In this document: positions 1 through 64,000 of the stretch, one piece after another
Position numbering within the stretch: the stretch's first letter is position 1
How the letters are laid out: each line of letters starts with the position of its first letter
Source: Exiguobacterium aurantiacum
GTDB taxonomy: Bacteria; Bacillota; Bacilli; Exiguobacteriales; Exiguobacteriaceae
Length of the DNA: 64,000 bases
Reading direction: 5' to 3'
Assembly (NCBI RefSeq): GCF_024362205.1
Contig: NZ_CP101462.1
Coordinates: 2,198,501 to 2,262,500 of the forward strand
Notes under the pieces: model-generated
What the model saw: only the letters and a program-made list of their open reading frames with translations
Told to the model about the DNA's origin: nothing
Database searches by the model: none
Position numbers and translations under genes: made by a program

Positions 1-2739
1 GTTTCCTTCAGCCGGGCTCGAACGGCGGCGACGGCCGACGTAACGGACGTTCAACCGGTTCGATGTGACCGCTTCGAGACGGGGCTCGATGTACGTCCAT
101 GCCCCCATGTTCTTCGGCTCTTCTTGGACCCAGACAATCTCTTTCGCGTTCGGATAGCGGCTGATCAATTCACGGATCTCACGGACCGGGAACGGATAGA
201 TTTCTTCGACGCGGATGATGTGAAGGAAATCGAGTGACTCCTCTGACTTCATCGTCGCTTCTTGAAGGTCGATCGCCATCTTCCCTGAACAGAAGACGAG
301 ACGTTCGACTTTCTCGGAATTCTCACCGAGACCGGTTTGTTCGATGATCGGACGGAAGCTGTTGTCGGATAGTTCATCGACCGATGAGGCTGCAAGCGGA
401 TGACGAAGCAAGCTCTTCGGTGTCATGATGATCATCGGACGGACTTGTTCCGTGCCGAGCATCTTCGCCTGACGACGCAAGATGTGGAAATACTGCGCGG
501 CCGTCGACAAGTTCGCGACCGTCCAGTTTTTCTCTCCGGCGAGCGTCAAGTAACGCTCCATGCGGGCGCTCGAGTGCTCTGGGCCTTGACCTTCATAGCC
601 GTGCGGCAACAGCATGACGAGACCTGACTTCTGGCCCCATTTGGCGCGACCGGCCGAAATGAACTGGTCGAACATGACTTGGGCCGAATTGGCGAAGTCC
701 CCATACTGTGCTTCCCACAAGACGAGCGTGTCTTGGGCGAACACGTTATAGCCGTATTCGAAACCGAGCACCGATCCTTCTGAGAGCGGGCTGTTGTGGA
801 CCGAGAACGAGGCGTTTGCCGTCGACAAGTGGTGGAGCGGCGAGAACTTCTTGCCTGTCTCGACATCGTTCAACATGATGTTCCGTTGCGCGAACGTGCC
901 GCGCTCCGAATCTTGACCGCTCAAGCGGATTGGTGTGCCGTCCGAGATGATCGAGGCGTAAGCGAGCGTCTCGGCATGGCCCCAGTCGACTTTCCCGTTG
1001 TCCGCGAACGCGTCGCGGCGACGGTCAAGTACTTTTTGCAGCTTATGGAACACGCCGAAGCCTTCCGGCCAGACGAGCAATTCGTCGTTCAATTGCTGGA
1101 GCACGTCACGTTCGACGCCCGTCTCGACGAACGGGAAACCTTTGTGGACCGCTTCCGGCAAGATGATGTCGGCATCCTCTTCTTCGGCCGGGACGAGGTC
1201 GCGGGCCGATTTGAGACGGTCTTCAATCGATTGCTCGATCGTCGCTTTGTCTTCTTTCGACATGACGCCTTCCGCTTCGAGCACGTCCGCATAGACGTGA
1301 CGGACCGACTTGTGTTCTTTGATGGCCTTATAGAGGACCGGGTTCGTGTTCATCGGCTCATCCATCTCGTTATGACCGTAGCGGCGGTAACCGACCAAGT
1401 CAACAAGGATGTCTTTATGGAACTTGGCGCGATATTCGCTGCACAGTTTGGCGACAGCGACACACGCTTCCGGGTCGTCCGCGTTGACGTGGAACACCGG
1501 GATCTCGTAGCCTTTGGCGATATCGCTCGCATAACGTGTCGAGCGCGAATCGCTCGGGTCGGTCGTGAAGCCGATCGTGTTGTTGGCGATGACGTGGACC
1601 GTCCCGGCTGTACGATAACCTTGCAAGTTTGTCATGTTAAGTGTCTCGGCGACGATGCCTTGTCCTGGGAACGCGGCGTCCCCATGAATCAAGATCGATG
1701 CGGCTTTGTCGTCATGTTGGACGGCCATCCCTTTTTCCGAGCGGTCGTCTTGCGCTGCACGCGTATAGCCTTCGACGACCGAACCGACGAACTCGAGATG
1801 GCTCGGGTTGTTGGCGAGATTCAAACGGACTTCTTTTTTCTCGTCTAACACTCTGCGGTCGAGACCGAGGTGATATTTCACATCGCCGGACCAACCAAAG
1901 TTGATGCCGATCGACCCTTCCGATGGGATCAACTCTTTGTTCGGGGCGTGCTGGAACTCGGCGAAAATCATCTCGTACGGTTTGCCGAGAACGTGCGCGA
2001 GCACGTTCAAGCGTCCGCGGTGGGCCATCCCGATGTTGATATGTTCTGACCCACTCGAGATGAGGCCGCCGACCATGGCGTCAAGGAGCGGCACCATTGC
2101 GTCGAGCCCTTCGATCGAGAAGCGTTTTTGTCCGACGTATGTCTTATGAAGGAACGACTCGAACAGTTCTGTCTCGGCTAGACGTTCGAAGAGCTCGATT
2201 TTCTCGTTCTTCGAGTATTTCGTTTGGAGTGCACCTTGCTCGATACGGCGGCGAATCCAACGCTTCTCTTCCATGTCGTCCAAGTGACGGAGCTCGATGG
2301 CGACCGGCCCCGTATAGACGTCAAGCAAATGACGAACGAGTTCGAGCGCGTTCGCGCCCGGTTTCGGCACGTCTTCCGACAACAAGTGGGCCGGTACTTG
2401 CTCGAGGTCGGCTTCACTCAATCCGTAGCGGTCAAACGCAAACAAGCCGTGTTCGCGCGGATGGTCTTTGAGCGGGTAAATATCGGCCGCTTTATGGCCG
2501 AGTGCCCGAATGTCATTGACCAATCGTGTCGCTGCCACGACTTTCTCTAAATCAAACGATGCAGCCGGCGCGACTGGTGCGCTCGTTTCCGGCGCCCCGT
2601 ATTCGTCAAAGTATTGACGCGTCTCCTCATCGACTGATTCTGGGTCTTCTACATACTGCTCGTACAATTCAACGATGTAGCCTAAGTTTGGACCATAAAA
2701 TGCTTGCACTGCTTCGCGACCGTTCGACGACTCTCCCAT
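1..2739 (-). CDS. odhA: 2-oxoglutarate dehydrogenase E1 component, 3' end cut by window edge
   Basis: Thiamine-diphosphate-dependent E1 subunit that decarboxylates 2-oxoglutarate in the TCA cycle and passes the succinyl group to the lipoyl E2 subunit. 913 codons are visible out of a family length near 950, so only the C-terminal tail is missing. Seen: an N-terminal segment MGESSNGREAVQAFYGPN, the ThDP region with HGDAAFPGQG, NNTIGFTTDPSDSR, and the transketolase-like half with EAQYGDFANSAQVMFDQF. The ATG is preceded by a purine-rich site (AGGGGGAT) about 7 nt upstream. E2 (odhB) would be expected just beyond the window edge. A cre-like site lies in its promoter region. Confidence 0.95.
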   Translation of the reverse strand, partial: MGESSNGREAVQAFYGPNLGYIVELYEQYVEDPESVDEETRQYFDEYGAPETSAPVAPAASFDLEKVVAATRLVNDIRALGHKAADIYPLKDHPREHGLFAFDRYGLSEADLEQVPAHLLSEDVPKPGANALELVRHLLDVYTGPVAIELRHLDDMEEKRWIRRRIEQGALQTKYSKNEKIELFERLAETELFESFLHKTYVGQKRFSIEGLDAMVPLLDAMVGGLISSGSEHINIGMAHRGRLNVLAHVLGKPYEMIFAEFQHAPNKELIPSEGSIGINFGWSGDVKYHLGLDRRVLDEKKEVRLNLANNPSHLEFVGSVVEGYTRAAQDDRSEKGMAVQHDDKAASILIHGDAAFPGQGIVAETLNMTNLQGYRTAGTVHVIANNTIGFTTDPSDSRSTRYASDIAKGYEIPVFHVNADDPEACVAVAKLCSEYRAKFHKDILVDLVGYRRYGHNEMDEPMNTNPVLYKAIKEHKSVRHVYADVLEAEGVMSKEDKATIEQSIEDRLKSARDLVPAEEEDADIILPEAVHKGFPFVETGVERDVLQQLNDELLVWPEGFGVFHKLQKVLDRRRDAFADNGKVDWGHAETLAYASIISDGTPIRLSGQDSERGTFAQRNIMLNDVETGKKFSPLHHLSTANASFSVHNSPLSEGSVLGFEYGYNVFAQDTLVLWEAQYGDFANSAQVMFDQFISAGRAKWGQKSGLVMLLPHGYEGQGPEHSSARMERYLTLAGEKNWTVANLSTAAQYFHILRRQAKMLGTEQVRPMIIMTPKSLLRHPLAASSVDELSDNSFRPIIEQTGLGENSEKVERLVFCSGKMAIDLQEATMKSEESLDFLHIIRVEEIYPFPVREIRELISRYPNAKEIVWVQEEPKNMGAWTYIEPRLEAVTSNRLNVRYVGRRRRSSPAEGN

Positions 2740-3073
2740 TGAATAAATCCCCCTATCCGTTCCTGCGCGTCCGATGTGTGAACGCTTTCATTTTAACATT
2801 AAGGACGAAACAGTTCATCCATCTGATTCGACCTGCAAAAAGAGCCAAATCTTGCCTCTTTCTCTCCTCTTCATACTACACCTTTCCGTATGGAAAGACC
2901 CTTTCAAATTCACAATTCGTCCATACTATTTCAATAAGTTTTCCTTATCAACAAATTGTGAAATCGATGTTTTGTTTCAACAGTTTCAAAAAAAGGTGAA
3001 ACCTTGTTTCAATCAAGCCCGTATATAAGAGAGTCCAGTTGGAAAATACTCTCAACGAAAGCAAGGTGACCCT
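2740..3073. promoter_or_regulatory. divergent intergenic region odhA / ABC exporter
   Basis: This 334-bp AT-rich region holds no gene. On the minus strand a TAAAAT -10 element (2790-2795) serves odhA, and a cre-like sequence TGTGAACGCTTTCA lies at 2777-2790, directly at the expected start of transcription. On the plus strand a TATAAG box (3024-3029) precedes the ABC genes without a recognisable -35 hexamer. Instead there are two direct copies of TTGTTTCAA at 2972-2980 and 3004-3012. Confidence 0.45.
2777..2790. promoter_or_regulatory. cre-like CcpA site in the odhA promoter
   Basis: TGTGAACGCTTTCA differs at one position from the Gram-positive catabolite-responsive element consensus TGWAANCGNTNWCA. 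It overlaps the likely +1 region of odhA, the position expected for CcpA repression of a TCA-cycle gene. Assignment is by motif match only. Confidence 0.5.
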
Positions 3074-4012
3074 ATGTTATCCGTACAAAACGTACACAAA
3101 AAAATGGGCCAGACGAACGTCCTGACGAATGTCAGCTTCGACGTCACGCCTGGAGAAATCTTTGGCTTCCTCGGCCCGAACGGCGCCGGAAAGACGACGA
3201 CGATCCGCATCATCACCGGTCTCATGCCAGCGACACACGGTAAAGTGACCGTCGACGGATTCGACGTCTCGACAGAACGCCAACAAGCGCTCAGTCGCAT
3301 CGGTGCTATCGTCGAAAATCCGGCCTTTTATCCGTATTTGACGGGCCGCGAGAACTTGATTCATGCGATGAACTTGATTCCTGGCTTGAAAAAAGTCGAC
3401 TTGAACGCCCTCGGTGCCCTCGTCGGACTCGAGACGAAACTCGATATGAAAGTAAAACAATACTCGCTCGGGATGAAACAGCGTCTCGGCATCGCCCGTG
3501 CCCTGCTCCACAACCCGAAAGTATTGATCCTCGACGAACCGACGAACGGTCTCGACCCTGCCGGTATCGCCGATCTCCGTAACTATTTGCGGCACTTGGC
3601 CGATCATCGCGGCATCGCCATCCTCATCTCGAGCCACTTGTTAAGCGAGATGGAGTTGATTACGGATCGCTTCGCCATCATCGACCAAGGTCAAATCAAG
3701 TCGGTCCAAGGCGGAGACGGTGAGGCCAAGACGGAGAGCGTCATCCTCTGTAAAGTCGGCCGCGAGCAGATGAACGAAGCGCTCGATATCGTCGCACTCG
3801 CGTTTGATGATGTGAAAATCATCCAACAATCGGCCGAGACGTTCATCGTCCCGCGTCCGGAAACCGACATCCCGCATTTGTTGAAGCATCTCGTCGAACG
3901 TGACATCGCTGTCTATCAGATTGGGATGAAACACGAGACGCTCGAAGAACAGTTCTTGAAATTGACGAAAAAAGAAGGAGGCACGAACAATGCGTTCATT
4001 ACTAGCCAATGA
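3074..4012 (+). CDS. ABC exporter ATP-binding protein (BcrA-like)
   Basis: ATPase subunit of a two-component exporter, 312 aa. Seen: Walker A GPNGAGKTT at residues 34-42, signature YSLGMKQRLGIARAL, Walker B VLILDEPTNGLDP and the H-loop SSHLL, followed by a C-terminal extension of about 90 residues typical of bacitracin/antibiotic-type (BcrA/NatA) ATPases. The gene ends 23 nt inside the next gene, which encodes the membrane partner, so the two are translationally coupled. Substrate is unknown; this family exports peptides, antibiotics or ions. No two-component regulator lies next to it, though direct repeats upstream suggest an activator. Confidence 0.85.
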   Translation: MLSVQNVHKKMGQTNVLTNVSFDVTPGEIFGFLGPNGAGKTTTIRIITGLMPATHGKVTVDGFDVSTERQQALSRIGAIVENPAFYPYLTGRENLIHAMNLIPGLKKVDLNALGALVGLETKLDMKVKQYSLGMKQRLGIARALLHNPKVLILDEPTNGLDPAGIADLRNYLRHLADHRGIAILISSHLLSEMELITDRFAIIDQGQIKSVQGGDGEAKTESVILCKVGREQMNEALDIVALAFDDVKIIQQSAETFIVPRPETDIPHLLKHLVERDIAVYQIGMKHETLEEQFLKLTKKEGGTNNAFITSQ

Positions 4013-4727
4013 GTTCATGAAATGGCGGCGCACGATTAAACCGCTCGTCGCACTCGGAATGTACACCGGGATCATCGTCTTGACGTACTTCATCGTCCGG
4101 AGCGGCGACAACCCAGGTGACGCGGAAACGTTCGTCAACTATGCGACGATGGCGGCGATGACATTCCTCGGGATTTTCACGATCGTCTTCACAGCCGAGA
4201 TGATCGGGAACGAGTTGAAATTTGATACGTTGAAGCACTTGCTCATGAGCCCATACTCGCGCGATCGGATTTTACTATCGAAACTCGTGGCCGCCCTTTT
4301 GATCATGCTCGCCCAGTTCGTGTTCATCCTTGCCGTCACATACGGTTTTGCATTAACGCTCGATGGAGAGTTGACATTCGAACAGTTCCGCAACATCTTA
4401 CTTAGTGTGTCGAGCGGCGTCTTCGTCATCTTCTTGACGCTCATGTTCTCGGTCGTCTTTAAATCGGTCGGCGTCGTCATCGGCTTCACCGTGCTCGCGA
4501 ACTTCGTCTCGACGATGATTGGTGGGCTTCTCATCACATGGAAACCAGTCATCGCCAAGTGGATCGTCTTCTTGCACACGGATTTGTCGATCTATTATCA
4601 AAGCCCGGGCTTCATGGAGACGATGGACGTGACGATTTGGTTCTCGGCGTTCTATGTTTTGATTCACATCGTCGCCTTCTATATCATCACGGCGTTCATG
4701 TTCCGCAGTAAAACGTTCGCCGAATGA
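3990..4727 (+). CDS. ABC exporter permease (ABC-2 type)
   Basis: Membrane subunit of the exporter whose ATPase gene overlaps it by 23 nt. The 245-aa protein begins with a cytosolic MRSLLANEFMKWRRTIKP and then shows about six hydrophobic spans (near residues 20-36, 55-75, 100-122, 140-160, 163-182 and 218-237). Start chosen at the ATG with GAAGGAGG nine bases upstream. The pattern of a short basic N-terminus and six spans fits ABC-2/NatB-like permeases. Substrate cannot be read from sequence. Confidence 0.8.
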   Translation: MRSLLANEFMKWRRTIKPLVALGMYTGIIVLTYFIVRSGDNPGDAETFVNYATMAAMTFLGIFTIVFTAEMIGNELKFDTLKHLLMSPYSRDRILLSKLVAALLIMLAQFVFILAVTYGFALTLDGELTFEQFRNILLSVSSGVFVIFLTLMFSVVFKSVGVVIGFTVLANFVSTMIGGLLITWKPVIAKWIVFLHTDLSIYYQSPGFMETMDVTIWFSAFYVLIHIVAFYIITAFMFRSKTFAE

Positions 4728-4791
4728 CGATTAACGTCTGAACGAGTGTGGTACTTCCTATACAGAGACTTCTTTGAATGGAGGGACCACG

Positions 4792-5340
4792 ATGCCAAAG
4801 ACGGCGTTACTCATCATCGACATGTTCAACGACTTCGACTTCGTCGGTGGGGACGACTTGTTCCGACACACGGAGCCGATTGTCGACCCGATTTTGAAAC
4901 TGAAGCGTCACTTTAAAGAGAACGACTGGCCGGTCATCTACTGCAACGACAACTTCGGGCAGTGGAAAGACAGCACCGAGGACATCATTCGTCACGTCGA
5001 TTCCTCGAGAGGCAGCGCCATCGCCAAACGAATCGCGCCGGAAGAGAAAGAATACTTCATCATCAAGCCGCGACACTCGACGTTTTACGGAACACAGCTC
5101 GACATCTTGCTGCGTCAACTTGACGTCACATCGCTCGTCTTGACCGGTGTCGCCTCAGATATCTGTATCCTATTCTCGGCGAATGACGGCTATATGCGTG
5201 AGTATGAGCTTCATGTCCCGCGCGACTGTGTCGCCGCTGAGACAGACAAGCGTAACGACAGCGCTTTGACCGTCATCCATGAGGCACTTGGCATCCCTAT
5301 CGATGATGCCGAGACGTATATAAAAGATACCCAGGTGTGA
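4792..5340 (+). CDS. isochorismatase-family cysteine hydrolase
   Basis: 182 aa from the ATG preceded by GGAGGG; an upstream in-frame ATG 18 nt earlier lacks a ribosome-binding site. The catalytic triad of the family is visible: Asp in LLIIDMFNDF near the N-terminus, Lys in IIKPRHSTF, and Cys in TGVASDICI. Members hydrolyse isochorismate, nicotinamide or N-carbamoyl substrates; which one applies here cannot be told. It stands alone, with its own terminator directly after the stop codon. Confidence 0.85.
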   Translation: MPKTALLIIDMFNDFDFVGGDDLFRHTEPIVDPILKLKRHFKENDWPVIYCNDNFGQWKDSTEDIIRHVDSSRGSAIAKRIAPEEKEYFIIKPRHSTFYGTQLDILLRQLDVTSLVLTGVASDICILFSANDGYMREYELHVPRDCVAAETDKRNDSALTVIHEALGIPIDDAETYIKDTQV

Positions 5341-5341
5341 T

Positions 5342-5391
5342 AAAAGCCTCTGATTGTTGGACACATAATCCCAACATTTCAGAGGCTTTTT
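5342..5391 (+). terminator. rho-independent terminator after the hydrolase
   Basis: AAAAGCCTCTGA pairs with TCAGAGGCTTTT, with an inner TTGTTGG/CCAACA extension, followed by a T run. Confidence 0.85.
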
Positions 5392-5444
5392 CGTTATGTT
5401 TTCAGCTATGCTAGATATGAAGAAACAATGAAGGATGTGACAAT

Positions 5445-5639
5445 ATGTATCTCACAATCGGATTATCATTACTCGTTTGCTTGATTGCCCTCATTTTTAC
5501 GATTATGGTCGGACTCGGAAAAGACAAGTCAGACTACAGTCAAAAGAAAAGCTGGTCGATGGTGTCTTGGACATATATCGTTTTGTTCCCGATCTCATTC
5601 GTGGCGCTCGGCCTGTTATACTATTTCATTACCCGATGA
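5445..5639 (+). CDS. small two-span membrane protein
   Basis: 64 residues with two hydrophobic segments (about residues 2-24 and 42-62) joined by a charged loop containing GKDKSDYSQKK. An AAGGATG site lies about 7 nt before the ATG, and a terminator overlaps its stop codon, so it looks like a real monocistronic gene. I do not recognise the family; function unknown. Composition matches the neighbours. Confidence 0.65.
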   Translation: MYLTIGLSLLVCLIALIFTIMVGLGKDKSDYSQKKSWSMVSWTYIVLFPISFVALGLLYYFITR

Positions 5640-5661
5640 CCTCGTTCATCGGGATTTTTTT
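5632..5661 (+). terminator. rho-independent terminator overlapping the small ORF stop
   Basis: CCCGATGA (5632-5639) pairs with TCATCGGG (5646-5653), followed by a T7 run. The stem contains the stop codon of the small membrane protein. Confidence 0.8.
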
Positions 5662-6274
5662 ATTTCACTGCAACCGTGATGCCAATCGGATAATGGCGCG
5701 TCCCCCGCTTCGGTTCGACGAGCACGCCCCGCTGGTAATAGAACTCGGTCGATGTGAACGGTGTGAACAGCGCCTCGAACTCGACCTCCGTGAACTGATG
5801 GGCGTGGAACGGCTCATTCGTCGGCTGTCCCACACCTTGCCCGAATGGTGTCGACAACACCAAGATGCCGCCTGGCTTCAATAAGTCCCACACGTTCGCC
5901 ATGAACGCCTCATATTTGGTCACGTGTTCAATCGTCTCGAAGCTGACGATGCAATCGAACGTCCCGAGTTTGTCCGGCAACGTCCGGTCGACGACATCAC
6001 CTACGATATAGTTGACGTTCGGGTGGTGGTAACGTCCTTTCGCATAGCGCGTCGCCTCTTCCGACAAGTCGACGGCAACGACTTCGGTCACTGTCCCCTT
6101 CAAGTTTTTGGCGATCAATTGACTGCCATACCCGCTCCCGCTCGCAAAATCGAGGACGCGCCCGTTCATGTATAACAGGGCGAAATGGTAACGCGCGATA
6201 TGTTCGAGCAATAAGCCGTTCAGTGGGTCCATGCGATCTGGGATGACCCGTTCTCCCGTATAGTCTAATGTCAT
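5660..6274 (-). CDS. class I SAM-dependent methyltransferase
   Basis: 204 aa from MTLDYTGERVIPDRM, chosen because AAGGAG lies just upstream; a longer in-frame extension has no ribosome-binding site. Seen: motif I VLDFASGSGYGSQLIA, acidic motif II VVAVDLS, the GDVVD and FDCIVSFETIEHV segments and LKPGGILVLSTPF, all typical of UbiE/YcgJ-like small-molecule or lipid methyltransferases. The substrate is not evident. The gene stands alone between ltaS and a convergent small ORF. Confidence 0.8.
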   Translation of the reverse strand: MTLDYTGERVIPDRMDPLNGLLLEHIARYHFALLYMNGRVLDFASGSGYGSQLIAKNLKGTVTEVVAVDLSEEATRYAKGRYHHPNVNYIVGDVVDRTLPDKLGTFDCIVSFETIEHVTKYEAFMANVWDLLKPGGILVLSTPFGQGVGQPTNEPFHAHQFTEVEFEALFTPFTSTEFYYQRGVLVEPKRGTRHYPIGITVAVK

Positions 6275-6334
6275 AATTTCTCCTTTTGTTATCTGCACTT
6301 CTTTCATCTTAGTCTTCCTAGGGCGCGACGACCA

Positions 6335-6375
6335 CAAAAAAAGAGAAAAGATTGTCTCCAACCTTTTCTCTCTTC
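6335..6375 (-). terminator. rho-independent terminator of ltaS
   Basis: On the minus strand AGAGAAAAG pairs with CTTTTCTCT across a short loop, followed by seven T. Confidence 0.8.
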
Positions 6376-6376
6376 G

Positions 6377-8284
6377 TTATTGATCTTGCTTGAAGCGAAG
6401 TAAATCCGAATAGATGAGCTGGTCGTTCATCTCGAGGATTTTGTTCGCTTCTTCTTCAAGTGGCGTACATACTGCACCGTCTTCGGCGACTTCGCCAGTT
6501 TTGGCGTCATAACAGATCGACTGCGTGAAGAGGTGGTCTTGCGTCACGACCGTTCCATCGCGGAAGATGGCGCGGTCATAATGCTCTTTCGAGAACAAGT
6601 CGTTCCCGAAGCCGACCTGTTCCGACGTGTCGATTCCGAGCAAGTGCTGAATCGTCGGGTTCATGTCGACATGACTCCCGATCGTCTCATGCACTTCACC
6701 CTTGTCTTGTCCCGGCAAGTGAATCGCGAACGGGACCGCTTGAAGTTTAGCGACATCATATGGCGTCAACTCGTCTTTTCCAAGCAGGTCGGCCATGGCG
6801 GCGTTATGGTTCGTCGAGATGCCGTAATGGTCACCATAGACGATGAAGATCGTGTCATCCCATGTGCCGTTCGCCTTCAACTCATCGATGAACAAGCCGA
6901 GGGCATAGTCCTGATAAGCGAGTGCTTGCGGGAAGTTGTTGAGCGTCGTCGAGTTCGTCTCGAATTTCGGGACGAGCTCATGCTTCTCGCTCGGCATCGT
7001 GTACGGGAAGTGGTTCGTGAGCGTAAGGAACTTCGCATAGTACGGTTCCGGTAGCTCTTCAAGCATCGGGATCGATTGGAGGAAGAACTCGTCGTCGAGT
7101 AACCCCCACTCCGTCATGTCCTCAGGATTGCCGAGGTCATAACTGGCTTCGTCATAGAACTTGTCGACACCGATGTTTTGATACATCTGGTCACGGTTCC
7201 AGAACGATTTATTGTTGGCGTGGAACACGGCCGAATAGTAGTTGTCTTCTTTGATGACTTCCGGTAGCGCATTGTACTCGTTATCGGCGTTCGTGAAGTA
7301 GACACCGCCACGTGAGAGACCGTAGAGCGAGTTATCGAGTGCGAACTCGGCATCCGACGTCTTCCCTTGGCCGGTCGTGTGGTAATAGTTCGGCCAGTAG
7401 TGCGACTCTTCGATTAATTCGTTCAAGTTCGGCGTGATGTACTCGCCGTTCGAGGCTTTCATGTTGTGCGTGAAGTTCTGAGCCGACTCGAACGAGACGA
7501 CGATGACGTTCTTGCCTTTATACTTCCCAAACATTTCAGGGTCGGGGGCCGCATAGTTCTGACGCGTGAAGTTCTCGACTTCATCCAGTTCAGATCCGTC
7601 TGCGAGCGCTTTTTGCGCCGATGTCTTCGTTTGAAGCATGGCGTCGTAGACGTGGAAATTGAACGTTCCTAAGTTTTTAACCAACAGTTCTCGGTCGAAC
7701 GAGCGCGTGAGTAACTCTGGGCGCTCCGTTTCAGCGAGGACGAGGTTGAATCCAAACATGGCGGCCGCTGCCGTGAATGTGATCAAGACGCGACGCTGTG
7801 ATGCCTGGCTCGTCTCTTTCATCTTCCATAACAGGAATGGAAGTACGACGAGATCACCTAACAAGAGCAAGTCTTTCCATTCGAGAAGCGAGAGGAATGA
7901 CGACGAGAGCGTCTCCATGTTCGACGACTGGAACAAGACCGGTACGGTCAAGAAGTCCGTGAACTCACGGTAGTAGGTCGTATCCGCGAACAAGATGAGC
8001 GAGGAGACGAGATACAAACTGTACAACGCCCACTTCCGCTTATTCCCCCCGAAGAAGAAGCTGAAAGCGAACAGGAACAGCGTGAAGCTGAGCGGATTGA
8101 TGATGAGGATGAATGCCTGGACCGCGTTCTCGGCCGGTATATTGAAGAAGAACTGATACGCAATCAGCGACTTCGTCCATAACAGGATGGTGAACATCCA
8201 GAACAGACGATGTGTCTTGAACGACTCGAGCGCCGCTTGGCGGAATCGGTCCATCCGTCCTTTCGGTTGATTCGTGTAATTCAT
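6377..8284 (-). CDS. ltaS: lipoteichoic acid synthase (LtaS-type sulfatase-fold enzyme)
   Basis: Polymerises glycerol phosphate from phosphatidylglycerol onto a glycolipid anchor outside the membrane. 635 aa: five N-terminal membrane spans within residues 25-195, then an extracellular alkaline-phosphatase/sulfatase domain. The nucleophilic Thr lies in TGQGKTSDAEF; metal ligands are suggested by VIVVSFESAQ near residue 262 and by YGDHYG and GSHVDM. A possible signal-peptidase cut follows the last span. Single gene with its own terminator. Which LtaS subtype (housekeeping or YfnI/YqgS-like) cannot be decided here. Confidence 0.92.
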   Translation of the reverse strand: MNYTNQPKGRMDRFRQAALESFKTHRLFWMFTILLWTKSLIAYQFFFNIPAENAVQAFILIINPLSFTLFLFAFSFFFGGNKRKWALYSLYLVSSLILFADTTYYREFTDFLTVPVLFQSSNMETLSSSFLSLLEWKDLLLLGDLVVLPFLLWKMKETSQASQRRVLITFTAAAAMFGFNLVLAETERPELLTRSFDRELLVKNLGTFNFHVYDAMLQTKTSAQKALADGSELDEVENFTRQNYAAPDPEMFGKYKGKNVIVVSFESAQNFTHNMKASNGEYITPNLNELIEESHYWPNYYHTTGQGKTSDAEFALDNSLYGLSRGGVYFTNADNEYNALPEVIKEDNYYSAVFHANNKSFWNRDQMYQNIGVDKFYDEASYDLGNPEDMTEWGLLDDEFFLQSIPMLEELPEPYYAKFLTLTNHFPYTMPSEKHELVPKFETNSTTLNNFPQALAYQDYALGLFIDELKANGTWDDTIFIVYGDHYGISTNHNAAMADLLGKDELTPYDVAKLQAVPFAIHLPGQDKGEVHETIGSHVDMNPTIQHLLGIDTSEQVGFGNDLFSKEHYDRAIFRDGTVVTQDHLFTQSICYDAKTGEVAEDGAVCTPLEEEANKILEMNDQLIYSDLLRFKQDQ

Positions 8285-8426
8285 GTAAACACTCCTTGTA
8301 TGGAATTCAAGTTAAAGGTTCATTTTTTAGACGTATAACCTATATTTTAACGTTCCTGTGACCTCAATTCAACTAATTGACGTTTACAACTATACATAAA
8401 CTTAACAATTCCATTGCAAGGTTTAC

Positions 8427-8459
8427 AAAAAAATGACTACCGAGTCGCCTCGGTAGCCA
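8427..8459 (-). terminator. rho-independent terminator after the TauE gene
   Basis: Minus-strand stem TGGCTACCGAG/CTCGGTAGTCA with a four-base loop and a seven-T tail. Confidence 0.85.
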
Positions 8460-8475
8460 TTTAACAGTAATTCGA

Positions 8476-9258
8476 TTAACCGATGATGTCCATCCAAATT
8501 TTAACTGTGCTCGCTAAGATGAGGAGCGCCAAAATCATTTGCAGCGATTTCGTTTTCATGTTCTTGCCGACGTTCGCGCCGATTGGAGCCGCAATCAAAC
8601 TGGCGATAATCATGATGACGGCTGGTTCCCACACAATTTGGTCGGTGATGATTTTCCCGGCCGTCGAGCCGATTGACGAGATGAACGTGATAGCGAGCGA
8701 ACTCGCGATTGCCATCTTCGTCGGAATCCGGAGCACGACGAGCATGATCGGCATCAAGATGAATGCTCCCGCTGCCCCGACGATCCCTGCTGCCACTCCG
8801 ACGATGAACGCCGAACTCGATGCGATCACTTTATTGAATGTGACTTGGTCGAGCGGAACATCCTCAACATTCTTTTTCGGTAAGAACATCATGATTGTCG
8901 CAATGGTCGCGAGCACGGCATAAACGACGTTAATCAAGTTCTCAGACAAGAGCGTCGAGCCGTAGCCGCCGATGAAACTCCCGATCAAGACGGCGACACC
9001 CATATACAAGATGAGCTGTTTGTTCAAATAACCGCCCTTCCGGTATGCGTAAATTCCGCCAATCGTCGCGAAGAAGACTTGAATCGCGCTAATCCCCGAT
9101 ACTTCATGGGCGCTGAACGCCGCGAAGCCGAGGAGCGGTGGAATATACAACAACATCGGATATTTAATAATCGATCCGCCAATTCCGACCATCCCTGAAA
9201 TGAACGACCCGATAAAGCCGATCAAAAAGATGGTGATGATAAATCCAAATTCCATCAT
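8476..9258 (-). CDS. TauE/SafE-family sulfite/anion exporter
   Basis: 260-aa membrane protein of about eight spans in two similar halves, with FISGMVGIGGSIIKYPML in the first and GVAAGIVGAAGAFILMPIM in the second; this duplicated G-rich loop marks the TauE/SafE family. GGAGGAG lies directly before the start. It follows the anchored rhodanese by 39 nt in the same direction, so the pair forms an operon. In staphylococcal cst loci a TauE protein accompanies persulfide oxidation and is thought to export sulfite or a related anion; the same role is inferred here from context. Confidence 0.85.
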   Translation of the reverse strand: MMEFGFIITIFLIGFIGSFISGMVGIGGSIIKYPMLLYIPPLLGFAAFSAHEVSGISAIQVFFATIGGIYAYRKGGYLNKQLILYMGVAVLIGSFIGGYGSTLLSENLINVVYAVLATIATIMMFLPKKNVEDVPLDQVTFNKVIASSSAFIVGVAAGIVGAAGAFILMPIMLVVLRIPTKMAIASSLAITFISSIGSTAGKIITDQIVWEPAVIMIIASLIAAPIGANVGKNMKTKSLQMILALLILASTVKIWMDIIG

Positions 9259-9297
9259 AACTCCTCCAATTCCCTACCATATATAATAAGTAAGTTT

Positions 9298-9669
9298 TTA
9301 TTTTTGTTCCCAGGCAATCATACCGCCCGAAACATCATAAATTTCAGTGTAGCCACGTTGTTTCAACAGTTGTGCTGCTTGGGCACTTCGATTTCCGCTC
9401 CGGCAGATGACATAGATCGGTTCATCTTTCGGATAAGGTAGTTCGGTTTCATTTAATGAAGAAAGTGGTGCGTTCACCGCTCCTTCGATATGCCCCCCCT
9501 CGTATTCATCCACTTCTCGGACGTCTAACAAGGTTATTTCTTCGTTTTCCAATCTGTTTTGTAGTGTTTCAACGTCAATTTTTGTGATTTCACTCTCTTC
9601 GGACGTGAAAAGAACGATTCCGATCGTCGTCAGCACCAAAATCGATAAAATCAGCATTAATTTCTTCAA
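9298..9669 (-). CDS. membrane-anchored single-domain rhodanese
   Basis: 123 aa: an N-terminal signal anchor (residues 4-22, no cleavage or lipobox visible) followed by one rhodanese domain. Seen: LLDVREVDEYEGGHI and the catalytic Cys in VICRSGNRSA. The domain should face the outside, so it may accept sulfane sulfur at the cell surface. First gene of the leftward arm of the sulfur module; its promoter shares an operator with the rightward arm. Confidence 0.85.
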   Translation of the reverse strand: MKKLMLILSILVLTTIGIVLFTSEESEITKIDVETLQNRLENEEITLLDVREVDEYEGGHIEGAVNAPLSSLNETELPYPKDEPIYVICRSGNRSAQAAQLLKQRGYTEIYDVSGGMIAWEQK

Positions 9670-9692
9670 TTTTCGACCTCCGATTCTTTTTC

Positions 9693-9730
9693 TTGCATTC
9701 AGTATACCTCAGGGGGTATATTAAAAACAA
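9693..9730. promoter_or_regulatory. overlapping divergent promoters of the sulfur module
   Basis: Rightward: -35 TTGCAT (9693-9698), 18-bp spacer, -10 TATATT (9717-9722). Leftward: -35 TTGTTT (complement of 9725-9730), 18-bp spacer, -10 TATACT (complement of 9701-9706). The two promoters occupy the same DNA face to face, so one bound repressor would close both. Confidence 0.6.
9703..9720. promoter_or_regulatory. CstR/CsoR-like operator
   Basis: TATACC, six bases, GGTATA, with a G run across the centre. This resembles the CstR/CsoR-family operator (ATACC and GGTAT half sites around a G/C core). It overlaps both -10 elements of the divergent promoters. The neighbouring genes are homologues of the CstR-controlled persulfide genes of Staphylococcus. 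The repressor gene itself is not in this window. Confidence 0.6.
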
Positions 9731-9782
9731 CGAAAGAAACTCACTTCAAAAATTCTACAATCACAAAGGAGATCAATGACTC

Positions 9783-10079
9783 ATGAAAACCATTTCGACA
9801 ACTGAACTAGAAACGTTGCTTCAATCTGATGAGACGCTCAATTTGATTGACGTTCGGGAGACAGACGAATTTGCAGGTGGGCACATCAAGCAAGCGAAAA
9901 ACGTTCCCCTCTCTGAATTCGGTGCGAAAGTCGATGAGCTCGATCGTTCGAAACCGATTCACGTCATCTGTGCAGCAGGCGGACGAAGCATGAACGCTTC
10001 GGCTTACCTCGATTCACTCGGCTTCGATGTCATCAACGTCGATGGCGGCATGATGAGCTGGACGGGCGAAACAGTCTAA
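9783..10079 (+). CDS. cytosolic single-domain rhodanese
   Basis: 98 aa forming one rhodanese domain with no signal or anchor. Seen: NLIDVRETDEFAGGHI and the active-site Cys in VICAAGGRSMNA. First gene of the rightward arm, 69 nt before the persulfide dioxygenase gene. In cst-type loci small rhodaneses or TusA-like domains shuttle persulfide; that role fits but is inferred. Confidence 0.85.
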   Translation: MKTISTTELETLLQSDETLNLIDVRETDEFAGGHIKQAKNVPLSEFGAKVDELDRSKPIHVICAAGGRSMNASAYLDSLGFDVINVDGGMMSWTGETV

Positions 10080-10148
10080 CAATCTTCTATATATAAATCT
10101 CAACAACCACATTCGTTTACAGTCAATTAATCTTAGGGGGTACTTTAC

Positions 10149-11549
10149 ATGTTATTACGTTATTTCTATGATCAAAAATTAGCACAAGCATCTTACATGG
10201 TCGGTTGCCAAATGACCGGCGAAGCCGTCGTCATCGACCCGGCCCGCAACATCACACCGTATCTTCAAGAAGCTGAAAAAGAAGGCATGAAAATCGTCGC
10301 GACGGCTGAGACTCACATCCATGCCGACTTCGTCTCAGGTTCACTCGAGCTTGCGAAACGTACCGGTTCAACGGCTTACCTATCAGACGAAGGCGACGCG
10401 TCATGGAAATATGCGTTCGCGAAAGACATCGACTCAAAACTCGTCAAAGATGGCGACACGTTCAAAGTCGGTAACGTCACACTCGAAGTCATGCACACAC
10501 CAGGTCACACGCCAGAACATATCTCGTTCTTGCTTTACGACCGGAACCAGACACAACCAATGGGGATCTTCACAGGCGACTTCGTTTTCGTCGGCGACAT
10601 CGGTCGTCCTGACCTGCTCGAAGAAGCAGCCGGTGTGAAAGGAACGACAGCCATCGGTGCCGAGCAAATGTTCGACTCACTCAAGAAGTTCAAAAATCTT
10701 CCTGACTTCGTTCAAGTTTGGCCGGGCCATGGTGCCGGAAGTGCTTGCGGGAAAGCGCTCGGCGCCATCCCGACATCGACGGTCGGCTACGAAAAAGCGA
10801 CGAACTGGGCGCTTCAAATGACAGACAAAGATGCGTTCATCAAAGAGTTGACGACGGACCAGCCAGAACCGCCGAACTACTTCGCGATGATGAAAAAAGT
10901 GAACAAAGAAGGCATCCAAGTGACGAACATGATCGCTCGTCCGGAAGTCGTCGGCTCGGACCGCCTCGACACGCTCGTCGAAGAGACACAAGTCGTCGAT
11001 ACGCGTAAAGGGGAAGAGTTTGCCAAAGGACACGTCCCAGGCACAATCAACATCCCATACAACACGAAATTCGTCTCATGGGCCGGCTGGCTCGTCAACT
11101 TTGACAAAGACATCACGCTCATCGCGAGCGCGGAAGACGTCGATCAAGTGCAGACGGACTTCCAATCAATCGGTCTCGATCGTCTCCGCTTTGTCGTCCC
11201 AGTCGAAGAGCTCGGTCAAGAGCTATTGACGGAAACGTACACGGACGTGACAGCGGAACAAGCGATCGAGTCTGCTGAAAAAGGTGACGTCTTCGTTCTC
11301 GACGTCCGGAATGCGACAGAATGGAACGCGAGCCACTACGAGAAAGCCGAACGTATCCTACTCGGTAAACTGGCACGCGACCATGAAGGTCTTCCGACAG
11401 ATCAAACGATTGCCGTTCACTGTGCGTCAGGCGTCCGTTCACGGATGGCTGCGAGTGTACTACAATCACTCGGCTACAAGGATATCCAAAACATCCTCGG
11501 TGGCTACGGTGCGATGAAGACCGTCCTCAATGCAGAACAAATCGGCTAA
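10149..11549 (+). CDS. cstB: persulfide dioxygenase-rhodanese fusion (CstB-like)
   Basis: 466 aa. Residues 1 to about 240 form a metallo-beta-lactamase-fold persulfide dioxygenase with ETHIHADFVSG, HTPGHTPEHI, TGDFVFVGDIGRPD and WPGHGAGSACGK, the non-haem iron ligand set of this family. A degenerate rhodanese-like segment follows (about 265-350, QVVDTRKGEEFAKGHV, no catalytic Cys), then a complete rhodanese with Cys in VHCASGVRSRMA near residue 430. This layout is that of CstB, which oxidises persulfide to sulfite/thiosulfate. An AGGGGG site precedes the ATG. The length is close to staphylococcal CstB. Confidence 0.9.
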   Translation: MLLRYFYDQKLAQASYMVGCQMTGEAVVIDPARNITPYLQEAEKEGMKIVATAETHIHADFVSGSLELAKRTGSTAYLSDEGDASWKYAFAKDIDSKLVKDGDTFKVGNVTLEVMHTPGHTPEHISFLLYDRNQTQPMGIFTGDFVFVGDIGRPDLLEEAAGVKGTTAIGAEQMFDSLKKFKNLPDFVQVWPGHGAGSACGKALGAIPTSTVGYEKATNWALQMTDKDAFIKELTTDQPEPPNYFAMMKKVNKEGIQVTNMIARPEVVGSDRLDTLVEETQVVDTRKGEEFAKGHVPGTINIPYNTKFVSWAGWLVNFDKDITLIASAEDVDQVQTDFQSIGLDRLRFVVPVEELGQELLTETYTDVTAEQAIESAEKGDVFVLDVRNATEWNASHYEKAERILLGKLARDHEGLPTDQTIAVHCASGVRSRMAASVLQSLGYKDIQNILGGYGAMKTVLNAEQIG

Positions 11550-11568
11550 TGCTATACTACAAACAAAG

Positions 11569-11597
11569 AAAGCGCCCACTCGTCTGGGCGCTTTTTC
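11569..11597 (+). terminator. rho-independent terminator after cstB
   Basis: AGCGCCCA/TGGGCGCT stem (11571-11578 and 11585-11592) followed by T5. The next gene starts only 16 nt further on, so some readthrough may feed it. Confidence 0.85.
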
Positions 11598-11612
11598 TCT
11601 AGGAGGGATTGT

Positions 11613-12734
11613 TTGATCGCCATCGGTCCATTGAACGTTCGACTCGATTTACTGGCTATGATGGCCAGCCTGCTCATTCTCTACATCGGTTTCAAAAAAA
11701 TCGGCTTGTCGGAAAAAGAACGCGACGCCGTCCTCGGCACATGGTTTGCCGGCTTTCTCGCTTGGAAAGGGAGCGCGATCGTCCTCGGTCTCGCGTCGAC
11801 CGGTAGTTTGGCCTTCTCCCTTTATGCGACCGGAGGCACGTGGTCACTCCTCATCGCCGCTGGTGTGATTGCATTCTTCGTCTACCGGCTTGATGCTCAC
11901 CTTCGCGGCTATTGGTTGTTCTCGGCCTTGTTCCTTTGGTTTGCGATGACGCTCGTCGTCCCGAAATATGGGATGCTCCCGCTGCTTTCATCGCCGCAAC
12001 CGCTCCATCTCTATATGGCCGTCCTCATCTCCTTGCTGCTCATCGCGACGTGGCGCTGGATGCGGATACCGACGCTCGGGGCGCTGCTTTGGACCGTGGT
12101 CGGTGCCATAGCGATTTGGTCGGTCGGGTCGCTTGTGACCGATACGTTCAAGTTGTGGTGGCTCATTCCGTTCTTTTTTCTAATCGCCGTCGCCACATAT
12201 GTAGCGCGGCCATCTCAAAAGGCGGTCCAATATGGACTCGGTCTCATCGTCGTGCTCGCCGTCATCAACGCGAGCTTACCGGACGAGACACCACGGCTCG
12301 AGGCCGACTCGTCCCAGACTGGATTGAATATCGGTCAAGTCCCGCCAAACTTTGAATTGAAGCGAACGGATGGGACGACTTTCAACTTGAGTGAGTTACG
12401 CGGCGAACGGATCGTCGTCAACTTCTGGGCGTCATGGTGCCCGCCATGCCGGGCGGAGATGCCGGACATGGCCAAGTTTGCCCGTGAACAAGACGATGTG
12501 ACCATCGTCGCCGTCAATACGACGACGAGCGAACGAGATGTCGAGGATGCGCGGACGTTCGTCGCCCCATATGAAGATGCGTTCAAGGTCGTCTATGACG
12601 AGGAAGGGATTGTCGGAAACGCCTATCGGATCCAAGCGATGCCGACGACGTACGTCCTCGATGAAAATGGAATCATCGTCGCCAAGCAGTTCGGCGCGAT
12701 CGACCACGCCTGGCTCAAAGCGCAGACAAACTGA
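11613..12734 (+). CDS. polytopic membrane domain fused to TlpA-like thioredoxin
   Basis: 373 aa from a TTG start placed by AGGAGGG five bases upstream; no ATG is available. Residues 1 to about 220 are strongly hydrophobic with some seven to eight spans, of no family I recognise. The remainder is a TlpA/ResA-type thioredoxin domain with GQVPPNFELKRTDG, the redox motif WCPPC and the cis-Pro loop AMPTTYV. The fusion would place a thiol-disulfide reductase at the outer face of the membrane, supplied with electrons by its own membrane part. It lies just downstream of the persulfide genes. Confidence 0.75.
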   Translation: MIAIGPLNVRLDLLAMMASLLILYIGFKKIGLSEKERDAVLGTWFAGFLAWKGSAIVLGLASTGSLAFSLYATGGTWSLLIAAGVIAFFVYRLDAHLRGYWLFSALFLWFAMTLVVPKYGMLPLLSSPQPLHLYMAVLISLLLIATWRWMRIPTLGALLWTVVGAIAIWSVGSLVTDTFKLWWLIPFFFLIAVATYVARPSQKAVQYGLGLIVVLAVINASLPDETPRLEADSSQTGLNIGQVPPNFELKRTDGTTFNLSELRGERIVVNFWASWCPPCRAEMPDMAKFAREQDDVTIVAVNTTTSERDVEDARTFVAPYEDAFKVVYDEEGIVGNAYRIQAMPTTYVLDENGIIVAKQFGAIDHAWLKAQTN

Positions 12735-12784
12735 AAATAAAGGAGCGACTTTCTCTCGATTGAGAATAGCCGCTCCTTTATTTG
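12734..12784. terminator. terminator hairpin between convergent genes
   Basis: AAATAAAGGAGCG and CGCTCCTTTATTT pair with an inner TCTC/GAGA stem. A/T tails on both sides allow use in both directions. Confidence 0.75.
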
Positions 12785-12797
12785 TCTCGCCGGTAAT

Positions 12798-13277
12798 TCA
12801 ACTCGTCTTTTTTTCGTAAGCTTCAAATTCTTTCGATCCTCGTTTTGGAGGTTGTGAGTCTTGTTGCATGGATAACCACCCTACTAGACCGGTGACAAGA
12901 GAGAACAGAAGGATTCCCAGTTGAGAAATCGACACAGATGTCATCAAGCTATCAATGAGGTTTAATATGAGGAATGGACTAGCGATCTGAAAGAACAAGG
13001 CTAACACCCCTGTATGTGATTGGATGATATCGAGACTCGTCAACGCCTTCAAGAAGGAAGATAGAAACAAGTTGGTCGGAATCTCTGAAATTCCATATAC
13101 GATGAAGAAGAGTAATAGACTCCGCAACGATTCATACTGTAGACCAAGTATCTTCAAGATAAAAAATTCAAGAGATGTAAACACAATCAATATGATGGAA
13201 ACAATCATCGTACAAATCAATAAGGGTTTGATTCTTTTAATCGTGATTAACCCCCTTCTGCTTAGACGGCGTGTCAA
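12798..13277 (-). CDS. YrvL-like four-span membrane protein with uncertain start
   Basis: Up to 159 codons with four hydrophobic segments and a charged, lysine-rich tail; size and layout suggest the YrvL family of small regulatory membrane proteins, not proven. The only in-frame canonical start ahead of the first span is a TTG at 13277, but that TTG sits inside the preceding terminator hairpin and has no ribosome-binding site. A good site (AAGGGGG) lies downstream, followed by TTA ATC ACG ATT with no ATG, GTG or TTG. The gene is clearly richer in A/T than its neighbours. It may use a rare start or be recently inactivated. Confidence 0.5.
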   Translation of the reverse strand: MTRRLSRRGLITIKRIKPLLICTMIVSIILIVFTSLEFFILKILGLQYESLRSLLLFFIVYGISEIPTNLFLSSFLKALTSLDIIQSHTGVLALFFQIASPFLILNLIDSLMTSVSISQLGILLFSLVTGLVGWLSMQQDSQPPKRGSKEFEAYEKKTS

Positions 13278-13310
13278 AACTAAAAACCGCCTGCGCGGTT
13301 CTTAGTTTTG
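13275..13310 (-). terminator. long perfect terminator of the nitroreductase gene
   Basis: On the minus strand CAAAACTAA, AACCGC, a GCAG loop, GCGGTT and TTAGTTTTG form an almost perfect 16-bp hairpin that includes the stop codon of the nitroreductase gene. Confidence 0.8.
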
Positions 13311-14054
13311 CTTTAAATAACCTTGTGTCTTTAGGAAGTCCTTTACATCGAGCCGGGTCGGTTTCGACAACATCCGTCCCATCTGTCCTGTCCACGTGTC
13401 ACTTCGTTGGTTCGACCCGCGTGCCGCGTAGTAATCGTGAATCGTCGCATCATACGCATCGAGTTCTTGTTTCAGTTGCTCGGCGTCTGCGACGTACGTG
13501 TTCTCGTGATAAATATGTTCGAGCGGGAGACGCGGTTTCTGCCCTTCGACATGTTCCGGGACACCGACGGCAAGTCCGAATAGCGGCAAAACCCGCTCCG
13601 GCAGTCCGAGCAGTTCCTTCACGGCGAACATATCATTGCGAATCCCACCGATGTAACAAATGCCGAGGCCCATCGATTCGGCGGCCACGACGGCATTTTG
13701 CGAAGCGAGCGCGGCATCGATGACCGCTACGAGCAACTTCTCGTCCGTCTCGAGCGTCGCGTTCACTTCGGCTTCCCGCAGTTCCCCGATCAACTCATGT
13801 CGATACAGGTCGGCGCAGAAGACGAAGAAGTGACCGTTGTCGATGACGTATTGCTGGTTACCGGCGATCTCGGCTAGCCGTGCTTTCTTCTCCGGGTCGG
13901 TCACCCCGATGATGGAATAGGCTTGGATGAAGCTTGACGTCGAAGCGCGCTGGGCACTCTCGACGATGAGTCTGATTTGTTCGTCGGTCAACGTCTCATC
14001 CGTGAATGAACGGACGGAGCGGTGATTCAGTAGTGTGTCGATAACTTGGTTCAT
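13302..14054 (-). CDS. NADPH-dependent nitro/flavin reductase (NfsA/NfrA type)
   Basis: FMN oxidoreductase of 250 aa, the usual length of the NfsA/NfrA group. Seen: N-terminal NHRSVRSFTDETL with the FMN-binding HRSVR, ASTSSFIQAYSIIG, AAESMGLGICYIGGIRND, and LPLFGLAVGVPE. It is expected to reduce nitroaromatics, quinones or flavins with NADPH and often belongs to thiol or redox stress regulons. A GGGGGG site precedes the ATG. Monocistronic, ending in a strong hairpin. Confidence 0.88.
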   Translation of the reverse strand: MNQVIDTLLNHRSVRSFTDETLTDEQIRLIVESAQRASTSSFIQAYSIIGVTDPEKKARLAEIAGNQQYVIDNGHFFVFCADLYRHELIGELREAEVNATLETDEKLLVAVIDAALASQNAVVAAESMGLGICYIGGIRNDMFAVKELLGLPERVLPLFGLAVGVPEHVEGQKPRLPLEHIYHENTYVADAEQLKQELDAYDATIHDYYAARGSNQRSDTWTGQMGRMLSKPTRLDVKDFLKTQGYLKQN

Positions 14055-14143
14055 GTAGCATCCCCCCTTTTTCTTATCTTGGCATATGGAAGGGCTCGGG
14101 ACAATTTTTGAGGTTCAGCCAACTCTCATCCTTATGAGAATGC

Positions 14144-14178
14144 AAACAAAAACAGAGATGCATTTATGCATCTCTGTT
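14144..14178 (-). terminator. rho-independent terminator of katA
   Basis: Minus-strand AACAGAGATGCA pairs with TGCATCTCTGTT, followed by a T-rich tail. Confidence 0.88.
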
Positions 14179-14186
14179 GGAATAAT

Positions 14187-15656
14187 TTATTCCGTCACTT
14201 GACTCAAGAACGGCGTGATATCGACATTCAATTCTTTCGAGAGACGCGCGCCGAGGTCACGGTCGGCCCGGTAGAAGTTACAAATCAAGAGCAGCACCGT
14301 ATTCTCATGGCGGACTTCTTTAATGTGCGCCACCAAGTTGTTCACGAGCGCCGTCTTCTCTTCTTCCGAGTAACGACGGTACACTTCGCCCGCTTGACCG
14401 AAGTCGTTCGTCTTCTCGATTTTTTGACGTCCGGCTACGCCTGAGAGCGGTTGTTCCGTCTCGATATAAGCCGCGTCCGGTTTCGGTGCGTCCTCATAGC
14501 GGTTCGGTTCATAGTTGACCGGGCTCGTCTGTTGTTTGAACGGCATCGCCCCGTCACGTTGGTTGTTCGATACTTGTGCAAACGGGCAGTTGATCGGAAG
14601 TTGAAGATAGTTCGCCCCGATGCGGTAACGTTGCGTGTCCGAATAGGAGAACAAGCGGCCTTGGAGCATCTTGTCTTCAGACGGTTGGATCCCAGGAACG
14701 AGCACGCCCGGGTTGAAGCCGACCGATTCCGTCTCGGCGAAGTAGTTGTCGACGTTCTTGTTGAGTCTCATCGTCCCGACGAGCTGATACGGAATGACGT
14801 CTTCGAACCAGTCTTTCGTCGCGTCGAGCGGGTCGAAGTCGAAGTTGTCCATATCGGCCGGATCGAGGATTTGGACGTAGAGGTCCCACTCCGGGAAGTC
14901 GCCTTCTTCGATGGCGTTGAACAAGTCGCGTGTCGCATGGTTGAAGTCTTCGGCTTGTACTTTCGCCGCTTCATCCATCGACAAGTTTTTAACACCTTGT
15001 TTCGGGACCCAACGGAGTTTTATGTACACCGTGTTTCCGTATTCGTTGACCCATTTGAACGAGTGGACCGATGAACCGCGCATATGACGGTATGAGGCTG
15101 GAATTCCTTCATCGCTGAACAAGTGGATGAGCATGCTCGTCGATTCCGGTGTGAGCGACATGAAGTCGAAGAAACGGTCCGGGTCTTGCAGGTTCGTGCG
15201 TGGGTCTGGTTTGAGCGAGTGGATCACGTCTGGGAATTTGATGGCGTCACGGATGAAGAAGACAGGCAAGTTGTTTCCAACGAAGTCGTAGTTTCCTTCT
15301 TCTGTATAAAATTTGACCGAGAATCCACGTGGGTCACGAAGCGTCTCCGGTGAGCCGAGGCCATGAATAACGGTTGAGAAGCGGGCGAAGATTGGTGTCT
15401 CTTGTCCTTCTTCCTGCAAAAATTTGGCTTTTGTATATCGTTTCATGCTATTTTTAACTTTGAAGACACCGTGGGCTCCGGCACCCCGGGCATGAACGAC
15501 CCGTTCCGGCACGCGCTCACGGTCAAAGTGGGCGAGTTTCTCAATTAACTGATAATCTTCGAGAAGCGTCGGGCCGCGGCGACCCGCTGTGATGGAGTTG
15601 GCGTTGTCCCCGATTGGAACGCCTTGGTTAGTAGTTAGATGACGGTGTTGATCCAT
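14187..15656 (-). CDS. katA: haem catalase (monofunctional)
   Basis: Disproportionates hydrogen peroxide in the cytosol. 489 aa, typical small-subunit catalase. Catalytic His55 lies in RVVHARGAGAHG, the distal Asn in FVGNNLPVFFIRD, and the haem-ligand Tyr in RLFSYSDTQRYRIG. The protein begins with MDQHRHLTTNQGVPIGDN. AGGAGGC stands just ahead of the ATG. Upstream AT-rich palindromes resemble PerR boxes, which fits peroxide induction. Confidence 0.96.
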   Translation of the reverse strand: MDQHRHLTTNQGVPIGDNANSITAGRRGPTLLEDYQLIEKLAHFDRERVPERVVHARGAGAHGVFKVKNSMKRYTKAKFLQEEGQETPIFARFSTVIHGLGSPETLRDPRGFSVKFYTEEGNYDFVGNNLPVFFIRDAIKFPDVIHSLKPDPRTNLQDPDRFFDFMSLTPESTSMLIHLFSDEGIPASYRHMRGSSVHSFKWVNEYGNTVYIKLRWVPKQGVKNLSMDEAAKVQAEDFNHATRDLFNAIEEGDFPEWDLYVQILDPADMDNFDFDPLDATKDWFEDVIPYQLVGTMRLNKNVDNYFAETESVGFNPGVLVPGIQPSEDKMLQGRLFSYSDTQRYRIGANYLQLPINCPFAQVSNNQRDGAMPFKQQTSPVNYEPNRYEDAPKPDAAYIETEQPLSGVAGRQKIEKTNDFGQAGEVYRRYSEEEKTALVNNLVAHIKEVRHENTVLLLICNFYRADRDLGARLSKELNVDITPFLSQVTE

Positions 15657-15670
15657 TAATATAGCCTCCT

Positions 15671-15725
15671 CTTAATAATCATTATTACAAGATTAATAAT
15701 ATTAAAAGATAATAATTATTACAAA
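15671..15725 (-). promoter_or_regulatory. katA promoter with PerR-like boxes
   Basis: Minus-strand -35 TTGTAA (15719-15724) and -10 TATTAT (15696-15701) are 17 bp apart. Three palindromes cover it: TAATAATCATTATTA (15673-15687), TTAATAATATTAA (15693-15705) and TAATAATTATTA (15710-15721). The first matches the PerR 7-1-7 box TTATAATNATTATAA except for one symmetrical pair. Confidence 0.6.
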
Positions 15726-15752
15726 TAAAACGCTCGAGTAAAACTCGGGCGT
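15723..15752 (-). terminator. rho-independent terminator of the membrane protein gene
   Basis: Minus-strand ACGCCCGAGT/ACTCGAGCGT with a TTT loop and a TTTTATTT tail. It lies next to the katA promoter and insulates it. Confidence 0.8.
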
Positions 15753-15766
15753 TTTTAAAATCGCTT

Positions 15767-16348
15767 TCAGTTTTTACGTTTCTTGTGCTGTTCTTTTCGG
15801 TGAATCTCGGTCACAAGCAAGGCCGCGATAATGCCCCCGAGTGATCCCGCGACGATATCGACCATCGTGTCATCATTCCCGTTCCCTTGCATCGTCGTGT
15901 TCAACACCAAGTCCGACGTGAATTCATACATCTCCCACAGCGCCGCCCCGGCCATCGAGAAGACAACGATATAGACAAAGACGAAGCGTTTCGGCATCTC
16001 GAGTCGGATGTCTTCATCGAGCCGTGTCAAAAAGTCAAAGCCGAGAAACGCGAGGAAGACGCCGCTCAACACGTGCAGAAACGTGTCCCACCAGCCATTC
16101 GAATATAATCCGACAATCGAGCCCAAGTATTGCGACGCGAACAAAAACAAGATATAGGCGACTTTCATCTTGGCGTCGAACTCGGTCTTGAACGTCTTCT
16201 CGAGGATGAACGGGATCAATCCCGACACGATCCCCGCACCGGCGACGCTCGCGTCGAACCACTCTCCTTCGATAATTGACGTGACGAGAATGATTGCCAT
16301 GAACAACACGAACCCGAATTCCAATAGACGTCCTCGTGTCAGTTTCAT
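15767..16348 (-). CDS. polytopic membrane protein with conserved WEMYEF and DTMVD motifs
   Basis: 193 aa from MKLTRGRLLEFG, chosen over an upstream in-frame start because GAAGG precedes it. Five or six spans; a WDTFLHVLSG segment, WEMYEF and a C-terminal NDDTMVDIVAGSLGG. This set of aspartates, histidine and glutamate at membrane borders recalls the DUF2238/YjdF family of conserved membrane proteins, an assignment by memory. Function unknown. The tail is basic (EQHKKRKN). Confidence 0.7.
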   Translation of the reverse strand: MKLTRGRLLEFGFVLFMAIILVTSIIEGEWFDASVAGAGIVSGLIPFILEKTFKTEFDAKMKVAYILFLFASQYLGSIVGLYSNGWWDTFLHVLSGVFLAFLGFDFLTRLDEDIRLEMPKRFVFVYIVVFSMAGAALWEMYEFTSDLVLNTTMQGNGNDDTMVDIVAGSLGGIIAALLVTEIHRKEQHKKRKN

Positions 16349-16502
16349 CTTTTTGCGCCTTCCTTCGTAAGAATGTCTCACCTACCCCATTCCCGTTTCA
16401 GCAAGCGTTTCAACAACACTGGCCGAAAATTCGTGCTTTTGTCGGATTCTTCTAACGGGCATATGTTCCATACTGAAAAAAACGCTTCAAGGAGGAAATC
16501 TC

Positions 16503-16916
16503 ATGCCGATTAACCCTTATCTCAATTTCAACGGCGATTGTCACGACGCCATCTTGTTTTATGCCGACGTCTTCGCCGAGCCTGCCCCAGACATCATGAC
16601 GTTCGCGGCCCAGCCGGGACCGGACGGCGAACCGGTCCCAGACGAGATGGCCGACCTTGTCCTCCACGCTCGTCTGAGCGTTCATGGCACATCGCTCATG
16701 TTTTCGGATGCGATGCCGGACGGTCCGGTCACGTTCGGGCAGAACATCACGCTCGCCGTCGTGACAGACGACCTCGACGCGATCCGTCGGGAATTCGTGG
16801 CTCTATCTGACGGCGGCCGTGTCCTCATGCCGCTCCAAGAGACGTTTTGGAGCAAGGCGTACGGCATGGTCGAAGATCGGTTTGGTGTCCAGTGGCAGTT
16901 CAGTCACGAGGCGTGA
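16503..16916 (+). CDS. VOC-superfamily protein, PhnB/YjdN-like
   Basis: 137 aa starting MPINPYLNFNGDCHDAILFY, with LHARLSVHGTSLMFSDA, NITLAVVTDD and WSKAYGMVEDRFGVQW; these are the hallmarks of the PhnB-type glyoxalase/bleomycin-resistance fold. The family has no agreed substrate. AAGGAGG lies upstream of the start. Alone between convergent hairpins. Confidence 0.82.
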   Translation: MPINPYLNFNGDCHDAILFYADVFAEPAPDIMTFAAQPGPDGEPVPDEMADLVLHARLSVHGTSLMFSDAMPDGPVTFGQNITLAVVTDDLDAIRREFVALSDGGRVLMPLQETFWSKAYGMVEDRFGVQWQFSHEA

Positions 16917-16922
16917 CCATGA

Positions 16923-16963
16923 CAAAGACCCCATCGCAAATCCGCGATGGGGTCTCGTTTATT
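16923..16963. terminator. bidirectional terminator
   Basis: GACCCCATCGC (16927-16937) pairs with GCGATGGGGTC (16944-16954). It serves the plus-strand VOC gene and the minus-strand methyltransferase that end here. Confidence 0.82.
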
Positions 16964-17684
16964 TCTGGGCGACAAAAAAGATTCGTTCTGCGTTCGGGCC
17001 TGGAGCCTGATCCGTGAAGTCAGCGGTGACCGATTTCACATGGAAGCCGGCCCCGATGAGCCACTGCATATACTGTCCCGGCTCATACGTCCGCTGCTCG
17101 TGCGTCTCTTCGACACGCTCATACGTGCCATCTTCGAGCGCGACAAAGAACGTCAAGTCGTGAACGACCGAGAGCGGCGCCTCGCCCGGGTCGGCGAACC
17201 AGATGTACGAGCAATCTTCTCCGTTCGAGGCGTACGTCTTCTGATTGAAGAGCGTCTGCATCTTGTTCGGCGAATGTACATCAAAGATGAACATGCCGCC
17301 CGGTTTCAATTGTTCGTATACCGCCTCGAACGTGTCGATGACATCGGCCTCGTCCTCGAGATAGCAAAGCGAGTCGCAAAGGATCGTCACGGCGTCGACC
17401 GGGTGTGGCAATTCAAGCTCTCGCATATCCTGTTGCCAGAGCGGAAGCGTGATGCCTGCCTCGAGCGCTTTCTCTTGGGCGACTTCGAGCATCGACTCGG
17501 ATAAGTCGAGCCCGATTGTCTCGTAATGCTCCGCCAAGCGAATTGTCGCCGAGCCCGTCCCGCATCCGACGTCAGCAAGCGATGCACCGTCTTCGACATG
17601 GCGATGCACGAAGGCGACCCAGTCCTCGTACGGGGCATCTTTCATTAACTCATCGTAGACGTAGGCGAACCCTTCGTACGCCAT
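16959..17684 (-). CDS. SAM-dependent methyltransferase, YqeM-like
   Basis: Last gene of the yqeG-type operon. 241 aa; SAM-binding loop LADVGCGTGSATI, acidic TIGLDLSESML, and VTILCDSLCYLEDEADV and LKPGGMFIFDVHSP follow the class I order. Its start overlaps the stop of rsfS by one base (TAATG), so translation is coupled. In Bacillus yqeM occupies the same place. Substrate unknown. Confidence 0.85.
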   Translation of the reverse strand: MAYEGFAYVYDELMKDAPYEDWVAFVHRHVEDGASLADVGCGTGSATIRLAEHYETIGLDLSESMLEVAQEKALEAGITLPLWQQDMRELELPHPVDAVTILCDSLCYLEDEADVIDTFEAVYEQLKPGGMFIFDVHSPNKMQTLFNQKTYASNGEDCSYIWFADPGEAPLSVVHDLTFFVALEDGTYERVEETHEQRTYEPGQYMQWLIGAGFHVKSVTADFTDQAPGPNAERIFFVAQK

Positions 17685-18031
17685 TAGCCGACTTCCACTT
17701 CAACGTGTGGCGCATCTGCCCACAATTTTTCAAGGTTGTAGTAGTCGCGGTCGTCGCGATGGAAGATGTGGACGACAACGTTTTCGAGGTCAGCGAGTAC
17801 CCAACGTGCCGAGTCCATGCCTTCGAATTTGTGGAGCGGGAGCTCATGTTCGCCGGCCACGTCTTTGATTTCGCGTGCGATCGCTTGGACTTGCTTCTCT
17901 GAGTTACCGTGGCAGATAACGAAGTAATCTGCGACTGGTGAGATGCCTTCCATGTCGAGGACGACGATTTCTTCGGCACGCTTATCGTCAGCGGCCTTCA
18001 CGATCAATTCTAATTCTTCTTTTACAGTCAT
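17684..18031 (-). CDS. rsfS: ribosome silencing factor RsfS
   Basis: 115 aa, full length for the RsfS/Iojap family. Seen: VADYFVICHGNSEKQVQAIA, WVLADLENVVVHIF and DYYNLEKLWADA. RsfS binds ribosomal protein uL14 and blocks subunit joining under starvation. It sits in the conserved yqeK-yqeL-yqeM order. Confidence 0.95.
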   Translation of the reverse strand: MTVKEELELIVKAADDKRAEEIVVLDMEGISPVADYFVICHGNSEKQVQAIAREIKDVAGEHELPLHKFEGMDSARWVLADLENVVVHIFHRDDRDYYNLEKLWADAPHVEVEVG

Positions 18032-18041
18032 ACTGTACCTC

Positions 18042-18599
18042 CTAGGGTGTTTTCACAAAATGGTTATACGTCTCAATCGTCAGTGGAAAGATTCGCACCG
18101 ACTTCTTCAATAAATAGTCGATTGTCTGACGCAACGTCGCGACGACGGCCGCTTCAAGCGAACGGTCCGCGAGGTCACGCAACGTGTCGACGCCCGGATA
18201 CGACCGATTCGGCTCGATCGCGTCCGCGACGAACAAAATTTGGTCGAGCCGTGACATGCCCGGTTCCCCGGTCGTATGGTTTTTGATGGCCGATACGACG
18301 GCCGGGTCGAGGTCATACGCCCGGTCTAACAGGATGGCCCCGACCGGCGCATGCAGCAGTTCGTCATCGAACTCTAGCAAGCTCGGGTCGAGGTTCTCCT
18401 CGATGACGACTTGGCGCATCATGTCCGCGTCGAAGTATTTCGCATAGTCATGCAACATCGCCGCAAGACGTGCCTGCTCTATATCGACCCCATACAAGCG
18501 GGCCAACCGGTCTGCCGTCTCGACGACACCGAGCGTGTGGATATAGCGTTTCTCCGGCAATGTCGCCTCAATCAATGATTGTGCTTCCTCATACGTCAT
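18042..18599 (-). CDS. yqeK: HD-domain diadenosine tetraphosphate hydrolase YqeK
   Basis: 185 aa from MTYEEAQSLIEATLP; a longer open frame runs back into nadD but the real start is this ATG, which overlaps the nadD end by 11 nt. HD-superfamily metal ligands are visible: RYIHTLGV, LAAMLHDYAKYF, LLHAPVGAI and IKNHTTGEPG, then DAIEPNRSYPG. YqeK-type enzymes cleave Ap4A symmetrically into ADP. Operon position between nadD and rsfS is as in Bacillus. Confidence 0.93.
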   Translation of the reverse strand: MTYEEAQSLIEATLPEKRYIHTLGVVETADRLARLYGVDIEQARLAAMLHDYAKYFDADMMRQVVIEENLDPSLLEFDDELLHAPVGAILLDRAYDLDPAVVSAIKNHTTGEPGMSRLDQILFVADAIEPNRSYPGVDTLRDLADRSLEAAVVATLRQTIDYLLKKSVRIFPLTIETYNHFVKTP

Positions 18600-19158
18600 A
18601 CAAGTCGCGCTCCTTGATATAAGTTTCGACATCGCGTGGGACGAGATACTTGATGGACTTGTCTCGTCTCGCCCGCTCCCTGATATCGGTCGATGAGATC
18701 TCGAGTTGTGGCATATCGATCGTGCGCACATCTGCCTGCTTCGGGATGCGGTACCGGCTACCCGGACGCGCAACGGCACCGAACGTGACGAGGGTGACGA
18801 GCGTGTCGTAATCGTACCACTTCTCGAGCGATTCGAGCGAGTCCGCCCCGATCAAGAAGAAGAACGTGTGCTCCGAATACAAGTCCCGCAACCGTCTCAT
18901 CGTCTCGACCGTATAGGACGGTTCGTCGCGTTCAAACTCGATCAAACTCAGCTTAAAATCGGCTTGATCCGCGATTGCCCGCCGTGTCATCTCGATCCGG
19001 TCCTCAGCCGGGCTGAAACCCGCCTTGTGGGGCGGAATTGCCGCCGGCAAAAACCAGACCTCATCGAGATCGAGCTGTTCACGCGCCTGCTCGGCGATCA
19101 ACAAGTGACCGAGGTGCGGCGGGTCGAACGTGCCTCCCATCAGGCCGATGCGGCTCAT
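18589..19158 (-). CDS. nadD: nicotinate-nucleotide adenylyltransferase
   Basis: Makes deamido-NAD from nicotinate mononucleotide and ATP. 189 aa with the nucleotidyltransferase motif GGTFDPPHLGH near the start and ISSTDIRERAR near the end. Start overlaps the yhbY stop by four bases (ATGA). Confidence 0.96.
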   Translation of the reverse strand: MSRIGLMGGTFDPPHLGHLLIAEQAREQLDLDEVWFLPAAIPPHKAGFSPAEDRIEMTRRAIADQADFKLSLIEFERDEPSYTVETMRRLRDLYSEHTFFFLIGADSLESLEKWYDYDTLVTLVTFGAVARPGSRYRIPKQADVRTIDMPQLEISSTDIRERARRDKSIKYLVPRDVETYIKERDLYDV

Positions 19159-19451
19159 GGGAGTTTGATTTGGCGATTTTCTTTCTCAGTCGCCTGTTTG
19201 TACAAGACGATGACTTTTCCGATGACTTGAACGACTTCGGCTTTCGTGCCTTCAGCCAATTCTCCGGCTACGTCTTTCGGCGTATCGGCACAGTTTTGAA
19301 GTACTTGAACTTTCAAGAGCTCACGTTTTTCGAGTGCGTCGATAATGTCTTTGCACATCGCTTCGCTGACTCCATTTTTCCCGACTTGGTAAATCGGCGA
19401 AAGGTGGTGTGCTTCAGCACGTAAAAAGCGTTTTTGTTTACCTGATAACAT
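19155..19451 (-). CDS. yhbY: ribosome assembly RNA-binding protein YhbY/YqeI (CRM domain)
   Basis: 98 aa forming one CRM domain: KQKRFLRAEAHHL, PIYQVGKNGVSEAM, and a basic helix. It binds pre-50S particles in related bacteria. Five bases separate it from aroE, and it overlaps nadD by four. Confidence 0.93.
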   Translation of the reverse strand: MLSGKQKRFLRAEAHHLSPIYQVGKNGVSEAMCKDIIDALEKRELLKVQVLQNCADTPKDVAGELAEGTKAEVVQVIGKVIVLYKQATEKENRQIKLP

Positions 19452-19456
19452 ACTAT

Positions 19457-20242
19457 TTATTCCTCCAATAAGCTTTCAATTAACTTCATTCCGACAAGTT
19501 GATCCGGTCTCACACCTGTCCAATATTCAAACGCCAGAGCGCCTTGTCCGACGAACATGGCAGTTCCGTTGACGATTTTCGCGTCTGCTTTGGCGGCTTC
19601 CTTTAAAAACGGTGTGACGAGTGGACGATATATGATATCACAAACGACGGTGTTTTGTCGTAAACCTTTTAACGATCGTGGCGAATCAACGCCGTCCATG
19701 CCGACCGATGTCGTCTGGATGATGACATCATAGCGTGCAATATCGACATCCGAGAGCGTCTGCGCTTCGATGCCGAACGCGTCCGCGAGACGCTCTGCCC
19801 GCTCCATCGTCCGGTTCGTGACCGTGACGGCCCGGGTCGGCAAGGCGCTGATGATCCCGCGCGCTGCCCCTCCAGCACCGATGACGAGCACATGCCCCGT
19901 CCAATCGGTCCAGCGGTCGAGTGCGGCGACGAGGCCGGCACCGTCCGTGTTCGTCCCGACCAGCTTCCCGTCCCGCTTATATACCGTGTTGACGGCACCG
20001 GCGGCTTCAGCCGCTTGATCGAGCGCGTCAAGGTACGGGATGACGGCCTCTTTATACGGGATCGTGACGTTGAAGCCGTCCCAGACGCCGTCACGCATCT
20101 GTTGAAACAAGTCCGCGAGTTCGTCCGAGGTGACGTCGAGCGCCTCATAGCGCCCGAAAAGCCCAGACGCGCTCAGCCACTGCTCGTGCAGGACGGGAGA
20201 GAGCGAATGAGCAATCGGGTGACCGATGACGGCCAGTCTCAT
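19457..20242 (-). CDS. aroE: shikimate dehydrogenase (NADP+)
   Basis: 261 aa. Shikimate-binding HSLSPVLHEQW, catalytic Lys in NVTIPYKEAV, NADP loop GAGGAARGII and NRTMERAERLAD, and a C-terminal MFVGQGALAFEYWTG. Catalyses the reduction of 3-dehydroshikimate in aromatic amino acid synthesis. Overlaps the end of yqeH by four bases. Confidence 0.95.
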   Translation of the reverse strand: MRLAVIGHPIAHSLSPVLHEQWLSASGLFGRYEALDVTSDELADLFQQMRDGVWDGFNVTIPYKEAVIPYLDALDQAAEAAGAVNTVYKRDGKLVGTNTDGAGLVAALDRWTDWTGHVLVIGAGGAARGIISALPTRAVTVTNRTMERAERLADAFGIEAQTLSDVDIARYDVIIQTTSVGMDGVDSPRSLKGLRQNTVVCDIIYRPLVTPFLKEAAKADAKIVNGTAMFVGQGALAFEYWTGVRPDQLVGMKLIESLLEE

Positions 20243-21393
20243 ACGAGCGCCTCACGCAATGTGACGGCAACTCCTTTTGGTGCCCACGCGGCGATGCGTC
20301 CACCTTTTCCGTGAATTGCGACCCAACCGAGTCCGCTGAAGACGATGTCTGTCTTGACGCCGTCACGGAGACTGAACTCGTGACGCACGAGCGGAGGCAA
20401 CAGTTGCAATGTCTTCTCGTTCGGCGGGTTGAGCATCTTACCGATATGGTTTTCGTATAGTTCATCTGCTTTGTCGAGCTTCGTCCGGTGCGTCTTTAAC
20501 TCGTTCGACATGTAGACAACGAACGAGCGCTTGTTGCCCTCCATATAGTCGAGACGGGCGAGTCCACCGAAGAAGAGCGTCTGCTGCGGGTTCAACTGGA
20601 ACACGTGCGGCTTGATCTCTTTTTTCGGGGTGATCGTCTTCAAATCTTTCGCATCGACATAATGCGCCATTTGATGACGGTTGATGATTCCCGGCGTGTC
20701 GTACAAATTCGCATCGTCGTCGAGCGGGATGTCAATCAAATCGAGCGTCGTTCCCGGGAAATGACTGACCGTGATGATGGCCTCGTCTTCTGCACCGAAA
20801 CGCTTGATGACTTGGTTGATGAGCGTCGACTTCCCGACGTTCGTACAACCGACGACATAAACGTCCTTACCTTTCCGGTAATATTCGATCTTTTCGGCGA
20901 GCTCATCGATGCCGTGACCTTTTTTCGCACTGATCAAATGGACATCGATTGGGTTCAAACCGAGTTCTTTCGCTTCGGCCTTCATCCAGTTGGCCATCCG
21001 GTTCGGGTTGACCGACTTCGGCAACAAGTCGACCTTGTTTCCGACCAAGAGGACAGGGTTCGTGCCGACCGAGCGCTGAAGCCCTGGCAACCAGCTGCCG
21101 TTGAAGTCGAAGATATCGACGATTTTGATGACGAGCGCTTCTTTCGCGCTGATGCCGTTCAAGATGCGCAAGAAGTCGTCATCTGTCAATTCGACATCTT
21201 GAATTTGGTTGTAGTGCTTCAATTTGAAGCAACGTTGGCAAATGACGATCTCGCGATCGAGTGCTGATTTTGGTGCATAACCGACACCGGTCGGGTCTTC
21301 CGTTTGAATGGCGACACCGCAACCGGCGCAATAACGTTTTGTTTCTTCCATAGTGTTGTCTGCTGTCATTTGAGTTGCCTCTTCTTCATTCAC
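20239..21393 (-). CDS. yqeH: circularly permuted ribosome-biogenesis GTPase YqeH
   Basis: Needed for 30S assembly. 384 aa: N-terminal zinc-binding YCAGCG and ICQRCF, then G motifs in permuted order: G4 NKVDLLP, G1 GCTNVGKSTLI, G2/G3 DTPGIINRH. Two starts are possible: MNEEEATQ at 21393, whose weak GAGG lies in a hairpin loop, and MTADNTMEE at 21369 with AAGAGGC eight bases upstream. The second has the better site. A four-codon minicistron with a strong ribosome-binding site lies just ahead. Confidence 0.94.
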   Translation of the reverse strand: MNEEEATQMTADNTMEETKRYCAGCGVAIQTEDPTGVGYAPKSALDREIVICQRCFKLKHYNQIQDVELTDDDFLRILNGISAKEALVIKIVDIFDFNGSWLPGLQRSVGTNPVLLVGNKVDLLPKSVNPNRMANWMKAEAKELGLNPIDVHLISAKKGHGIDELAEKIEYYRKGKDVYVVGCTNVGKSTLINQVIKRFGAEDEAIITVSHFPGTTLDLIDIPLDDDANLYDTPGIINRHQMAHYVDAKDLKTITPKKEIKPHVFQLNPQQTLFFGGLARLDYMEGNKRSFVVYMSNELKTHRTKLDKADELYENHIGKMLNPPNEKTLQLLPPLVRHEFSLRDGVKTDIVFSGLGWVAIHGKGGRIAAWAPKGVAVTLREALV

Positions 21394-21436
21394 CGTAGCG
21401 CCTCGCCGCTACTCCTGAAGCGTTAATTCCGACGCC

Positions 21437-21451
21437 TTACGCGCCGTACAT
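21437..21451 (-). other. four-codon minicistron in the yqeH leader
   Basis: On the minus strand AAGGAGG (complement of 21458-21464), six bases, then ATG TAC GGC GCG TAA. The ribosome-binding site is stronger than that of yqeH itself, which begins about 45 nt downstream. Translation is not proven. Confidence 0.35.
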
Positions 21452-21485
21452 GGACAGCCTCCTTCTTCCTGTGCGTTCGAGGTCC

Positions 21486-22112
21486 TTATTCATCTTTTTT
21501 ATGTGAATCTTCGGAACGCGAGTGCATCGCCTCACCGATTTTCTCAGCGACCGCCACTTTGGCGCGCTTCGCATCGACGGCGATTTCCTCAACTTTTTTC
21601 GTGATCAACACGTACTTCCCGCGACGTTTCATATGGGCGAACACGACTTTTTCAAGCATGCGATTGAACTTCGTGACGAGTCCGTCCGTCTTGACGACCG
21701 GTTGCACGTGGATGACGTGAATCCCGGCCATGTTGGCACCGAGTACGTCCGTGAACAATTGATCGCCTAAGAAGATGGCTTCTCTTGTCGAATAGCCATA
21801 TTTTGCGAGCGCCTGTTTGAATCCAGACGGCAACGGCTTTTTCGCACGTGCCACATAGTGAAGGCCGAGCGGTTCCGTGAACGTACGTACGCGGTTCTCG
21901 TTGTTATTCGAGACGACGATGACATCGAGTCCGTGTGATTTCACTTTTTCAAGCCATAGCAAAAGAAGCTCTGGTGCGTGCGGGACGTCCCAGGCCACGA
22001 GTGTATTATCAAGGTCCGTCAAAATGACGCGTACCCCACGGTCTTTCAATTCTTCAAGGTCGATGTCAAATACTGACGCGACGAACTGTTTCGGATAAAG
22101 TCGATTAAACAC
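21486..22112 (-). CDS. yqeG: YqeG-family HAD phosphatase
   Basis: 208 aa from a GTG start fixed by TTGGAGGAA nine bases upstream. HAD class IIIA motifs: nucleophile in LTDLDNTLVAWD, VVSNN, and FLGDQLFTDVLGAN. Family members act on phosphatidylglycerophosphate or unknown substrates. First gene of the yqeG-yqeM operon. A lysine-rich tail extends beyond the core. Confidence 0.9.
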   Translation of the reverse strand: MFNRLYPKQFVASVFDIDLEELKDRGVRVILTDLDNTLVAWDVPHAPELLLLWLEKVKSHGLDVIVVSNNNENRVRTFTEPLGLHYVARAKKPLPSGFKQALAKYGYSTREAIFLGDQLFTDVLGANMAGIHVIHVQPVVKTDGLVTKFNRMLEKVVFAHMKRRGKYVLITKKVEEIAVDAKRAKVAVAEKIGEAMHSRSEDSHKKDE

Positions 22113-22181
22113 GTTTAAATTCCTCCAATTAGCTAAAGCGATTCAACTACTATACATGTAGTGATATCCCTTCTATGGTAA

Positions 22182-22220
22182 ACGAAAACCGACCAAACGA
22201 CTAGTGTATCGTTCGGTCGG
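22182..22220 (-). terminator. rho-independent terminator of psd
   Basis: Minus-strand CCGACCGAACGA pairs with TCGTTTGGTCGG over an eight-base loop, followed by TTTTCGTTT. It separates psd from the yqeG operon. Confidence 0.8.
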
Positions 22221-22239
22221 CCTGAAAAAGTTTTTAAAA

Positions 22240-23022
22240 TCAATCGTTTTGCATCGTTCCGATGACTTCTCCGAGTCGGACCGGACCGATTTTTGTCGGG
22301 TCGATCGTGACGCGGCCTTTCTCGAAACAAAGGATGACGGTCGAACCGAACGAGAAGTATCCGACCTCTTCCCCTTTGGAGGCGCGGTCGCCGTTGAGCG
22401 TCCATTCGATCGTGTTGACGTTCAAGGCCCCGACCATGATGTGCTCGTATAGCCCGGCCGCCGTCTCAAAGCGCGTGACGCGGCGATAGTTGCGAGAGAG
22501 CGGACGAACCGTCTCCGTCAAGCCGATGTCGTTAACTGGAGCCGAGCGATCCCCGAGCTCGTAATGGCTGAGCACACGTCCGGCGAGCGGAACGTGGACA
22601 CGATGATAGTCGCGCGGGCTCAAATAAAGGACACAGACCGTACCACCGGCGTAACGTCTCGCTTCTTGTTGCGAGCCGAGTAGTTCGGCGAGCGTGTACG
22701 ACTGCCCTTTCACCTCGAACCGGCTGTCGTCCGTGATATCGCCCACGATCGATAATTTTCCGTCACATGGCGATACGATCGAGTCCAGGCTCGCATCAAT
22801 CGGCCGGACCCCGTCTTTCAAGTGACGCGTGAAAAAGGCGTGCAGGCTCGGATAAGCCTCGATCGGTTCCGCCGCTTCATCAAGATTGATTTGATACGTT
22901 TTCGCAAACGAAGGGATGAAGGTCCGACTCGCTGGCGATTCAGCGAAGGCACGGAGTCGTTTGGCAATGACCGGGGTCGCGTTCAACTCAAATAAAGTTT
23001 GATATAAGCGGCTTTTGATCAC
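22240..23022 (-). CDS. psd: phosphatidylserine decarboxylase proenzyme
   Basis: Forms phosphatidylethanolamine at the membrane. 260 aa: VSPCDGKLSIVGDI, catalytic RDYHRVHVPLAGRV, and the self-cleavage site FGSTVILCFEKG, where the Ser becomes the pyruvoyl group (the family usually shows LGST). Start overlaps the preceding thioredoxin gene by four bases. The matching synthase pssA is elsewhere in the window. Confidence 0.94.
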   Translation of the reverse strand: MIKSRLYQTLFELNATPVIAKRLRAFAESPASRTFIPSFAKTYQINLDEAAEPIEAYPSLHAFFTRHLKDGVRPIDASLDSIVSPCDGKLSIVGDITDDSRFEVKGQSYTLAELLGSQQEARRYAGGTVCVLYLSPRDYHRVHVPLAGRVLSHYELGDRSAPVNDIGLTETVRPLSRNYRRVTRFETAAGLYEHIMVGALNVNTIEWTLNGDRASKGEEVGYFSFGSTVILCFEKGRVTIDPTKIGPVRLGEVIGTMQND

Positions 23023-23438
23023 TGTGTGCCCTCCTCGTTTTTAAAGAACGTTTCGTATTGTTGCTCCGAGACGGCCCCTTCGACACGTCCGACTTCTTTT
23101 CCGTCTTGGAAACGAATCATCGTCGGTGTCCCGTTGATGCCGTAAGTCGTCCAGACGTTATGGTCGGCCAAGTTGATCGACACGGCGTCATACTCTTCGA
23201 CGAGCGGTTCGACGTACGGTTTGACTTGCTCACAATATTCGCAGCCTGTCTGCCAGAAGTAGACGACGACTTCCTCTTCTTCTGAGATCTTCGTCTCTAA
23301 CTCGTCAGCCGTGACGGCATTGACGCCCGTCTCTTCGTTCGCGTTGTTCAAGAAGAACAATAAGCCGAGACCGATGACGATGATGACTCCGATGATGGCG
23401 AACGTAATGAAATTCGCCCGTTTGGCACTGTTTTTCAT
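23019..23438 (-). CDS. membrane-anchored thioredoxin-like protein
   Basis: 139 aa: one N-terminal span (residues 12-31), then a thioredoxin fold facing outward with active site TGCEYCEQVKP and cis-Pro loop GTPTMIRFQDG. CEYC is not the classical CGPC, pointing to an oxidase/isomerase-like or BdbA-like role; inference. Coupled to psd by a four-base overlap. Confidence 0.82.
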   Translation of the reverse strand: MKNSAKRANFITFAIIGVIIVIGLGLLFFLNNANEETGVNAVTADELETKISEEEEVVVYFWQTGCEYCEQVKPYVEPLVEEYDAVSINLADHNVWTTYGINGTPTMIRFQDGKEVGRVEGAVSEQQYETFFKNEEGTQ

Positions 23439-23504
23439 ATTCGATTCCTCCTACTAATATAAAAAGAACTGACTCGGATGTGAGCCAGCTTGGTTGTAGA
23501 CGTC

Positions 23505-23699
23505 TTACTTCTCTTGTGCGACGTCGCTAATCCCCATGTCTTGGTTAAGCGTGTCCAAGAGTACAATAAAGATCGTGATGACGACGCCAAAGAATGTCGC
23601 GAGCATCGCGTTGAACGTCACGCCATCGACAGCAGAAATGATAAAGATTGCTGTATTCGAAAGCAAGATCGCCCAGAACAATGTGACTAAGTAACGCAT
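23505..23699 (-). CDS. DUF2929 small membrane protein (YjzD-like)
   Basis: 64 aa from MRYLVTLFWAILLSN, selected because GGAGGGG lies eight bases upstream; a longer frame has no site. Two spans. The N-terminal MRY..TLFW..LL pattern and length match the DUF2929/YjzD family. Function unknown. Confidence 0.72.
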   Translation of the reverse strand: MRYLVTLFWAILLSNTAIFIISAVDGVTFNAMLATFFGVVITIFIVLLDTLNQDMGISDVAQEK

Positions 23700-23863
23700 C
23701 GATAGTCCCCTCCATCTCACAGATGATTCATGAAAAATTCATACGACCTTAGTATAGCATTGTTACCGTAAAATGTGCGACCTCGATTGTATATTCTTTC
23801 CGTCGAAACGGGAAATATGGTACGGTTTGAGAAATAAGCATTCGTAGAAAAGAGGAACCCTTT

Positions 23864-24676
23864 ATGTCACGTTATTTAATCGCAGTCGATTTAGATGGAA
23901 CGTTGTTGCGCGACGACAAGACGATCAGTGAGCGCAACGTGCGCGCGCTTCAAGCCGCCCGTGAGGCCGGCCATGAAGTCATGATCGCGACCGGACGCCC
24001 ACAACGCCACTCGATCATGTATTATGAAGAGCTCGGCTTGACGACACCGCTCATCAACTTCAACGGGGCGCTCGTCCATCACCCGAAAGACCCATCTTAC
24101 GAAGTGACACACCGGCCGATTCCGCTCAAGACCGCGCACGAGATTATCGAAGAAGTTTCGGACACGAAAGCGCACAACATCGTCGTCGAAGTGACCGACC
24201 ACGTCTACTTCCATAAAGACCCGCAAGAGTTTTATAGCCCATACGCCGAGCGTGCGCTCAGCGTCACGTCGGGCAACTTGCTCAAACACTTGCAGGAAGA
24301 GCCGACCTCGCTCCTCATCCATGCCACGAAAGAGCACGTCGACAATGTCCGTGCTCGTTTGAACAAAGTCCACGCCGAGGCCGTGTTGAACCGTCAATGG
24401 CGCATGCCGGAGCATATGATCGAAGTCATGAGCCAGAACACGTCGAAGGCGCTCGGATTGCGCGAAGTGTCGAAACATCTCGGCATCAACCGTAAAAACA
24501 TCATCGCGTTTGGCGACGAAGAGAACGACCTCGAGATGCTCGACTACGTCGGCACCGGCGTCGCGATGGGCAACGCCATCAGCCAGTTGAAAGCGGTCGC
24601 GGACGAAGTGACCGCGTCGAACATGGAAGACGGCATCGCCATCTACCTCGAAGAAAAACTTGGCATCAAAGCATAA
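23864..24676 (+). CDS. Cof-type HAD phosphatase
   Basis: 270 aa. HAD motif I IAVDLDGTLLRDD, motif II MIATGRP, motif III/IV IAFGDEENDLEMLDYVG with a C2B cap between. Members dephosphorylate sugar phosphates, flavin precursors or pyridoxal phosphate; the substrate cannot be told. Single gene with a terminator two bases after the stop codon. Confidence 0.88.
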   Translation: MSRYLIAVDLDGTLLRDDKTISERNVRALQAAREAGHEVMIATGRPQRHSIMYYEELGLTTPLINFNGALVHHPKDPSYEVTHRPIPLKTAHEIIEEVSDTKAHNIVVEVTDHVYFHKDPQEFYSPYAERALSVTSGNLLKHLQEEPTSLLIHATKEHVDNVRARLNKVHAEAVLNRQWRMPEHMIEVMSQNTSKALGLREVSKHLGINRKNIIAFGDEENDLEMLDYVGTGVAMGNAISQLKAVADEVTASNMEDGIAIYLEEKLGIKA

Positions 24677-24677
24677 T

Positions 24678-24710
24678 AAAACTCCTGCTGAGCGTTCAGC
24701 GGGAGTTTTT
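24678..24710 (+). terminator. rho-independent terminator of the Cof gene
   Basis: AAACTCCTGCTGA, loop GCGT, TCAGCGGGAGTTTTT. The core GCTGAGCGTTCAGC recurs exactly in the hairpin at 25438-25465. Confidence 0.85.
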
Positions 24711-24724
24711 GCTCTAACATACAA

Positions 24725-25396
24725 TTAAACAAAACGCATTAGATAGTCGTCAAAAATCTTGGTCATGACTTTCGGCGTGTTCGCGATATACACATTGATT
24801 TGCTCCACGTTCGAGTCGACTGGATTCGCGGCGCGTTCATCCGTCGGAAAGTCTGAGATTCCTTTGATAATGATGCATTCAACATCATTTTTATTGCAGA
24901 TGTACGCGATCGCGCCCGCTTCCGTATCCGCGATGGTGATGTCGTGTTCCTTCAGTTCCAAATAGTCGTTCCACATCACGACCGCTCGATCTGCCGTCGC
25001 AATGGTACCGGTCAAAAAATCGTCCCCGTAGTTCGCCAGTTCAATGTCGACGATGAACGATGGCTTGATGAGCGGCTCCACTTCTTTGACCGTACAATCT
25101 TATTGAACGGCGCAATGCGGCAAAAAGATATCCAAGTCAGTGTATGTATCGTCGATTCCGGCGCACGTTCCAACGACAATCACTTTCGTTAGATTGAAGC
25201 AAGACATCATATATTGATTGGCACCGACCCCGTTCGCTTTCCGCACACCGGTACTGTAGAAAACGAGCTCGGCATCATCAAGCGTCCTCCTGAAATACTC
25301 GCCATACGGGTAACTGAACCGCTCATCCGCTTTGACGTCATAGTAGTCCAATGTCGCGTCATATTCCCATTTTGTCGCAATGCTGACTCCAATCAT
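24725..25396 (-). pseudogene. 5'-methylthioadenosine/SAH nucleosidase-like gene with in-frame stop
   Basis: Two open segments in the same frame, separated by a single TAA (25100-25102) after HCAVQ, make up one phosphorylase/MTAN-fold protein of about 223 residues. The N-terminal part holds the fold's VIVVGTCAGID. The C-terminal part holds TIADTEAGAIAYIC (cf. MTAN VDMEGAAI, with the catalytic-site Glu) and KGISDFPTDE (cf. the Asp in AISD). No frameshift is needed: replacing TAA with a sense codon (TAT or TAC, Tyr) restores the full protein, so it is a recent nonsense mutation, a sequencing error, or readthrough. The start has only a weak site (GGGGTGG). Confidence 0.75.
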
Positions 25397-25437
25397 CACA
25401 CGTCCACCCCATCTCTTTTTATTCCTATCTATAGAAT

Positions 25438-25465
25438 AACCCCCGCTGAGCGTTCAGCGGGGGTT
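25438..25465 (-). terminator. terminator-like hairpin after yitT
   Basis: AACCCCCGCTGA, GCGT, TCAGCGGGGGTT: a 12-bp stem with only a weak T tail in the minus direction. Same 14-bp core as the Cof terminator. Confidence 0.65.
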
Positions 25466-25469
25466 AATT

Positions 25470-26318
25470 TTAGCGTCGGAACGCACCTTCGACATCTTCA
25501 GTCGGGACCATATTGATGAAGACGGTCGGGTCGGCATCTTTACAGATGCGCGTGATTTCACGCACTTCATGGCGTTGGGCGACCATCATGAGTGTCGCTT
25601 TCTCGACTTTCGAGTACGTGCCGATCGCCGGCATGAGTGTGATACCACGGAAGACATGCTGGTGTAACTCTTTCGTCACTTCGTCCGGATGACTCGTGAC
25701 GATGAAGAGTGTCTGGCGCTGCGTATTCGTATAAATCTCATCGATGACTTTCGACGTCACATATAAGAAGACGATCGTGTAGAGCGCGGTCGGCCATCCG
25801 AACAAGGCACCGGCCCAAAGCGCGATCATCATGTTCATGAGGAATAAATAGACGCCGACCGAGTTGTTCGTGAACTTCGCTAAAATAAGAGCGACGATAT
25901 CGAACCCACCGGTCGAGGCACCGAAGCGAATCGTGATCCCCGAACCGATGGCGAGCAAGACCCCACCGAACACGGCGTTCAAAAGCGGATCGTCCGAAAT
26001 GATTGACGACTGCGGAAGCACGCGAATGAACACGGTGACTGCCGCGACGCTGATCAACGTATGAATCATCATGTTCTTGCCAAGCATGAAGTAGCTTACG
26101 ATCAACAGCGGCACGTTCAAGACGAAGAACCAAATCCCTTCTCCGAGCTCAAACGGTGTCCCCGCAAACAGTTTCGTAAAGATTTGGGCGAGCCCTGTAA
26201 ATCCGGTCGAGTATACCCCCGCCGGGATTAAAAATAATGTCATGGATAATGCAACGAACACTCCCCCGATAATCGAAACGATCCCGATGCGTGCGTGTTC
26301 TTTAACGGCTTCCGTCAA
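25470..26318 (-). CDS. YitT-family membrane protein (DUF161 plus DUF2179)
   Basis: 282 aa from a TTG start with AAGGGGAG seven bases upstream. Five or six spans over residues 12-175 with VYSTGFTGLAQIF and GSGITIRFGASTGGFDIVA, then a cytosolic DUF2179 domain (about 210-280) with VSKVEKATLMMVAQRHEVREI-type sequence. The family is abundant in Bacillales; function is not settled. Confidence 0.88.
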   Translation of the reverse strand: MTEAVKEHARIGIVSIIGGVFVALSMTLFLIPAGVYSTGFTGLAQIFTKLFAGTPFELGEGIWFFVLNVPLLIVSYFMLGKNMMIHTLISVAAVTVFIRVLPQSSIISDDPLLNAVFGGVLLAIGSGITIRFGASTGGFDIVALILAKFTNNSVGVYLFLMNMMIALWAGALFGWPTALYTIVFLYVTSKVIDEIYTNTQRQTLFIVTSHPDEVTKELHQHVFRGITLMPAIGTYSKVEKATLMMVAQRHEVREITRICKDADPTVFINMVPTEDVEGAFRR

Positions 26319-26416
26319 GTTTTGTCTCCCCTTTCAAAAATGGCTAAGAATCAAGATAACATAGTTTTCTAGTGCTGCCTACCATAAAAATAATGGGATG
26401 TGTCCGCGCTTCTCAT

Positions 26417-26447
26417 AAAAAAACAAGCCGGCCGGAGCCGACTTGTT
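26417..26447 (-). terminator. rho-independent terminator of the maltose phosphorylase gene
   Basis: Minus-strand AACAAGTCGGC pairs with GCCGGCTTGTT (one mismatch), then seven T. Confidence 0.8.
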
Positions 26448-26463
26448 GAGCTGATGCGTTTGG

Positions 26464-28761
26464 TCACGCTTTCACTGTCTCGATGATCACCGCATCGTTT
26501 GCCGGGACCGTGACGACGTTTCCGTATACGCGGATCGAAACGTCCGTGCCGCCCGTCTGTTTGATCGTCACTTGTTCACGCGTCGACGTGACCGTCAAGT
26601 GATGACCGCGCCAGAGCATGTTGAACGAGTACCCGTTCCAGTCCTTAGGAATCATCGGGCTGAACGTGAGTTCCGTCTCGAGGGCGCGCATGCCTGCGAA
26701 ACCGTGAACGATCGACATCCATGAACCGACCATTGATGTGATGTGAAGCCCATCTTCTGTGTCGTTGTTATAGTTGTCGAGGTCGAGGCGCGCCGAGCGC
26801 TGATACAATTCGACCGCCTTGTCCTCATAACCGACTTCGGCCGCAATGATCGAGTAGACGCAAGGCGACAAGCTCGACTCGTGGACCGTACGCGGCTCAT
26901 AGAAATCGAAGTTGGCCCGCTTCTGTTCGACCGTGAAGCGGTCGCTGAACGTATAGAGCCCTTGGAGCACGTCCGCTTGTTTGATGAAGTTCGAGCGGAG
27001 GATTCGATCCCACGACCAGTTTTGGTTGAGCGGCAAATGTTTCGGGTCGAGATCTTTCACCAAGATCTGCTCTTTATCCATGAAGCCGTCCTGTTGCATG
27101 AACACGTCTGGGACGAGGTCATCTTTCGGATAGTACATCTTCGTTTGGATATCGTTCCACTTCGCGAGTTCTTCGTCTGAAAGACCGAGCGTCGCGACGA
27201 GTTCTTCCAGGCGCGTCGGCTCTGTTTCTTTCAAATAGTTGTACACTTCTTGCGTGTACTCGAGCGTCCACGCGGCAATCAAGTTCGTATACCAGTTGTT
27301 GTTGACGTTGTTGTCGTATTCGTTCGGACCTGTGACGCCTAGGATCATATACACGTCTTTGTGCGGGACAAAGTTGACGCGGCTCGCCCAGTAACGCGAG
27401 ATCTCGACCAATACTTCAAGTCCGTATTGACCTAAGTACGACTTGTCGCCCGTGAAATTCGTATAATTGAAGATGGCATGGGCGATCGCACCGTTCCGGT
27501 GGATCTCTTCATGCGTGATTTCCCACTCGTTGTGGCACTCTTCCCCGTTCATCGTCACCATTGGATAGAGGGCGCCTTCCATGCCGACGTTCTTGACCGA
27601 ATTCTCTTTCGCTTGTGGCAATTGGTTGTGACGATATTTGAGCAAGTTCCACGAGACTTCAGGTTTTGTCGTCGCCAAGTAGAAGTGGAGGCAATACGCT
27701 TCCGTGTCCCAGTACGTGGCACCGCCGTACTTCTCGCCGGTGAACCCTTTCGGTCCGATGTTGAGGCGCGAGTCTTCGCCCGTGTACGTCTGATACATGT
27801 TGAAGATGTTGAAGCGGATTCCTTGTTGGGCTTCGGCGTCACCGTCGATACGGACATCGGCGTCTTCCCAACGTGCGAGCCACGCTTCCGTCTGCTCGGC
27901 GAGAAGTGTTTCAAAGCCTTTCTCAAACGCCATCTCGACACGCTGCATCCCTTCTGACTGTAACGCCTCGACTTCATAATCGCGGTTTGTGACGACCGAG
28001 ACGTATTTGTACGCTGTCGCCGTCTCACCAGCTGCCGCCGTGACCGTGAACTTGTTAGCGACAAAAAGGTCTGTCGCTTCGAGCACTTCACAACGTGCCC
28101 CTTCGACGTCTGCGATCATCGAGGCCGTGATGTGCCAATCGAGTTTCTTCGTTTTCGTTGTCACGAATCCGAAACGCTCTTCGACACCGTGCTCGACCGG
28201 TAACCAGAACTTCTCGTCATAGTTTGAGTCTTCGTTGACGACATCGCCGTCCAAGTAAGGCGTGAATTCAACTTTCGCTTCGTAGTTCACCGGTGTGACG
28301 TTGTAACGGATCGCCAAAATCTCTTTATCGACGATCGAGAAGAAGCGGACGATTTCGACGTTCGTCTCTTCCGTCCCGTTCACGAGTGTGAACGTCCGTG
28401 TGAGGACGCCGCGTTGCATATCGAGCTCACGTGTGAATTCTTTCACTTCCCACTTCGCCAAGTCGACCGGTGTGCCGTTGATGGCAACACGAAGACCGAC
28501 GACGTTCGTCGCGTTCAATACTTTTGCGAAGTACTCCGGATATCCGTTTTTCCACCAACCGACACGCGTCTTATCAGGGTAATAGACACCGGCCACATAG
28601 AAACCTTGGTGTGTATCGTTTGAATAATCTTCTTCAAAGTTACCGCGCATCCCCATATGACCGTTACCGAGCGAGGTAATCGATTCCGCGAGGCGGTTTT
28701 CTTTCGGATGCAAGTTCTCTTCCGTTACTTTCCATTCATCGACTGCAAACAATCGTTTCAT
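26464..28761 (-). CDS. maltose phosphorylase (GH65)
   Basis: Splits maltose with phosphate into beta-glucose 1-phosphate and glucose in the cytosol, saving one ATP. 765 aa: N-terminal super-sandwich domain (1 to about 270), (alpha/alpha)6 barrel with GGATYWDTEAYCLHFY, general acid Glu in EWEITHEEIHRNGA, LGVTGPNEYDNNVNNNW and VHESSLSPCVYS, then a C-terminal sheet domain. No signal peptide. Kojibiose- and trehalose-phosphorylases are close relatives, but the maltose regulon context favours maltose. An operator overlaps its -35. Confidence 0.9.
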   Translation of the reverse strand: MKRLFAVDEWKVTEENLHPKENRLAESITSLGNGHMGMRGNFEEDYSNDTHQGFYVAGVYYPDKTRVGWWKNGYPEYFAKVLNATNVVGLRVAINGTPVDLAKWEVKEFTRELDMQRGVLTRTFTLVNGTEETNVEIVRFFSIVDKEILAIRYNVTPVNYEAKVEFTPYLDGDVVNEDSNYDEKFWLPVEHGVEERFGFVTTKTKKLDWHITASMIADVEGARCEVLEATDLFVANKFTVTAAAGETATAYKYVSVVTNRDYEVEALQSEGMQRVEMAFEKGFETLLAEQTEAWLARWEDADVRIDGDAEAQQGIRFNIFNMYQTYTGEDSRLNIGPKGFTGEKYGGATYWDTEAYCLHFYLATTKPEVSWNLLKYRHNQLPQAKENSVKNVGMEGALYPMVTMNGEECHNEWEITHEEIHRNGAIAHAIFNYTNFTGDKSYLGQYGLEVLVEISRYWASRVNFVPHKDVYMILGVTGPNEYDNNVNNNWYTNLIAAWTLEYTQEVYNYLKETEPTRLEELVATLGLSDEELAKWNDIQTKMYYPKDDLVPDVFMQQDGFMDKEQILVKDLDPKHLPLNQNWSWDRILRSNFIKQADVLQGLYTFSDRFTVEQKRANFDFYEPRTVHESSLSPCVYSIIAAEVGYEDKAVELYQRSARLDLDNYNNDTEDGLHITSMVGSWMSIVHGFAGMRALETELTFSPMIPKDWNGYSFNMLWRGHHLTVTSTREQVTIKQTGGTDVSIRVYGNVVTVPANDAVIIETVKA

Positions 28762-28817
28762 CTGTCTGCCACTCCTTTTTCTCTACAAGGCTACTCGTCA
28801 TTGGACAATCGATTCAT

Positions 28818-28900
28818 GCAACCGTTTGTCTATGAAAGCGCTGTATTTCAATCTCACCTCTCATTTTACACGACTTACACGAGAATGCAATCGTTTGCAT
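28818..28900 (-). promoter_or_regulatory. maltose phosphorylase promoter and operators
   Basis: Minus-strand -35 TTGCAT (28885-28890) and -10 TAAAAT (28863-28868), 16 bp apart. The palindrome ATGCAATCGTTTGCAT (28885-28900) covers the -35. Further cre/MalR-like sequences lie downstream of the start at 28833-28846 (TGAAAGCGCTGTAT) and 28818-28831 (TGCAACCGTTTGTC). Confidence 0.6.
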
Positions 28901-28935
28901 AAACTTTTTTCTTTGTTTTTTAGAGTCTTCCGTAA

Positions 28936-28973
28936 ACAAAAAACCTGCCGGCCAACTAAAAGGCCAAGCAGGT
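28936..28973 (-). terminator. rho-independent terminator of the stress-protein pair
   Basis: Minus-strand ACCTGC..GGCC pairs with GGCC..GCAGGT, then TTTTTTG. Confidence 0.8.
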
Positions 28974-28982
28974 CAACTCCAT

Positions 28983-29390
28983 TTATTTCTTTTGATCGTT
29001 CCCAAACGCGGCATTCGCCTCATGTCCTTCAAACGCCGGGTTATTTCCGTCATTGAATCCCGTATCCGGTTCGTCGAGGATGAGGGCATAACCTCCGTTC
29101 AAAATATCACCGTACGCACGGTTGACGTCGTCGTCAGCAAGACCGAGGTCGAGCAATGCCCGCTTCACTTCCTCTTCGCCTTCCGCGACACCCGCAAACT
29201 TTTGCATCCAGTTCGCGCTCGCTTCTTCTACTTTCGCATCGGTATTCCGTTTGACGAGCGAGACGTCGTCTTTATCTTTCGCGACGACATATAAGTCGCT
29301 CTCGTCATAGCCTTCCTCGGTCAGTTGATCGATTTTGGCGACGAGGGCCGCCTCGTCTTGGTACGTGTCTACAAATCGGCGTTTGCTCAT
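28983..29390 (-). CDS. general stress protein, YflT/GSP17M domain
   Basis: 135 aa: N-terminal YflT domain (VDTYQDEAALVAKIDQL, YDESDLYVVAKDKDDV) and an acidic C-terminal tail with GGYALILDEPD. Such proteins are induced by SigB-type general stress in Bacillus; biochemical role unknown. Its start overlaps the previous gene's end by four bases. Its first 100 residues resemble the N-terminal part of the gene at 30285-31232, so the group looks like local duplication. Confidence 0.82.
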   Translation of the reverse strand: MSKRRFVDTYQDEAALVAKIDQLTEEGYDESDLYVVAKDKDDVSLVKRNTDAKVEEASANWMQKFAGVAEGEEEVKRALLDLGLADDDVNRAYGDILNGGYALILDEPDTGFNDGNNPAFEGHEANAAFGNDQKK

Positions 29391-30196
29391 TGTGTCTCAT
29401 CCTTTCGCACTGTATGATCTTCGACCGTAACATCGGCTTGTCCGACTTCGGTCACTTCGATTTCTTCTTTGCGGAGCGTTTCGGTCATCGTTTTGATGTC
29501 TTCCGTCACTTGTTTCCGGACGATGATCTCTTCGACGACGACGGGACGCTTCACGATGAAGGCCCGTTCCTCGATGACTTGGATTCGTAAGTGGTCCCCT
29601 TCGTCAATTGTCCGAATACCCGGTTGATCGAAGTCGTAGTCTTCGATCACATCCTCCGATCCGGTCGTCCGCTCCACATGAACCTGTTCCCTCCGAACCG
29701 GCACTTCAATCTCTTGTTCGGTCTCGGATATGTGACGATTGATGACGACCTCTCCTGTTTGAACCGCTTGCTTCTCGACGCTCAGCCGTTCCTCATGCAA
29801 GGCGAGCGTCTGCTCCTCGGTCTCTGGCACAGTTTCCGTCTTCGAACTCGTCGCATCAAACTGTTGTTCACTTCGGTCCGCATCGACGTACAGGAAGAGT
29901 CGTCCTTGTTCAACTTCCTTCGCGAAGCGATCTTGCTGCTCTGACGTCAAACGCATGCTTTTGAGCCAACGTTCGACTGGCCGTTCACTCGACGTGACGA
30001 GTGAAGCGACCGTCCCCGGTTCATCGGTGACGAGGACGTAGAGGTTCGAATGACGACGGACGGCATCTGCCACATCGGCCCGTTTGACGAGAACGTACAT
30101 GTCCTCCTCTTCGTAGCCTTCTCGTTTTAAGTCGACCGTTCGATTGAGCAGCGCCTCAGGTTGGTCAAATATTTCAGAAATAATCGCGTGTTTCAT
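29387..30196 (-). CDS. YsnF/AvaK (DUF2382) stress protein with divergent YflT-like N-terminus
   Basis: 269 aa from MKHAIISEIFDQPEALL, chosen for AGAGGAGG upstream. Residues 1-110 look like a weak YflT domain (YEEEDMYVLVKRADV). Residues 130-269 form a DUF2382 domain with LALHEERLSVEKQAVQTGEV, EQEIEVPVRREQVHVER and VEEIIVRKQVTEDIKTM, the tandem beta-hairpin pattern of YsnF/AvaK. Function unknown; stress role by family. Highly charged. Confidence 0.8.
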   Translation of the reverse strand: MKHAIISEIFDQPEALLNRTVDLKREGYEEEDMYVLVKRADVADAVRRHSNLYVLVTDEPGTVASLVTSSERPVERWLKSMRLTSEQQDRFAKEVEQGRLFLYVDADRSEQQFDATSSKTETVPETEEQTLALHEERLSVEKQAVQTGEVVINRHISETEQEIEVPVRREQVHVERTTGSEDVIEDYDFDQPGIRTIDEGDHLRIQVIEERAFIVKRPVVVEEIIVRKQVTEDIKTMTETLRKEEIEVTEVGQADVTVEDHTVRKDETQ

Positions 30197-30226
30197 GGCG
30201 TTCTTTCCTCCTCTGGTCAATTGGCG

Positions 30227-30261
30227 AAAAAAAGGATGGTCCCTCAGAGAGAGCCATCCTT
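30227..30261 (-). terminator. rho-independent terminator of the distal YsnF gene
   Basis: Minus-strand AAGGATGG/CCATCCTT with a long loop, then seven T. It separates this gene from the pair downstream. Confidence 0.8.
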
Positions 30262-30284
30262 GTCGAGGTACTTAGTCAATCCAA

Positions 30285-31232
30285 TTAGAAGCGGTCGCGC
30301 TCATCACGACGTGTTTGGTCGCGGTCGTGATCACGATGGCGAAGGTCGTCTTCCCCTTCGACGTGCGCTTCTTCTTTCCGCAACGTCTCACGTACCGTTT
30401 CCGTATCTTTCACTTTCTCTTTGCCGACGACGATTTCTTCAGCCACGACATCCTTCTTCGTCACGTCGACACGCTCTTCTGTAACCGGTACGCGAATCTC
30501 GTCGCGGTCCGTCGTCGCATCGAACGAATGTCCAGTCGCTTCACGGTCTCCATCGACGCGGCGGCGTTCAACGTATACTTCGTCGCGTTCGACTTCGACA
30601 TCGACGCGCTCTTCGTGCTCGACGACGTCCTTCTCGACGCGAACTTCGCCTGTTTGCACGCGTTCTTTGTTTACGAGAAGACGCTCTTCATGCAATTCGA
30701 GTTTCTGTTCGTCCGTCAAGTCGGTACGGTTACGGATGTCCTCATCCATGTCGTTAAAGCGATCGCCTGTAAGGCCGGCACTTGAAGCTCCAGTCATTCC
30801 GACATCACGCGCGGTCATATTGCCCGCTTCGTTGCCTTCTGATCCGTAGCCAGCTGATGTGCGGCCGCCTTCGAACGTATCGTTACGACCGTCGTCAAAG
30901 ACACCATTGTCGGTATCTAATAAGAGAACCATACCGCCGTTCTCAATATCTTGGTGATGACGCGCCGTCTCTTCTTCCGAGAAGCCGAGTTTATCGAACG
31001 TGTGACGGACTTCGTCTCCACCGTCTGCGACTCCGAAGAAGCGATCGAGCCATGATGCTTTCGTTTCTTTTACTTCTGCATCCGTTTCGCCACGAACCAT
31101 TGAAAGGTTCGATTTATCTTTTACAACGACGTACAGATCGTCTTCGCGATGCCCCTCGGCGCGAAGTTGATCAATTTTTGACACGAGCTCTGATTCCTGA
31201 TAGTAAGTGCCTACATAACGTTTGTTATCCAT
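30285..31232 (-). CDS. general stress protein, YflT domain plus YsnF (DUF2382) domain
   Basis: 315 aa joining both domains found in its neighbours: YflT (VGTYYQESELVSKIDQL, REDDLYVVVKDKSNLS) over residues 1-100, a Gly/Asn-rich linker, then DUF2382 (LELHEERLLVNKERVQTGEV, VAEEIVVGKEKVKDTETV) over about 175-300 and a charged tail. AAAGGGAG precedes the ATG. The neighbours may have arisen from it by duplication and loss. I see no clear SigB promoter upstream. Confidence 0.85.
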   Translation of the reverse strand: MDNKRYVGTYYQESELVSKIDQLRAEGHREDDLYVVVKDKSNLSMVRGETDAEVKETKASWLDRFFGVADGGDEVRHTFDKLGFSEEETARHHQDIENGGMVLLLDTDNGVFDDGRNDTFEGGRTSAGYGSEGNEAGNMTARDVGMTGASSAGLTGDRFNDMDEDIRNRTDLTDEQKLELHEERLLVNKERVQTGEVRVEKDVVEHEERVDVEVERDEVYVERRRVDGDREATGHSFDATTDRDEIRVPVTEERVDVTKKDVVAEEIVVGKEKVKDTETVRETLRKEEAHVEGEDDLRHRDHDRDQTRRDERDRF

Positions 31233-31431
31233 GATTGTATCTCCCTTTCAAATTCTATATTTTTTGGTTATTGGCTGGGCGGATACGTAATGATCTGCCA
31301 TTCGGCCGGTAATGTAGATGTTCCCTTGCAACTCCGTTTCAATCGTTTCTTTCACGATTGTAATCTGTTTGTAACGTTATGACTTTTGACCGATTGATTC
31401 TCTTTCTATTATATGCATCCGAATCATGCAT

Positions 31432-31462
31432 AAAAAAACCTTCCGCCTGAGACGGAAGGTTT
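31432..31462 (-). terminator. rho-independent terminator of the malEFG-amylase-malR operon
   Basis: Minus-strand AACCTTCCG/CGGAAGGTT with seven T. Confidence 0.85.
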
Positions 31463-31466
31463 CATC

Positions 31467-32510
31467 TTATTCAATGACTTGAGTCTTCTTTTTCTGACCG
31501 CACGACTGGCGCACGACCAAATAATGTGGCACGATGACACGTTTCCCGTAAGGCGGGGCGCTATCACCGATCTGCTCAATCAGACAGTTTGTCGCCTCAA
31601 AACCGAGCCCGAAGATATTGATTTCGACCGAAGTGAGCGGCGGATTCGAGTGTTCGGCGATGTAGACGTTGTTGAAACTGACGACGGCGACATCCTCAGG
31701 GATTCTGAGGCCCATCTCACTGAGCGTGCTGATGACACCGAGTGCCATCATATCGTCACTGACGACGACGGCCGTCGGCGGCTCTTCTAGTTGGAGCAAC
31801 TCGCGTACGGCTTTGGCGCCGCCTTTCGTCATGAACTCGGCACGAGCGATATAATCTTCACGAACCGGGATACCCGCTTCCATGAGCGCCGTCGCGTAAC
31901 CGTTTCGCCGATCTTGTGTGACGGCGAGCTTATCCGAGCCACCGATGAAGGCGATGCAACGATGACCGAGATTGTATAGATGTTTCGTCACTTCGCGACC
32001 GGCCAAATAGTTGTCCGTGTCGACGTACGTGATTGACGAGGCATCCCCGAACGGCTTCCCGACGACGACGAATGGGAATTTTGTCTGACGTAAGTATTGA
32101 ACGACTTTGTCGTCTTCCCGTGAATACAAGACGATGACCCCGTCGACGCGGCGTCCTTGGACCATCTCGATGACTCCTGACAATACCTCTTCTTCGGTCA
32201 CGCCCGTCGTCATGTATAGCGAGTAGCCGTTTTGATGGGCTTTGGTGCTGATCCCGCGTAACACTTCAGGGAAAAATGGATTTTGTAGCGTTTTCGTCGC
32301 CGCGCTCGGCATGACGAGACCAATCGATTGCGTCGAGCGGTTGGCGAGGCTTCTAGCGTGGATGTTCGGATGGTACCCGAGTTCTTCCATCGAACTGCGT
32401 ACACGCTCTTTTGTTTTCTGACTGATTCGCGGACTGTTGGCGATGACGCGAGACACGGTCGACGGTGCGACATTGGCGTGTTTGGCGACATCTTTAATCG
32501 TGATTTGCAT
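31467..32510 (-). CDS. malR: LacI-family maltose regulator
   Basis: 347 aa from MQITIKDVAKHANVAPSTVS, chosen for AAGGGGGAG upstream. Helix-turn-helix and hinge (TIKDVAKHANVAPSTVSRVI, then SLANRSTQSIGLV), followed by the sugar-binding domain (VGKPFGDASSITYVDTDN, CIAFIGGSDKLAVTQDRR, LTSVEINIFGLGFEA). As the last gene of the maltodextrin operon it very likely represses it and binds the GCAANCGTTTGC-type operators found at three promoters here. CcpA is less likely because CcpA genes are not in sugar operons. Confidence 0.88.
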   Translation of the reverse strand: MQITIKDVAKHANVAPSTVSRVIANSPRISQKTKERVRSSMEELGYHPNIHARSLANRSTQSIGLVMPSAATKTLQNPFFPEVLRGISTKAHQNGYSLYMTTGVTEEEVLSGVIEMVQGRRVDGVIVLYSREDDKVVQYLRQTKFPFVVVGKPFGDASSITYVDTDNYLAGREVTKHLYNLGHRCIAFIGGSDKLAVTQDRRNGYATALMEAGIPVREDYIARAEFMTKGGAKAVRELLQLEEPPTAVVVSDDMMALGVISTLSEMGLRIPEDVAVVSFNNVYIAEHSNPPLTSVEINIFGLGFEATNCLIEQIGDSAPPYGKRVIVPHYLVVRQSCGQKKKTQVIE

Positions 32511-32561
32511 GATGCTCCCCCTTGCTTCCGTTAGTTCAAAGTTCCCTATCACAGGGTATCG

Positions 32562-34073
32562 TCAGCTCGCGCTTTTGCGACGCTTCCACATGACCAATCC
32601 AGTCAAGAAAATCGGGATGGCGACCACTAGTAGACCAATCGTCCACATGTTTACTTCCGATTCTTCGACGATGTAGGCGTTCGCGCTTTCTCCCGCGAGC
32701 TTGATGGTGAACGTGCCACGGCTGTCCGTGACAAGTTGTGAGAACAAGAGACCACGAAGGCGTGTGTCTTCTCCGACTTCGCTTACCTCGAATTCAATCT
32801 CTCTGTCCTCGGCGTTCATATTGATGGCGTACAACGCGACATCGTCGCCGTCGCGACGTTCGAACACGGCCATGCCATCTCTCGAGGCAATCATCCGTTG
32901 TTCGCCGGTCGCAAACACCGGGTATTCGGCGCGCATCCGGTTCATCGTCGTGACGTATTCATGAAGTTCTTCATTTCCAGGGAAATCGGTCATGACCCGG
33001 TTCGCCGGATCGGCCCCACCTGATTGGGCGTTCTCCGTCCCTTGGAACACGATCGGCATCCCCGGTGACGCATACAGGGCGAATAGTCCGAGACGCAAGC
33101 GACGCTCGGCCGACTCGGCACCCCCTAGTTCCGCGACGTGCATGAATCGTTCGACGTCGTGGTTATCAAGGAAAGTCGCCATTTGGTTCGGATCGTCAAA
33201 AAATGTCTCGGCGTAGCTAGCGGCCACATCGATTTCATCGACGTTCGCCGTCTTTTGCGTCATCGTCTTCGAGACGCGGTCATAAAACGTGAAGTTGGTG
33301 ATGCTGTTGAAACCTAGGTCGTCATACTCGGCGACGTACTGCGGGTCCGGGTCGAACACTTCGGCCAAGAGGTAAAAGTCAGGATCGACTTCACGGACCG
33401 CTTTGACAAAGTCTTCCCAAAACGGCTTGTCAACGTGTCGTACCGTATCGAGGCGATAGCCATCGATCCCGGTCTCTTCGATCCAATACGTGGCCGCCTC
33501 GAGCAAGTAGTCTTTCACTTCCGGGTCTTCGGTTTTAAAGTCTGGCAAGTCGAACAACCAGTGCGTCTCGACTTGTTCTTGATCGTTCCAAAGCACGATC
33601 GGTAACTCGTCATGGAACCAATCCGGTCGTTCTTCGACCCACGGATGGTTCGGCCCGACGTGGTTGACGACAAAGTCGAGGATGACTTTCATATCCCGTT
33701 TATGCGCCTCATCGACGAGTTCTTGTAAATCTTCTTTCGTCCCGAATTGGGGATCGATGTTGTAAAAATCTTTGATCCAATAGCCATGGTAACCGTCCGG
33801 CATGTTTTCAAACACCGGTGTCAACCAGACGGACGTGAATCCGAGCGACTCGATGTAATCGAGTTTTTCAATCACGCCTCGGATATCGCCCCCGTGAAAG
33901 GCTTTCGGGTCATTTTTATCGACCTGGTCATTGTTATCGGGATTCCCGTCAACGAACCGGTCGACCATGATAAAGTACATGCGTTCTTGTTCCCATGATG
34001 CTGCTTCTTTCGCTCCGACGACTGTTGGAAACAAAAGAAGCGACAGAAGAACGAGCACGACGCCTCGCCTCAT
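32562..34073 (-). CDS. secreted, membrane-anchored GH13 alpha-amylase
   Basis: 503 aa. Signal peptide (residues 1-21, cut near VVGA-KEA), GH13 barrel with DFVVNHVG, catalytic GYRLDTVRH, LLAEVFD and FLDNHDVERF, a C-terminal beta domain, then a single span (about 478-497) ending in the positive WKRRKSAS. It would degrade maltodextrin at the cell surface for the ABC importer. Start site AAGGGGGAAGC. No CBM34 domain, unlike the cytosolic paralogue at 38 kb. Confidence 0.88.
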   Translation of the reverse strand: MRRGVVLVLLSLLLFPTVVGAKEAASWEQERMYFIMVDRFVDGNPDNNDQVDKNDPKAFHGGDIRGVIEKLDYIESLGFTSVWLTPVFENMPDGYHGYWIKDFYNIDPQFGTKEDLQELVDEAHKRDMKVILDFVVNHVGPNHPWVEERPDWFHDELPIVLWNDQEQVETHWLFDLPDFKTEDPEVKDYLLEAATYWIEETGIDGYRLDTVRHVDKPFWEDFVKAVREVDPDFYLLAEVFDPDPQYVAEYDDLGFNSITNFTFYDRVSKTMTQKTANVDEIDVAASYAETFFDDPNQMATFLDNHDVERFMHVAELGGAESAERRLRLGLFALYASPGMPIVFQGTENAQSGGADPANRVMTDFPGNEELHEYVTTMNRMRAEYPVFATGEQRMIASRDGMAVFERRDGDDVALYAINMNAEDREIEFEVSEVGEDTRLRGLLFSQLVTDSRGTFTIKLAGESANAYIVEESEVNMWTIGLLVVAIPIFLTGLVMWKRRKSAS

Positions 34074-34096
34074 ATCGCTTCCCCCTTAAGTGAGTA

Positions 34097-34930
34097 TTAT
34101 CCTTTCGTACCACCGGCAGTGAGACCCGAGACGAAGTAACGTTGGAACATGAAGAACAAGAGAACGATTGGAAGGGCCGAAAGGACGGCGCCTGCCGCGA
34201 ACAACGTGAAGTTGTTGTCGAACTGTCGAGAGATCATGTTGTAAAGACCAACCGCGAGCGTCTGTTTCTCTGGTGAACGAAGGACGAGCGATGCCAAGAT
34301 GAAGTCGTTGAACGGGCCCATGAAGTTAAAGAGGGCGATCGTTGCGACAATCGGCTTCGCGAGCGGCAAAATGATTTGCCAGAAGATACGGAGGTGACCG
34401 GCACCATCCATCCGAGCGGCTTCATCGAGCTCTTTCGGAATCGTATCGAAGTAACCTTTTGCGAGATACGTGTTCATCGGAATCGCGCCACCGGCATACA
34501 GCAGAATGAGCGCTGTGTGCGTGTCGAGGAGACCGAGCATGTTGAGAAGCACGAAAATCGCGATGATGGCGACGAATTGCGGTACCATTTGCAAGACGAG
34601 GAACAAGATAAGCGAGTTCTTCCGTCCGACAAAGCGGTAACGCGAGAATACATAGCCAGTGATGGTAACGAGAATGACCGAGAGCGCCATCGTGATGAAA
34701 GCGATTTTCAGCGTATTCACATACCATAAACTATAATCTGAAACCGTCAAATCAAACAAGTTTTTATAGTGAATAAACGTTGGATTCGAAGGAATAATCG
34801 TCGATGTGATTGTACGTCCCGGGTTAAATGACGTCCCGACCACCCAAAGCATTGGATAGAGAATGATGATCGACGCAAGCGTCAAGATGACATAAGAGAT
34901 CGCCAAATTGATTCGTTTTTGTTTTTTCAT
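34097..34930 (-). CDS. malG: maltodextrin ABC permease MalG/MdxG
   Basis: 277 aa, six spans. The EAA loop IPKELDEAARMDGAGHLRIF contacts the ATPase. One base separates it from malF. No ATPase gene lies in the operon, so a shared MsmX-type ATPase encoded elsewhere is expected. Confidence 0.9.
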   Translation of the reverse strand: MKKQKRINLAISYVILTLASIIILYPMLWVVGTSFNPGRTITSTIIPSNPTFIHYKNLFDLTVSDYSLWYVNTLKIAFITMALSVILVTITGYVFSRYRFVGRKNSLILFLVLQMVPQFVAIIAIFVLLNMLGLLDTHTALILLYAGGAIPMNTYLAKGYFDTIPKELDEAARMDGAGHLRIFWQIILPLAKPIVATIALFNFMGPFNDFILASLVLRSPEKQTLAVGLYNMISRQFDNNFTLFAAGAVLSALPIVLLFFMFQRYFVSGLTAGGTKG

Positions 34931-34931
34931 A

Positions 34932-36284
34932 TCAGATCATATCCTCGTCTTTGAAAGATTTTGTCCGACGGAACTGGATGACGGCAAGTGTCATGATGAA
35001 GAATGACAAGATGAGCGTGATCGCAGCCGCAAGTCCGTATTGCGGGTTGGCTCCGAGAGACAATTTGTAAATCCATGAAATCAAGATATCGGTACCGCCG
35101 GCAGTTTGGCCCGGTACCGCCGGTCCACCGCCGTTAAAGAGATAGATGATGTTGAAGTTGTTGAAGTTGAATGTGAACTGCGTGATCAAAATCGGTGCTG
35201 TTGCAAACAAGAGCATCGGCAACGTGATCAAACGGAACTTGTCAAAGATGGTCGCGCCGTCAATCGTCGCCGCTTCATATAAATCACCAGGAATCGATTG
35301 CAAGACCCCAGTCATGAGCGTCATGATGAACGGGAAGCCGAGCCACCATTGAATCAAGATAAGCGCACTTCGTGTCGCCGTCGGATCGGTCATCCAGTTG
35401 ATCGGATCAAGTCCGAACGCCGGAAGGATCGTCGTGTTGAACACACCGAACGATTCGTTGAACATCGAACGGAAGATCAAGATCGTGATGAACGCTGGAA
35501 CGGCCCATGACAAGATCAAGATCGAGCGGAACAAGCGACGGAAACGAAGGCCTTCTTGGTTCAAGAGAACCGCGAGGAAGATCCCGATCGCGATGACACC
35601 GACCGTCGAAGCGACCGTCCAGACGAGTGTCCAGCCGAGAACGCCGACGAACGTGTCGCGCCAGATGTCGATTTCAAAGATACGTGTGAAGTTTTCAAAG
35701 CCGACCCACTCGACGAGTTTCGCCGGTGGCGCATTGTTGTAACGATAGTTTGTGAATGCGATCAAGAATGTGAAGATGAGCGGTAATACGACTGTGAAGA
35801 CGAGCAAGATGAGCGACGGGATTAACATCAAGTATGGGAATCCATGGTCGCGCAAGTTGCGGAGCTGCACTTGGAACGTTGGGACGTTTAGGTGCTGATC
35901 ACGAATGCGACCGACTCGGTAGGCGTCACGAATGTTCCAGATGTAGAACGCGATCCCGAAGAAAAGTAAGATTAATGCGACAATCCCTTCTACCATCAAG
36001 AAGATGGAGTGGTCGTTACGAGGTCCTGCCACTTCGCCAAGCGTGATCAATCCCCAAAGGCCACCACGGTCGCCAGGTCCTGCGCCCGCTCCTTTGAAAA
36101 AGAGATCGTAGTTTACTGCAAAATAAGACATGATAACGATAAAGAAAGCGATCGCTTTCGCTTTTTGATTATTATAGAATTGACCGGCTCCCGGAATGAT
36201 CGAAAGCAATGCGGCGTTCCGAGCGTGATTGGTCGGTTTTTCCGGACGTTGTTCCGGCGTTTTAGGGTTCGCAATTGAAGCCAT
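34932..36284 (-). CDS. malF: maltodextrin ABC permease MalF/MdxF
   Basis: 450 aa from MASIANPKTPEQ, where AAGGAGA lies eight bases upstream; an in-frame TTG six bases earlier is less likely. Eight spans, with an N-terminal extension containing LLSIIPGAGQFYN, and the EAA loop IPGDLYEAATIDGATIF. Works with MalG and the MalE lipoprotein. Confidence 0.9.
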   Translation of the reverse strand: MASIANPKTPEQRPEKPTNHARNAALLSIIPGAGQFYNNQKAKAIAFFIVIMSYFAVNYDLFFKGAGAGPGDRGGLWGLITLGEVAGPRNDHSIFLMVEGIVALILLFFGIAFYIWNIRDAYRVGRIRDQHLNVPTFQVQLRNLRDHGFPYLMLIPSLILLVFTVVLPLIFTFLIAFTNYRYNNAPPAKLVEWVGFENFTRIFEIDIWRDTFVGVLGWTLVWTVASTVGVIAIGIFLAVLLNQEGLRFRRLFRSILILSWAVPAFITILIFRSMFNESFGVFNTTILPAFGLDPINWMTDPTATRSALILIQWWLGFPFIMTLMTGVLQSIPGDLYEAATIDGATIFDKFRLITLPMLLFATAPILITQFTFNFNNFNIIYLFNGGGPAVPGQTAGGTDILISWIYKLSLGANPQYGLAAAITLILSFFIMTLAVIQFRRTKSFKDEDMI

Positions 36285-36319
36285 CCTCAATTTCTCCTTT
36301 CAATTTGAGCAAATCAATC

Positions 36320-36335
36320 GAGCAAGCGTTTGCTC
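36320..36335. promoter_or_regulatory. MalR-like operator between malE and malF
   Basis: GAGCAAGCGTTTGCTC is a perfect 6-4-6 palindrome with the same GCAANCGTTTGC core as the site at the maltose phosphorylase promoter. It lies inside the operon, between the binding-protein and permease genes. Confidence 0.55.
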
Positions 36336-36343
36336 AATTCTAG

Positions 36344-36382
36344 AAAATGAGGGGGAACGCCAGTCGGCGTACCCCATCATTT
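36344..36382 (-). terminator. attenuator-like hairpin after malE
   Basis: Minus-strand ATGATGGGGTACGCC pairs with GGCGTTCCCCCTCAT over a four-base loop (two mismatches), followed by TTTTC. The T tract is short, which suits partial termination giving more MalE than permease. Confidence 0.6.
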
Positions 36383-36389
36383 CATATCC

Positions 36390-37655
36390 TTATTGGTTGT
36401 TCGCTTGGATTTGTTGCTCGATGACTTTAACAGCATCGTCAGCTGATTTTTGTGCATCTTGCTTGCCAGTTGCTACAAGCTGAAGCGCTTGAGCCATTGG
36501 CTCCCAAACTTGTCCCATTTCAGGAATGTTAGGCATTGGGATTGCGTTCGTTGCTTGATCGAATACCGCTTTCGCAACTTCGTTCGACGTGATTGTCTCG
36601 TTCGACTCGAGAGCTGCTACTGGTGGGATCTCGTTGTAAGCTTCAAACATCTTCAATGCGTTCTCTTCGTTTGTGAGTTCTGCGAGGAACATTTCAGCCC
36701 ACTCTTGGTTCTCCGTGTAAGCAGAGAGTGCATATGTCTTCACGCCCATGAACGTCTTGATTGGCTCACCGTTTGGAAGTGTCGGCATTGCAGACGCTCC
36801 AAGGTTGATGCCCGCATCTGTGTAACCAGCTACGGCCCATGGTCCGTTCATGACTGTGTGTGCTTTCTTCTCAGTGAAGAGTTGGTCCATCGCTTGGCCG
36901 CCAGACTCGCCGATCAATCCTTTAGGGAAGAGGCCTTCTTCGTACCATTTACCGATGTACTCGAAGCCTTCGACTGCGCCTTCGTTGTTCAAACCGATGT
37001 CAGTTGGGTCGAGCGCGCCACCGTCTTCTTTGAAGACGTAACCGCCGAAGCCAGCCACGACACCGTGAGCGAAGTAGAAGTTATCCCAAAGACCGAGGAA
37101 TCCGTACTCGCCTTTGTCTTTAAGATCTGTAGACAACTTGTACAAGTCGTCCATTGAAGCAGGAGCTTCTGATACCAAATCCTTGTTGTACATGAGGACT
37201 GGTGTTTCAACTGATTTCGGGTAGCCGTAAGCTTGTCCGTCGAACATGACAGCCGATTTCGAAGCGTCAGTGAACGCATCGAGCGCACCTTCGTCAGTGA
37301 GCGGGTTCAAGTGACCTTGGTCAGCGATTGTTCCGATTTGGTCATGTGGTACGAGAACGATATCAGGACCTTTTCCAGCTGGGCCGTCAAGCGCCAACTT
37401 GTCCTTTTGATCCGTCATTTGGACTTCAACGACTTCAACTGCGACGCCGTGTTCTTCTTCAAACGCCTTCGCAACTTCTTTCGTCGTTTCCGACTTTTCA
37501 ATATCTTCCCAAATTACGATTTTTTCTGGCTTGTTCTCGCTAGTAGAACCGCCTTCGTTAGTAGAACCGTTGTCCGTACCGCCACCACATGCAGCCAGTG
37601 CACCGAAAGCGAATACTGCCGTTGAAAGTCCTGCTACCATTTTTTTCATCTTCAT
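36390..37655 (-). CDS. malE: maltose/maltodextrin-binding lipoprotein
   Basis: 421 aa from MKMKKMVAGLSTAVFAFG; GGGGAGG lies nine bases upstream. Lipobox LAAC followed by GGGTDNGSTNEGG, a flexible linker. Mature domain with IVIWEDIEKSE, GKGPDIVLVPHDQIG, FTEKKAHTVMNGPWAV and the C-terminal EPMAQALQLVATG typical of group 1 solute-binding proteins such as MdxE. Anchored outside and feeds MalFG. Confidence 0.9.
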   Translation of the reverse strand: MKMKKMVAGLSTAVFAFGALAACGGGTDNGSTNEGGSTSENKPEKIVIWEDIEKSETTKEVAKAFEEEHGVAVEVVEVQMTDQKDKLALDGPAGKGPDIVLVPHDQIGTIADQGHLNPLTDEGALDAFTDASKSAVMFDGQAYGYPKSVETPVLMYNKDLVSEAPASMDDLYKLSTDLKDKGEYGFLGLWDNFYFAHGVVAGFGGYVFKEDGGALDPTDIGLNNEGAVEGFEYIGKWYEEGLFPKGLIGESGGQAMDQLFTEKKAHTVMNGPWAVAGYTDAGINLGASAMPTLPNGEPIKTFMGVKTYALSAYTENQEWAEMFLAELTNEENALKMFEAYNEIPPVAALESNETITSNEVAKAVFDQATNAIPMPNIPEMGQVWEPMAQALQLVATGKQDAQKSADDAVKVIEQQIQANNQ

Positions 37656-38027
37656 GATGAAAAACCTCCCCAAGGAAATAGTATGGTCAGATTTGCGCAA
37701 TCGCACCGACCTACTGATTTAATCAACTCCGCTACAGAATCAGTAGGTTAGTGAAAACGTTTGCATCCTCACCTCAATTTTTATTATACAGTTGTGTAAG
37801 CGTTTTACAAGTCTTTTTTTTTCGCTTTTTTATTGTGGTTGTCCCATTTATCTCTTTTTGAATTTTTTATGGCCCTATTTCGTAAAAAATGGCGAATCGA
37901 ACGATTGACAAAATGTAAACGCTTTATTAACCTGTGCTTGAGCAAACGTTTTCACAACTGTTGTTTCTTTTCTGAATAGACAGTGTAAAATGGTTATAAC
38001 CCTTAATAGAGAAAGGAATTCAAACCC
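37656..38027. promoter_or_regulatory. divergent maltose regulon control region
   Basis: 372 bp without a gene. Leftward (malE) promoter: -10 TATAAT (complement of 37783-37788) with TTGTAA 16 bp upstream. Rightward region: TTGACA at 37905-37910 followed by a weak -10. LacI/CcpA-type sites: TGAAAACGTTTGCA (37752-37765), TGTAAGCGTTTTACA (37796-37810), TGTAAACGCTTTAT (37914-37927) and GAGCAAACGTTTTCAC (37940-37955). Operators therefore flank both promoters. Confidence 0.6.
37752..37765. promoter_or_regulatory. cre/MalR-type site downstream of the malE promoter
   Basis: TGAAAACGTTTGCA fits the cre consensus at every specified position and also carries half of the MalR-type core. It lies about 20 bp inside the malE transcript, suited to roadblock repression. 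Confidence 0.6.
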
Positions 38028-39812
38028 ATGATCAAAGAAGCTATTTATCATCGCGCCATGTCCCCTTTCGTGTACAAGTACGACCGAGAAACGATACATA
38101 TTCGATTCCATACGAAAAGAAATGATATCCAATCTGTTGACTTAATTTGGAATGATCCGTATGACTGGCATTCGGAAGATCCGGCCATGTGGAACTTCGA
38201 CCCGGACAAGCCAAGTTTCTGGCGTACGTTCGAGACACCGATGGACAGGATCGGTCACGACGAGCAGTACGACTACTGGTTCATCGCCATCAAACCTCCG
38301 TTCCGCCGGCTTCGCTACGGCTTCCGTCTACATGACGGGAACGAAACGGCCGTCTATACGGAAAAAGGCTGGTTCGAAGACAAGCCGCTCGACGATACGG
38401 GTTATTACTTCTGCATCCCGTTCATCAACCCAGTCGACATCTTCCACGCCCCGTCGTGGGTGAAGGATACGGTCTGGTATCAAATCTTCCCGGACCGGTT
38501 CGCAAACGGCGACACTTCTAACGACCCGGAAGGCACGCTCCCATGGAATAGTACCGAACCGACGATCACGAACTTCTTCGGCGGCGATTTCCAAGGCATC
38601 ATCGACCATATCGACCACATCGTCGACCTCGGGATTACCGGGATTTACTTCTGCCCAATCTTTAAAGCGACGACGAACCATAAATACGACACGCTCGATT
38701 ATATGGAAATCGATCCACAATTCGGCACAAAAGAGCAGTTCAAGCAACTCGTCGACTTGCTTCATGAGAACGGCATCAAAGTCATGCTCGATGCCGTGTT
38801 CAACCATGTCGGTTACAACCACCCATGGTTCTTGGACGTCGTCGAGAACGGACCACAGTCGGAATATCGTGACTGGTTCTATCTTCGCGACTTCCCGATC
38901 GAGACGACGCCGAAGCCGAACTACGACACGTTCGCTTTCGAGAAGAACATGCCGAAAATCAATACGGAGCACCCGGCGTTAAAAGCTTATCTATTAGAAG
39001 TGGCCCGCTATTGGGTCGAAGAATTCGGCATCGACGGCTGGCGGTTAGATGTGGCGAACGAAGTCGATCACGCTTTCTGGCGCGACTTCCGTAAAGCCGT
39101 GAAGCAAGCGAACCCGGATGCGTACATCCTCGGTGAGATTTGGCATGACGCCCAGCCGTGGCTCAAAGGCGATCAGTTCGATGCGGTCATGAACTATCCA
39201 TTCACGAACGCAAGCCTCAACTATTTCGCGCTCGACCGGACGTCCGCTTCCGAGTTCCGCAATGAATTGACACGCGTCGAGATGATGAACACGACGAACG
39301 TGAACGAAGTGACGTTCAACCTGATTGACTCACACGACACACCGCGTGCCCTTACCCGGACAAAAGGACATAAAGGGAAGTTCAAACTGCTCATGATGTC
39401 GATGCTTACGTATACAGGCAGCCCATGTATCTATTACGGGGATGAAATCGGTCTTGAAGGTGAACAAGACCCGGGTTGCCGTCGCTGTATGCCGTGGGAC
39501 GAAGCTGAAGAAGACCGCGAGTTGTTCCGTTACGTGCAGAAGTTGATTCGACTCCGCAAAGAGCACCCGGTGCTCGCGAACGGCGGATCGTATCGCTTCA
39601 ATCTCGTAGATGACGGGGACAATGCCCTCATCATCGAGCGTTGCACGAAAGATGAGACGTATTTGATATACTTCAATAACTCGGATTCTGTATCGAAGCT
39701 CAACCCGCTCGGCCATACCGGAAGCGCTTACGACTTGCTACACGACCGTGATGTAGACTCACTCGAAGTCGAACTCGCACCGTACAGTGCCACGATTTTA
39801 AAAATGAAATAA
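38028..39812 (+). CDS. cytosolic cyclomaltodextrinase/neopullulanase (GH13_20)
   Basis: 594 aa without signal peptide: CBM34-like N-terminal domain (1 to about 125), then a GH13 barrel with VWYQIFPDRF, MLDAVFNHVG, nucleophile in GWRLDVANEV, acid/base in ILGEIWHDA, and LIDSHDTPRAL. This domain set is that of maltogenic amylase/neopullulanase/cyclomaltodextrinase, which cuts imported maltodextrins to maltose and glucose. It is transcribed away from malE across a shared control region and delivers maltose to the phosphorylase. Confidence 0.9.
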   Translation: MIKEAIYHRAMSPFVYKYDRETIHIRFHTKRNDIQSVDLIWNDPYDWHSEDPAMWNFDPDKPSFWRTFETPMDRIGHDEQYDYWFIAIKPPFRRLRYGFRLHDGNETAVYTEKGWFEDKPLDDTGYYFCIPFINPVDIFHAPSWVKDTVWYQIFPDRFANGDTSNDPEGTLPWNSTEPTITNFFGGDFQGIIDHIDHIVDLGITGIYFCPIFKATTNHKYDTLDYMEIDPQFGTKEQFKQLVDLLHENGIKVMLDAVFNHVGYNHPWFLDVVENGPQSEYRDWFYLRDFPIETTPKPNYDTFAFEKNMPKINTEHPALKAYLLEVARYWVEEFGIDGWRLDVANEVDHAFWRDFRKAVKQANPDAYILGEIWHDAQPWLKGDQFDAVMNYPFTNASLNYFALDRTSASEFRNELTRVEMMNTTNVNEVTFNLIDSHDTPRALTRTKGHKGKFKLLMMSMLTYTGSPCIYYGDEIGLEGEQDPGCRRCMPWDEAEEDRELFRYVQKLIRLRKEHPVLANGGSYRFNLVDDGDNALIIERCTKDETYLIYFNNSDSVSKLNPLGHTGSAYDLLHDRDVDSLEVELAPYSATILKMK

Positions 39813-39822
39813 ATTCCGTTTT

Positions 39823-39849
39823 GCACCCGTTTCGACGGGTGTTTTTTTT
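39823..39849 (+). terminator. rho-independent terminator
   Basis: CACCCGT, TTCG tetraloop, ACGGGTG, eight T. Confidence 0.9.
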
Positions 39850-39900
39850 GTTGAAAATAATTTGCCAAATCCCTTTCTTTTTCATTTCAAAAGGAGTAAC

Positions 39901-39927
39901 ATGACCCTTGTGATTTTGACAACGTAA
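39901..39927 (+). other. eight-codon leader ORF before the MATE gene
   Basis: AAGGAG (39891-39896) precedes an ATG followed by seven codons (reading MTLVILTT) and TAA, 43 nt before the MATE start. A leader peptide is possible, but no anti-terminator structure is obvious, and the TTGACA inside it could instead be a -35 element. Confidence 0.3.
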
Positions 39928-39969
39928 ATATTTCATATAGAGAATTGTAGAAACAAGGGAGAATACACA

Positions 39970-41328
39970 ATGCCGACAAAAGACACCGAACAGCTTAGTT
40001 TATTTAAAATTTCGTGGCCGATCTTCATCGAACTCGCACTCCACATGGGGACCGGGATTATCGCCACACTCATGCTCGCCCATTACTCCGATGCCGCCGC
40101 TTCCGCGGTCGGCGTCGCCAACCAAATTTTGAACGTCTTCTTAATCGTCTTCAGCGTCACCTCGGTCGGTGCGACCATTTTGATCGGTCAAGCGATCGGC
40201 GCCAATCGGATGAAGAAGAGTCGCGACTTCGCCCGTTCTGCCGTCAGCCTGAACATGTGGCTCGGTGTGCTCATGGTCGCCGTTGTGTTCTTATTCGGTG
40301 AGACGTTCCTTCGTCTGTTCGGTCTATCGGAGGAGCTGTTCGCCCACGGTCTGTTGTTCTTGCAAATCGTCGGGTTGTCGCTATTCACAGAAGCGCTCAT
40401 CATGGCGCTCAGTTCCGTCCTTCGGAGCCACGGGATGACGAAGCACGCGATGCTCGCGACACTTCTCATCGATATCATCACGGCCATCGGGGCCATGATT
40501 GCCGTCATGGGCTGGTTCGGTCTCCCGGTAACGGGAGTCGCCGGTGTCGCATGGGCCATCGTCATCGCCCGCTTCTCGGCCATGATTTTGTTGTTCTGGA
40601 TCGTCAAGAAGCGGCTCATGCTCCGTTTCCCGCTCAAAGAATTGATTAAGCCGCAACGCGACGACATTCGCGCTTTGCTTCAAATCGGGGTGCCGTCGGC
40701 TGGAGAGAACTTGTCGTACCAGTTCTCACAAATCATCATCACCGGTTTCATCGCCACGATGGGAGAGGCTTCTCTCGCCGCCCGAGTCTACGTCATGAAC
40801 TTGTCAATGCTCGCCTTCTTGTTCACGGTCGCCGTCGCGCAAGGGACGCAGCTATTGATCGCCCGTGACATCGGCGGGAAACGGTTCAAAGAAGCGTATA
40901 CCCGCGCCGTCAAGACGCTGAAAATCGCTATGTTCGCCTCACTCGTGGCGTCGCTCGGACTCGCCGTCTTCGGCAAGTCGCTGCTCGGTCTGTTCACATC
41001 GAACCCGGACATCATCGCCGTCGGGGTACCGATTTTATGGGCCACGCTCATCCTTGAGCCAGGTCGCGCCATGAACATCGTCTTGATGGGCTCGCTCAAG
41101 TCGGTCGGCGACGTTCGCTTCCCGGTCATGATCGGGATCGCCTCGATGTGGGGCGTCGCCGTCGTCTTCAGTTATTTGTTCGGGCTCCAGATGGGACTTG
41201 GTGTCCTCGGCATTTGGCTCGCCTTCTCACTCGACGAGTGGTTCCGCGGTTTCTTCGCTTTCCGTCGTTGGAAGTACGGGACGTGGCAACAAAAAGGCTT
41301 CCAATTCGAAGCAAAACCAACTTCATAA
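39970..41328 (+). CDS. MATE-family multidrug/cation efflux pump
   Basis: 452 aa in two six-span halves. Seen: FKISWPIFIELALHMGTGII at the start of the first bundle, SVTSVGATILIGQAIGA, IGVPSAGENLSYQFSQ opening the second, and VAVAQGTQLLIARDIGG. These are NorM-type signatures. Exports drugs or metabolites by H+ or Na+ antiport; substrate unknown. AAGGGAG precedes the start, with a short leader ORF upstream. Confidence 0.88.
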   Translation: MPTKDTEQLSLFKISWPIFIELALHMGTGIIATLMLAHYSDAAASAVGVANQILNVFLIVFSVTSVGATILIGQAIGANRMKKSRDFARSAVSLNMWLGVLMVAVVFLFGETFLRLFGLSEELFAHGLLFLQIVGLSLFTEALIMALSSVLRSHGMTKHAMLATLLIDIITAIGAMIAVMGWFGLPVTGVAGVAWAIVIARFSAMILLFWIVKKRLMLRFPLKELIKPQRDDIRALLQIGVPSAGENLSYQFSQIIITGFIATMGEASLAARVYVMNLSMLAFLFTVAVAQGTQLLIARDIGGKRFKEAYTRAVKTLKIAMFASLVASLGLAVFGKSLLGLFTSNPDIIAVGVPILWATLILEPGRAMNIVLMGSLKSVGDVRFPVMIGIASMWGVAVVFSYLFGLQMGLGVLGIWLAFSLDEWFRGFFAFRRWKYGTWQQKGFQFEAKPTS

Positions 41329-41334
41329 CCAATC

Positions 41335-41366
41335 AAAAAGAAGCGGTCGCCATGACCGCTTCTTTT
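41335..41366. terminator. bidirectional terminator
   Basis: AAAAAGAAGCGGTC (41335-41348) pairs with GACCGCTTCTTTT (41354-41366). Serves both the MATE gene and the enoyl-CoA hydratase gene. Confidence 0.85.
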
Positions 41367-41367
41367 C

Positions 41368-42102
41368 TTATCGATTTAGAAACGCCTGCATCGCCTGGCG
41401 ATGAACGTCCGTCTGACCACATTTTCGTTGCCAGATGATCTCTTGCTCGAGACCGTTCTCGAACGAGTCGGCTCGGAATAACGCCTTCATGCCTTGCACC
41501 GCCGTCGGTGACTGGGCGGCGAGCGTCTCGGCATAGGTCGTCAACCGCTCCAAGTACGCCTCATCCTCGATGAGCTCGGTGACGAGACCGAACGACTCGG
41601 CTTGTTCGGCGCCGATTGTGCTCCCGCTCCACATCCAAGCGAGCGCGAGGTCTGGGCGCATCAGACGTCGTAAATGATACGGTCCCCCGGCATCGGCGAC
41701 GAGACCGATCTTGATAAAGGCAGAACTAAACTTTGTCGACCTGGCGACAAGGCGCACGTCTGCCGCAAGCGCCAGACTTAGTCCCGCCCCTGCGACGACC
41801 CCGTGAATTCCGGCGATGACCGGTTTCGGACAAGCTTCGAGCGCCCGGACGAGCGGATGGTAGACCTCTTCTAGATAGAGGCCATAGTCGGCATCCCCCT
41901 CGATCGTCAAATCCTGTCCCGATGAGAAGGCACGTCCTTGCCCGACAAGGACGATGACTTGGACGGTCTCGTCTGCCACGAGCTCCTCGATTGCCCCCCT
42001 CGCCTCGCGAAGCAGCGTCTCATTCAGCGCGTTCAATTTCTCTGGCCGATTCCATTTGAGCCAGCCGACCCCGTTATGTCGTTCTAGTTGAATCGTTTCC
42101 AT
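41368..42102 (-). CDS. enoyl-CoA hydratase/isomerase family protein
   Basis: 244 aa from METIQLERHNGVGWLKWNRP; GGGGGAAA lies upstream of this ATG. Crotonase features: LNALNETLL, oxyanion loop GRAFSSGQDLT, and second loop AGIHGVVAGAGLSLALAADV. One catalytic Glu of true hydratases is not evident where expected, so an isomerase or PaaG-like function is possible. No other fatty-acid genes are adjacent. Confidence 0.82.
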   Translation of the reverse strand: METIQLERHNGVGWLKWNRPEKLNALNETLLREARGAIEELVADETVQVIVLVGQGRAFSSGQDLTIEGDADYGLYLEEVYHPLVRALEACPKPVIAGIHGVVAGAGLSLALAADVRLVARSTKFSSAFIKIGLVADAGGPYHLRRLMRPDLALAWMWSGSTIGAEQAESFGLVTELIEDEAYLERLTTYAETLAAQSPTAVQGMKALFRADSFENGLEQEIIWQRKCGQTDVHRQAMQAFLNR

Positions 42103-42254
42103 TCCATTTCCCCCTTCACTAAAATGAATCACTATTCATTTCTCTATCATCCATTCTGTTTCCTTCCTGTCATGAAAACTTTCTGAGTTCGATTGCCCGA
42201 CGCTACCACTATTTGCTATTCTTAAAAGAGTCGTTCAACGAAAGGGTGGGGCTG

Positions 42255-42719
42255 ATGCAACTGACGAATGCCGCAAGACAATTGAAACAACGGAACATCC
42301 CGTTCACGTATCACTCCTATGAAGTGGACGCGTCCGACGTCTCCGCCAAACATGTCGCCGTGTCACTCGGTAAACCGCTCGATCAGCTCTATAAAACGAT
42401 TTGTCTCGAGAATGAGCAGCGGCGCTACGCCTTTTTCCTCATCTCAGGAGAGTTAGATATCGATTTAAAGGCGGCCGCGAAGGCCTGGGGAGCCAAAAAA
42501 GCCTCTCCCGTCCCAATGAAAGAGCTCGAGGCGCTGACTGGCTATATCCGCGGTGGGGTCTCACCGATTGGAGCAAAAAAACGGTTTCCTGTCTACTTGC
42601 ATGACAGCGCCAAACAGAAAGACACGATCATCATCTCGGCCGGCAAGCGCGGCTATCAACTCGAACTCACACCGGCCGATTTGCTTCGGTTCACGGACGG
42701 TCACTGGTTCACTCAATAA
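42255..42719 (+). CDS. ybaK: Cys-tRNA(Pro)/Cys-tRNA(Cys) deacylase YbaK/EbsC
   Basis: 154 aa from MQLTNAARQLKQRNIPF, with GGGTGGGG as site; an in-frame longer start is unsupported. Family features: FTYHSYE, KTICLEN, Lys in DIDLKAAAKAWGAKKASP and GYIRGGVSPIGAKKRFPVYL. Acts in trans to remove cysteine from mischarged tRNA(Pro). Followed 20 nt later by pssA in the same direction. Confidence 0.9.
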   Translation: MQLTNAARQLKQRNIPFTYHSYEVDASDVSAKHVAVSLGKPLDQLYKTICLENEQRRYAFFLISGELDIDLKAAAKAWGAKKASPVPMKELEALTGYIRGGVSPIGAKKRFPVYLHDSAKQKDTIIISAGKRGYQLELTPADLLRFTDGHWFTQ

Positions 42720-42739
42720 CAAAGATGGAGGCAATATCT

Positions 42740-43438
42740 ATGTGGAAAGAACGAATCCGCTCATGGATTCCTAACTCGTTTACGTTCGGCAACTTGTTTT
42801 GCGGCGTCTTGGCGATCGTTTATGCGGCGCGCGGCGACTTCTCGAACGCGACACTGCTCATCATTATCGCCATGATGCTCGACAGTTTGGACGGACGGCT
42901 GGCCCGTATGCTCGGAGTAGCCGGTGACTTTGGAAAAGAACTCGACTCGCTCGCCGATGTCGTCACGTTCGGCGTCGCCCCCGCGCTTCTCGCCTATTAC
43001 ACGTTTTTCATCGATTACGGCAACTACGGTCTTTTCTTCGCCGCTTTGTTCCCGTTGTTCGGTGCTTATCGTCTAGCTCGCTTCAACTTGTCGGCGACGA
43101 ACGTCACGGCCAGTTATTTCTCGGGTGTCCCGATCACAGCGGCCGGTGGGCTGCTCGCCGTCGTGACAACGTTCGGGGACCAGATCAACGAACTGCTCAC
43201 CCCAATCTTCTTCACGGGTCTCGCGCTGCTCATGGTCAGCCGCGTCCGCATCCCGAGTTTTAAAGACGTGCCGCTCCCGCGCCACTCGTTCATCATCACG
43301 GTCAGTCTCATTTATTTGACGTACATGATTTTCGCGCGCTGGAAAGAATGGCCATCGTTTTGGTTCATCGCCGTCACGTTCTACGTCTTATTCATCGCTT
43401 TCTCGTTCGTCAAAAAACGAAAACGGATGGCGAATTGA
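42740..43438 (+). CDS. pssA: CDP-diacylglycerol-serine O-phosphatidyltransferase
   Basis: 232 aa from MWKERIRSWIPNSFTFGN; GGAGG is eight bases upstream (an earlier ATG lies within that site). The CDP-alcohol phosphotransferase signature is complete: DSLDGRLAR, then G, and KELDSLADVV. Seven or eight spans. Makes phosphatidylserine, which Psd (22.2 kb, a separate unit) turns into phosphatidylethanolamine. Confidence 0.92.
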   Translation: MWKERIRSWIPNSFTFGNLFCGVLAIVYAARGDFSNATLLIIIAMMLDSLDGRLARMLGVAGDFGKELDSLADVVTFGVAPALLAYYTFFIDYGNYGLFFAALFPLFGAYRLARFNLSATNVTASYFSGVPITAAGGLLAVVTTFGDQINELLTPIFFTGLALLMVSRVRIPSFKDVPLPRHSFIITVSLIYLTYMIFARWKEWPSFWFIAVTFYVLFIAFSFVKKRKRMAN

Positions 43439-43439
43439 T

Positions 43440-43467
43440 GGGTCCCTCTCAAGGGACTCTTTTTTTT
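43440..43467 (+). terminator. rho-independent terminator of pssA
   Basis: GTCCCT, CTCA, AGGGAC and a T8 tract. Confidence 0.85.
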
Positions 43468-43478
43468 GCATGCATTTA

Positions 43479-43508
43479 TTAGACGCAAGCCGCAAACCTC
43501 TCTAGAAT
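43479..43508 (+). promoter_or_regulatory. possible promoter of the rightward carotenoid genes
   Basis: TTAGAC (43479-43484), 18 bp, TAGAAT (43503-43508), about 18 bp before the DUF422 gene start. Both hexamers are imperfect. Confidence 0.35.
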
Positions 43509-43526
43509 GAGAATAGAGGTGATGAA

Positions 43527-44279
43527 ATGAAAGTTTATCCATGGATTTGGAAATGGTTTTTAGTTTGGTATGTCGTCGGGGTCGTCCTCGTCGGCTTTGA
43601 TTTGTTGCCGAGTTGGCTCGAATGGGCGAACCCGGTGTTCTTGTGGCTTGCCGGTCTCATCGGCGGTTGGGTGATTGCGGACGGCGTCCGCCACGCCCGA
43701 TTGATCGTCCCGTTCATCTTCTTCGGATCGATCGCCGTCGAAACGCTCGGTGTCAAAACCGGGTTCCCCTTCAGTGAGTATATTTACGCGGAGGCGTTCG
43801 GTCCCACCGTGTTCGGTGTACCGGTCACGATTGGGGCGGCCTGGCTCGCCGTCATCGGCTCGAGCTTTGCCGTTGCCCGCTTGTTCTCGTTCAAGAACCG
43901 GACGCTCTTGCTCGTCCCATTCCTCGCCGTTTGGCTCGACATGGCGATCGACCCGGTCGCCGCAAATGTGAAAGGCTACTGGGAATGGGCGAATGATGGT
44001 CTGTATTATGATATCCCGACGCAAAACTTCGTCGGTTGGTTCGGACTGTCGCTCATTTTCTCTTGGTTGCTCGACCGGTTTGAAGTCGAAGCCGAACCGA
44101 TGTTACTCGGACACGGACGTTATTTGTTCGTCATGCTTCACGCCTTGTTCGGTGTCACGGCCGTCAACGCCGGTCTTTACGGCATCGGCGTACTCAGCGT
44201 TGTCACAGCTGCAGGCCTCATCTTGTTAGAACGGAGGAGCCGACATGATCGAAGCGAGCAAAAAGAAATGGTTCAATAA
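43527..44279 (+). CDS. carotenoid biosynthesis membrane protein (DUF422/CruF-like)
   Basis: 250 aa with about seven or eight spans; AGAGGTG precedes the ATG. Seen: VKTGFPFSEYIYAEAFGPTV and VPVTIGAAWLAVIG, AVWLDMAIDPVAA, and GYWEWANDGLYYDIPTQNFVGW, the pattern of the DUF422 family that includes carotenoid 1,2-hydratases (CruF). Overlaps the acyltransferase gene by 35 nt. In this cluster it could hydrate or otherwise modify a C30 end group; inference. Confidence 0.8.
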   Translation: MKVYPWIWKWFLVWYVVGVVLVGFDLLPSWLEWANPVFLWLAGLIGGWVIADGVRHARLIVPFIFFGSIAVETLGVKTGFPFSEYIYAEAFGPTVFGVPVTIGAAWLAVIGSSFAVARLFSFKNRTLLLVPFLAVWLDMAIDPVAANVKGYWEWANDGLYYDIPTQNFVGWFGLSLIFSWLLDRFEVEAEPMLLGHGRYLFVMLHALFGVTAVNAGLYGIGVLSVVTAAGLILLERRSRHDRSEQKEMVQ

Positions 44280-44940
44280 CTTGTTCTCGACGTTCGTCAA
44301 AGAGCGTCAAATCCGTCCGTTTTTCCATACGATTCACGTCCGGGCCGATGACGTGCCGACACCAGGATTGTTTTTGAGCACACATAGCTCCTGGTGGGAC
44401 GGAATGATTCTGCTCATGTTGAACGAATATTACTTGCGTCATGACGTCCACGTCTTGATGGATGAGGACGGGTTGCGCCGTTTCCCATTCTTCCGTCACT
44501 TGGGCGCGTTCTCCATCAAAAAAGGCAAACTGTCGGATGTGCGCGCCTCGCTCGACTACGCCAATCGGTTGTTACTCGCAGGCAAGTCCGTCTGGGTGTT
44601 CCCACAAGGACGCGAGTATCCACAAGAACATCGTCCGCTCGAGATTGGCTCAGGCGTGACGATGCTGCTCCACCAGCCAGAAGTCCGGCTGTGCGCCATC
44701 TATTACACGTTCGCGTCACACGCCGCCCCACTCGTCTATGTGCGCTTCCGCAACCATACGATCGTCTCTGAGACGAGACGGCTTCAAAAGCAAGAGCTCG
44801 CCGCAGCACTCGAACGCCTTTATGACGACACACGTGACGACGTGATCGCGCAGTCCGACCGTTATATCGAATTGTTCCCACCGAAGCGCAGTTTGGCAGA
44901 TTGGACGGAGCACTTACTCCAAATCGGGAGGGGCCGCTGA
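44245..44940 (+). CDS. PlsC-like acyltransferase of the carotenoid cluster (CrtO-type role)
   Basis: 231 aa. The acyltransferase H(X)4D motif reads THSSWWDG near residue 47, and the second block WVFPQGRE near 118. Soluble or peripheral. Related proteins sit in staphyloxanthin-type clusters, where an acyltransferase esterifies the glucosyl carotenoid. Begins inside the DUF422 gene and ends with TGATG, coupling it to the glycosyltransferase. Confidence 0.75.
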   Translation: MIEASKKKWFNNLFSTFVKERQIRPFFHTIHVRADDVPTPGLFLSTHSSWWDGMILLMLNEYYLRHDVHVLMDEDGLRRFPFFRHLGAFSIKKGKLSDVRASLDYANRLLLAGKSVWVFPQGREYPQEHRPLEIGSGVTMLLHQPEVRLCAIYYTFASHAAPLVYVRFRNHTIVSETRRLQKQELAAALERLYDDTRDDVIAQSDRYIELFPPKRSLADWTEHLLQIGRGR

Positions 44941-46007
44941 TGGTGATTTTGTCGCTCACGTTGTTAATGTTGCTGTTCACGTTGGTGAACTTGCTATTCC
45001 TCCGTCCGCTCACCGCACCCATTCCAGCTCCTCCGACCGCGGTGTGCATCCCGCTACGGAACGAGGAACGGAACGTGCCGAAACTGATCACAAGTTTGAA
45101 AGCTGCCTTGGCGGATGAGAGCCACGTCTATTTATACGAGGACCGATCCGAGGACGATACATATGAGGCGCTCATTCGTGCCATCGGCGATGACGAACGC
45201 TTCACTATCTTTCGCGGCGTCCCGCTTCCGGAGGGTTGGGCGGGAAAAGTCCATGCGTGTCACCAGTTGGCGACCCGGACGACCGAGCCGTACGTGTTGT
45301 TCCTCGATGCCGACGTCACGATCGACCCGACGTTCATCGGACGATTGCACGGCACACTCGTCCAAGAAGGGGCGGTCTTCTTGTCAGGTTTTCCTCGTTT
45401 CCCGACACCAACGTGGCTCGGGAAACTGTTGATTCCGATGCAACACGTCCTGATCGCCCAGCATTTACCGCTGTTTTGGCGAAAGGTGCGCCACCCCGCC
45501 TTCGCCGCCGCCAACGGGATGAACGTGCTCGTCGAACGTAAAAGTTATGACGACGTCGGTGGGCACGCCTCGATCCACGATTCATTGATCGATGATATCG
45601 ACCTGTGCCGCGAGTTCAAGCGACGCAAAAAAGTCACGTCGCTCGTCAACGTCTCGCCGTACATCACATGTGACATGTATGCAACGAACGAAGAAGTGTG
45701 GAACGGGTTTTCAAAGAACGTATTCAAGGGAATGAATGAAGCAGTGGGCATCGCCCTTTATTTCTTCTTATACTACGGTATCCAACTATCTGCTTTCATC
45801 GCATTCCTCGTCCGCACGGATTTGACCTCGTTCTTGGCGTGCATATTCGTCTTGCTCGCTCGATTGGCGATTGACGTCAAATCGGGAGGACGCCATTTTT
45901 GGCTCCATCCGTTCAGTCTCATCGCCTACTTGTTGCTCTTGTCGAGCGCGGTCGTACGCAAGTGGCGACGAAAGCCGATTTCATGGAAAGGCCGTACGTA
46001 TCAATAA
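44940..46007 (+). CDS. GT2-family glycosyltransferase (CrtQ-like)
   Basis: 355 aa from MVILSLTLLMLLFTLVN with GGGAGGGG upstream; starts one base inside the acyltransferase stop. N-terminal span, GT-A core with VCIPLRNEERNV, VLFLDADVTI (DXD-like), HDSLIDDIDLCREFKRR, and a C-terminal block of two or three spans. In this cluster it most likely transfers glucose to a carotenoid carboxylate or alcohol, as CrtQ does. Confidence 0.8.
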   Translation: MVILSLTLLMLLFTLVNLLFLRPLTAPIPAPPTAVCIPLRNEERNVPKLITSLKAALADESHVYLYEDRSEDDTYEALIRAIGDDERFTIFRGVPLPEGWAGKVHACHQLATRTTEPYVLFLDADVTIDPTFIGRLHGTLVQEGAVFLSGFPRFPTPTWLGKLLIPMQHVLIAQHLPLFWRKVRHPAFAAANGMNVLVERKSYDDVGGHASIHDSLIDDIDLCREFKRRKKVTSLVNVSPYITCDMYATNEEVWNGFSKNVFKGMNEAVGIALYFFLYYGIQLSAFIAFLVRTDLTSFLACIFVLLARLAIDVKSGGRHFWLHPFSLIAYLLLLSSAVVRKWRRKPISWKGRTYQ

Positions 46008-46026
46008 TCTCGCTAGGAGGCACAAC

Positions 46027-47493
46027 ATGAAACATATCGCTATTATCGGGGCCGGGCTCGGCGGCTTGAGCGCCGCCGTCACTCTAGCCGCCCGCGGTTA
46101 CGACGTGACCGTCATTGAAAAGAATGAACATGTCGGCGGAAAGCTCATGCCGATTATCACCGATGGACACCGTTTCGATTTCGGACCGAATACGATCACG
46201 ATGCCGGACGTGTTCCGCTCCGTCATCCGCAACAGCGGCGCCAACCCGGATGACTATTTCGAGCTCGTCAAGCTTGACTCGCACACGGTCAATCACTTCT
46301 CTGACGGTTCGACGTTCACATTCCATTCAGACCGCGAGAAAATGGAAGCCGAGGTACGCCGTCTGACCGGCGACAAGGCTGATAAAAATCAATTGACCGA
46401 TTACTTGGACGAGGCGGAGAAACTGTTCGAGATTGCCAACAATCGCTTCTTCACACGGATGGATTCAAAAATCGATACCGGGCTTTGGACCGATATGATG
46501 AAAGTACATCCGCTGAAAAGCTTGCATGCGCTCCATAAGAAATATTTTAAAGACCCACGTATCATTCAGGCGCTCGACCGCTATGCGACGTATATCGGCA
46601 GCAGCCCGTATGTCACACCGGGCACGTTCGCATTGATCTCGCACCTAGAACTGAATGACGGCGTCTATTTTGCCAAAGGTGGAAATTGGACGATCGCGAA
46701 AGGGTTCGCCAAACGGGCGAGCGAACTCGGAGTCGAATTCCGTCTCGGCCATGAAGTCACGAAAATCGAAGTGACGAACGGGAAAGCGCACGCGGTCGTC
46801 ATCGACCATGAAGAGGTCATGTCTTGTGATGCCGTCTTGTTGAACGGAGAATTGCTCACGCAATATCCACGGCTCGTCGACGCTTCCGACCGTCCCTCGT
46901 TCCCGGTACCGACGCGCGATACGATCGAACCGTCCGTGTCCGCTTTCGTCATCATGGTCGGCTTGAACAAGCGATTGAATCTCGCCCATCACAACGTCTA
47001 TTTCTCAGACGACTACGAAGCAGAGTTCCGGGCGCTGTTCGACGAAGAACGGTATGCGGATGAGCCGACGATTTATATCTCGAACTCGGCCCATACGGAC
47101 CCATCGATGGGAGAAGCTGGCGACAACTTGTTCATCCTCGTCAACGCTCCGGCCCATATGACCGACATCGATGCCGAGACGTATGAACATTTGATTCGCC
47201 GGCGTCTTCGGAAATTCGGTGTCGATTGGGAAGACCGCGACGTCGTCTTCCACCGTCGTGTCACCCCGCTCGACTTGACGCGTGATTTTTACGCGTATTA
47301 CGGGGCGCTCTACGGGACATCGGCCAACTCGAAAAAAGGAGCGTTCTTCCGCCCTTCCGCCCGCTCGGAAGATGTGTCGAATATCTGGTTCGCCGGCGGT
47401 TCGACCCACCCTGGCGGCGGTAGCCCGATGGTGACGCTTTCAGGACAATTTGCGGCCCGATCGATGTTAGAGGACATACCTCTGACAATTTGA
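46027..47493 (+). CDS. crtP: CrtP-like carotenoid oxidase (phytoene desaturase family)
   Basis: 488 aa from MKHIAIIGAGLGGLSAA, with TAGGAGGC upstream. FAD dinucleotide-binding motif at residues 6-30, GGKLMPIITDGHRFDFGPN, YIGSSPYVTPGTFALISH and C-terminal FAGGSTHPGGGSPMVTLSGQ. The ending and the ALYGTSANSKKGAFFRP block are closest to what I recall of the 4,4'-diaponeurosporene oxidase CrtP (also called CrtNb) rather than to CrtN. Last gene of the rightward carotenoid set. Confidence 0.75.
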   Translation: MKHIAIIGAGLGGLSAAVTLAARGYDVTVIEKNEHVGGKLMPIITDGHRFDFGPNTITMPDVFRSVIRNSGANPDDYFELVKLDSHTVNHFSDGSTFTFHSDREKMEAEVRRLTGDKADKNQLTDYLDEAEKLFEIANNRFFTRMDSKIDTGLWTDMMKVHPLKSLHALHKKYFKDPRIIQALDRYATYIGSSPYVTPGTFALISHLELNDGVYFAKGGNWTIAKGFAKRASELGVEFRLGHEVTKIEVTNGKAHAVVIDHEEVMSCDAVLLNGELLTQYPRLVDASDRPSFPVPTRDTIEPSVSAFVIMVGLNKRLNLAHHNVYFSDDYEAEFRALFDEERYADEPTIYISNSAHTDPSMGEAGDNLFILVNAPAHMTDIDAETYEHLIRRRLRKFGVDWEDRDVVFHRRVTPLDLTRDFYAYYGALYGTSANSKKGAFFRPSARSEDVSNIWFAGGSTHPGGGSPMVTLSGQFAARSMLEDIPLTI

Positions 47494-47520
47494 ACATTTT
47501 GTGAACAGAAGATTCGACAC

Positions 47521-47549
47521 TTGTCGACAAGGGATAGACATGATAACAT
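47521..47549 (+). promoter_or_regulatory. possible promoter of the C-rich-loop RNA
   Basis: TTGTCG (47521-47526), 17 bp, TAACAT (47544-47549): a moderate SigA-type match that would start transcription near 47556. Confidence 0.35.
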
Positions 47550-47555
47550 CATATT

Positions 47556-47882
47556 CGAGTTCAAGCAGTTTTGTAACGTTTGTTACACCTGTAGCGATCG
47601 AATGGCTTCCCCGAGCCTATCGCGTTTTGAACTTGTCACACCCGAGAAAAAAGTGATGAGCGAGTTTCCCCACTCGTATCCCGCGGCTGGAACAGCATGC
47701 ATTATGATGTTCCCCCTTAGTCCATCAAGCATCCTGCTTCAGCGAAGATGCCCCATCGTTTCATTCCCCATGAGACGAGGCACATCTTTAGGGTTCATCA
47801 CGTCCGATTCGTTCGTTTCCCCGATGAACGAATCACACAACGCTTACACCACTTTTGGTCCCCCGCCAAAAGTGGTTTTTTT
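47556..47882 (+). ncRNA. candidate regulatory RNA with multiple UCCCC/UUCCCC hairpin loops
   Basis: No credible gene fills this stretch, but it folds into consecutive hairpins whose loops are C-rich. Stem GCGAT..GGCT/AGCC..ATCGC, loop UCCCCG (47594-47623). CGAGU/ACUCG, loop UUCCCC (47661-47676). GGAACA/UGUUCC followed by CCC (47689-47716). AAGAUG/CAUCUU (47745-47788) enclosing a nine-pair stem with loop UCCCC (47756-47778). A perfect nine-pair GAUUCGUUC/GAACGAAUC stem with GUUUCCCCGAU loop (47806-47834). The final hairpin is a terminator with loop UCCCCCG. C-rich loops of this type in LhrC, RsaE/RoxS and related RNAs pair with Shine-Dalgarno sequences. The 5' end is uncertain. Confidence 0.65.
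47849..47882 (+). terminator. rho-independent terminator of the C-rich-loop RNA
   Basis: Perfect ten-pair CCACTTTTGG/CCAAAAGTGG stem, loop TCCCCCG, seven T. It lies about 355 nt beyond the crtP-like stop, too far to be simply that gene's terminator. The T run exists only in the plus direction. Confidence 0.9.
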
Positions 47883-47887
47883 ATGCG

Positions 47888-47920
47888 CAAAAAAAGGCAG
47901 CCGTCCCGTGACGGCTGCCT
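47888..47920 (-). terminator. rho-independent terminator of crtM
   Basis: Minus-strand AGGCAGCCGT/ACGGCTGCCT, six-base loop, seven T. Confidence 0.9.
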
Positions 47921-47924
47921 AATC

Positions 47925-48764
47925 TTATAGTTTGGCTAACAGCTTCCCTTTTTGAATCGTCGAGACAAACGCCCGTTTCGTGAAGACGTCGTGTCCGTTC
48001 TGCCGGGCCGCGTCCAAGATGCCTTCATAGAGCAATCCCGCCGCACTGACCGGCTTCCGGCTCGTCGCGGGGTACAAGTGATGTGTCTCTCGGGCCCGGA
48101 CATACAGAAGTTCGGCCCGGCGCGCCATCGTCTCCCAGACGGCAATGAACGCCGGGGTCACTTGCCGCGCGAACAGTGATTCTTCCGAGACACCGAACTC
48201 CGTCAGTAACGACTGCGGCACATAAATCCGGTCGCGGTCGAGATCTTCCCCGACGTCACGCAAGATGTTCGTCAGTTGCATCGCGATGCCTAAGTCGATG
48301 GCGCCTTGTTTCAACTGCTGTCGCCCGGTCGCATCCACGTCCGGTGCGAGGATCGGCAACAGCATCAAGCCGACGGTGCTGGCCGCATAATAACTATACT
48401 GCTCCGTCTCCTCGAGCGTGGCATAACGTGTCTTATGTAAGTCCCATTTCATGCCTTCGGCCAATTCGAAGAACGGTTCGACATCCATGTCGTATCGTCC
48501 CCAGACGTCACGTAACGCCACCCAGAGCGCATCCGACAACTGTTCACCTGCCAAGAAGCGGTCGAACTCGTCCAAAAAAACCGTCAAGCTCTCTTCAGGA
48601 TGATCTGATTCATCGACCGCGTCGTCGAGCGTCCGGCAAAACGTATAGACCGCGGCCACGGCCTGACGGTCTGGTTTGGAGAGCAAGGAAAAGGCCCGAT
48701 AAAACGTGAGCGAGCCTTTTTTCATTACGTCTTCACAGTGACGATACGCTTCTTGTGTCGTCAT
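47925..48764 (-). CDS. crtM: dehydrosqualene (diapophytoene) synthase
   Basis: Joins two farnesyl diphosphates head to head as the first step of C30 carotenoids. 279 aa with both aspartate-rich motifs: TLDDAVDESD and ILRDVGEDLDRDRIYVP, plus AVYTFCRTLDD. Starts 32 nt inside the end of the preceding desaturase gene, so it is translated by coupling; GGGGGC lies upstream of the ATG. Confidence 0.92.
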   Translation of the reverse strand: MTTQEAYRHCEDVMKKGSLTFYRAFSLLSKPDRQAVAAVYTFCRTLDDAVDESDHPEESLTVFLDEFDRFLAGEQLSDALWVALRDVWGRYDMDVEPFFELAEGMKWDLHKTRYATLEETEQYSYYAASTVGLMLLPILAPDVDATGRQQLKQGAIDLGIAMQLTNILRDVGEDLDRDRIYVPQSLLTEFGVSEESLFARQVTPAFIAVWETMARRAELLYVRARETHHLYPATSRKPVSAAGLLYEGILDAARQNGHDVFTKRAFVSTIQKGKLLAKL

Positions 48765-50211
48765 GGTACAATGCCCCCATTTCTTCTTCCATTCTTTTCA
48801 CTAACAGTTGCGAGCCGATCATGACGATTGGGACGCCTCCGCACGGATGCACCGATGCGCCGACGGCGTAAAGCCGGTCGATATGCGCGTACGGGCGGGC
48901 CTGCGGTTTGAACGCGGCCGACTGGGCCAATTTCGGGGCGATGCCGAAACTACCGCCTTCGAATAAACCGAAACGTTCCGCATCCATCGGCGTCCGCACT
49001 TTCATCTCGAGCACCCGATCTCTGAATGCGGGTACCATCTGCTCGATTCGACCGATCAAATGCTCGATCGCGCCGCTCGTTTCAAAATCCTCACGTTCCA
49101 ATTTACGCGGGACCGGCACGAGCACATAGAGGACGCTTGTCCCTTCCGGTGCCAGCGAGTCGTCAATCAAAGACGGATTGAACGTATACATCGCCGGATA
49201 CTTGCTTAGTTTACCATCTTCGAAGATGGTCCGCATCGACCCGGCAAAGTCATCCGGTAAATCGAACTGGTGGACCGGCAGCTCTATTTCCCCTGTCACG
49301 GTGAAATAGAGCAAGAGCGTCCCGCTCGACGGTTCATATGATTTCGGCTTGACGCCATCGATCAACCGTTCCATGAGCGGGAAGTCACCGTTGACGACGA
49401 CCGCATCATACGGATGAATGACACCGTCCACGATGACCGCGTTCGCCTGCCCTTGCTCGACTCGGACCCGTTCCACGTTAGCGTTTAACTCGAATGTAAC
49501 GCCGCGCCGTCTCAACTCTTGTTCTATTTTCGTCGCAAGTGAAAAATATCCTCCCTTGACGTACCAAATCCCTTCCTCTTGTTCGCGATATGGGATCAAA
49601 CCGTAGAGGGATGGAGTATCATATGGGTTCCCGCCGATATAGAGCGTTTGGAGGCTGTAGGCGACACGCAGACGCTCGTCTTTGAAGAAGCGCTTCATGT
49701 TCTCGTGGGCCGTCTCATACGCCTTTAAACGCATGAGAAGCATCAAAAGCTTCGGCTCGAACAAATCGGTCTTGCCTTTGTAGCCCCGGTCTAAGAACGC
49801 ATCGAATCCAAGCCGGTATTCTTCCCGTTTTTGGGTCATGTACTTTCTGAAACCGTCACCCTCGTTGAACAGACGATCGATTTCAGCTGCCTGGCGCTCG
49901 ATGTCACGATATTTGTAGAACGTCGTCCCATCCTCGTAACGAAGACGATAGAGCGGGTCGACCTCAATCAACTCAAGCTCCCGTTCCGGAAAACCGGCCT
50001 CTAGCAGCTGGCTTTTCAGTTTCCCCGGCAAGAGGACGATGGTCGGCCCCTCATCGACGCGGGCCCCGTTTTCGAACTCGACATAATTGAGCCGGCCGCC
50101 GACCCGTTGTTCTTTCTCGTAGATCGTCACGTTCAGCGACGGATATTTATGGGTCAGGAGTAAGGCCGCGTAAAGCGACCCGATGCCGGCACCGACGAAG
50201 CTGATGTTCAT
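48733..50211 (-). CDS. phytoene desaturase-family FAD enzyme (second C30 desaturase/oxidase)
   Basis: 492 aa. FAD motif VGAGIGSLYAALLL, GGRLNYVEFENGARVDEGPT, TLYIGGNPYDTPSLYGLIPY, and C-terminal VGASVHPCGGVPIVMIGSQ. The middle resembles CrtN (TLYIG..SLYSIIP) but the protein is clearly distinct from the adjacent crtN. It could be CrtNc/aldehyde-oxidising, a second desaturase, or CrtNb-like. Overlaps crtN by four bases and crtM by 32. Confidence 0.75.
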   Translation of the reverse strand: MNISFVGAGIGSLYAALLLTHKYPSLNVTIYEKEQRVGGRLNYVEFENGARVDEGPTIVLLPGKLKSQLLEAGFPERELELIEVDPLYRLRYEDGTTFYKYRDIERQAAEIDRLFNEGDGFRKYMTQKREEYRLGFDAFLDRGYKGKTDLFEPKLLMLLMRLKAYETAHENMKRFFKDERLRVAYSLQTLYIGGNPYDTPSLYGLIPYREQEEGIWYVKGGYFSLATKIEQELRRRGVTFELNANVERVRVEQGQANAVIVDGVIHPYDAVVVNGDFPLMERLIDGVKPKSYEPSSGTLLLYFTVTGEIELPVHQFDLPDDFAGSMRTIFEDGKLSKYPAMYTFNPSLIDDSLAPEGTSVLYVLVPVPRKLEREDFETSGAIEHLIGRIEQMVPAFRDRVLEMKVRTPMDAERFGLFEGGSFGIAPKLAQSAAFKPQARPYAHIDRLYAVGASVHPCGGVPIVMIGSQLLVKRMEEEMGALYHDDTRSVSSL

Positions 50212-51701
50212 TGGCCGACACCTGCCCGGTCACGCAACAGGTTGGCGGTGATGCGCGCCGATTCGAAAATCGTCGGCAGTCCGCTGCCTGGATGTGTGCC
50301 ACCGCCGACGAGCCAAACGTGGTCGAGCTCCTCGAACTGGTTGTGAGGACGGAAATACATCATCTGTGACAAGTTATGTCCTAAGTTGAACGTCGCCCCT
50401 TCATAGACGCCGAACGCTTCCCAATCGTTTGGTGTGAGTGGCTGCATCACCTCGATATGGTTACGGATGTCACGATACGGTGATCGCGTCTCGAGTGCGT
50501 CGAGGACGCGCTCGGTCATCGTCGCCTCGAGCGTCTCCCATGGCAAGTTCGAAAGGTTGTTCGGCACCGGGACGAGCACGTAAAGCGACGATTTACCAGC
50601 CGGTGCGAGCGTCGGGTCGATTCGTGAGGCGTTTTGGATATAGAATGAGAAGTCCTCGCTCAGTTTCAAATCTCGCGTCATCTCTTTCACGTTCCGTTCG
50701 TAATCGTCGGCGAAATGGATCGAATGATGCGCGACATCATCGTAGATACGATCGAGTCCGAGATAGAGCATGAACGTCGAGCATGAATAATGTTTTTTCT
50801 TCAGCTGTTTCGGACTCCAGCGCGTGAGCGCGTCCCCTGGGACGAGTGTCGTCATGGCGTGGGCGAAGTCGGCCCCGACGATTACTTCGTCAAACGCATA
50901 ATGGACGTTGTTCGCCACGAGTCCGTTGACGCGTTTCCCGTCGAGCAAGAGCCGGTCGACACCTTCTTCGAGACGAATCTCGCCGCCCTCTTCTTCGACG
51001 ACACGGGCCATCGCTGTGCAGAGTTGATTCACGCCGCCGATCGGATGATGCACGCCGTAAGCATGTTCCATGTACGACAAGATCGAGAAACCACCCGGGC
51101 ACTCCCATGCGGACATGCCGAGATATTTGGCTTGGAACGTGAACGCATACTTCAGCTCTTCGCTCGTGAAATACTCCGACAAGACGTCATACAATGACTT
51201 GCCGATCGACAAGAACGGGAGTGCCTTCAAGACGCGCGTTGCCACATAATCTGTCAATTTGTCATGCGCGGTCTGAAGGACCGGCATCAGTTTCGACAGC
51301 TTGATGGCTTGTTCGGCCATAAAGCGTTCATAGCCTTCCCCGTTTCCCGGGAACTGCTCTTCGATCGCCTGATGCATTTTATCGCGGTCGGTCGTCATCG
51401 ACAGGACACGATTCCCTTTATCAAAATAAAGATCATACATCGGCTCGAGCTTCTTCATCTCGACGTAGTCATGCAAGTCTCGACCCGTCTCTTCAAAGAT
51501 CTCTTCTAAAATATACGGCATATTTAAAAAAGTCGGGCCACGATCGAACGCGAATTCTCCGACTTGAAGACGCGACGTCCGTCCACCGACGAACGCCTGC
51601 TTCTCAAACACTGTTACCTTCACACCACGGCTTGCGAGCAGCATAGCGGCCGCAAGTCCTCCTGGTCCGGCACCGATTACGGCGACTCTTTTTTCCGACA
51701 C
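50208..51701 (-). CDS. crtN: diapophytoene desaturase
   Basis: 497 aa from a GTG start with AGGGAG nine bases upstream; an earlier in-frame TTG directly abuts that site and is unlikely. FAD motif VAVIGAGPGGLAAAMLL, GGRTSRLQVGEFAFDRGPT, YSCSTFMLYLGLDRIYDD (matching CrtN YSCSAFLMYIGID), SSLYVLVPVPNN and VGGGTHPGSGLPTIFESA. First gene of the leftward crtN-desaturase-crtM operon, with a good SigA promoter. Confidence 0.85.
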   Translation of the reverse strand: MSEKRVAVIGAGPGGLAAAMLLASRGVKVTVFEKQAFVGGRTSRLQVGEFAFDRGPTFLNMPYILEEIFEETGRDLHDYVEMKKLEPMYDLYFDKGNRVLSMTTDRDKMHQAIEEQFPGNGEGYERFMAEQAIKLSKLMPVLQTAHDKLTDYVATRVLKALPFLSIGKSLYDVLSEYFTSEELKYAFTFQAKYLGMSAWECPGGFSILSYMEHAYGVHHPIGGVNQLCTAMARVVEEEGGEIRLEEGVDRLLLDGKRVNGLVANNVHYAFDEVIVGADFAHAMTTLVPGDALTRWSPKQLKKKHYSCSTFMLYLGLDRIYDDVAHHSIHFADDYERNVKEMTRDLKLSEDFSFYIQNASRIDPTLAPAGKSSLYVLVPVPNNLSNLPWETLEATMTERVLDALETRSPYRDIRNHIEVMQPLTPNDWEAFGVYEGATFNLGHNLSQMMYFRPHNQFEELDHVWLVGGGTHPGSGLPTIFESARITANLLRDRAGVGQ

Positions 51702-51745
51702 GTTGAACAACTCCCTATGTGAAAAGTCTCTTATGCTTCTATCCC

Positions 51746-51774
51746 ATTATAGAAATGACTGGAGACAAGTTCAA
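51746..51774 (-). promoter_or_regulatory. SigA-type promoter of the crtN operon
   Basis: Minus-strand -35 TTGAAC (51769-51774), 17-bp spacer, perfect -10 TATAAT (51746-51751). It lies between the methyltransferase stop and crtN, making crtN the first gene of its own unit. Confidence 0.65.
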
Positions 51775-51807
51775 ATCTGAATCGGCTCGGCGTGTGTCCG
51801 TGATGTG

Positions 51808-52809
51808 TCAATTGTCGCGTTTCGCGAGGACGATGTACCACGAACCTTCTGGGATGAACGGGATGAATCGGACGTTGTCGAAGCCGACTTTGTGCATTTG
51901 ACGTCGCAATTCGCGAATTGTCGGTAACGGGTGCAAGTTGTCATGGAGGGTCATGAACGCATTGAACGCCGAAGCAAAACGCGAACCGAGGGGCGTCTCT
52001 GCGAGCGGGGTGACGAGGACGGCGACGCCGGACGTCTCAAGATTCTCGAGCATCCGTTCGAGCAATTCGATTCGTTTTTCAGGCGAGAAGTAATAGAGCA
52101 TGTTGTTCATCATGACGGCATCGAACCGGTCATCATGGTCCCAATCCATGAAATCAGCCACTTCGTAACGAATGTCGCCCGACTCGTCCTGCTCACGGGC
52201 TTCGGCGATGACCTCTTCTTCCAGGTCAATCCCGGTCAACTTCCAGTCCGGTTCGAGACCATGCAGTTTTCGTAAATAACCACCGTGTCCACAACCGATA
52301 TCGAGCATTGTCTTCACGTCGGCCTGACGTAACAACTGTTGAACGACCGGGAAGGCGACCGTCTCGACGAGCGTCGACGTCTGTGCGACGACCTGGCCAT
52401 GCGTCGCCCCATCGAACGTCTTCTGCTTACCCGACTCTAAAAAGTCAGGGTACGCGATGAGCGCCGGGATGTGCAGCTCCATCATCTCTTGGAGCATGAA
52501 GCCGATGCTGCGCTCATCTTCGTGCGACAGTTGATACTTCAAACTACGTGTCGGGAAGTAACGCCAACCTTTCTTTTTCAAATGACGAACGGCGACCCCG
52601 ACTTCGAGCCAACGCTCGAGCGCGAGCTTCGTCAACGGTTGCTTCAAGCGAAGCGTCATCTCCGCAAAGCTGGCTCCTCCTTGAAGCGCATCGAACAACC
52701 CATATTTATAGCCGATATACCCGTGCCAAAGCGGCAGGAATGATTCCGTTTGTTTCATCCATCTTCGCGCGTGCAGGACGCGTGACCATTCATTCATCTG
52801 TTGTTCCAT
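51808..52809 (-). CDS. SAM-dependent methyltransferase with winged-helix-like N-terminus
   Basis: 333 aa. Residues 1-150 resemble the dimerisation/winged-helix domain of small-molecule O-methyltransferases (ALERWLEVGVAVRHLKKKGW). Residues 160-330 hold the Rossmann domain: TMLDIGCGHGGYLRKL, LTGIDLEEEVI, FDAVMMNNMLYYF. GAGGTG precedes the ATG. Directly upstream of the crtN operon and in the same direction, so it might form a carotenoid methyl ester or methyl sugar; inference from position. Confidence 0.72.
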   Translation of the reverse strand: MEQQMNEWSRVLHARRWMKQTESFLPLWHGYIGYKYGLFDALQGGASFAEMTLRLKQPLTKLALERWLEVGVAVRHLKKKGWRYFPTRSLKYQLSHEDERSIGFMLQEMMELHIPALIAYPDFLESGKQKTFDGATHGQVVAQTSTLVETVAFPVVQQLLRQADVKTMLDIGCGHGGYLRKLHGLEPDWKLTGIDLEEEVIAEAREQDESGDIRYEVADFMDWDHDDRFDAVMMNNMLYYFSPEKRIELLERMLENLETSGVAVLVTPLAETPLGSRFASAFNAFMTLHDNLHPLPTIRELRRQMHKVGFDNVRFIPFIPEGSWYIVLAKRDN

Positions 52810-52872
52810 CGTTTCACCTCATCATCGTTATCACTGATTTTTTTATTTTCCCCTAATAATTTACGGACAAAC

Positions 52873-52905
52873 AAAAAAATCCCACTTCGATGTGCGAAGT
52901 GGGGA
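52873..52905 (-). terminator. rho-independent terminator of yisL
   Basis: Minus-strand TCCCCACTTCG/CGAAGTGGGA with one mismatch and seven T. Confidence 0.85.
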
Positions 52906-52910
52906 CCAAA

Positions 52911-53291
52911 TCAAATGAAGTTGCTGAAGAACGACTGTCCGTATGGCAACGCATAGCCGATGAAGATCGTCACGAGTGCGAGAATAGCAAAACCGCCGAA
53001 CATCGTGCCCGCAGGTTTGTGTTTCTTCACACGGATGAGCGTCATCTCACCAAAGATGAGCGCGAGCAGTCCGACCGTGATTTTCACGTGGTAGAACATG
53101 CCGCCACCGTTCAATTGTAAATACAAATAAAGTCCTGTGCCGAACGCGACGAGCAACATGAGTCGAAACGCCATATGGGCGATTTTCCCGCTCTTGTTGC
53201 CGTTTTTGTAGCCGATATAGGCGACAGCGAACAAGACGAGTAACAAGACCCAGCTCGTGACGTGCGTGTGTAGGAATGCAATCAATGGCAT
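52911..53291 (-). CDS. yisL: YisL-family membrane protein (UPF0344)
   Basis: 126 aa, four spans. Begins MPLIAFLHTHVTSWVLLLVL with conserved His residues; also MFYHVKITVGLLALIFGEM and MFGGFAILALV. Length and motif order match YisL/DUF1516. Function unknown. A 7-6-7 inverted repeat overlaps its -10. Confidence 0.82.
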   Translation of the reverse strand: MPLIAFLHTHVTSWVLLLVLFAVAYIGYKNGNKSGKIAHMAFRLMLLVAFGTGLYLYLQLNGGGMFYHVKITVGLLALIFGEMTLIRVKKHKPAGTMFGGFAILALVTIFIGYALPYGQSFFSNFI

Positions 53292-53312
53292 TCAAAGTCC
53301 CCCTTTCCATTA

Positions 53313-53355
53313 TGTACAACCTCTATTGTACACGAGTCACTCTGATTGCGGTCAA
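53313..53355 (-). promoter_or_regulatory. yisL promoter with inverted-repeat operator
   Basis: Minus-strand -35 TTGACC (53350-53355) and -10 TACAAT (53325-53330) with an unusually long 19-bp spacer. TGTACAA, six bases, TTGTACA (53313-53332) covers the -10 and start region. Confidence 0.5.
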
Positions 53356-53384
53356 GCGGGCAACTGAAAAATCTGATCGCCGAT

Positions 53385-53419
53385 CAAAAAGACGCCTGAT
53401 CGAGGAATGATCAGGCGCC
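53385..53419 (-). terminator. rho-independent terminator of the kinase operon
   Basis: Minus-strand GGCGCCTGATC/GATCAGGCGTC, seven-base loop, five T. Confidence 0.85.
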
Positions 53420-53436
53420 TTGTCGTACTCGGTCTA

Positions 53437-55995
53437 TCAAGCTGTCGTCGATTCTTGTTCGCGAACCGCGTATTCGAAGCTCGGAATCACGACCGTGAAC
53501 GTCGACCCTTGATGTTGGACCGACTCGACATGAATCTGTCCGGCGTGACCGCGCACGATCTCTTGACAGATCGGGAGACCAAGTCCGGTTCCACCGATTT
53601 CTCGGCTGTCCGAATTGTCGACCCGGTAGAACTTGTCGAAGAGACGGTCGAGCGCGTCGCTTGGAATACCGATTCCTTGGTCTTTCACTTTAATCGATAC
53701 CGATTGGTCATGGTGAGCCAATTCGACGGTGATTTTCCCGCCGTGCGGTGAATACTTCACGGCGTTCGAGAGCAAGTTGCTCATCAACTGTTTGAACTTC
53801 TGACAATCGGCGAACAGTTCATACGGACGATCATCGGCCGTGATGAGTTCGAACTTGTGCTTCAGCGAAGAAGCCTCATAGAACGTCATCATGTCGCGGA
53901 TGACCGGCTCGATATCGAGCTGTTCACGGTCGTACATCTGACTTCCGGCTTCCATCCGTTGCACGTCGAGGAAATCGTTGACGAGATGCGTCAAGCGCTC
54001 CGTCTCGGCGTGAATCGTTTGCAAGTACTTCGCCTGCTTCTCGTTCGGCAACTGCTTCTTGACCATGAGTTCGGTGAACCCGTAGATCGACGAGAGCGGT
54101 GTCCGCAACTCGTGAGAGATCGTCGAAATGAATTCGCTCTTCAAGCGTTCCGCCTCGGTCTCGCTCGTGATGTCACGGAAGACAAGCAACGTCCCTTTCG
54201 ACAACCCGCCGACGACGATGCGTTCGGCATACATCTGCAGGTTCATCTCGCCTTTACGGATCGAGAAGCTCACGCTGTCATGCGGGAAGTCGTCGGTGAA
54301 GAGGCGATCAGTATACTTCATAAAATCGTCTTCTTGGTCGACCGTCGTCGAAATCGTCTCCCGCCATTCATTCCATGACAGTTCTGCGAGTTCTCTCGAC
54401 GTGATGTCGTCAAGTTCCGGGAACATTTCATAGAGCGGTCGGTTGACGAAGACGTCATCGGTCGAATGCTCGACGTAAATGACTGCCTCCCGAATCGAGT
54501 CGAGAATTCGTTCCGTCTTCCCTTTCTCGCGCGTCATCTCTTCAAACAGACGCATCCGGAGAAGCGAGAGCGACAACTGACGGGCGAACGACATGATGTC
54601 GCCCATCTGTGTCTGCGTGAAGCGGTCCTTATAGCGGACGAGATAGATGAACGCGATAATCGAGTCATCCGTCGGGTCATGGACCGGTACGGCCGTCTCA
54701 TACATGTAGTACGGGTACGGGAGCGGATGGTCGCTCGCGACTTGTTTCGACGAATGGACCGTCGTCCGGAGCGTCATCGCCCGCGTCAAGACTGAATTCT
54801 CACTATCGAGCAACTGCCGGGTGAGCGTCTCGTTCAAGCCGTGGCTTGTGATCGAGAACGAGCCCGTCGCATCGACGAAGACGAGAGCGCCGACTTCGGA
54901 GTCGGTGATGGCGACCAGTTTCTCGATAATCTCTGGATAAGCCGTCAACGAGTCGCGGGCCGCGAGCGTCTCGGTCAATTCGTTGCGGTACGCCAGGTGC
55001 TGCTCGTTCTGTTGTGTCTGCTCCAAGATTTCTTCGAGCTCTTGCTGCTGCGCTTGAAGCTCTTCTTGTTGCGCGATCAATTCTTCTTGTTGCGCTTGCA
55101 GCTCGTGGTTCTTCTCGATCAAGTGACGTTCGTTGTCACGAAGCGTCTCGGCCATCTTGTTAAACGACCGGGACATAATCCCAATTTCGTCTTCGCGTTC
55201 CATTTGGTCGCTCAAATCGACGATTTCGCCTTTCAACAAGCGGTCAGATGCGATCGACAGACGCGAAATCAAACGTGTTTGACGACGCAGGAACGGTTGG
55301 ATGAACAACAAGATCAATGCCGCGAACGACAAGATACTCGCAATCCAAAGGAATTGTAAAATGTTATTGTTTAACTTCCAAGCGTCGTATACTTTTTGCT
55401 TTTCTTCATCCATCAACGATTTATAATCGTTTAACGCCGTCTCGATTTGTTGGATCGGGCCGAGTGTATCGATGCCGCGCTCTGGGTTATAAGGAACTAC
55501 CCCTTGCTCGATCAAGCGCTGAGCGGTCGGTAACGCTAACACCGTCTCCGGGTCAATCGTCGTCTCGGTAATTTCACCGTCAGCGCGCAACTGTCCGTAC
55601 TCCGTCGTCACCGGAAGGATGACGCCGAAATAGAAATCGTGGAACTCTTGCAAGTCTTCTGCGAAAATCTCACCTTGTTTCGTCTGGACGACACTCTTGA
55701 ACCAGTTGATTTCTTGTTGGAACTCGTTCTCTTTCACTTGGGCCCGTTCGAGCGAATCGGCATCTCCAAATAAGAGATACCCACGCGAATCATATTGGGC
55801 GCCTTGCCACTCGTCCCACAACGTGTTCAACCGATCAATCCGTTCATCGACATCTTCTAACCGTTGTTCGTTTTCAGCGACCCGCTCTTCCATGTACGTG
55901 TACATGAAAATCGATCCGACGAGTGCGAGCGCGAGGAACGAATAGAGGACGACCATGAGATCGCGTCCGAGTTTTTGTTTAAACCATCTGTTCAA
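53437..55995 (-). CDS. multidomain membrane sensor histidine kinase
   Basis: 852 aa. Span at about 15-33, extracellular sensor of some 180 residues (coiled, CHASE3-like), span at about 217-237, HAMP (238-290), a glutamine-rich coiled coil made of repeats such as QAQQEEL (about 290-345), GAF (about 350-495), PAS (about 500-620), HisKA with ISHELRTPLSSIYGF, and HATPase with NLLSNAVKYSP, DQGIGIP and GGTGLGLPI. Its start overlaps the receiver gene by four bases, giving a likely pair. Signal unknown. Confidence 0.88.
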   Translation of the reverse strand: MNRWFKQKLGRDLMVVLYSFLALALVGSIFMYTYMEERVAENEQRLEDVDERIDRLNTLWDEWQGAQYDSRGYLLFGDADSLERAQVKENEFQQEINWFKSVVQTKQGEIFAEDLQEFHDFYFGVILPVTTEYGQLRADGEITETTIDPETVLALPTAQRLIEQGVVPYNPERGIDTLGPIQQIETALNDYKSLMDEEKQKVYDAWKLNNNILQFLWIASILSFAALILLFIQPFLRRQTRLISRLSIASDRLLKGEIVDLSDQMEREDEIGIMSRSFNKMAETLRDNERHLIEKNHELQAQQEELIAQQEELQAQQQELEEILEQTQQNEQHLAYRNELTETLAARDSLTAYPEIIEKLVAITDSEVGALVFVDATGSFSITSHGLNETLTRQLLDSENSVLTRAMTLRTTVHSSKQVASDHPLPYPYYMYETAVPVHDPTDDSIIAFIYLVRYKDRFTQTQMGDIMSFARQLSLSLLRMRLFEEMTREKGKTERILDSIREAVIYVEHSTDDVFVNRPLYEMFPELDDITSRELAELSWNEWRETISTTVDQEDDFMKYTDRLFTDDFPHDSVSFSIRKGEMNLQMYAERIVVGGLSKGTLLVFRDITSETEAERLKSEFISTISHELRTPLSSIYGFTELMVKKQLPNEKQAKYLQTIHAETERLTHLVNDFLDVQRMEAGSQMYDREQLDIEPVIRDMMTFYEASSLKHKFELITADDRPYELFADCQKFKQLMSNLLSNAVKYSPHGGKITVELAHHDQSVSIKVKDQGIGIPSDALDRLFDKFYRVDNSDSREIGGTGLGLPICQEIVRGHAGQIHVESVQHQGSTFTVVIPSFEYAVREQESTTA

Positions 55996-56354
55996 TTCAC
56001 GATGCCTCCTATAATCTTCACCAATTCAAGTGGACTGAACGGCTTCGAAATAAAGTAGTCGACGCCAATCTCATTCGCGCAATCACGATCAGATTGTTGG
56101 CTCTTCGCCGTGAGCATCATCACTTTCGTATGTTGACGTCCCGGTAGTTTCCGTACCTTCTCGATGACCTCAAGACCGGTCATGCCTGGCATCATATGGT
56201 CGACAATCACGAGGTCATACTCGTTCTGTTCGATTAGCCGATAGGCTTCAAGGCCGTCTGGTGCTTCATCAATGTCATATCCTTCATCTTCTAATGTATC
56301 TAAAACAAGCATCCGTAATACTTCTTCATCTTCTGCTAGTAAAATTTTTACCAT
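55992..56354 (-). CDS. stand-alone receiver-domain response regulator
   Basis: 120 aa consisting of one CheY-like domain: acidic pair in LLAEDEEVL, phospho-Asp in LVIVDHMMPGMTG, Thr in MLTAKSQQ, Lys in ISKPFSPLEL. No output domain, so it must act by protein contact or as a phosphorelay link. First gene of the pair with the large kinase. Confidence 0.9.
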   Translation of the reverse strand: MVKILLAEDEEVLRMLVLDTLEDEGYDIDEAPDGLEAYRLIEQNEYDLVIVDHMMPGMTGLEVIEKVRKLPGRQHTKVMMLTAKSQQSDRDCANEIGVDYFISKPFSPLELVKIIGGIVN

Positions 56355-56413
56355 GACGATTCCTCCATTTTTTATCCCATTCCATTATTTTACCGGATTC
56401 AGTACGTAATCAC

Positions 56414-56450
56414 AAAAAATAAGGGTGTACGGTGTATAACCGTACCCCTT
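56414..56450 (-). terminator. rho-independent terminator of addBA
   Basis: Minus-strand AAGGGGTACGG/CCGTACACCCTT with one mismatch, then ATTTTTTG. Confidence 0.75.
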
Positions 56451-56469
56451 TTTCTTCACAACGTCTACC

Positions 56470-59400
56470 TTATAATACAACAATTTCCTGTAATTCGAGC
56501 GAATAAATGAGCATCTGTCCGACCGTGATTCCCCAAATCGCCTCGATGGCCTCGCGATAGAGCGATAATTGGACGTGATAGCGGTCGCGCAACATTTGTT
56601 TCGCCGCTTCACGGGAGTCGCTCGAGAAGAGCACGGAGTCCGATTTATAATCGAGGAGCACATACGTCTCGCCGTCATGGAACAGACAATCGATAATCCC
56701 TTGGATGAGCACATGCTCGTCCGTGAACGTCTCGCCCGGATTCACCCGATCGGCCGGAACCGTGTACGTGAAAGGCAACTCGCGCCACCCCTGTCCAGCT
56801 TGGAGCGCCGACGTTAACGCACGTCCGGTTTCCGAGGCAAAGAACGCCTCGATTTCAGCACTCGCGAGCCGTGCCGTCTCGGCCTCGACCGGACTGAGCA
56901 TGCCGTCGGCTTCCCAGCGGTCGATTTGGACGTCGAGCGGCTCCGACGGGTCGATCAATTGGAAGACGAGATGTAACGTCGTCCCCCGCTCGGCTCCCGA
57001 CTGTTGCGACTGTTTCCACTTCGGCTCGCGGTACGGCGTGTCACTCGCCCGGTACGTCTCTTCAAACGCTGCCTGCTCGAGCTGAAGCGCACGTTTCAGT
57101 TCAGTGACCGTTTGCTTGGCCGCCGTCTCGGTCGCGGCTTGGGCCGGGTATGCATAGGTGAACGCCCGGCGGACGAATTCCGTGACGTTCGCCTCGTCTT
57201 TGACCGGGAAGTCGATCGCCTCGAACTGCTTGACGTGATGGAGCTGCGCCATCATCTCTTGAAGCGTGGCGACTTCTGCCAAGTCTTCCTCCCCGATGAT
57301 GCGGTACGTCCATGGCGTCGCTTCCGGCTGCGGTGCGATGACCGGAAACCCTTGCTGTTCCAAAAACGTGGCGGCCCCTTCGAGTTTCAGGAGCGCCGGT
57401 GCCACCCAATCGAGATACGTCTTCGCCTCGCGGCGCGCATCGGCTGACAAGGTCGTTCCCGTCTGTTCGACGTGCAACCATTGCCCGACCTGTTTCCCCG
57501 GCTCTTTGACCGTCCCGACCAAAATCAATTTCTCTTTGGCACGAGTGAGCGCGACATATAAGACGCGCATCTCTTCGGCTTTCATCGTCGCATCAAGGTC
57601 TCGTCGAATCATCTCTTTGACGAACGTCTCCGTTCTCGTGCGGGTGACGACGTCAATCGCGTCGAGGGAGATTCCATAGCGTTTATGGAAGATGACGCGT
57701 TGCATTTGATCGCGCTTGTTGAACTGCTTCCCAAGCTGGGCCACGATCGTGACCGGGAACTCGAGTCCTTTTGATTTGTGGACCGTCATGATCCGGACGA
57801 CGTTTTCTTCTTCACCGAGCGAACGCGCCTCGGACAAATCTTCACCGTTATCCTGAAGCCGGTCCATCACACGGAGGAAACGATACAAACCGCGGTACCC
57901 GCTTCGCTCATACGCCAAGGCCCGGTCATAGAGCGCCTTCAAGTTTTCCTGACGCCCTTTTCCGCCCGGCAAACCTCCGGCAAAGTCATAAAACCCGGTG
58001 TCGTTGAACACTTGTTGAATCAATTCCGACAGACTGTGGTTACGAGCGAACGTCCGCCACGCCGACAACGCGTCGAGGACATCGCCGCACTTCAGACCGA
58101 GGTCGTCCTCATCGTCCGCTTTCGCTTTAAGCGCCTCAAAGAACGAGTCCTCTGATTCAAGGCGGATCTTAGCCAGTTCTTGGTCGCTGAACCCAAACAT
58201 CGGCGAGCGAAGCGCTCCAGCGAGCGGGATGTCTTGGAGCGGGTTGTCGATCAATTTTAAGACCGCAAGCATCATCCGAATCTCCGTCGCTTGGAAATAG
58301 CCGCCGTCCGAATCGGTATAGGCCGGAATGTTGTATTGTGTCAAAATATCCATCAATTGCTCGACCCGCTCTTTTTTAGAACGGACCAAGATGACGATGT
58401 CACGATATTCGCACGACCGAAGCAAACCCGTCGCCTCATCGGTCACTTTGAACGGTTCCTCGCTCGAGACGAGCTCTAAAATCCGGGTCGCGATGGCCCG
58501 GCCTTCGAGTTCTTGTTTCGACAAATCGCGGCTCTCCCCGTTGACGAGAATGAGTTCAGGACTCGCCTCGAGTGCCTCATAGTCACGTCCCGGGACGAGA
58601 CGTGCCGCCTCATCGTATTCAATCTCACTTACTTCCTCGTCCATCAACCGGACGAATAAGTCGTTAATGCCGTGGAGCACTTCGGCCCGGCTTCTGAAGT
58701 TTTGGGACAAGTCGATGCGTTGTCCCGACCCATTCTGTTTGAAGCGCGTCGCCTTCTCGATGAACAGGCGAGGTTCGGCATGGCGGAACCGGTAAATCGA
58801 TTGTTTGATATCGCCGACCATGAAAAGATTCCCGACGTGCTCGGCTTCATAGCTGACGAGCCCGATAATCGTCTCTTGAATCTCGTTCGTGTCTTGATAC
58901 TCGTCGATCAATACTTCGGCGAAACGCTGTTTGTATAGGGATGCGACCGAGGACGGTCCGTCCCCGTCCCGTAGAATAGCGAGCGCGTAATGCTCGAGGT
59001 CACTGAAGTCGACGAAGGCACGATCCCGCTTCGCCTGTTCATAGGCGGCACCGAACGTCCGAACGGTCTTGACGAGCGTCTCGACGAGCGGACGTTGCGT
59101 CATCAATACGTCTAAATAATCAGCCCCGCTCGTGCCCGCTTGAGCGATGGCCTCACTCAATTTTTTCTTCGCCTGGTCGTAAGCCGGCTTCAAAACCGTG
59201 TGATAGACGTGATGCTCGTCTTTCTTTTGTACGGATTTCATCGTGCCGAATTTGACCGCACGGGCCGCCGTCTCGAGTTCGCTCCATTTGAACGAGTCGG
59301 GATCGAGCGTCGCAAACGGTAAAATCGCCTGATGCACGTTTTCCGACTGCGCCTCATACCCGGCGAGTCGAAGCTCAATGGCGACGCGGCGAAGCTGGCG

Positions 59401-60072
59401 CAACGCTTTTTCGATGTCCACCCAAAGCAGGCGTCCGAATTCAATCAACAGTTGTTCCTCGTCAGGGTCCCCCTCGAACTGATACAACGACACGAGTTCA
59501 TCCAAGTATGCTTCCGGGTTCGGTAGCGTCCGCGCATACTGGTAGAGGCCTAGAATCAACTCTTCAATCTCACTGTCGCCTCGATCGGACGTGTACGCGT
59601 CAATCAACGCGAAGAAGGCATGGTCTTGTTGCCCGTACGCCTCCTCGAGCACATCTTCGAGCACATCGTCCTGCAAGAGGACCAAGTCCCGCTCCTCGGC
59701 GATTTTGAACGCCGGGTCGAGGTCGAGCAAATAGTAGTTCTCCCGAATCACTTCGAGACAGAACGAGTGAATCGTCGTGATGAGCGCTCGGTTGAGCATT
59801 TGGCGTTGCTTGCGAATATATGCGTTCTCAGGGTCATCACGGAGTGCCCCGTCGAGCGCTTTGGCAATCCGTCGCTTCATCTCGGCCGCGGCCGCATTCG
59901 TGAATGTGACCACGAGCATGCGGTCGGCCGTCAGTTCGTCCGCTTCATCCAAGAGACGGCTCGCGAGTCGTTCCACGAGGACTGCCGTCTTGCCGGACCC
60001 GGCCGCCGCCGAGACGAGCACGTGCGATCCTCTGGCATCAATGGCCGCTTGTTGGTCATTCGTCCACTTCAT
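56470..60072 (-). CDS. addA: AddA helicase-nuclease subunit
   Basis: 1200 aa from MKWTNDQQAAIDARG; TAGGAGGTG lies upstream, and a GTG nine bases earlier falls within that site. UvrD-type helicase: Walker A SAAAGSGKTAVL, LIDEYQDTNEIQ, QSIYRFRHAEP, VRIMTVHKSKGLEFP and YVALTRAKEKL. C-terminal RecB-type nuclease with LIQGIIDCLFHD and YVLLDYKSD. With AddB it resects double-strand breaks to Chi. Overlaps addB by 17 nt. Confidence 0.96.
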   Translation of the reverse strand: MKWTNDQQAAIDARGSHVLVSAAAGSGKTAVLVERLASRLLDEADELTADRMLVVTFTNAAAAEMKRRIAKALDGALRDDPENAYIRKQRQMLNRALITTIHSFCLEVIRENYYLLDLDPAFKIAEERDLVLLQDDVLEDVLEEAYGQQDHAFFALIDAYTSDRGDSEIEELILGLYQYARTLPNPEAYLDELVSLYQFEGDPDEEQLLIEFGRLLWVDIEKALRQLRRVAIELRLAGYEAQSENVHQAILPFATLDPDSFKWSELETAARAVKFGTMKSVQKKDEHHVYHTVLKPAYDQAKKKLSEAIAQAGTSGADYLDVLMTQRPLVETLVKTVRTFGAAYEQAKRDRAFVDFSDLEHYALAILRDGDGPSSVASLYKQRFAEVLIDEYQDTNEIQETIIGLVSYEAEHVGNLFMVGDIKQSIYRFRHAEPRLFIEKATRFKQNGSGQRIDLSQNFRSRAEVLHGINDLFVRLMDEEVSEIEYDEAARLVPGRDYEALEASPELILVNGESRDLSKQELEGRAIATRILELVSSEEPFKVTDEATGLLRSCEYRDIVILVRSKKERVEQLMDILTQYNIPAYTDSDGGYFQATEIRMMLAVLKLIDNPLQDIPLAGALRSPMFGFSDQELAKIRLESEDSFFEALKAKADDEDDLGLKCGDVLDALSAWRTFARNHSLSELIQQVFNDTGFYDFAGGLPGGKGRQENLKALYDRALAYERSGYRGLYRFLRVMDRLQDNGEDLSEARSLGEEENVVRIMTVHKSKGLEFPVTIVAQLGKQFNKRDQMQRVIFHKRYGISLDAIDVVTRTRTETFVKEMIRRDLDATMKAEEMRVLYVALTRAKEKLILVGTVKEPGKQVGQWLHVEQTGTTLSADARREAKTYLDWVAPALLKLEGAATFLEQQGFPVIAPQPEATPWTYRIIGEEDLAEVATLQEMMAQLHHVKQFEAIDFPVKDEANVTEFVRRAFTYAYPAQAATETAAKQTVTELKRALQLEQAAFEETYRASDTPYREPKWKQSQQSGAERGTTLHLVFQLIDPSEPLDVQIDRWEADGMLSPVEAETARLASAEIEAFFASETGRALTSALQAGQGWRELPFTYTVPADRVNPGETFTDEHVLIQGIIDCLFHDGETYVLLDYKSDSVLFSSDSREAAKQMLRDRYHVQLSLYREAIEAIWGITVGQMLIYSLELQEIVVL

Positions 60073-63000
60073 CGACGTCACCTCCTAATCTTGACAAGAC
60101 GTCATCTTTTTCTAGCTTTTTCAATTGCCGTGCCTCGTTGGACAACGCCTCATCAAAGTGACAAACACTTTGGAACGGGCACGTCTGGCAAGGGCGTCGC
60201 TCTTTATATTCATACGGTTCGACGCCGATCTCGCCATCGTACATCGCCTCGGCGCTCGATTGGGCCAAATCGATAGCGTGGTCCATCAACTGCTCGAGTT
60301 GCGGTGGCGAGACGACTTTTTTCGTCGTGTTCGCGTCGAGCGTCCCGTCTTTCTTATATTTGACCGGGATGACAATCGATTTTTTCTGATCTTGTTTCGC
60401 GGTCCGGTCCATCGCCTCTAAAATAGCGGGATCGTCGACGAGCAGTCCTTGCATCTGGTACGACTCGAGCACTTTGCGCTCGGTGTCCGAATCCGTCTCG
60501 GCCGGAGCGACGAGCGGACGGTGGACGTGGAAGTAAAGGGCCGCTGCTGGGGCGACGTTCTCTTGCGTCCACGCGTTCGCCTGCTCGATTAACACTTTCA
60601 AGTAGATGAGCATCTGCATGGCGAGCCCGTAATAGATTTCGGCGAAGTCGATCTCTCGTTTACTCGACTTATAGTCGACGATCCGGACGTAGAGCTGATC
60701 ATGGATTGAGGCCGTTTCGACGCGGTCGATGCGGCCGACGAGTTCACACGTCGCCCCGTTACTGAGCGTGAACGACACAGGCGGGAAATTGCCGCTGCCG
60801 AAAGCAAGTTCGAAGGCGACAGGGTCGAATCCGTCCCGTTTCGATTGCTCGATCAACACTTCCGCCGTCTTGCTGACGACGTCGGTCAATTTCTTCTTCA
60901 AATAGCCGTATCGGTTCGAGCTCATCAAAATCGCATTTTGGATCTCCGGTGTGACGAGTTCGACGGCCGCCTCGGCGAGTGACGAACATTCGTCTCGGTT
61001 CACATCCCGCCACTCTTTCCCATCCATCTGCACGGTTTGGGACATGTGCTCGATCGTCCGATGATATAAGTTACCGATGTCCGGCGCCTCTAACCGATAT
61101 AGGCGACGTTCTTTCAAACGGAGCCCATAACTTGCAAAGTGACGGAACGGACAGGCCTGGAACGTCTCAAGCCGTGAGACGCTCGCTCGAATCGAGTTCG
61201 TATAAAGTGACTTGGCGACCTCTTCTGGCAACGGTTGTGGCACGTTTTGATAGAAGAGCGCGCTCGTCAATAAGCGAATCCGTTCGCGGCCTTCCGGATG
61301 TTTCAACAGCTCGTTATAAACCGTGAACCACGTGTCTTGAATCGGATAATGTCGGCTGAGCCGTTGCAGTTCGAGCGCTGTCACGGCCGCCGTCTGATTC
61401 ACGTTCGTGATGAACGACAACTGATCGCTCGGACGATGTTCCCCGGCTTCCGCGAAGTGGGTCGTCACGACTTTCCCGCCACTGAGACGGGCTTTAAGAT
61501 CGGCGATGAAACTCGCCGGTTGAATCGCCTTGCCGGTCCGGTCGACGAGGGCGTAGCTGACGAACAGACGATGGCTCGGTGCCGTGAGCGCTTTGTACAA
61601 ATAGTACGTCTCATCGTCGAACAAATGCTCGGTCGCTTTTCCGGCCCGAACGCCGTTGTCATGCATGAAATCGAGGTCCTGGTCGGTCAACAGTTTCGAC
61701 TGGGTCGCCACGAGCGGGATTTGATCTTCGTTCGCCCCAAGTAAGAACACGACTTTTTTATCGATCAAGCGGCCCCGGACGTAATCGGTGACCGTCAATT
61801 GGTCCAGAGACGGCGGGACGAGCGCATAACGCAAACTGTCGAGTCCGGTGTCCATCATCTGCAGGAACAGTTCGGTCGAAAGCGTCTCGTCAGGGGCGGC
61901 CGCTTCCAACTGCTCGAGCAAGTGCAACACGGCGTCCCACACTTGTGTATGTTCGCGCGCCTCGAGCAATCGTGATTCCTCGAGCGCCTCCTCGCGCCAA
62001 TAGGCGAGACAAGACGCCACATCGACCCGTTCTAAGAAGGCGTAGATGGCGTGCGTATACGCCTGCATCGTCTTCGCCTCCTTCAAATCGGCCAAGAGCG
62101 GGTCGAACGTGTCGACGACGGTTTGGCGATAGCGATTGAGCGCCGTCTCCAAGTCGAGTTCTTCCCCGGTCAGCCGTGCCTCTTCCTCGGCCCGGCGTCG
62201 CAAATACCAATCCTCGTGCCAGTGGTAATGTTTAATCCCACGCTCGATGACGAACGCCTCGAGTCGGTCGACCGACGTACGCCGATGCTCCGTATCGAGC
62301 AGGATCAACTCGGTTTTGAGCGCCCGGAACACCGGTTCTTCCCGGTATCCACGAATCGCGACCTCGATCGTCGCCTTCAATAATTCGACGACCGGGTGAT
62401 CGAGCATCGGTTGCCGCTCATCGAGGAAGAACGGCAACTGCATCTTTTGGAGTGCCTGCGTCGCCAAGTCTCCATACTCTTCGAGCGAGCGTGACACGAA
62501 GGCGATATCGCGGTAGCGGAATCCTTCCTCGCGAACGAGCCGCACGACTTCACGGACGGCTGCCTCGACTTCTACCGACCGGTCGACGGCCGCATGCAAC
62601 ACCACGTTCGAATCAGAACGCGTGTACGGAGCTGCCGTCACTTGCCCGAACGTCGCCTCGAGATAGGCCAGGCTCGGATGCTGGAAGCGTGGCGAATCCG
62701 TATGTTTTTCATCATTCGAGACGAGACCACGCTCGGACAACAACTCTTTGAAGCGCATGAGAGTCCGTTGCGTCGGCCCGAACGACGGGTGAGGCCGATA
62801 GAGCGAATCCGGATCGATCGTCAAGAGCACGTCGAGCGGTGCTTTCTCCGCTAACGCGACGAGCACGGCCAGCTCTTGCTCAGAAAATTCATTGAATCCG
62901 TCCACATAAAATTGTGTCCCGGCCAAATCGATGTCCGGCAACAATTGCAACAATACGTTGAAATAGTCCTCGGCGTGGAGCGATTTCCCCGCCGTCATCG

Positions 63001-63496
63001 TCAAAAATCCCTCGTAAAGAATCGACAGGTCCTGCAGCTTGAGTGACCGGTGCTGGTCTTGTTCGCTCAAGCGGAGCAATTGCTCCGGATCGACGAGGCC
63101 GCGCTTGAGGAGCGTGATCAACTGGTTCAGTTCCTCGTAAAAGCCGAACTGGTTCATCGTCCGGCGGAACAACGTTAATCGTTCCTCGTTCACCTCGACG
63201 ACGCGGCGCAACAGCAAGTGCGTCCCCGTCTGGTCTAAAAATTGTTCGGTCGCGACGCCACGGTCGCGCATCATCAAAAAGGCGAGTCGACGCATCGACA
63301 ATACTTGAATCCGGGTCGACCCGTTCAAGCCGTCCGTCATCGCCATCTTCCGTTCCATCTCGAACGACATTTGGTCTGGGACGAGCATATAGATGGTCGG
63401 TCCGCTCGGGTCACGCTTCAGCTCTTCGATGACTCGTTTGATCATCCATTCGCTTTTCCCGCTCCCGGAACGCCCGACATGAAAAGTGACCGTCAT
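60056..63496 (-). CDS. addB: AddB helicase-nuclease subunit
   Basis: 1146 aa. N-terminal nucleotide-binding HVGRSGSGKSEWM, an inactive helicase body that reads Chi in the family, and a C-terminal nuclease with VRIVDYKSSKREIDF. Four Cys for the iron-sulfur staple are visible: one in ACPFRHFASYGL and three in CQTCPFQSVCHFD. Transcribed first in addB-addA. Confidence 0.95.
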   Translation of the reverse strand: MTVTFHVGRSGSGKSEWMIKRVIEELKRDPSGPTIYMLVPDQMSFEMERKMAMTDGLNGSTRIQVLSMRRLAFLMMRDRGVATEQFLDQTGTHLLLRRVVEVNEERLTLFRRTMNQFGFYEELNQLITLLKRGLVDPEQLLRLSEQDQHRSLKLQDLSILYEGFLTMTAGKSLHAEDYFNVLLQLLPDIDLAGTQFYVDGFNEFSEQELAVLVALAEKAPLDVLLTIDPDSLYRPHPSFGPTQRTLMRFKELLSERGLVSNDEKHTDSPRFQHPSLAYLEATFGQVTAAPYTRSDSNVVLHAAVDRSVEVEAAVREVVRLVREEGFRYRDIAFVSRSLEEYGDLATQALQKMQLPFFLDERQPMLDHPVVELLKATIEVAIRGYREEPVFRALKTELILLDTEHRRTSVDRLEAFVIERGIKHYHWHEDWYLRRRAEEEARLTGEELDLETALNRYRQTVVDTFDPLLADLKEAKTMQAYTHAIYAFLERVDVASCLAYWREEALEESRLLEAREHTQVWDAVLHLLEQLEAAAPDETLSTELFLQMMDTGLDSLRYALVPPSLDQLTVTDYVRGRLIDKKVVFLLGANEDQIPLVATQSKLLTDQDLDFMHDNGVRAGKATEHLFDDETYYLYKALTAPSHRLFVSYALVDRTGKAIQPASFIADLKARLSGGKVVTTHFAEAGEHRPSDQLSFITNVNQTAAVTALELQRLSRHYPIQDTWFTVYNELLKHPEGRERIRLLTSALFYQNVPQPLPEEVAKSLYTNSIRASVSRLETFQACPFRHFASYGLRLKERRLYRLEAPDIGNLYHRTIEHMSQTVQMDGKEWRDVNRDECSSLAEAAVELVTPEIQNAILMSSNRYGYLKKKLTDVVSKTAEVLIEQSKRDGFDPVAFELAFGSGNFPPVSFTLSNGATCELVGRIDRVETASIHDQLYVRIVDYKSSKREIDFAEIYYGLAMQMLIYLKVLIEQANAWTQENVAPAAALYFHVHRPLVAPAETDSDTERKVLESYQMQGLLVDDPAILEAMDRTAKQDQKKSIVIPVKYKKDGTLDANTTKKVVSPPQLEQLMDHAIDLAQSSAEAMYDGEIGVEPYEYKERRPCQTCPFQSVCHFDEALSNEARQLKKLEKDDVLSRLGGDVDEVDE

Positions 63497-63655
63497 TTAG
63501 GCGAACACCCCTTCCCTTTTTTCTTTATTATGACCCATTCGGAGTCGTTTGTAGAGGGAAATCCTTTAACAGCCCAGGAAGAAAATTGACCAGCCCGCAT
63601 CAGTCCCCTTTTCCGCAAAAATCGATTAGACTGGACGTATGAGGGGGAATAGAAC
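63497..63655. other. intergenic region addB / globin
   Basis: 159 bp between divergent genes. Neither strand shows a convincing promoter pair; TTGACC near 63590 has no good -10 partner. Confidence 0.3.
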
Positions 63656-64000
63656 ATGAGTGCATATGAACAATTTGGCGGTGAGCGCGGTGTCCAGCAG
63701 CTCGTAGACGCCTTTTACGATCTTGTCTACGCGGACCCGGTGCTATTGCCGTTGTTTCCGGACGACAAAGACCGGGTCAAAGCGCATCAATTCGAATTTT
63801 TGACCCAGCTGCTCGGGGGACCGAAACTGTATACGGAACGTCGTGGTGGTGGGAACTTGGCGATGATTCATCGCGACCACCCGATTTCGGAGACACATGC
63901 CGGCCACTGGCTCGGCTGTATGGAACAAGCGCTCAAAACGGTCGATGCACCCGAATCGATCAAGCAACAACTGTTCCATCGTTTGATCATGTCATCCTCG
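63656..64000 (+). CDS. truncated haemoglobin (group II), 3' end cut by window
   Basis: 115 codons visible of about 120-130. Group II globin features: YEQFGGERGVQQLVDAFY, DPVLLPLFPDD, QFEFLTQLLGGPKLY, and HRDHPISETHAGHWLGCM containing the proximal His and a conserved Trp. GAGGGGGAA precedes the ATG. Related Bacillales proteins (YjbI) bind oxygen and protect against oxidative or nitrosative stress. Confidence 0.9.
   Translation, partial: MSAYEQFGGERGVQQLVDAFYDLVYADPVLLPLFPDDKDRVKAHQFEFLTQLLGGPKLYTERRGGGNLAMIHRDHPISETHAGHWLGCMEQALKTVDAPESIKQQLFHRLIMSSS

Follow-up and report, generated by a model that had tools for sequence, protein, structure and literature searches.

What does the gap between two convergent carotenoid genes of Exiguobacterium aurantiacum encode, given that no gene lies in it and that its plus strand carries one C-rich hairpin after another? 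In the window (the whole stretch of 64,000 nucleotides analysed here), a flavin amine oxidoreductase gene of carotenoid type, read in the same direction as the hairpins, ends at 47493; facing it, on the minus strand at 47925-48764, is a squalene/phytoene synthase gene. The initial annotation took the interval between these convergent genes to be gene-free. The element of interest, here called the 47556 RNA, is predicted to run from 47556 to 47882 on the plus strand (∼327 nt). A second strong terminator, on the minus strand at 47895-47920, lies directly after that of the 47556 RNA and serves the convergent synthase gene. We consider it probable that the locus is the gene of a trans-acting small RNA of the C-loop kind, with its own promoter and terminator, which would pair with Shine-Dalgarno (SD) sequences and whose promoter is probably switched together with that of a RoxS-like RNA of the same genome.

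The plus strand of 47556-47882 folds at -113.2 kcal/mol, with a z-score of -8.6 against shuffles. It contains seven runs of four or more C (47609-47612, 47668-47671, 47712-47716, 47751-47754, 47766-47769, 47819-47822 and 47860-47864) and no run of four or more G; all of the C runs listed in the initial annotation are present where it had placed them. Of 300 dinucleotide shuffles, two contained as many such runs (mean 2.7). The trinucleotide CCC occurs in six of the seven predicted hairpin loops, a number found in 0/300 shuffles (mean 1.3, maximum 5), and the comparison with shuffled controls proposed as a check of the fold thus came out in its favour for both stability and loop content.

The consensus structure of 103 pairs opens with a branched 5′ domain (H1-H5, 47556-47635), of which H5 (47604-47617) presents a CCCC loop at 47609-47612 that is the same in the sister genus. 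A central multibranch domain closed by H6 (47653-47801) follows, with H7 (47660-47677, loop UUCCCC), H10 (47705-47727, loop region GUUCCCCCUUAG) and H12 (47758-47776, loop UCCCC, or UCCCU in one genome). H13 (47806-47834) bears CCCC at 47819-47822, and H14 (47848-47882) is an intrinsic terminator with a CCCCC loop and a T run. The H10 loop region is the longest C-bearing stretch retained in both genera, the bases following it being CUUAGUCC in one genus and CUUAGAUC in the other; the loops in general vary in their flanking letters. The earlier picture of repeated C4-C5 loops stands for five of the runs, which lie in the plain hairpin loops of H5, H7, H12, H13 and the terminator. The two further C runs that it listed can be placed more closely: the run at 47712-47716 belongs to the larger loop of H10, with its first C paired, and that at 47751-47754 is internal and half paired.

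A coding origin was considered, as a frame of 133 codons spans the 47556 RNA, and was rejected because 16 of 18 relatives carry gaps of one or two bases relative to the window within the RNA. The strand can be read from the pairing itself. Among the 19 aligned sequences of the genus, Watson-Crick pairs alternate with G-U at 18 positions of the structure and with A-C at 2, which favours the plus strand.

By blastn the 47556 RNA is present at 85-100% identity in all 19 genomes of the genus, counting that of the window, and in 0/24 genomes outside the family. By the same search it is single-copy in the window's genome, where the covariance model also has one match. The oxidoreductase gene ends just upstream and the synthase gene follows in 19/19; one genome (G002) has ∼1.1 kb of extra DNA between the RNA terminator and the synthase gene, which the other 18 lack. 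Over the 19 aligned sequences, 99.5% of cells in the consensus structure are paired, compared with 98.2% in shuffles, and sliding the partners lowers pairing to 33-39%. Nine pairs have changed on both sides (three in the H12 stem and two in that of H13), against 4.4 in shuffles that ignore sequence relatedness and 0/500 of which reached as high a number. The C runs are nearly fixed, with 28/30 columns invariant, compared with 167/203 paired columns outside the runs and 55/94 other unpaired columns.

The same RNA can be followed into the sister genus. Two weak blastn matches there were discarded as chance-like, one being a 21-nt terminator tail and the other 37 nt at 84% identity away from the locus. 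A covariance model built on the central domain, searched at E values up to 1, has matches in 17/19 sister-genus genomes (6e-9 to 0.56); most of these are weak when taken alone, and the match adjoins the synthase gene in the 16 genomes where that gene was located. An RNA at the same locus is present in all 18 sister-genus genomes read, two of them without a model match, while the 19th (G061), outside the 18 read, has a weak model match only. With the 19 genomes of the genus, 37 of the 38 family genomes are therefore confirmed. Searched with a degenerate pattern, the H10 hairpin turned up in 25 records, all labelled Exiguobacterium.

Across 15 of the 18 sister-genus sequences, 16 of 82 predicted pairs show two-sided changes; with its ACCCA loop unchanged, the H7 stem, for example, passes from CAAG/CUUG to UGGG/CCCA, and the H7 loop of that genus is in general ACCCA or CCCCA on a covarying stem. 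Seven CCC loops are predicted in 17/18 of these RNAs and six in the remaining one (L111), with one or more further loops lacking CCC in 5/18. C4+ runs number six or seven in each of the 18 and G4+ runs are absent, and the four whose folds were compared with shuffles gave z-scores of -4.9 to -6.4. The genera differ in the 5′ domain, where a loop that lacks C in the window's genus corresponds, in the sister genus, to a hairpin whose loop bears GACCC. The contention of the initial annotation that stems vary while the loop motif repeats, to be checked by covariation across Exiguobacterium, is thus sustained by compensatory changes at nine pairs in the genus and 16 in the sister genus, with the C runs nearly invariant.

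The 47556 RNA matches no Rfam family at gathering cut-offs, which were applied across the 64-kb window, in agreement with its earlier description as an undescribed RNA. At E values up to 10, the interval 47480-47900 gave no match to RF01820 (RoxS/RsaE) and four matches to other families, the best at E 1.4. The RF01820 model has sub-threshold matches in 4/38 family genomes, all away from the 47556 RNA locus, and its gathering cut-off is exceeded in 0/38. It is a strict test, because the RoxS-like RNA of this genus also falls below the cut-off and would consequently be missed by Rfam. With one of the sub-threshold matches as query, blastn recovered this RoxS-like RNA in 19/19 genomes of the genus (L257-L275). 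In the window's genome it lies at G000:C1:1991357-1991566 and is ∼129 nt long. In six genomes, among them the window's and G003, its neighbours are an oligoendopeptidase-like and a YjbH-like gene, which we take from their sequences to be pepF and yjbH; the yjbH-pepF interval is the neighbourhood of roxS in Bacillus subtilis. The genes that mark a RoxS/RsaE locus thus flank a separate RNA and not the 47556 RNA, which shares with that family the possession of several unpaired C-rich regions.

The two RNAs also have an upstream element in common, a result that the initial annotation did not foresee, as it did not foresee the likely metabolic targets described below. At 47491-47507, on the plus strand, a direct repeat TGAACA-N5-TGAACA with core TGAACATTTTGTGAAC starts at the stop codon of the oxidoreductase gene and spans -65 to -49 from the predicted start; we regard it as a putative response-regulator box of ResD type. 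The core is identical in 19/19 genomes of the genus, 64-65 nt before the first helix, and its sister-genus form TGAACGTTATGTGA is found in 17/18, with one mismatch in L102. The putative promoter, read by eye, is TTGTCG - 17 nt - TAACAT with an extended TG (47521-47549), the -10 being TAATAT in most relatives and the sister-genus promoter TTGTAC - 17 nt - TACGAT. Transcription from it would begin at ∼47556, coinciding with the start of the first helix. A promoter scan differed from this reading, placing TCGACA-17-CATCAT three bases downstream.

The box pattern TGAACNNTNTGTGA has four sites in the window's genome and none for the reversed control. Two of the four precede the RoxS-like RNA and the 47556 RNA, a third stands 46 nt ahead of a lipoprotein-like gene, and the last lies inside a predicted frame of 518 codons. 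In a set of six genomes the pattern has 25 sites, several within frames, against two when reversed. The spacing was compared for both RNAs: the -35 of the 47556 RNA stands 30 nt after the box in 19/19 genomes of the genus, a distance given for TTGTCG and for TTGTAC, and in the RoxS-like RNA the box, as TGAACATTATGTGA or TGAACAATATGTGA, is separated by 31 nt from a TTGTCA -35, again in 19/19. A search for the TGAACA repeat allowing one mismatch was uninformative (32 sites against 18 reversed). An initial reading of the upstream repeats as a Pho box was dropped once the same kind of box was met before the RoxS-like RNA. In one sister-genus genome (G033), a box of the TGAAC-N4-TGTGA type, together with extra TGTGA/TCACA sites, precedes a gene resembling two others that match cytochrome oxidase subunit II (L192 and L223); the gene beside it is presumably Crp/Fnr-like, and the box pattern also precedes a gene of this genome that we take to be CoA-disulfide-reductase-like. 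In B. subtilis, according to the accessible text of PMC4409812, a conserved site near -65 of roxS led to the recognition of control by ResD. A regulator of ResD/SrrA type might likewise act on the 47556 RNA through its box.

A palindrome, TCGACACTTGTCGA, lies at 47514-47527, where it overlaps the -35 element, and might act as an operator. It is invariant in 19/19 genomes of the genus and not retained in the sister genus. Allowing one mismatch, TCGACANNTGTCGA occurs at 25 places, two of them perfect; 15 of the 25 were mapped, and no regulon is proposed because 13 imperfect sites among these lie inside open frames. The form TCGACA-N2-TGTCGA, overlapping the -35, is perfect at just one other site in the genome (L052), and the gene that follows is presumably UDP-glucose pyrophosphorylase-like.

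On the reading that we prefer, the hairpins of the 47556 RNA would hold out their C-rich loops as seeds, and these would pair with G-rich SD sequences and block translation or alter mRNA stability, as is documented for RoxS/RsaE, LhrC and RNAIII. The most specific predictions come from H10, the complement of whose loop GUUCCCCCUUAG is TAAGGGGGAA. The pattern TAAGGGGGAA-N(1-9)-ATG has 14 sites in the window's genome, compared with three for the reversed pattern. One of the 14 is the antisense strand of the 47556 RNA itself, which leaves 13 start-proximal genes: sucC, sucD, etfB, a FadE acyl-CoA dehydrogenase, proline dehydrogenase, rocA, rocD, Nfu_N, an amylase-like gene and four others, these names being labels, several of which score below NCBIfam cut-offs, with six of the proteins cut at 334 residues. 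The amylase-like gene lies in the window, the site with its SD TAAGGGGGAA being at 34071-34088 on the minus strand, and a relative in G034 shares this motif.

Seven of the 13 genes fall within the TCA cycle, fatty-acid oxidation with ETF, or arginine and proline catabolism, compared with 1 of 29 control genes with another strong SD, WAAGGAGGAA, the 29 having been scanned with Pfam and the 13 mainly with NCBIfam. The one catabolic control gene encodes a 2-oxo acid dehydrogenase E1, and glycolytic genes, of which there are two, fall outside the count. Fisher's test, applied post hoc, gives p 0.0004, or 0.0012 when sucC and sucD, which probably share an operon, are counted once. We treat this enrichment as a lead, since the category was set after the gene list had been seen. 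The likely targets would thus be catabolic genes (sucCD, etfB, fadE, proline dehydrogenase, rocA and rocD), each of them, and repression as the outcome, being predicted from complementarity. In sucC, the string GGACTAAGGGGGAA is perfectly complementary to H10 over 14 nt and recurs in the sucC of both other genomes of the genus that were read; just upstream, TAAAGGGG is complementary to the RoxS-like RNA over 8 nt. In three sister-genus genomes the catabolic share of scanned motif genes is 3/10, 1/14 and 2/15, mostly through different genes, with etfA in two genomes and sucC in none. According to the accessible text of PMC8216469, SucC, SucD, EtfA and etfB belong to the RoxS regulon.

Duplex estimates call for care in assigning these genes to one RNA or the other. 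The stronger energies of the 13 leaders partly reflect the way in which these were picked, and any C-rich RNA will match G-rich SD sequences, which counts against the target reading. The RoxS-like RNA scores at least as well as the 47556 RNA on 5 of the 13 leaders, so some of the candidate targets may be those of RoxS; on 30 control leaders the mean estimate was -19.2 kcal/mol for the RoxS-like RNA compared with -15.8 kcal/mol for the 47556 RNA. One response regulator, a protein of ResD/SrrA type, probably switches both promoters, and both RNAs would then rise jointly on a redox or respiratory signal. A bolder form of this account, in which nearly every hairpin is an SD-pairing seed and the RNA is a hub holding several mRNAs at once, in tandem with RoxS and under one regulator, we regard as possible but rather doubtful. 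On sucC this would place the RNAs next to each other, RoxS at TAAAGGGG and the 47556 RNA at GGACTAAGGGGGAA.

Other explanations of the locus must be weighed against this one. The promoter box and its spacing, the C-rich loops common to both RNAs, and the resemblance of the sister-genus H13 loop region ACUCCCCGG to the RoxS terminator loop region CUCCCCGG would all be accounted for if the 47556 RNA were a divergent RoxS/RsaE duplicate with extra hairpins, and so a member of that family and not an analogue. The two differ in length (327 against ∼129 nt), the RoxS-like RNA has a gene of its own elsewhere in the genome, and the 47556 RNA matches RF01820 neither at the gathering cut-off nor up to E 10; we judge such an origin unlikely. 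It is slightly less probable again, in our estimate, that the partner of the loops is a protein or some other RNA, so that the molecule would be a sponge or scaffold and would not pair with SD sequences. Protein sponges such as CsrB are indeed built from short loops repeated on variable stems. Against this, the loops here are unlike one another in their flanking letters, and for 10 of the 13 leaders the best pairing is through H10 or within a perfect match of 10-14 nt, as SD pairing would predict, although the sites were picked for H10. In addition, the Firmicute C-loop small RNAs whose action is known pair with SD sequences, as far as the accessible parts of the literature describe them.

The remaining alternatives concern which molecule is made at all. 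Beginning ∼60 nt past the upstream stop codon and read in the same direction, the 47556 RNA might be a 3′ untranslated tail or processing product of the carotenoid-oxidase-type mRNA whose role is purely local, but promoter-like elements conserved in both genera separate it from that stop codon, and the upstream box also precedes an unlinked small RNA, so this explanation is very improbable. We give next to no credence to the idea that the minus strand is the RNA, a CsrB-like sponge offering GGGGA loops to CsrA. The reverse complement does carry GGGGA in loops and folds with a z-score of -4.65, and CsrA is present in the genome; the predominance of G-U over A-C alternation on the plus strand, the terminator and the direction of the putative promoter largely refute this reading, which we have set aside.

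Among known RNAs, CsrB and RsmZ resemble the 47556 RNA in repeating a loop motif on variable stems. Their loops carry GGA for CsrA, whereas the 47556 RNA shows CCCC loops on the favoured strand. RNAIII of Staphylococcus aureus, which also encodes a peptide (delta-haemolysin) and belongs to agr, is likewise a long, multi-hairpin RNA with several C-rich loops, but has these in three hairpins, whereas the 47556 RNA is flanked by carotenoid-type genes and Rfam-negative. We take it that LhrC and RNAIII both have Rfam families, neither of which was matched. LhrC of Listeria shares redundant C sites in loops, the terminator loop among them, but LhrC1-5 are five copies with three sites each, whereas the 47556 RNA is one copy with six to seven. 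RoxS/RsaE of B. subtilis and S. aureus comes closest, with SD-directed unpaired C-rich stretches, an upstream site near -65 and an overlap with the candidate targets sucCD and etf; it differs in having four C-rich regions in ∼110-130 nt, compared with six to seven loops in ∼330 nt at another locus.

The accessible texts of the primary papers give RoxS four C-rich regions, with SD pairing that blocks translation (PMC4409812), LhrC three UCCC sites including the terminator loop, under two-component system control (PMC4132741), and RNAIII C-rich loops in hairpins 7, 13 and 14 that bind SD sequences (PMC2837412). On these counts the 47556 RNA has the most C loops of the four, and the suggestion of the initial annotation that its seed loops outnumber those of comparable RNAs holds within a comparison with those three. 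On present evidence it is probably a variant of the C-loop small RNAs; it fails the tests of Rfam score and locus for RoxS, of copy number for LhrC and of loop motif on the favoured strand for CsrB. A literature search, which covered few subscription journals and some sources only in part, found no account of the 47556 RNA for Exiguobacterium small RNAs and no paper on Exiguobacterium and RoxS together; one Exiguobacterium paper counts predicted small RNAs and, in its accessible part, does not describe this one.

The 47556 RNA is thus a genus-wide element without an Rfam match that carries more C-rich loops than the three well-studied C-loop RNAs compared here. Its natural alignment, in which stems change while loops stay fixed, makes it a clean test object, and lets one ask why a single molecule keeps six or seven near-identical seeds, be it for several targets, for dosage or for redundancy. 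If our inference of common control holds, the 47556 RNA and the RoxS-like RNA, joined by one upstream box, would form a natural two-RNA redox circuit in Exiguobacterium.
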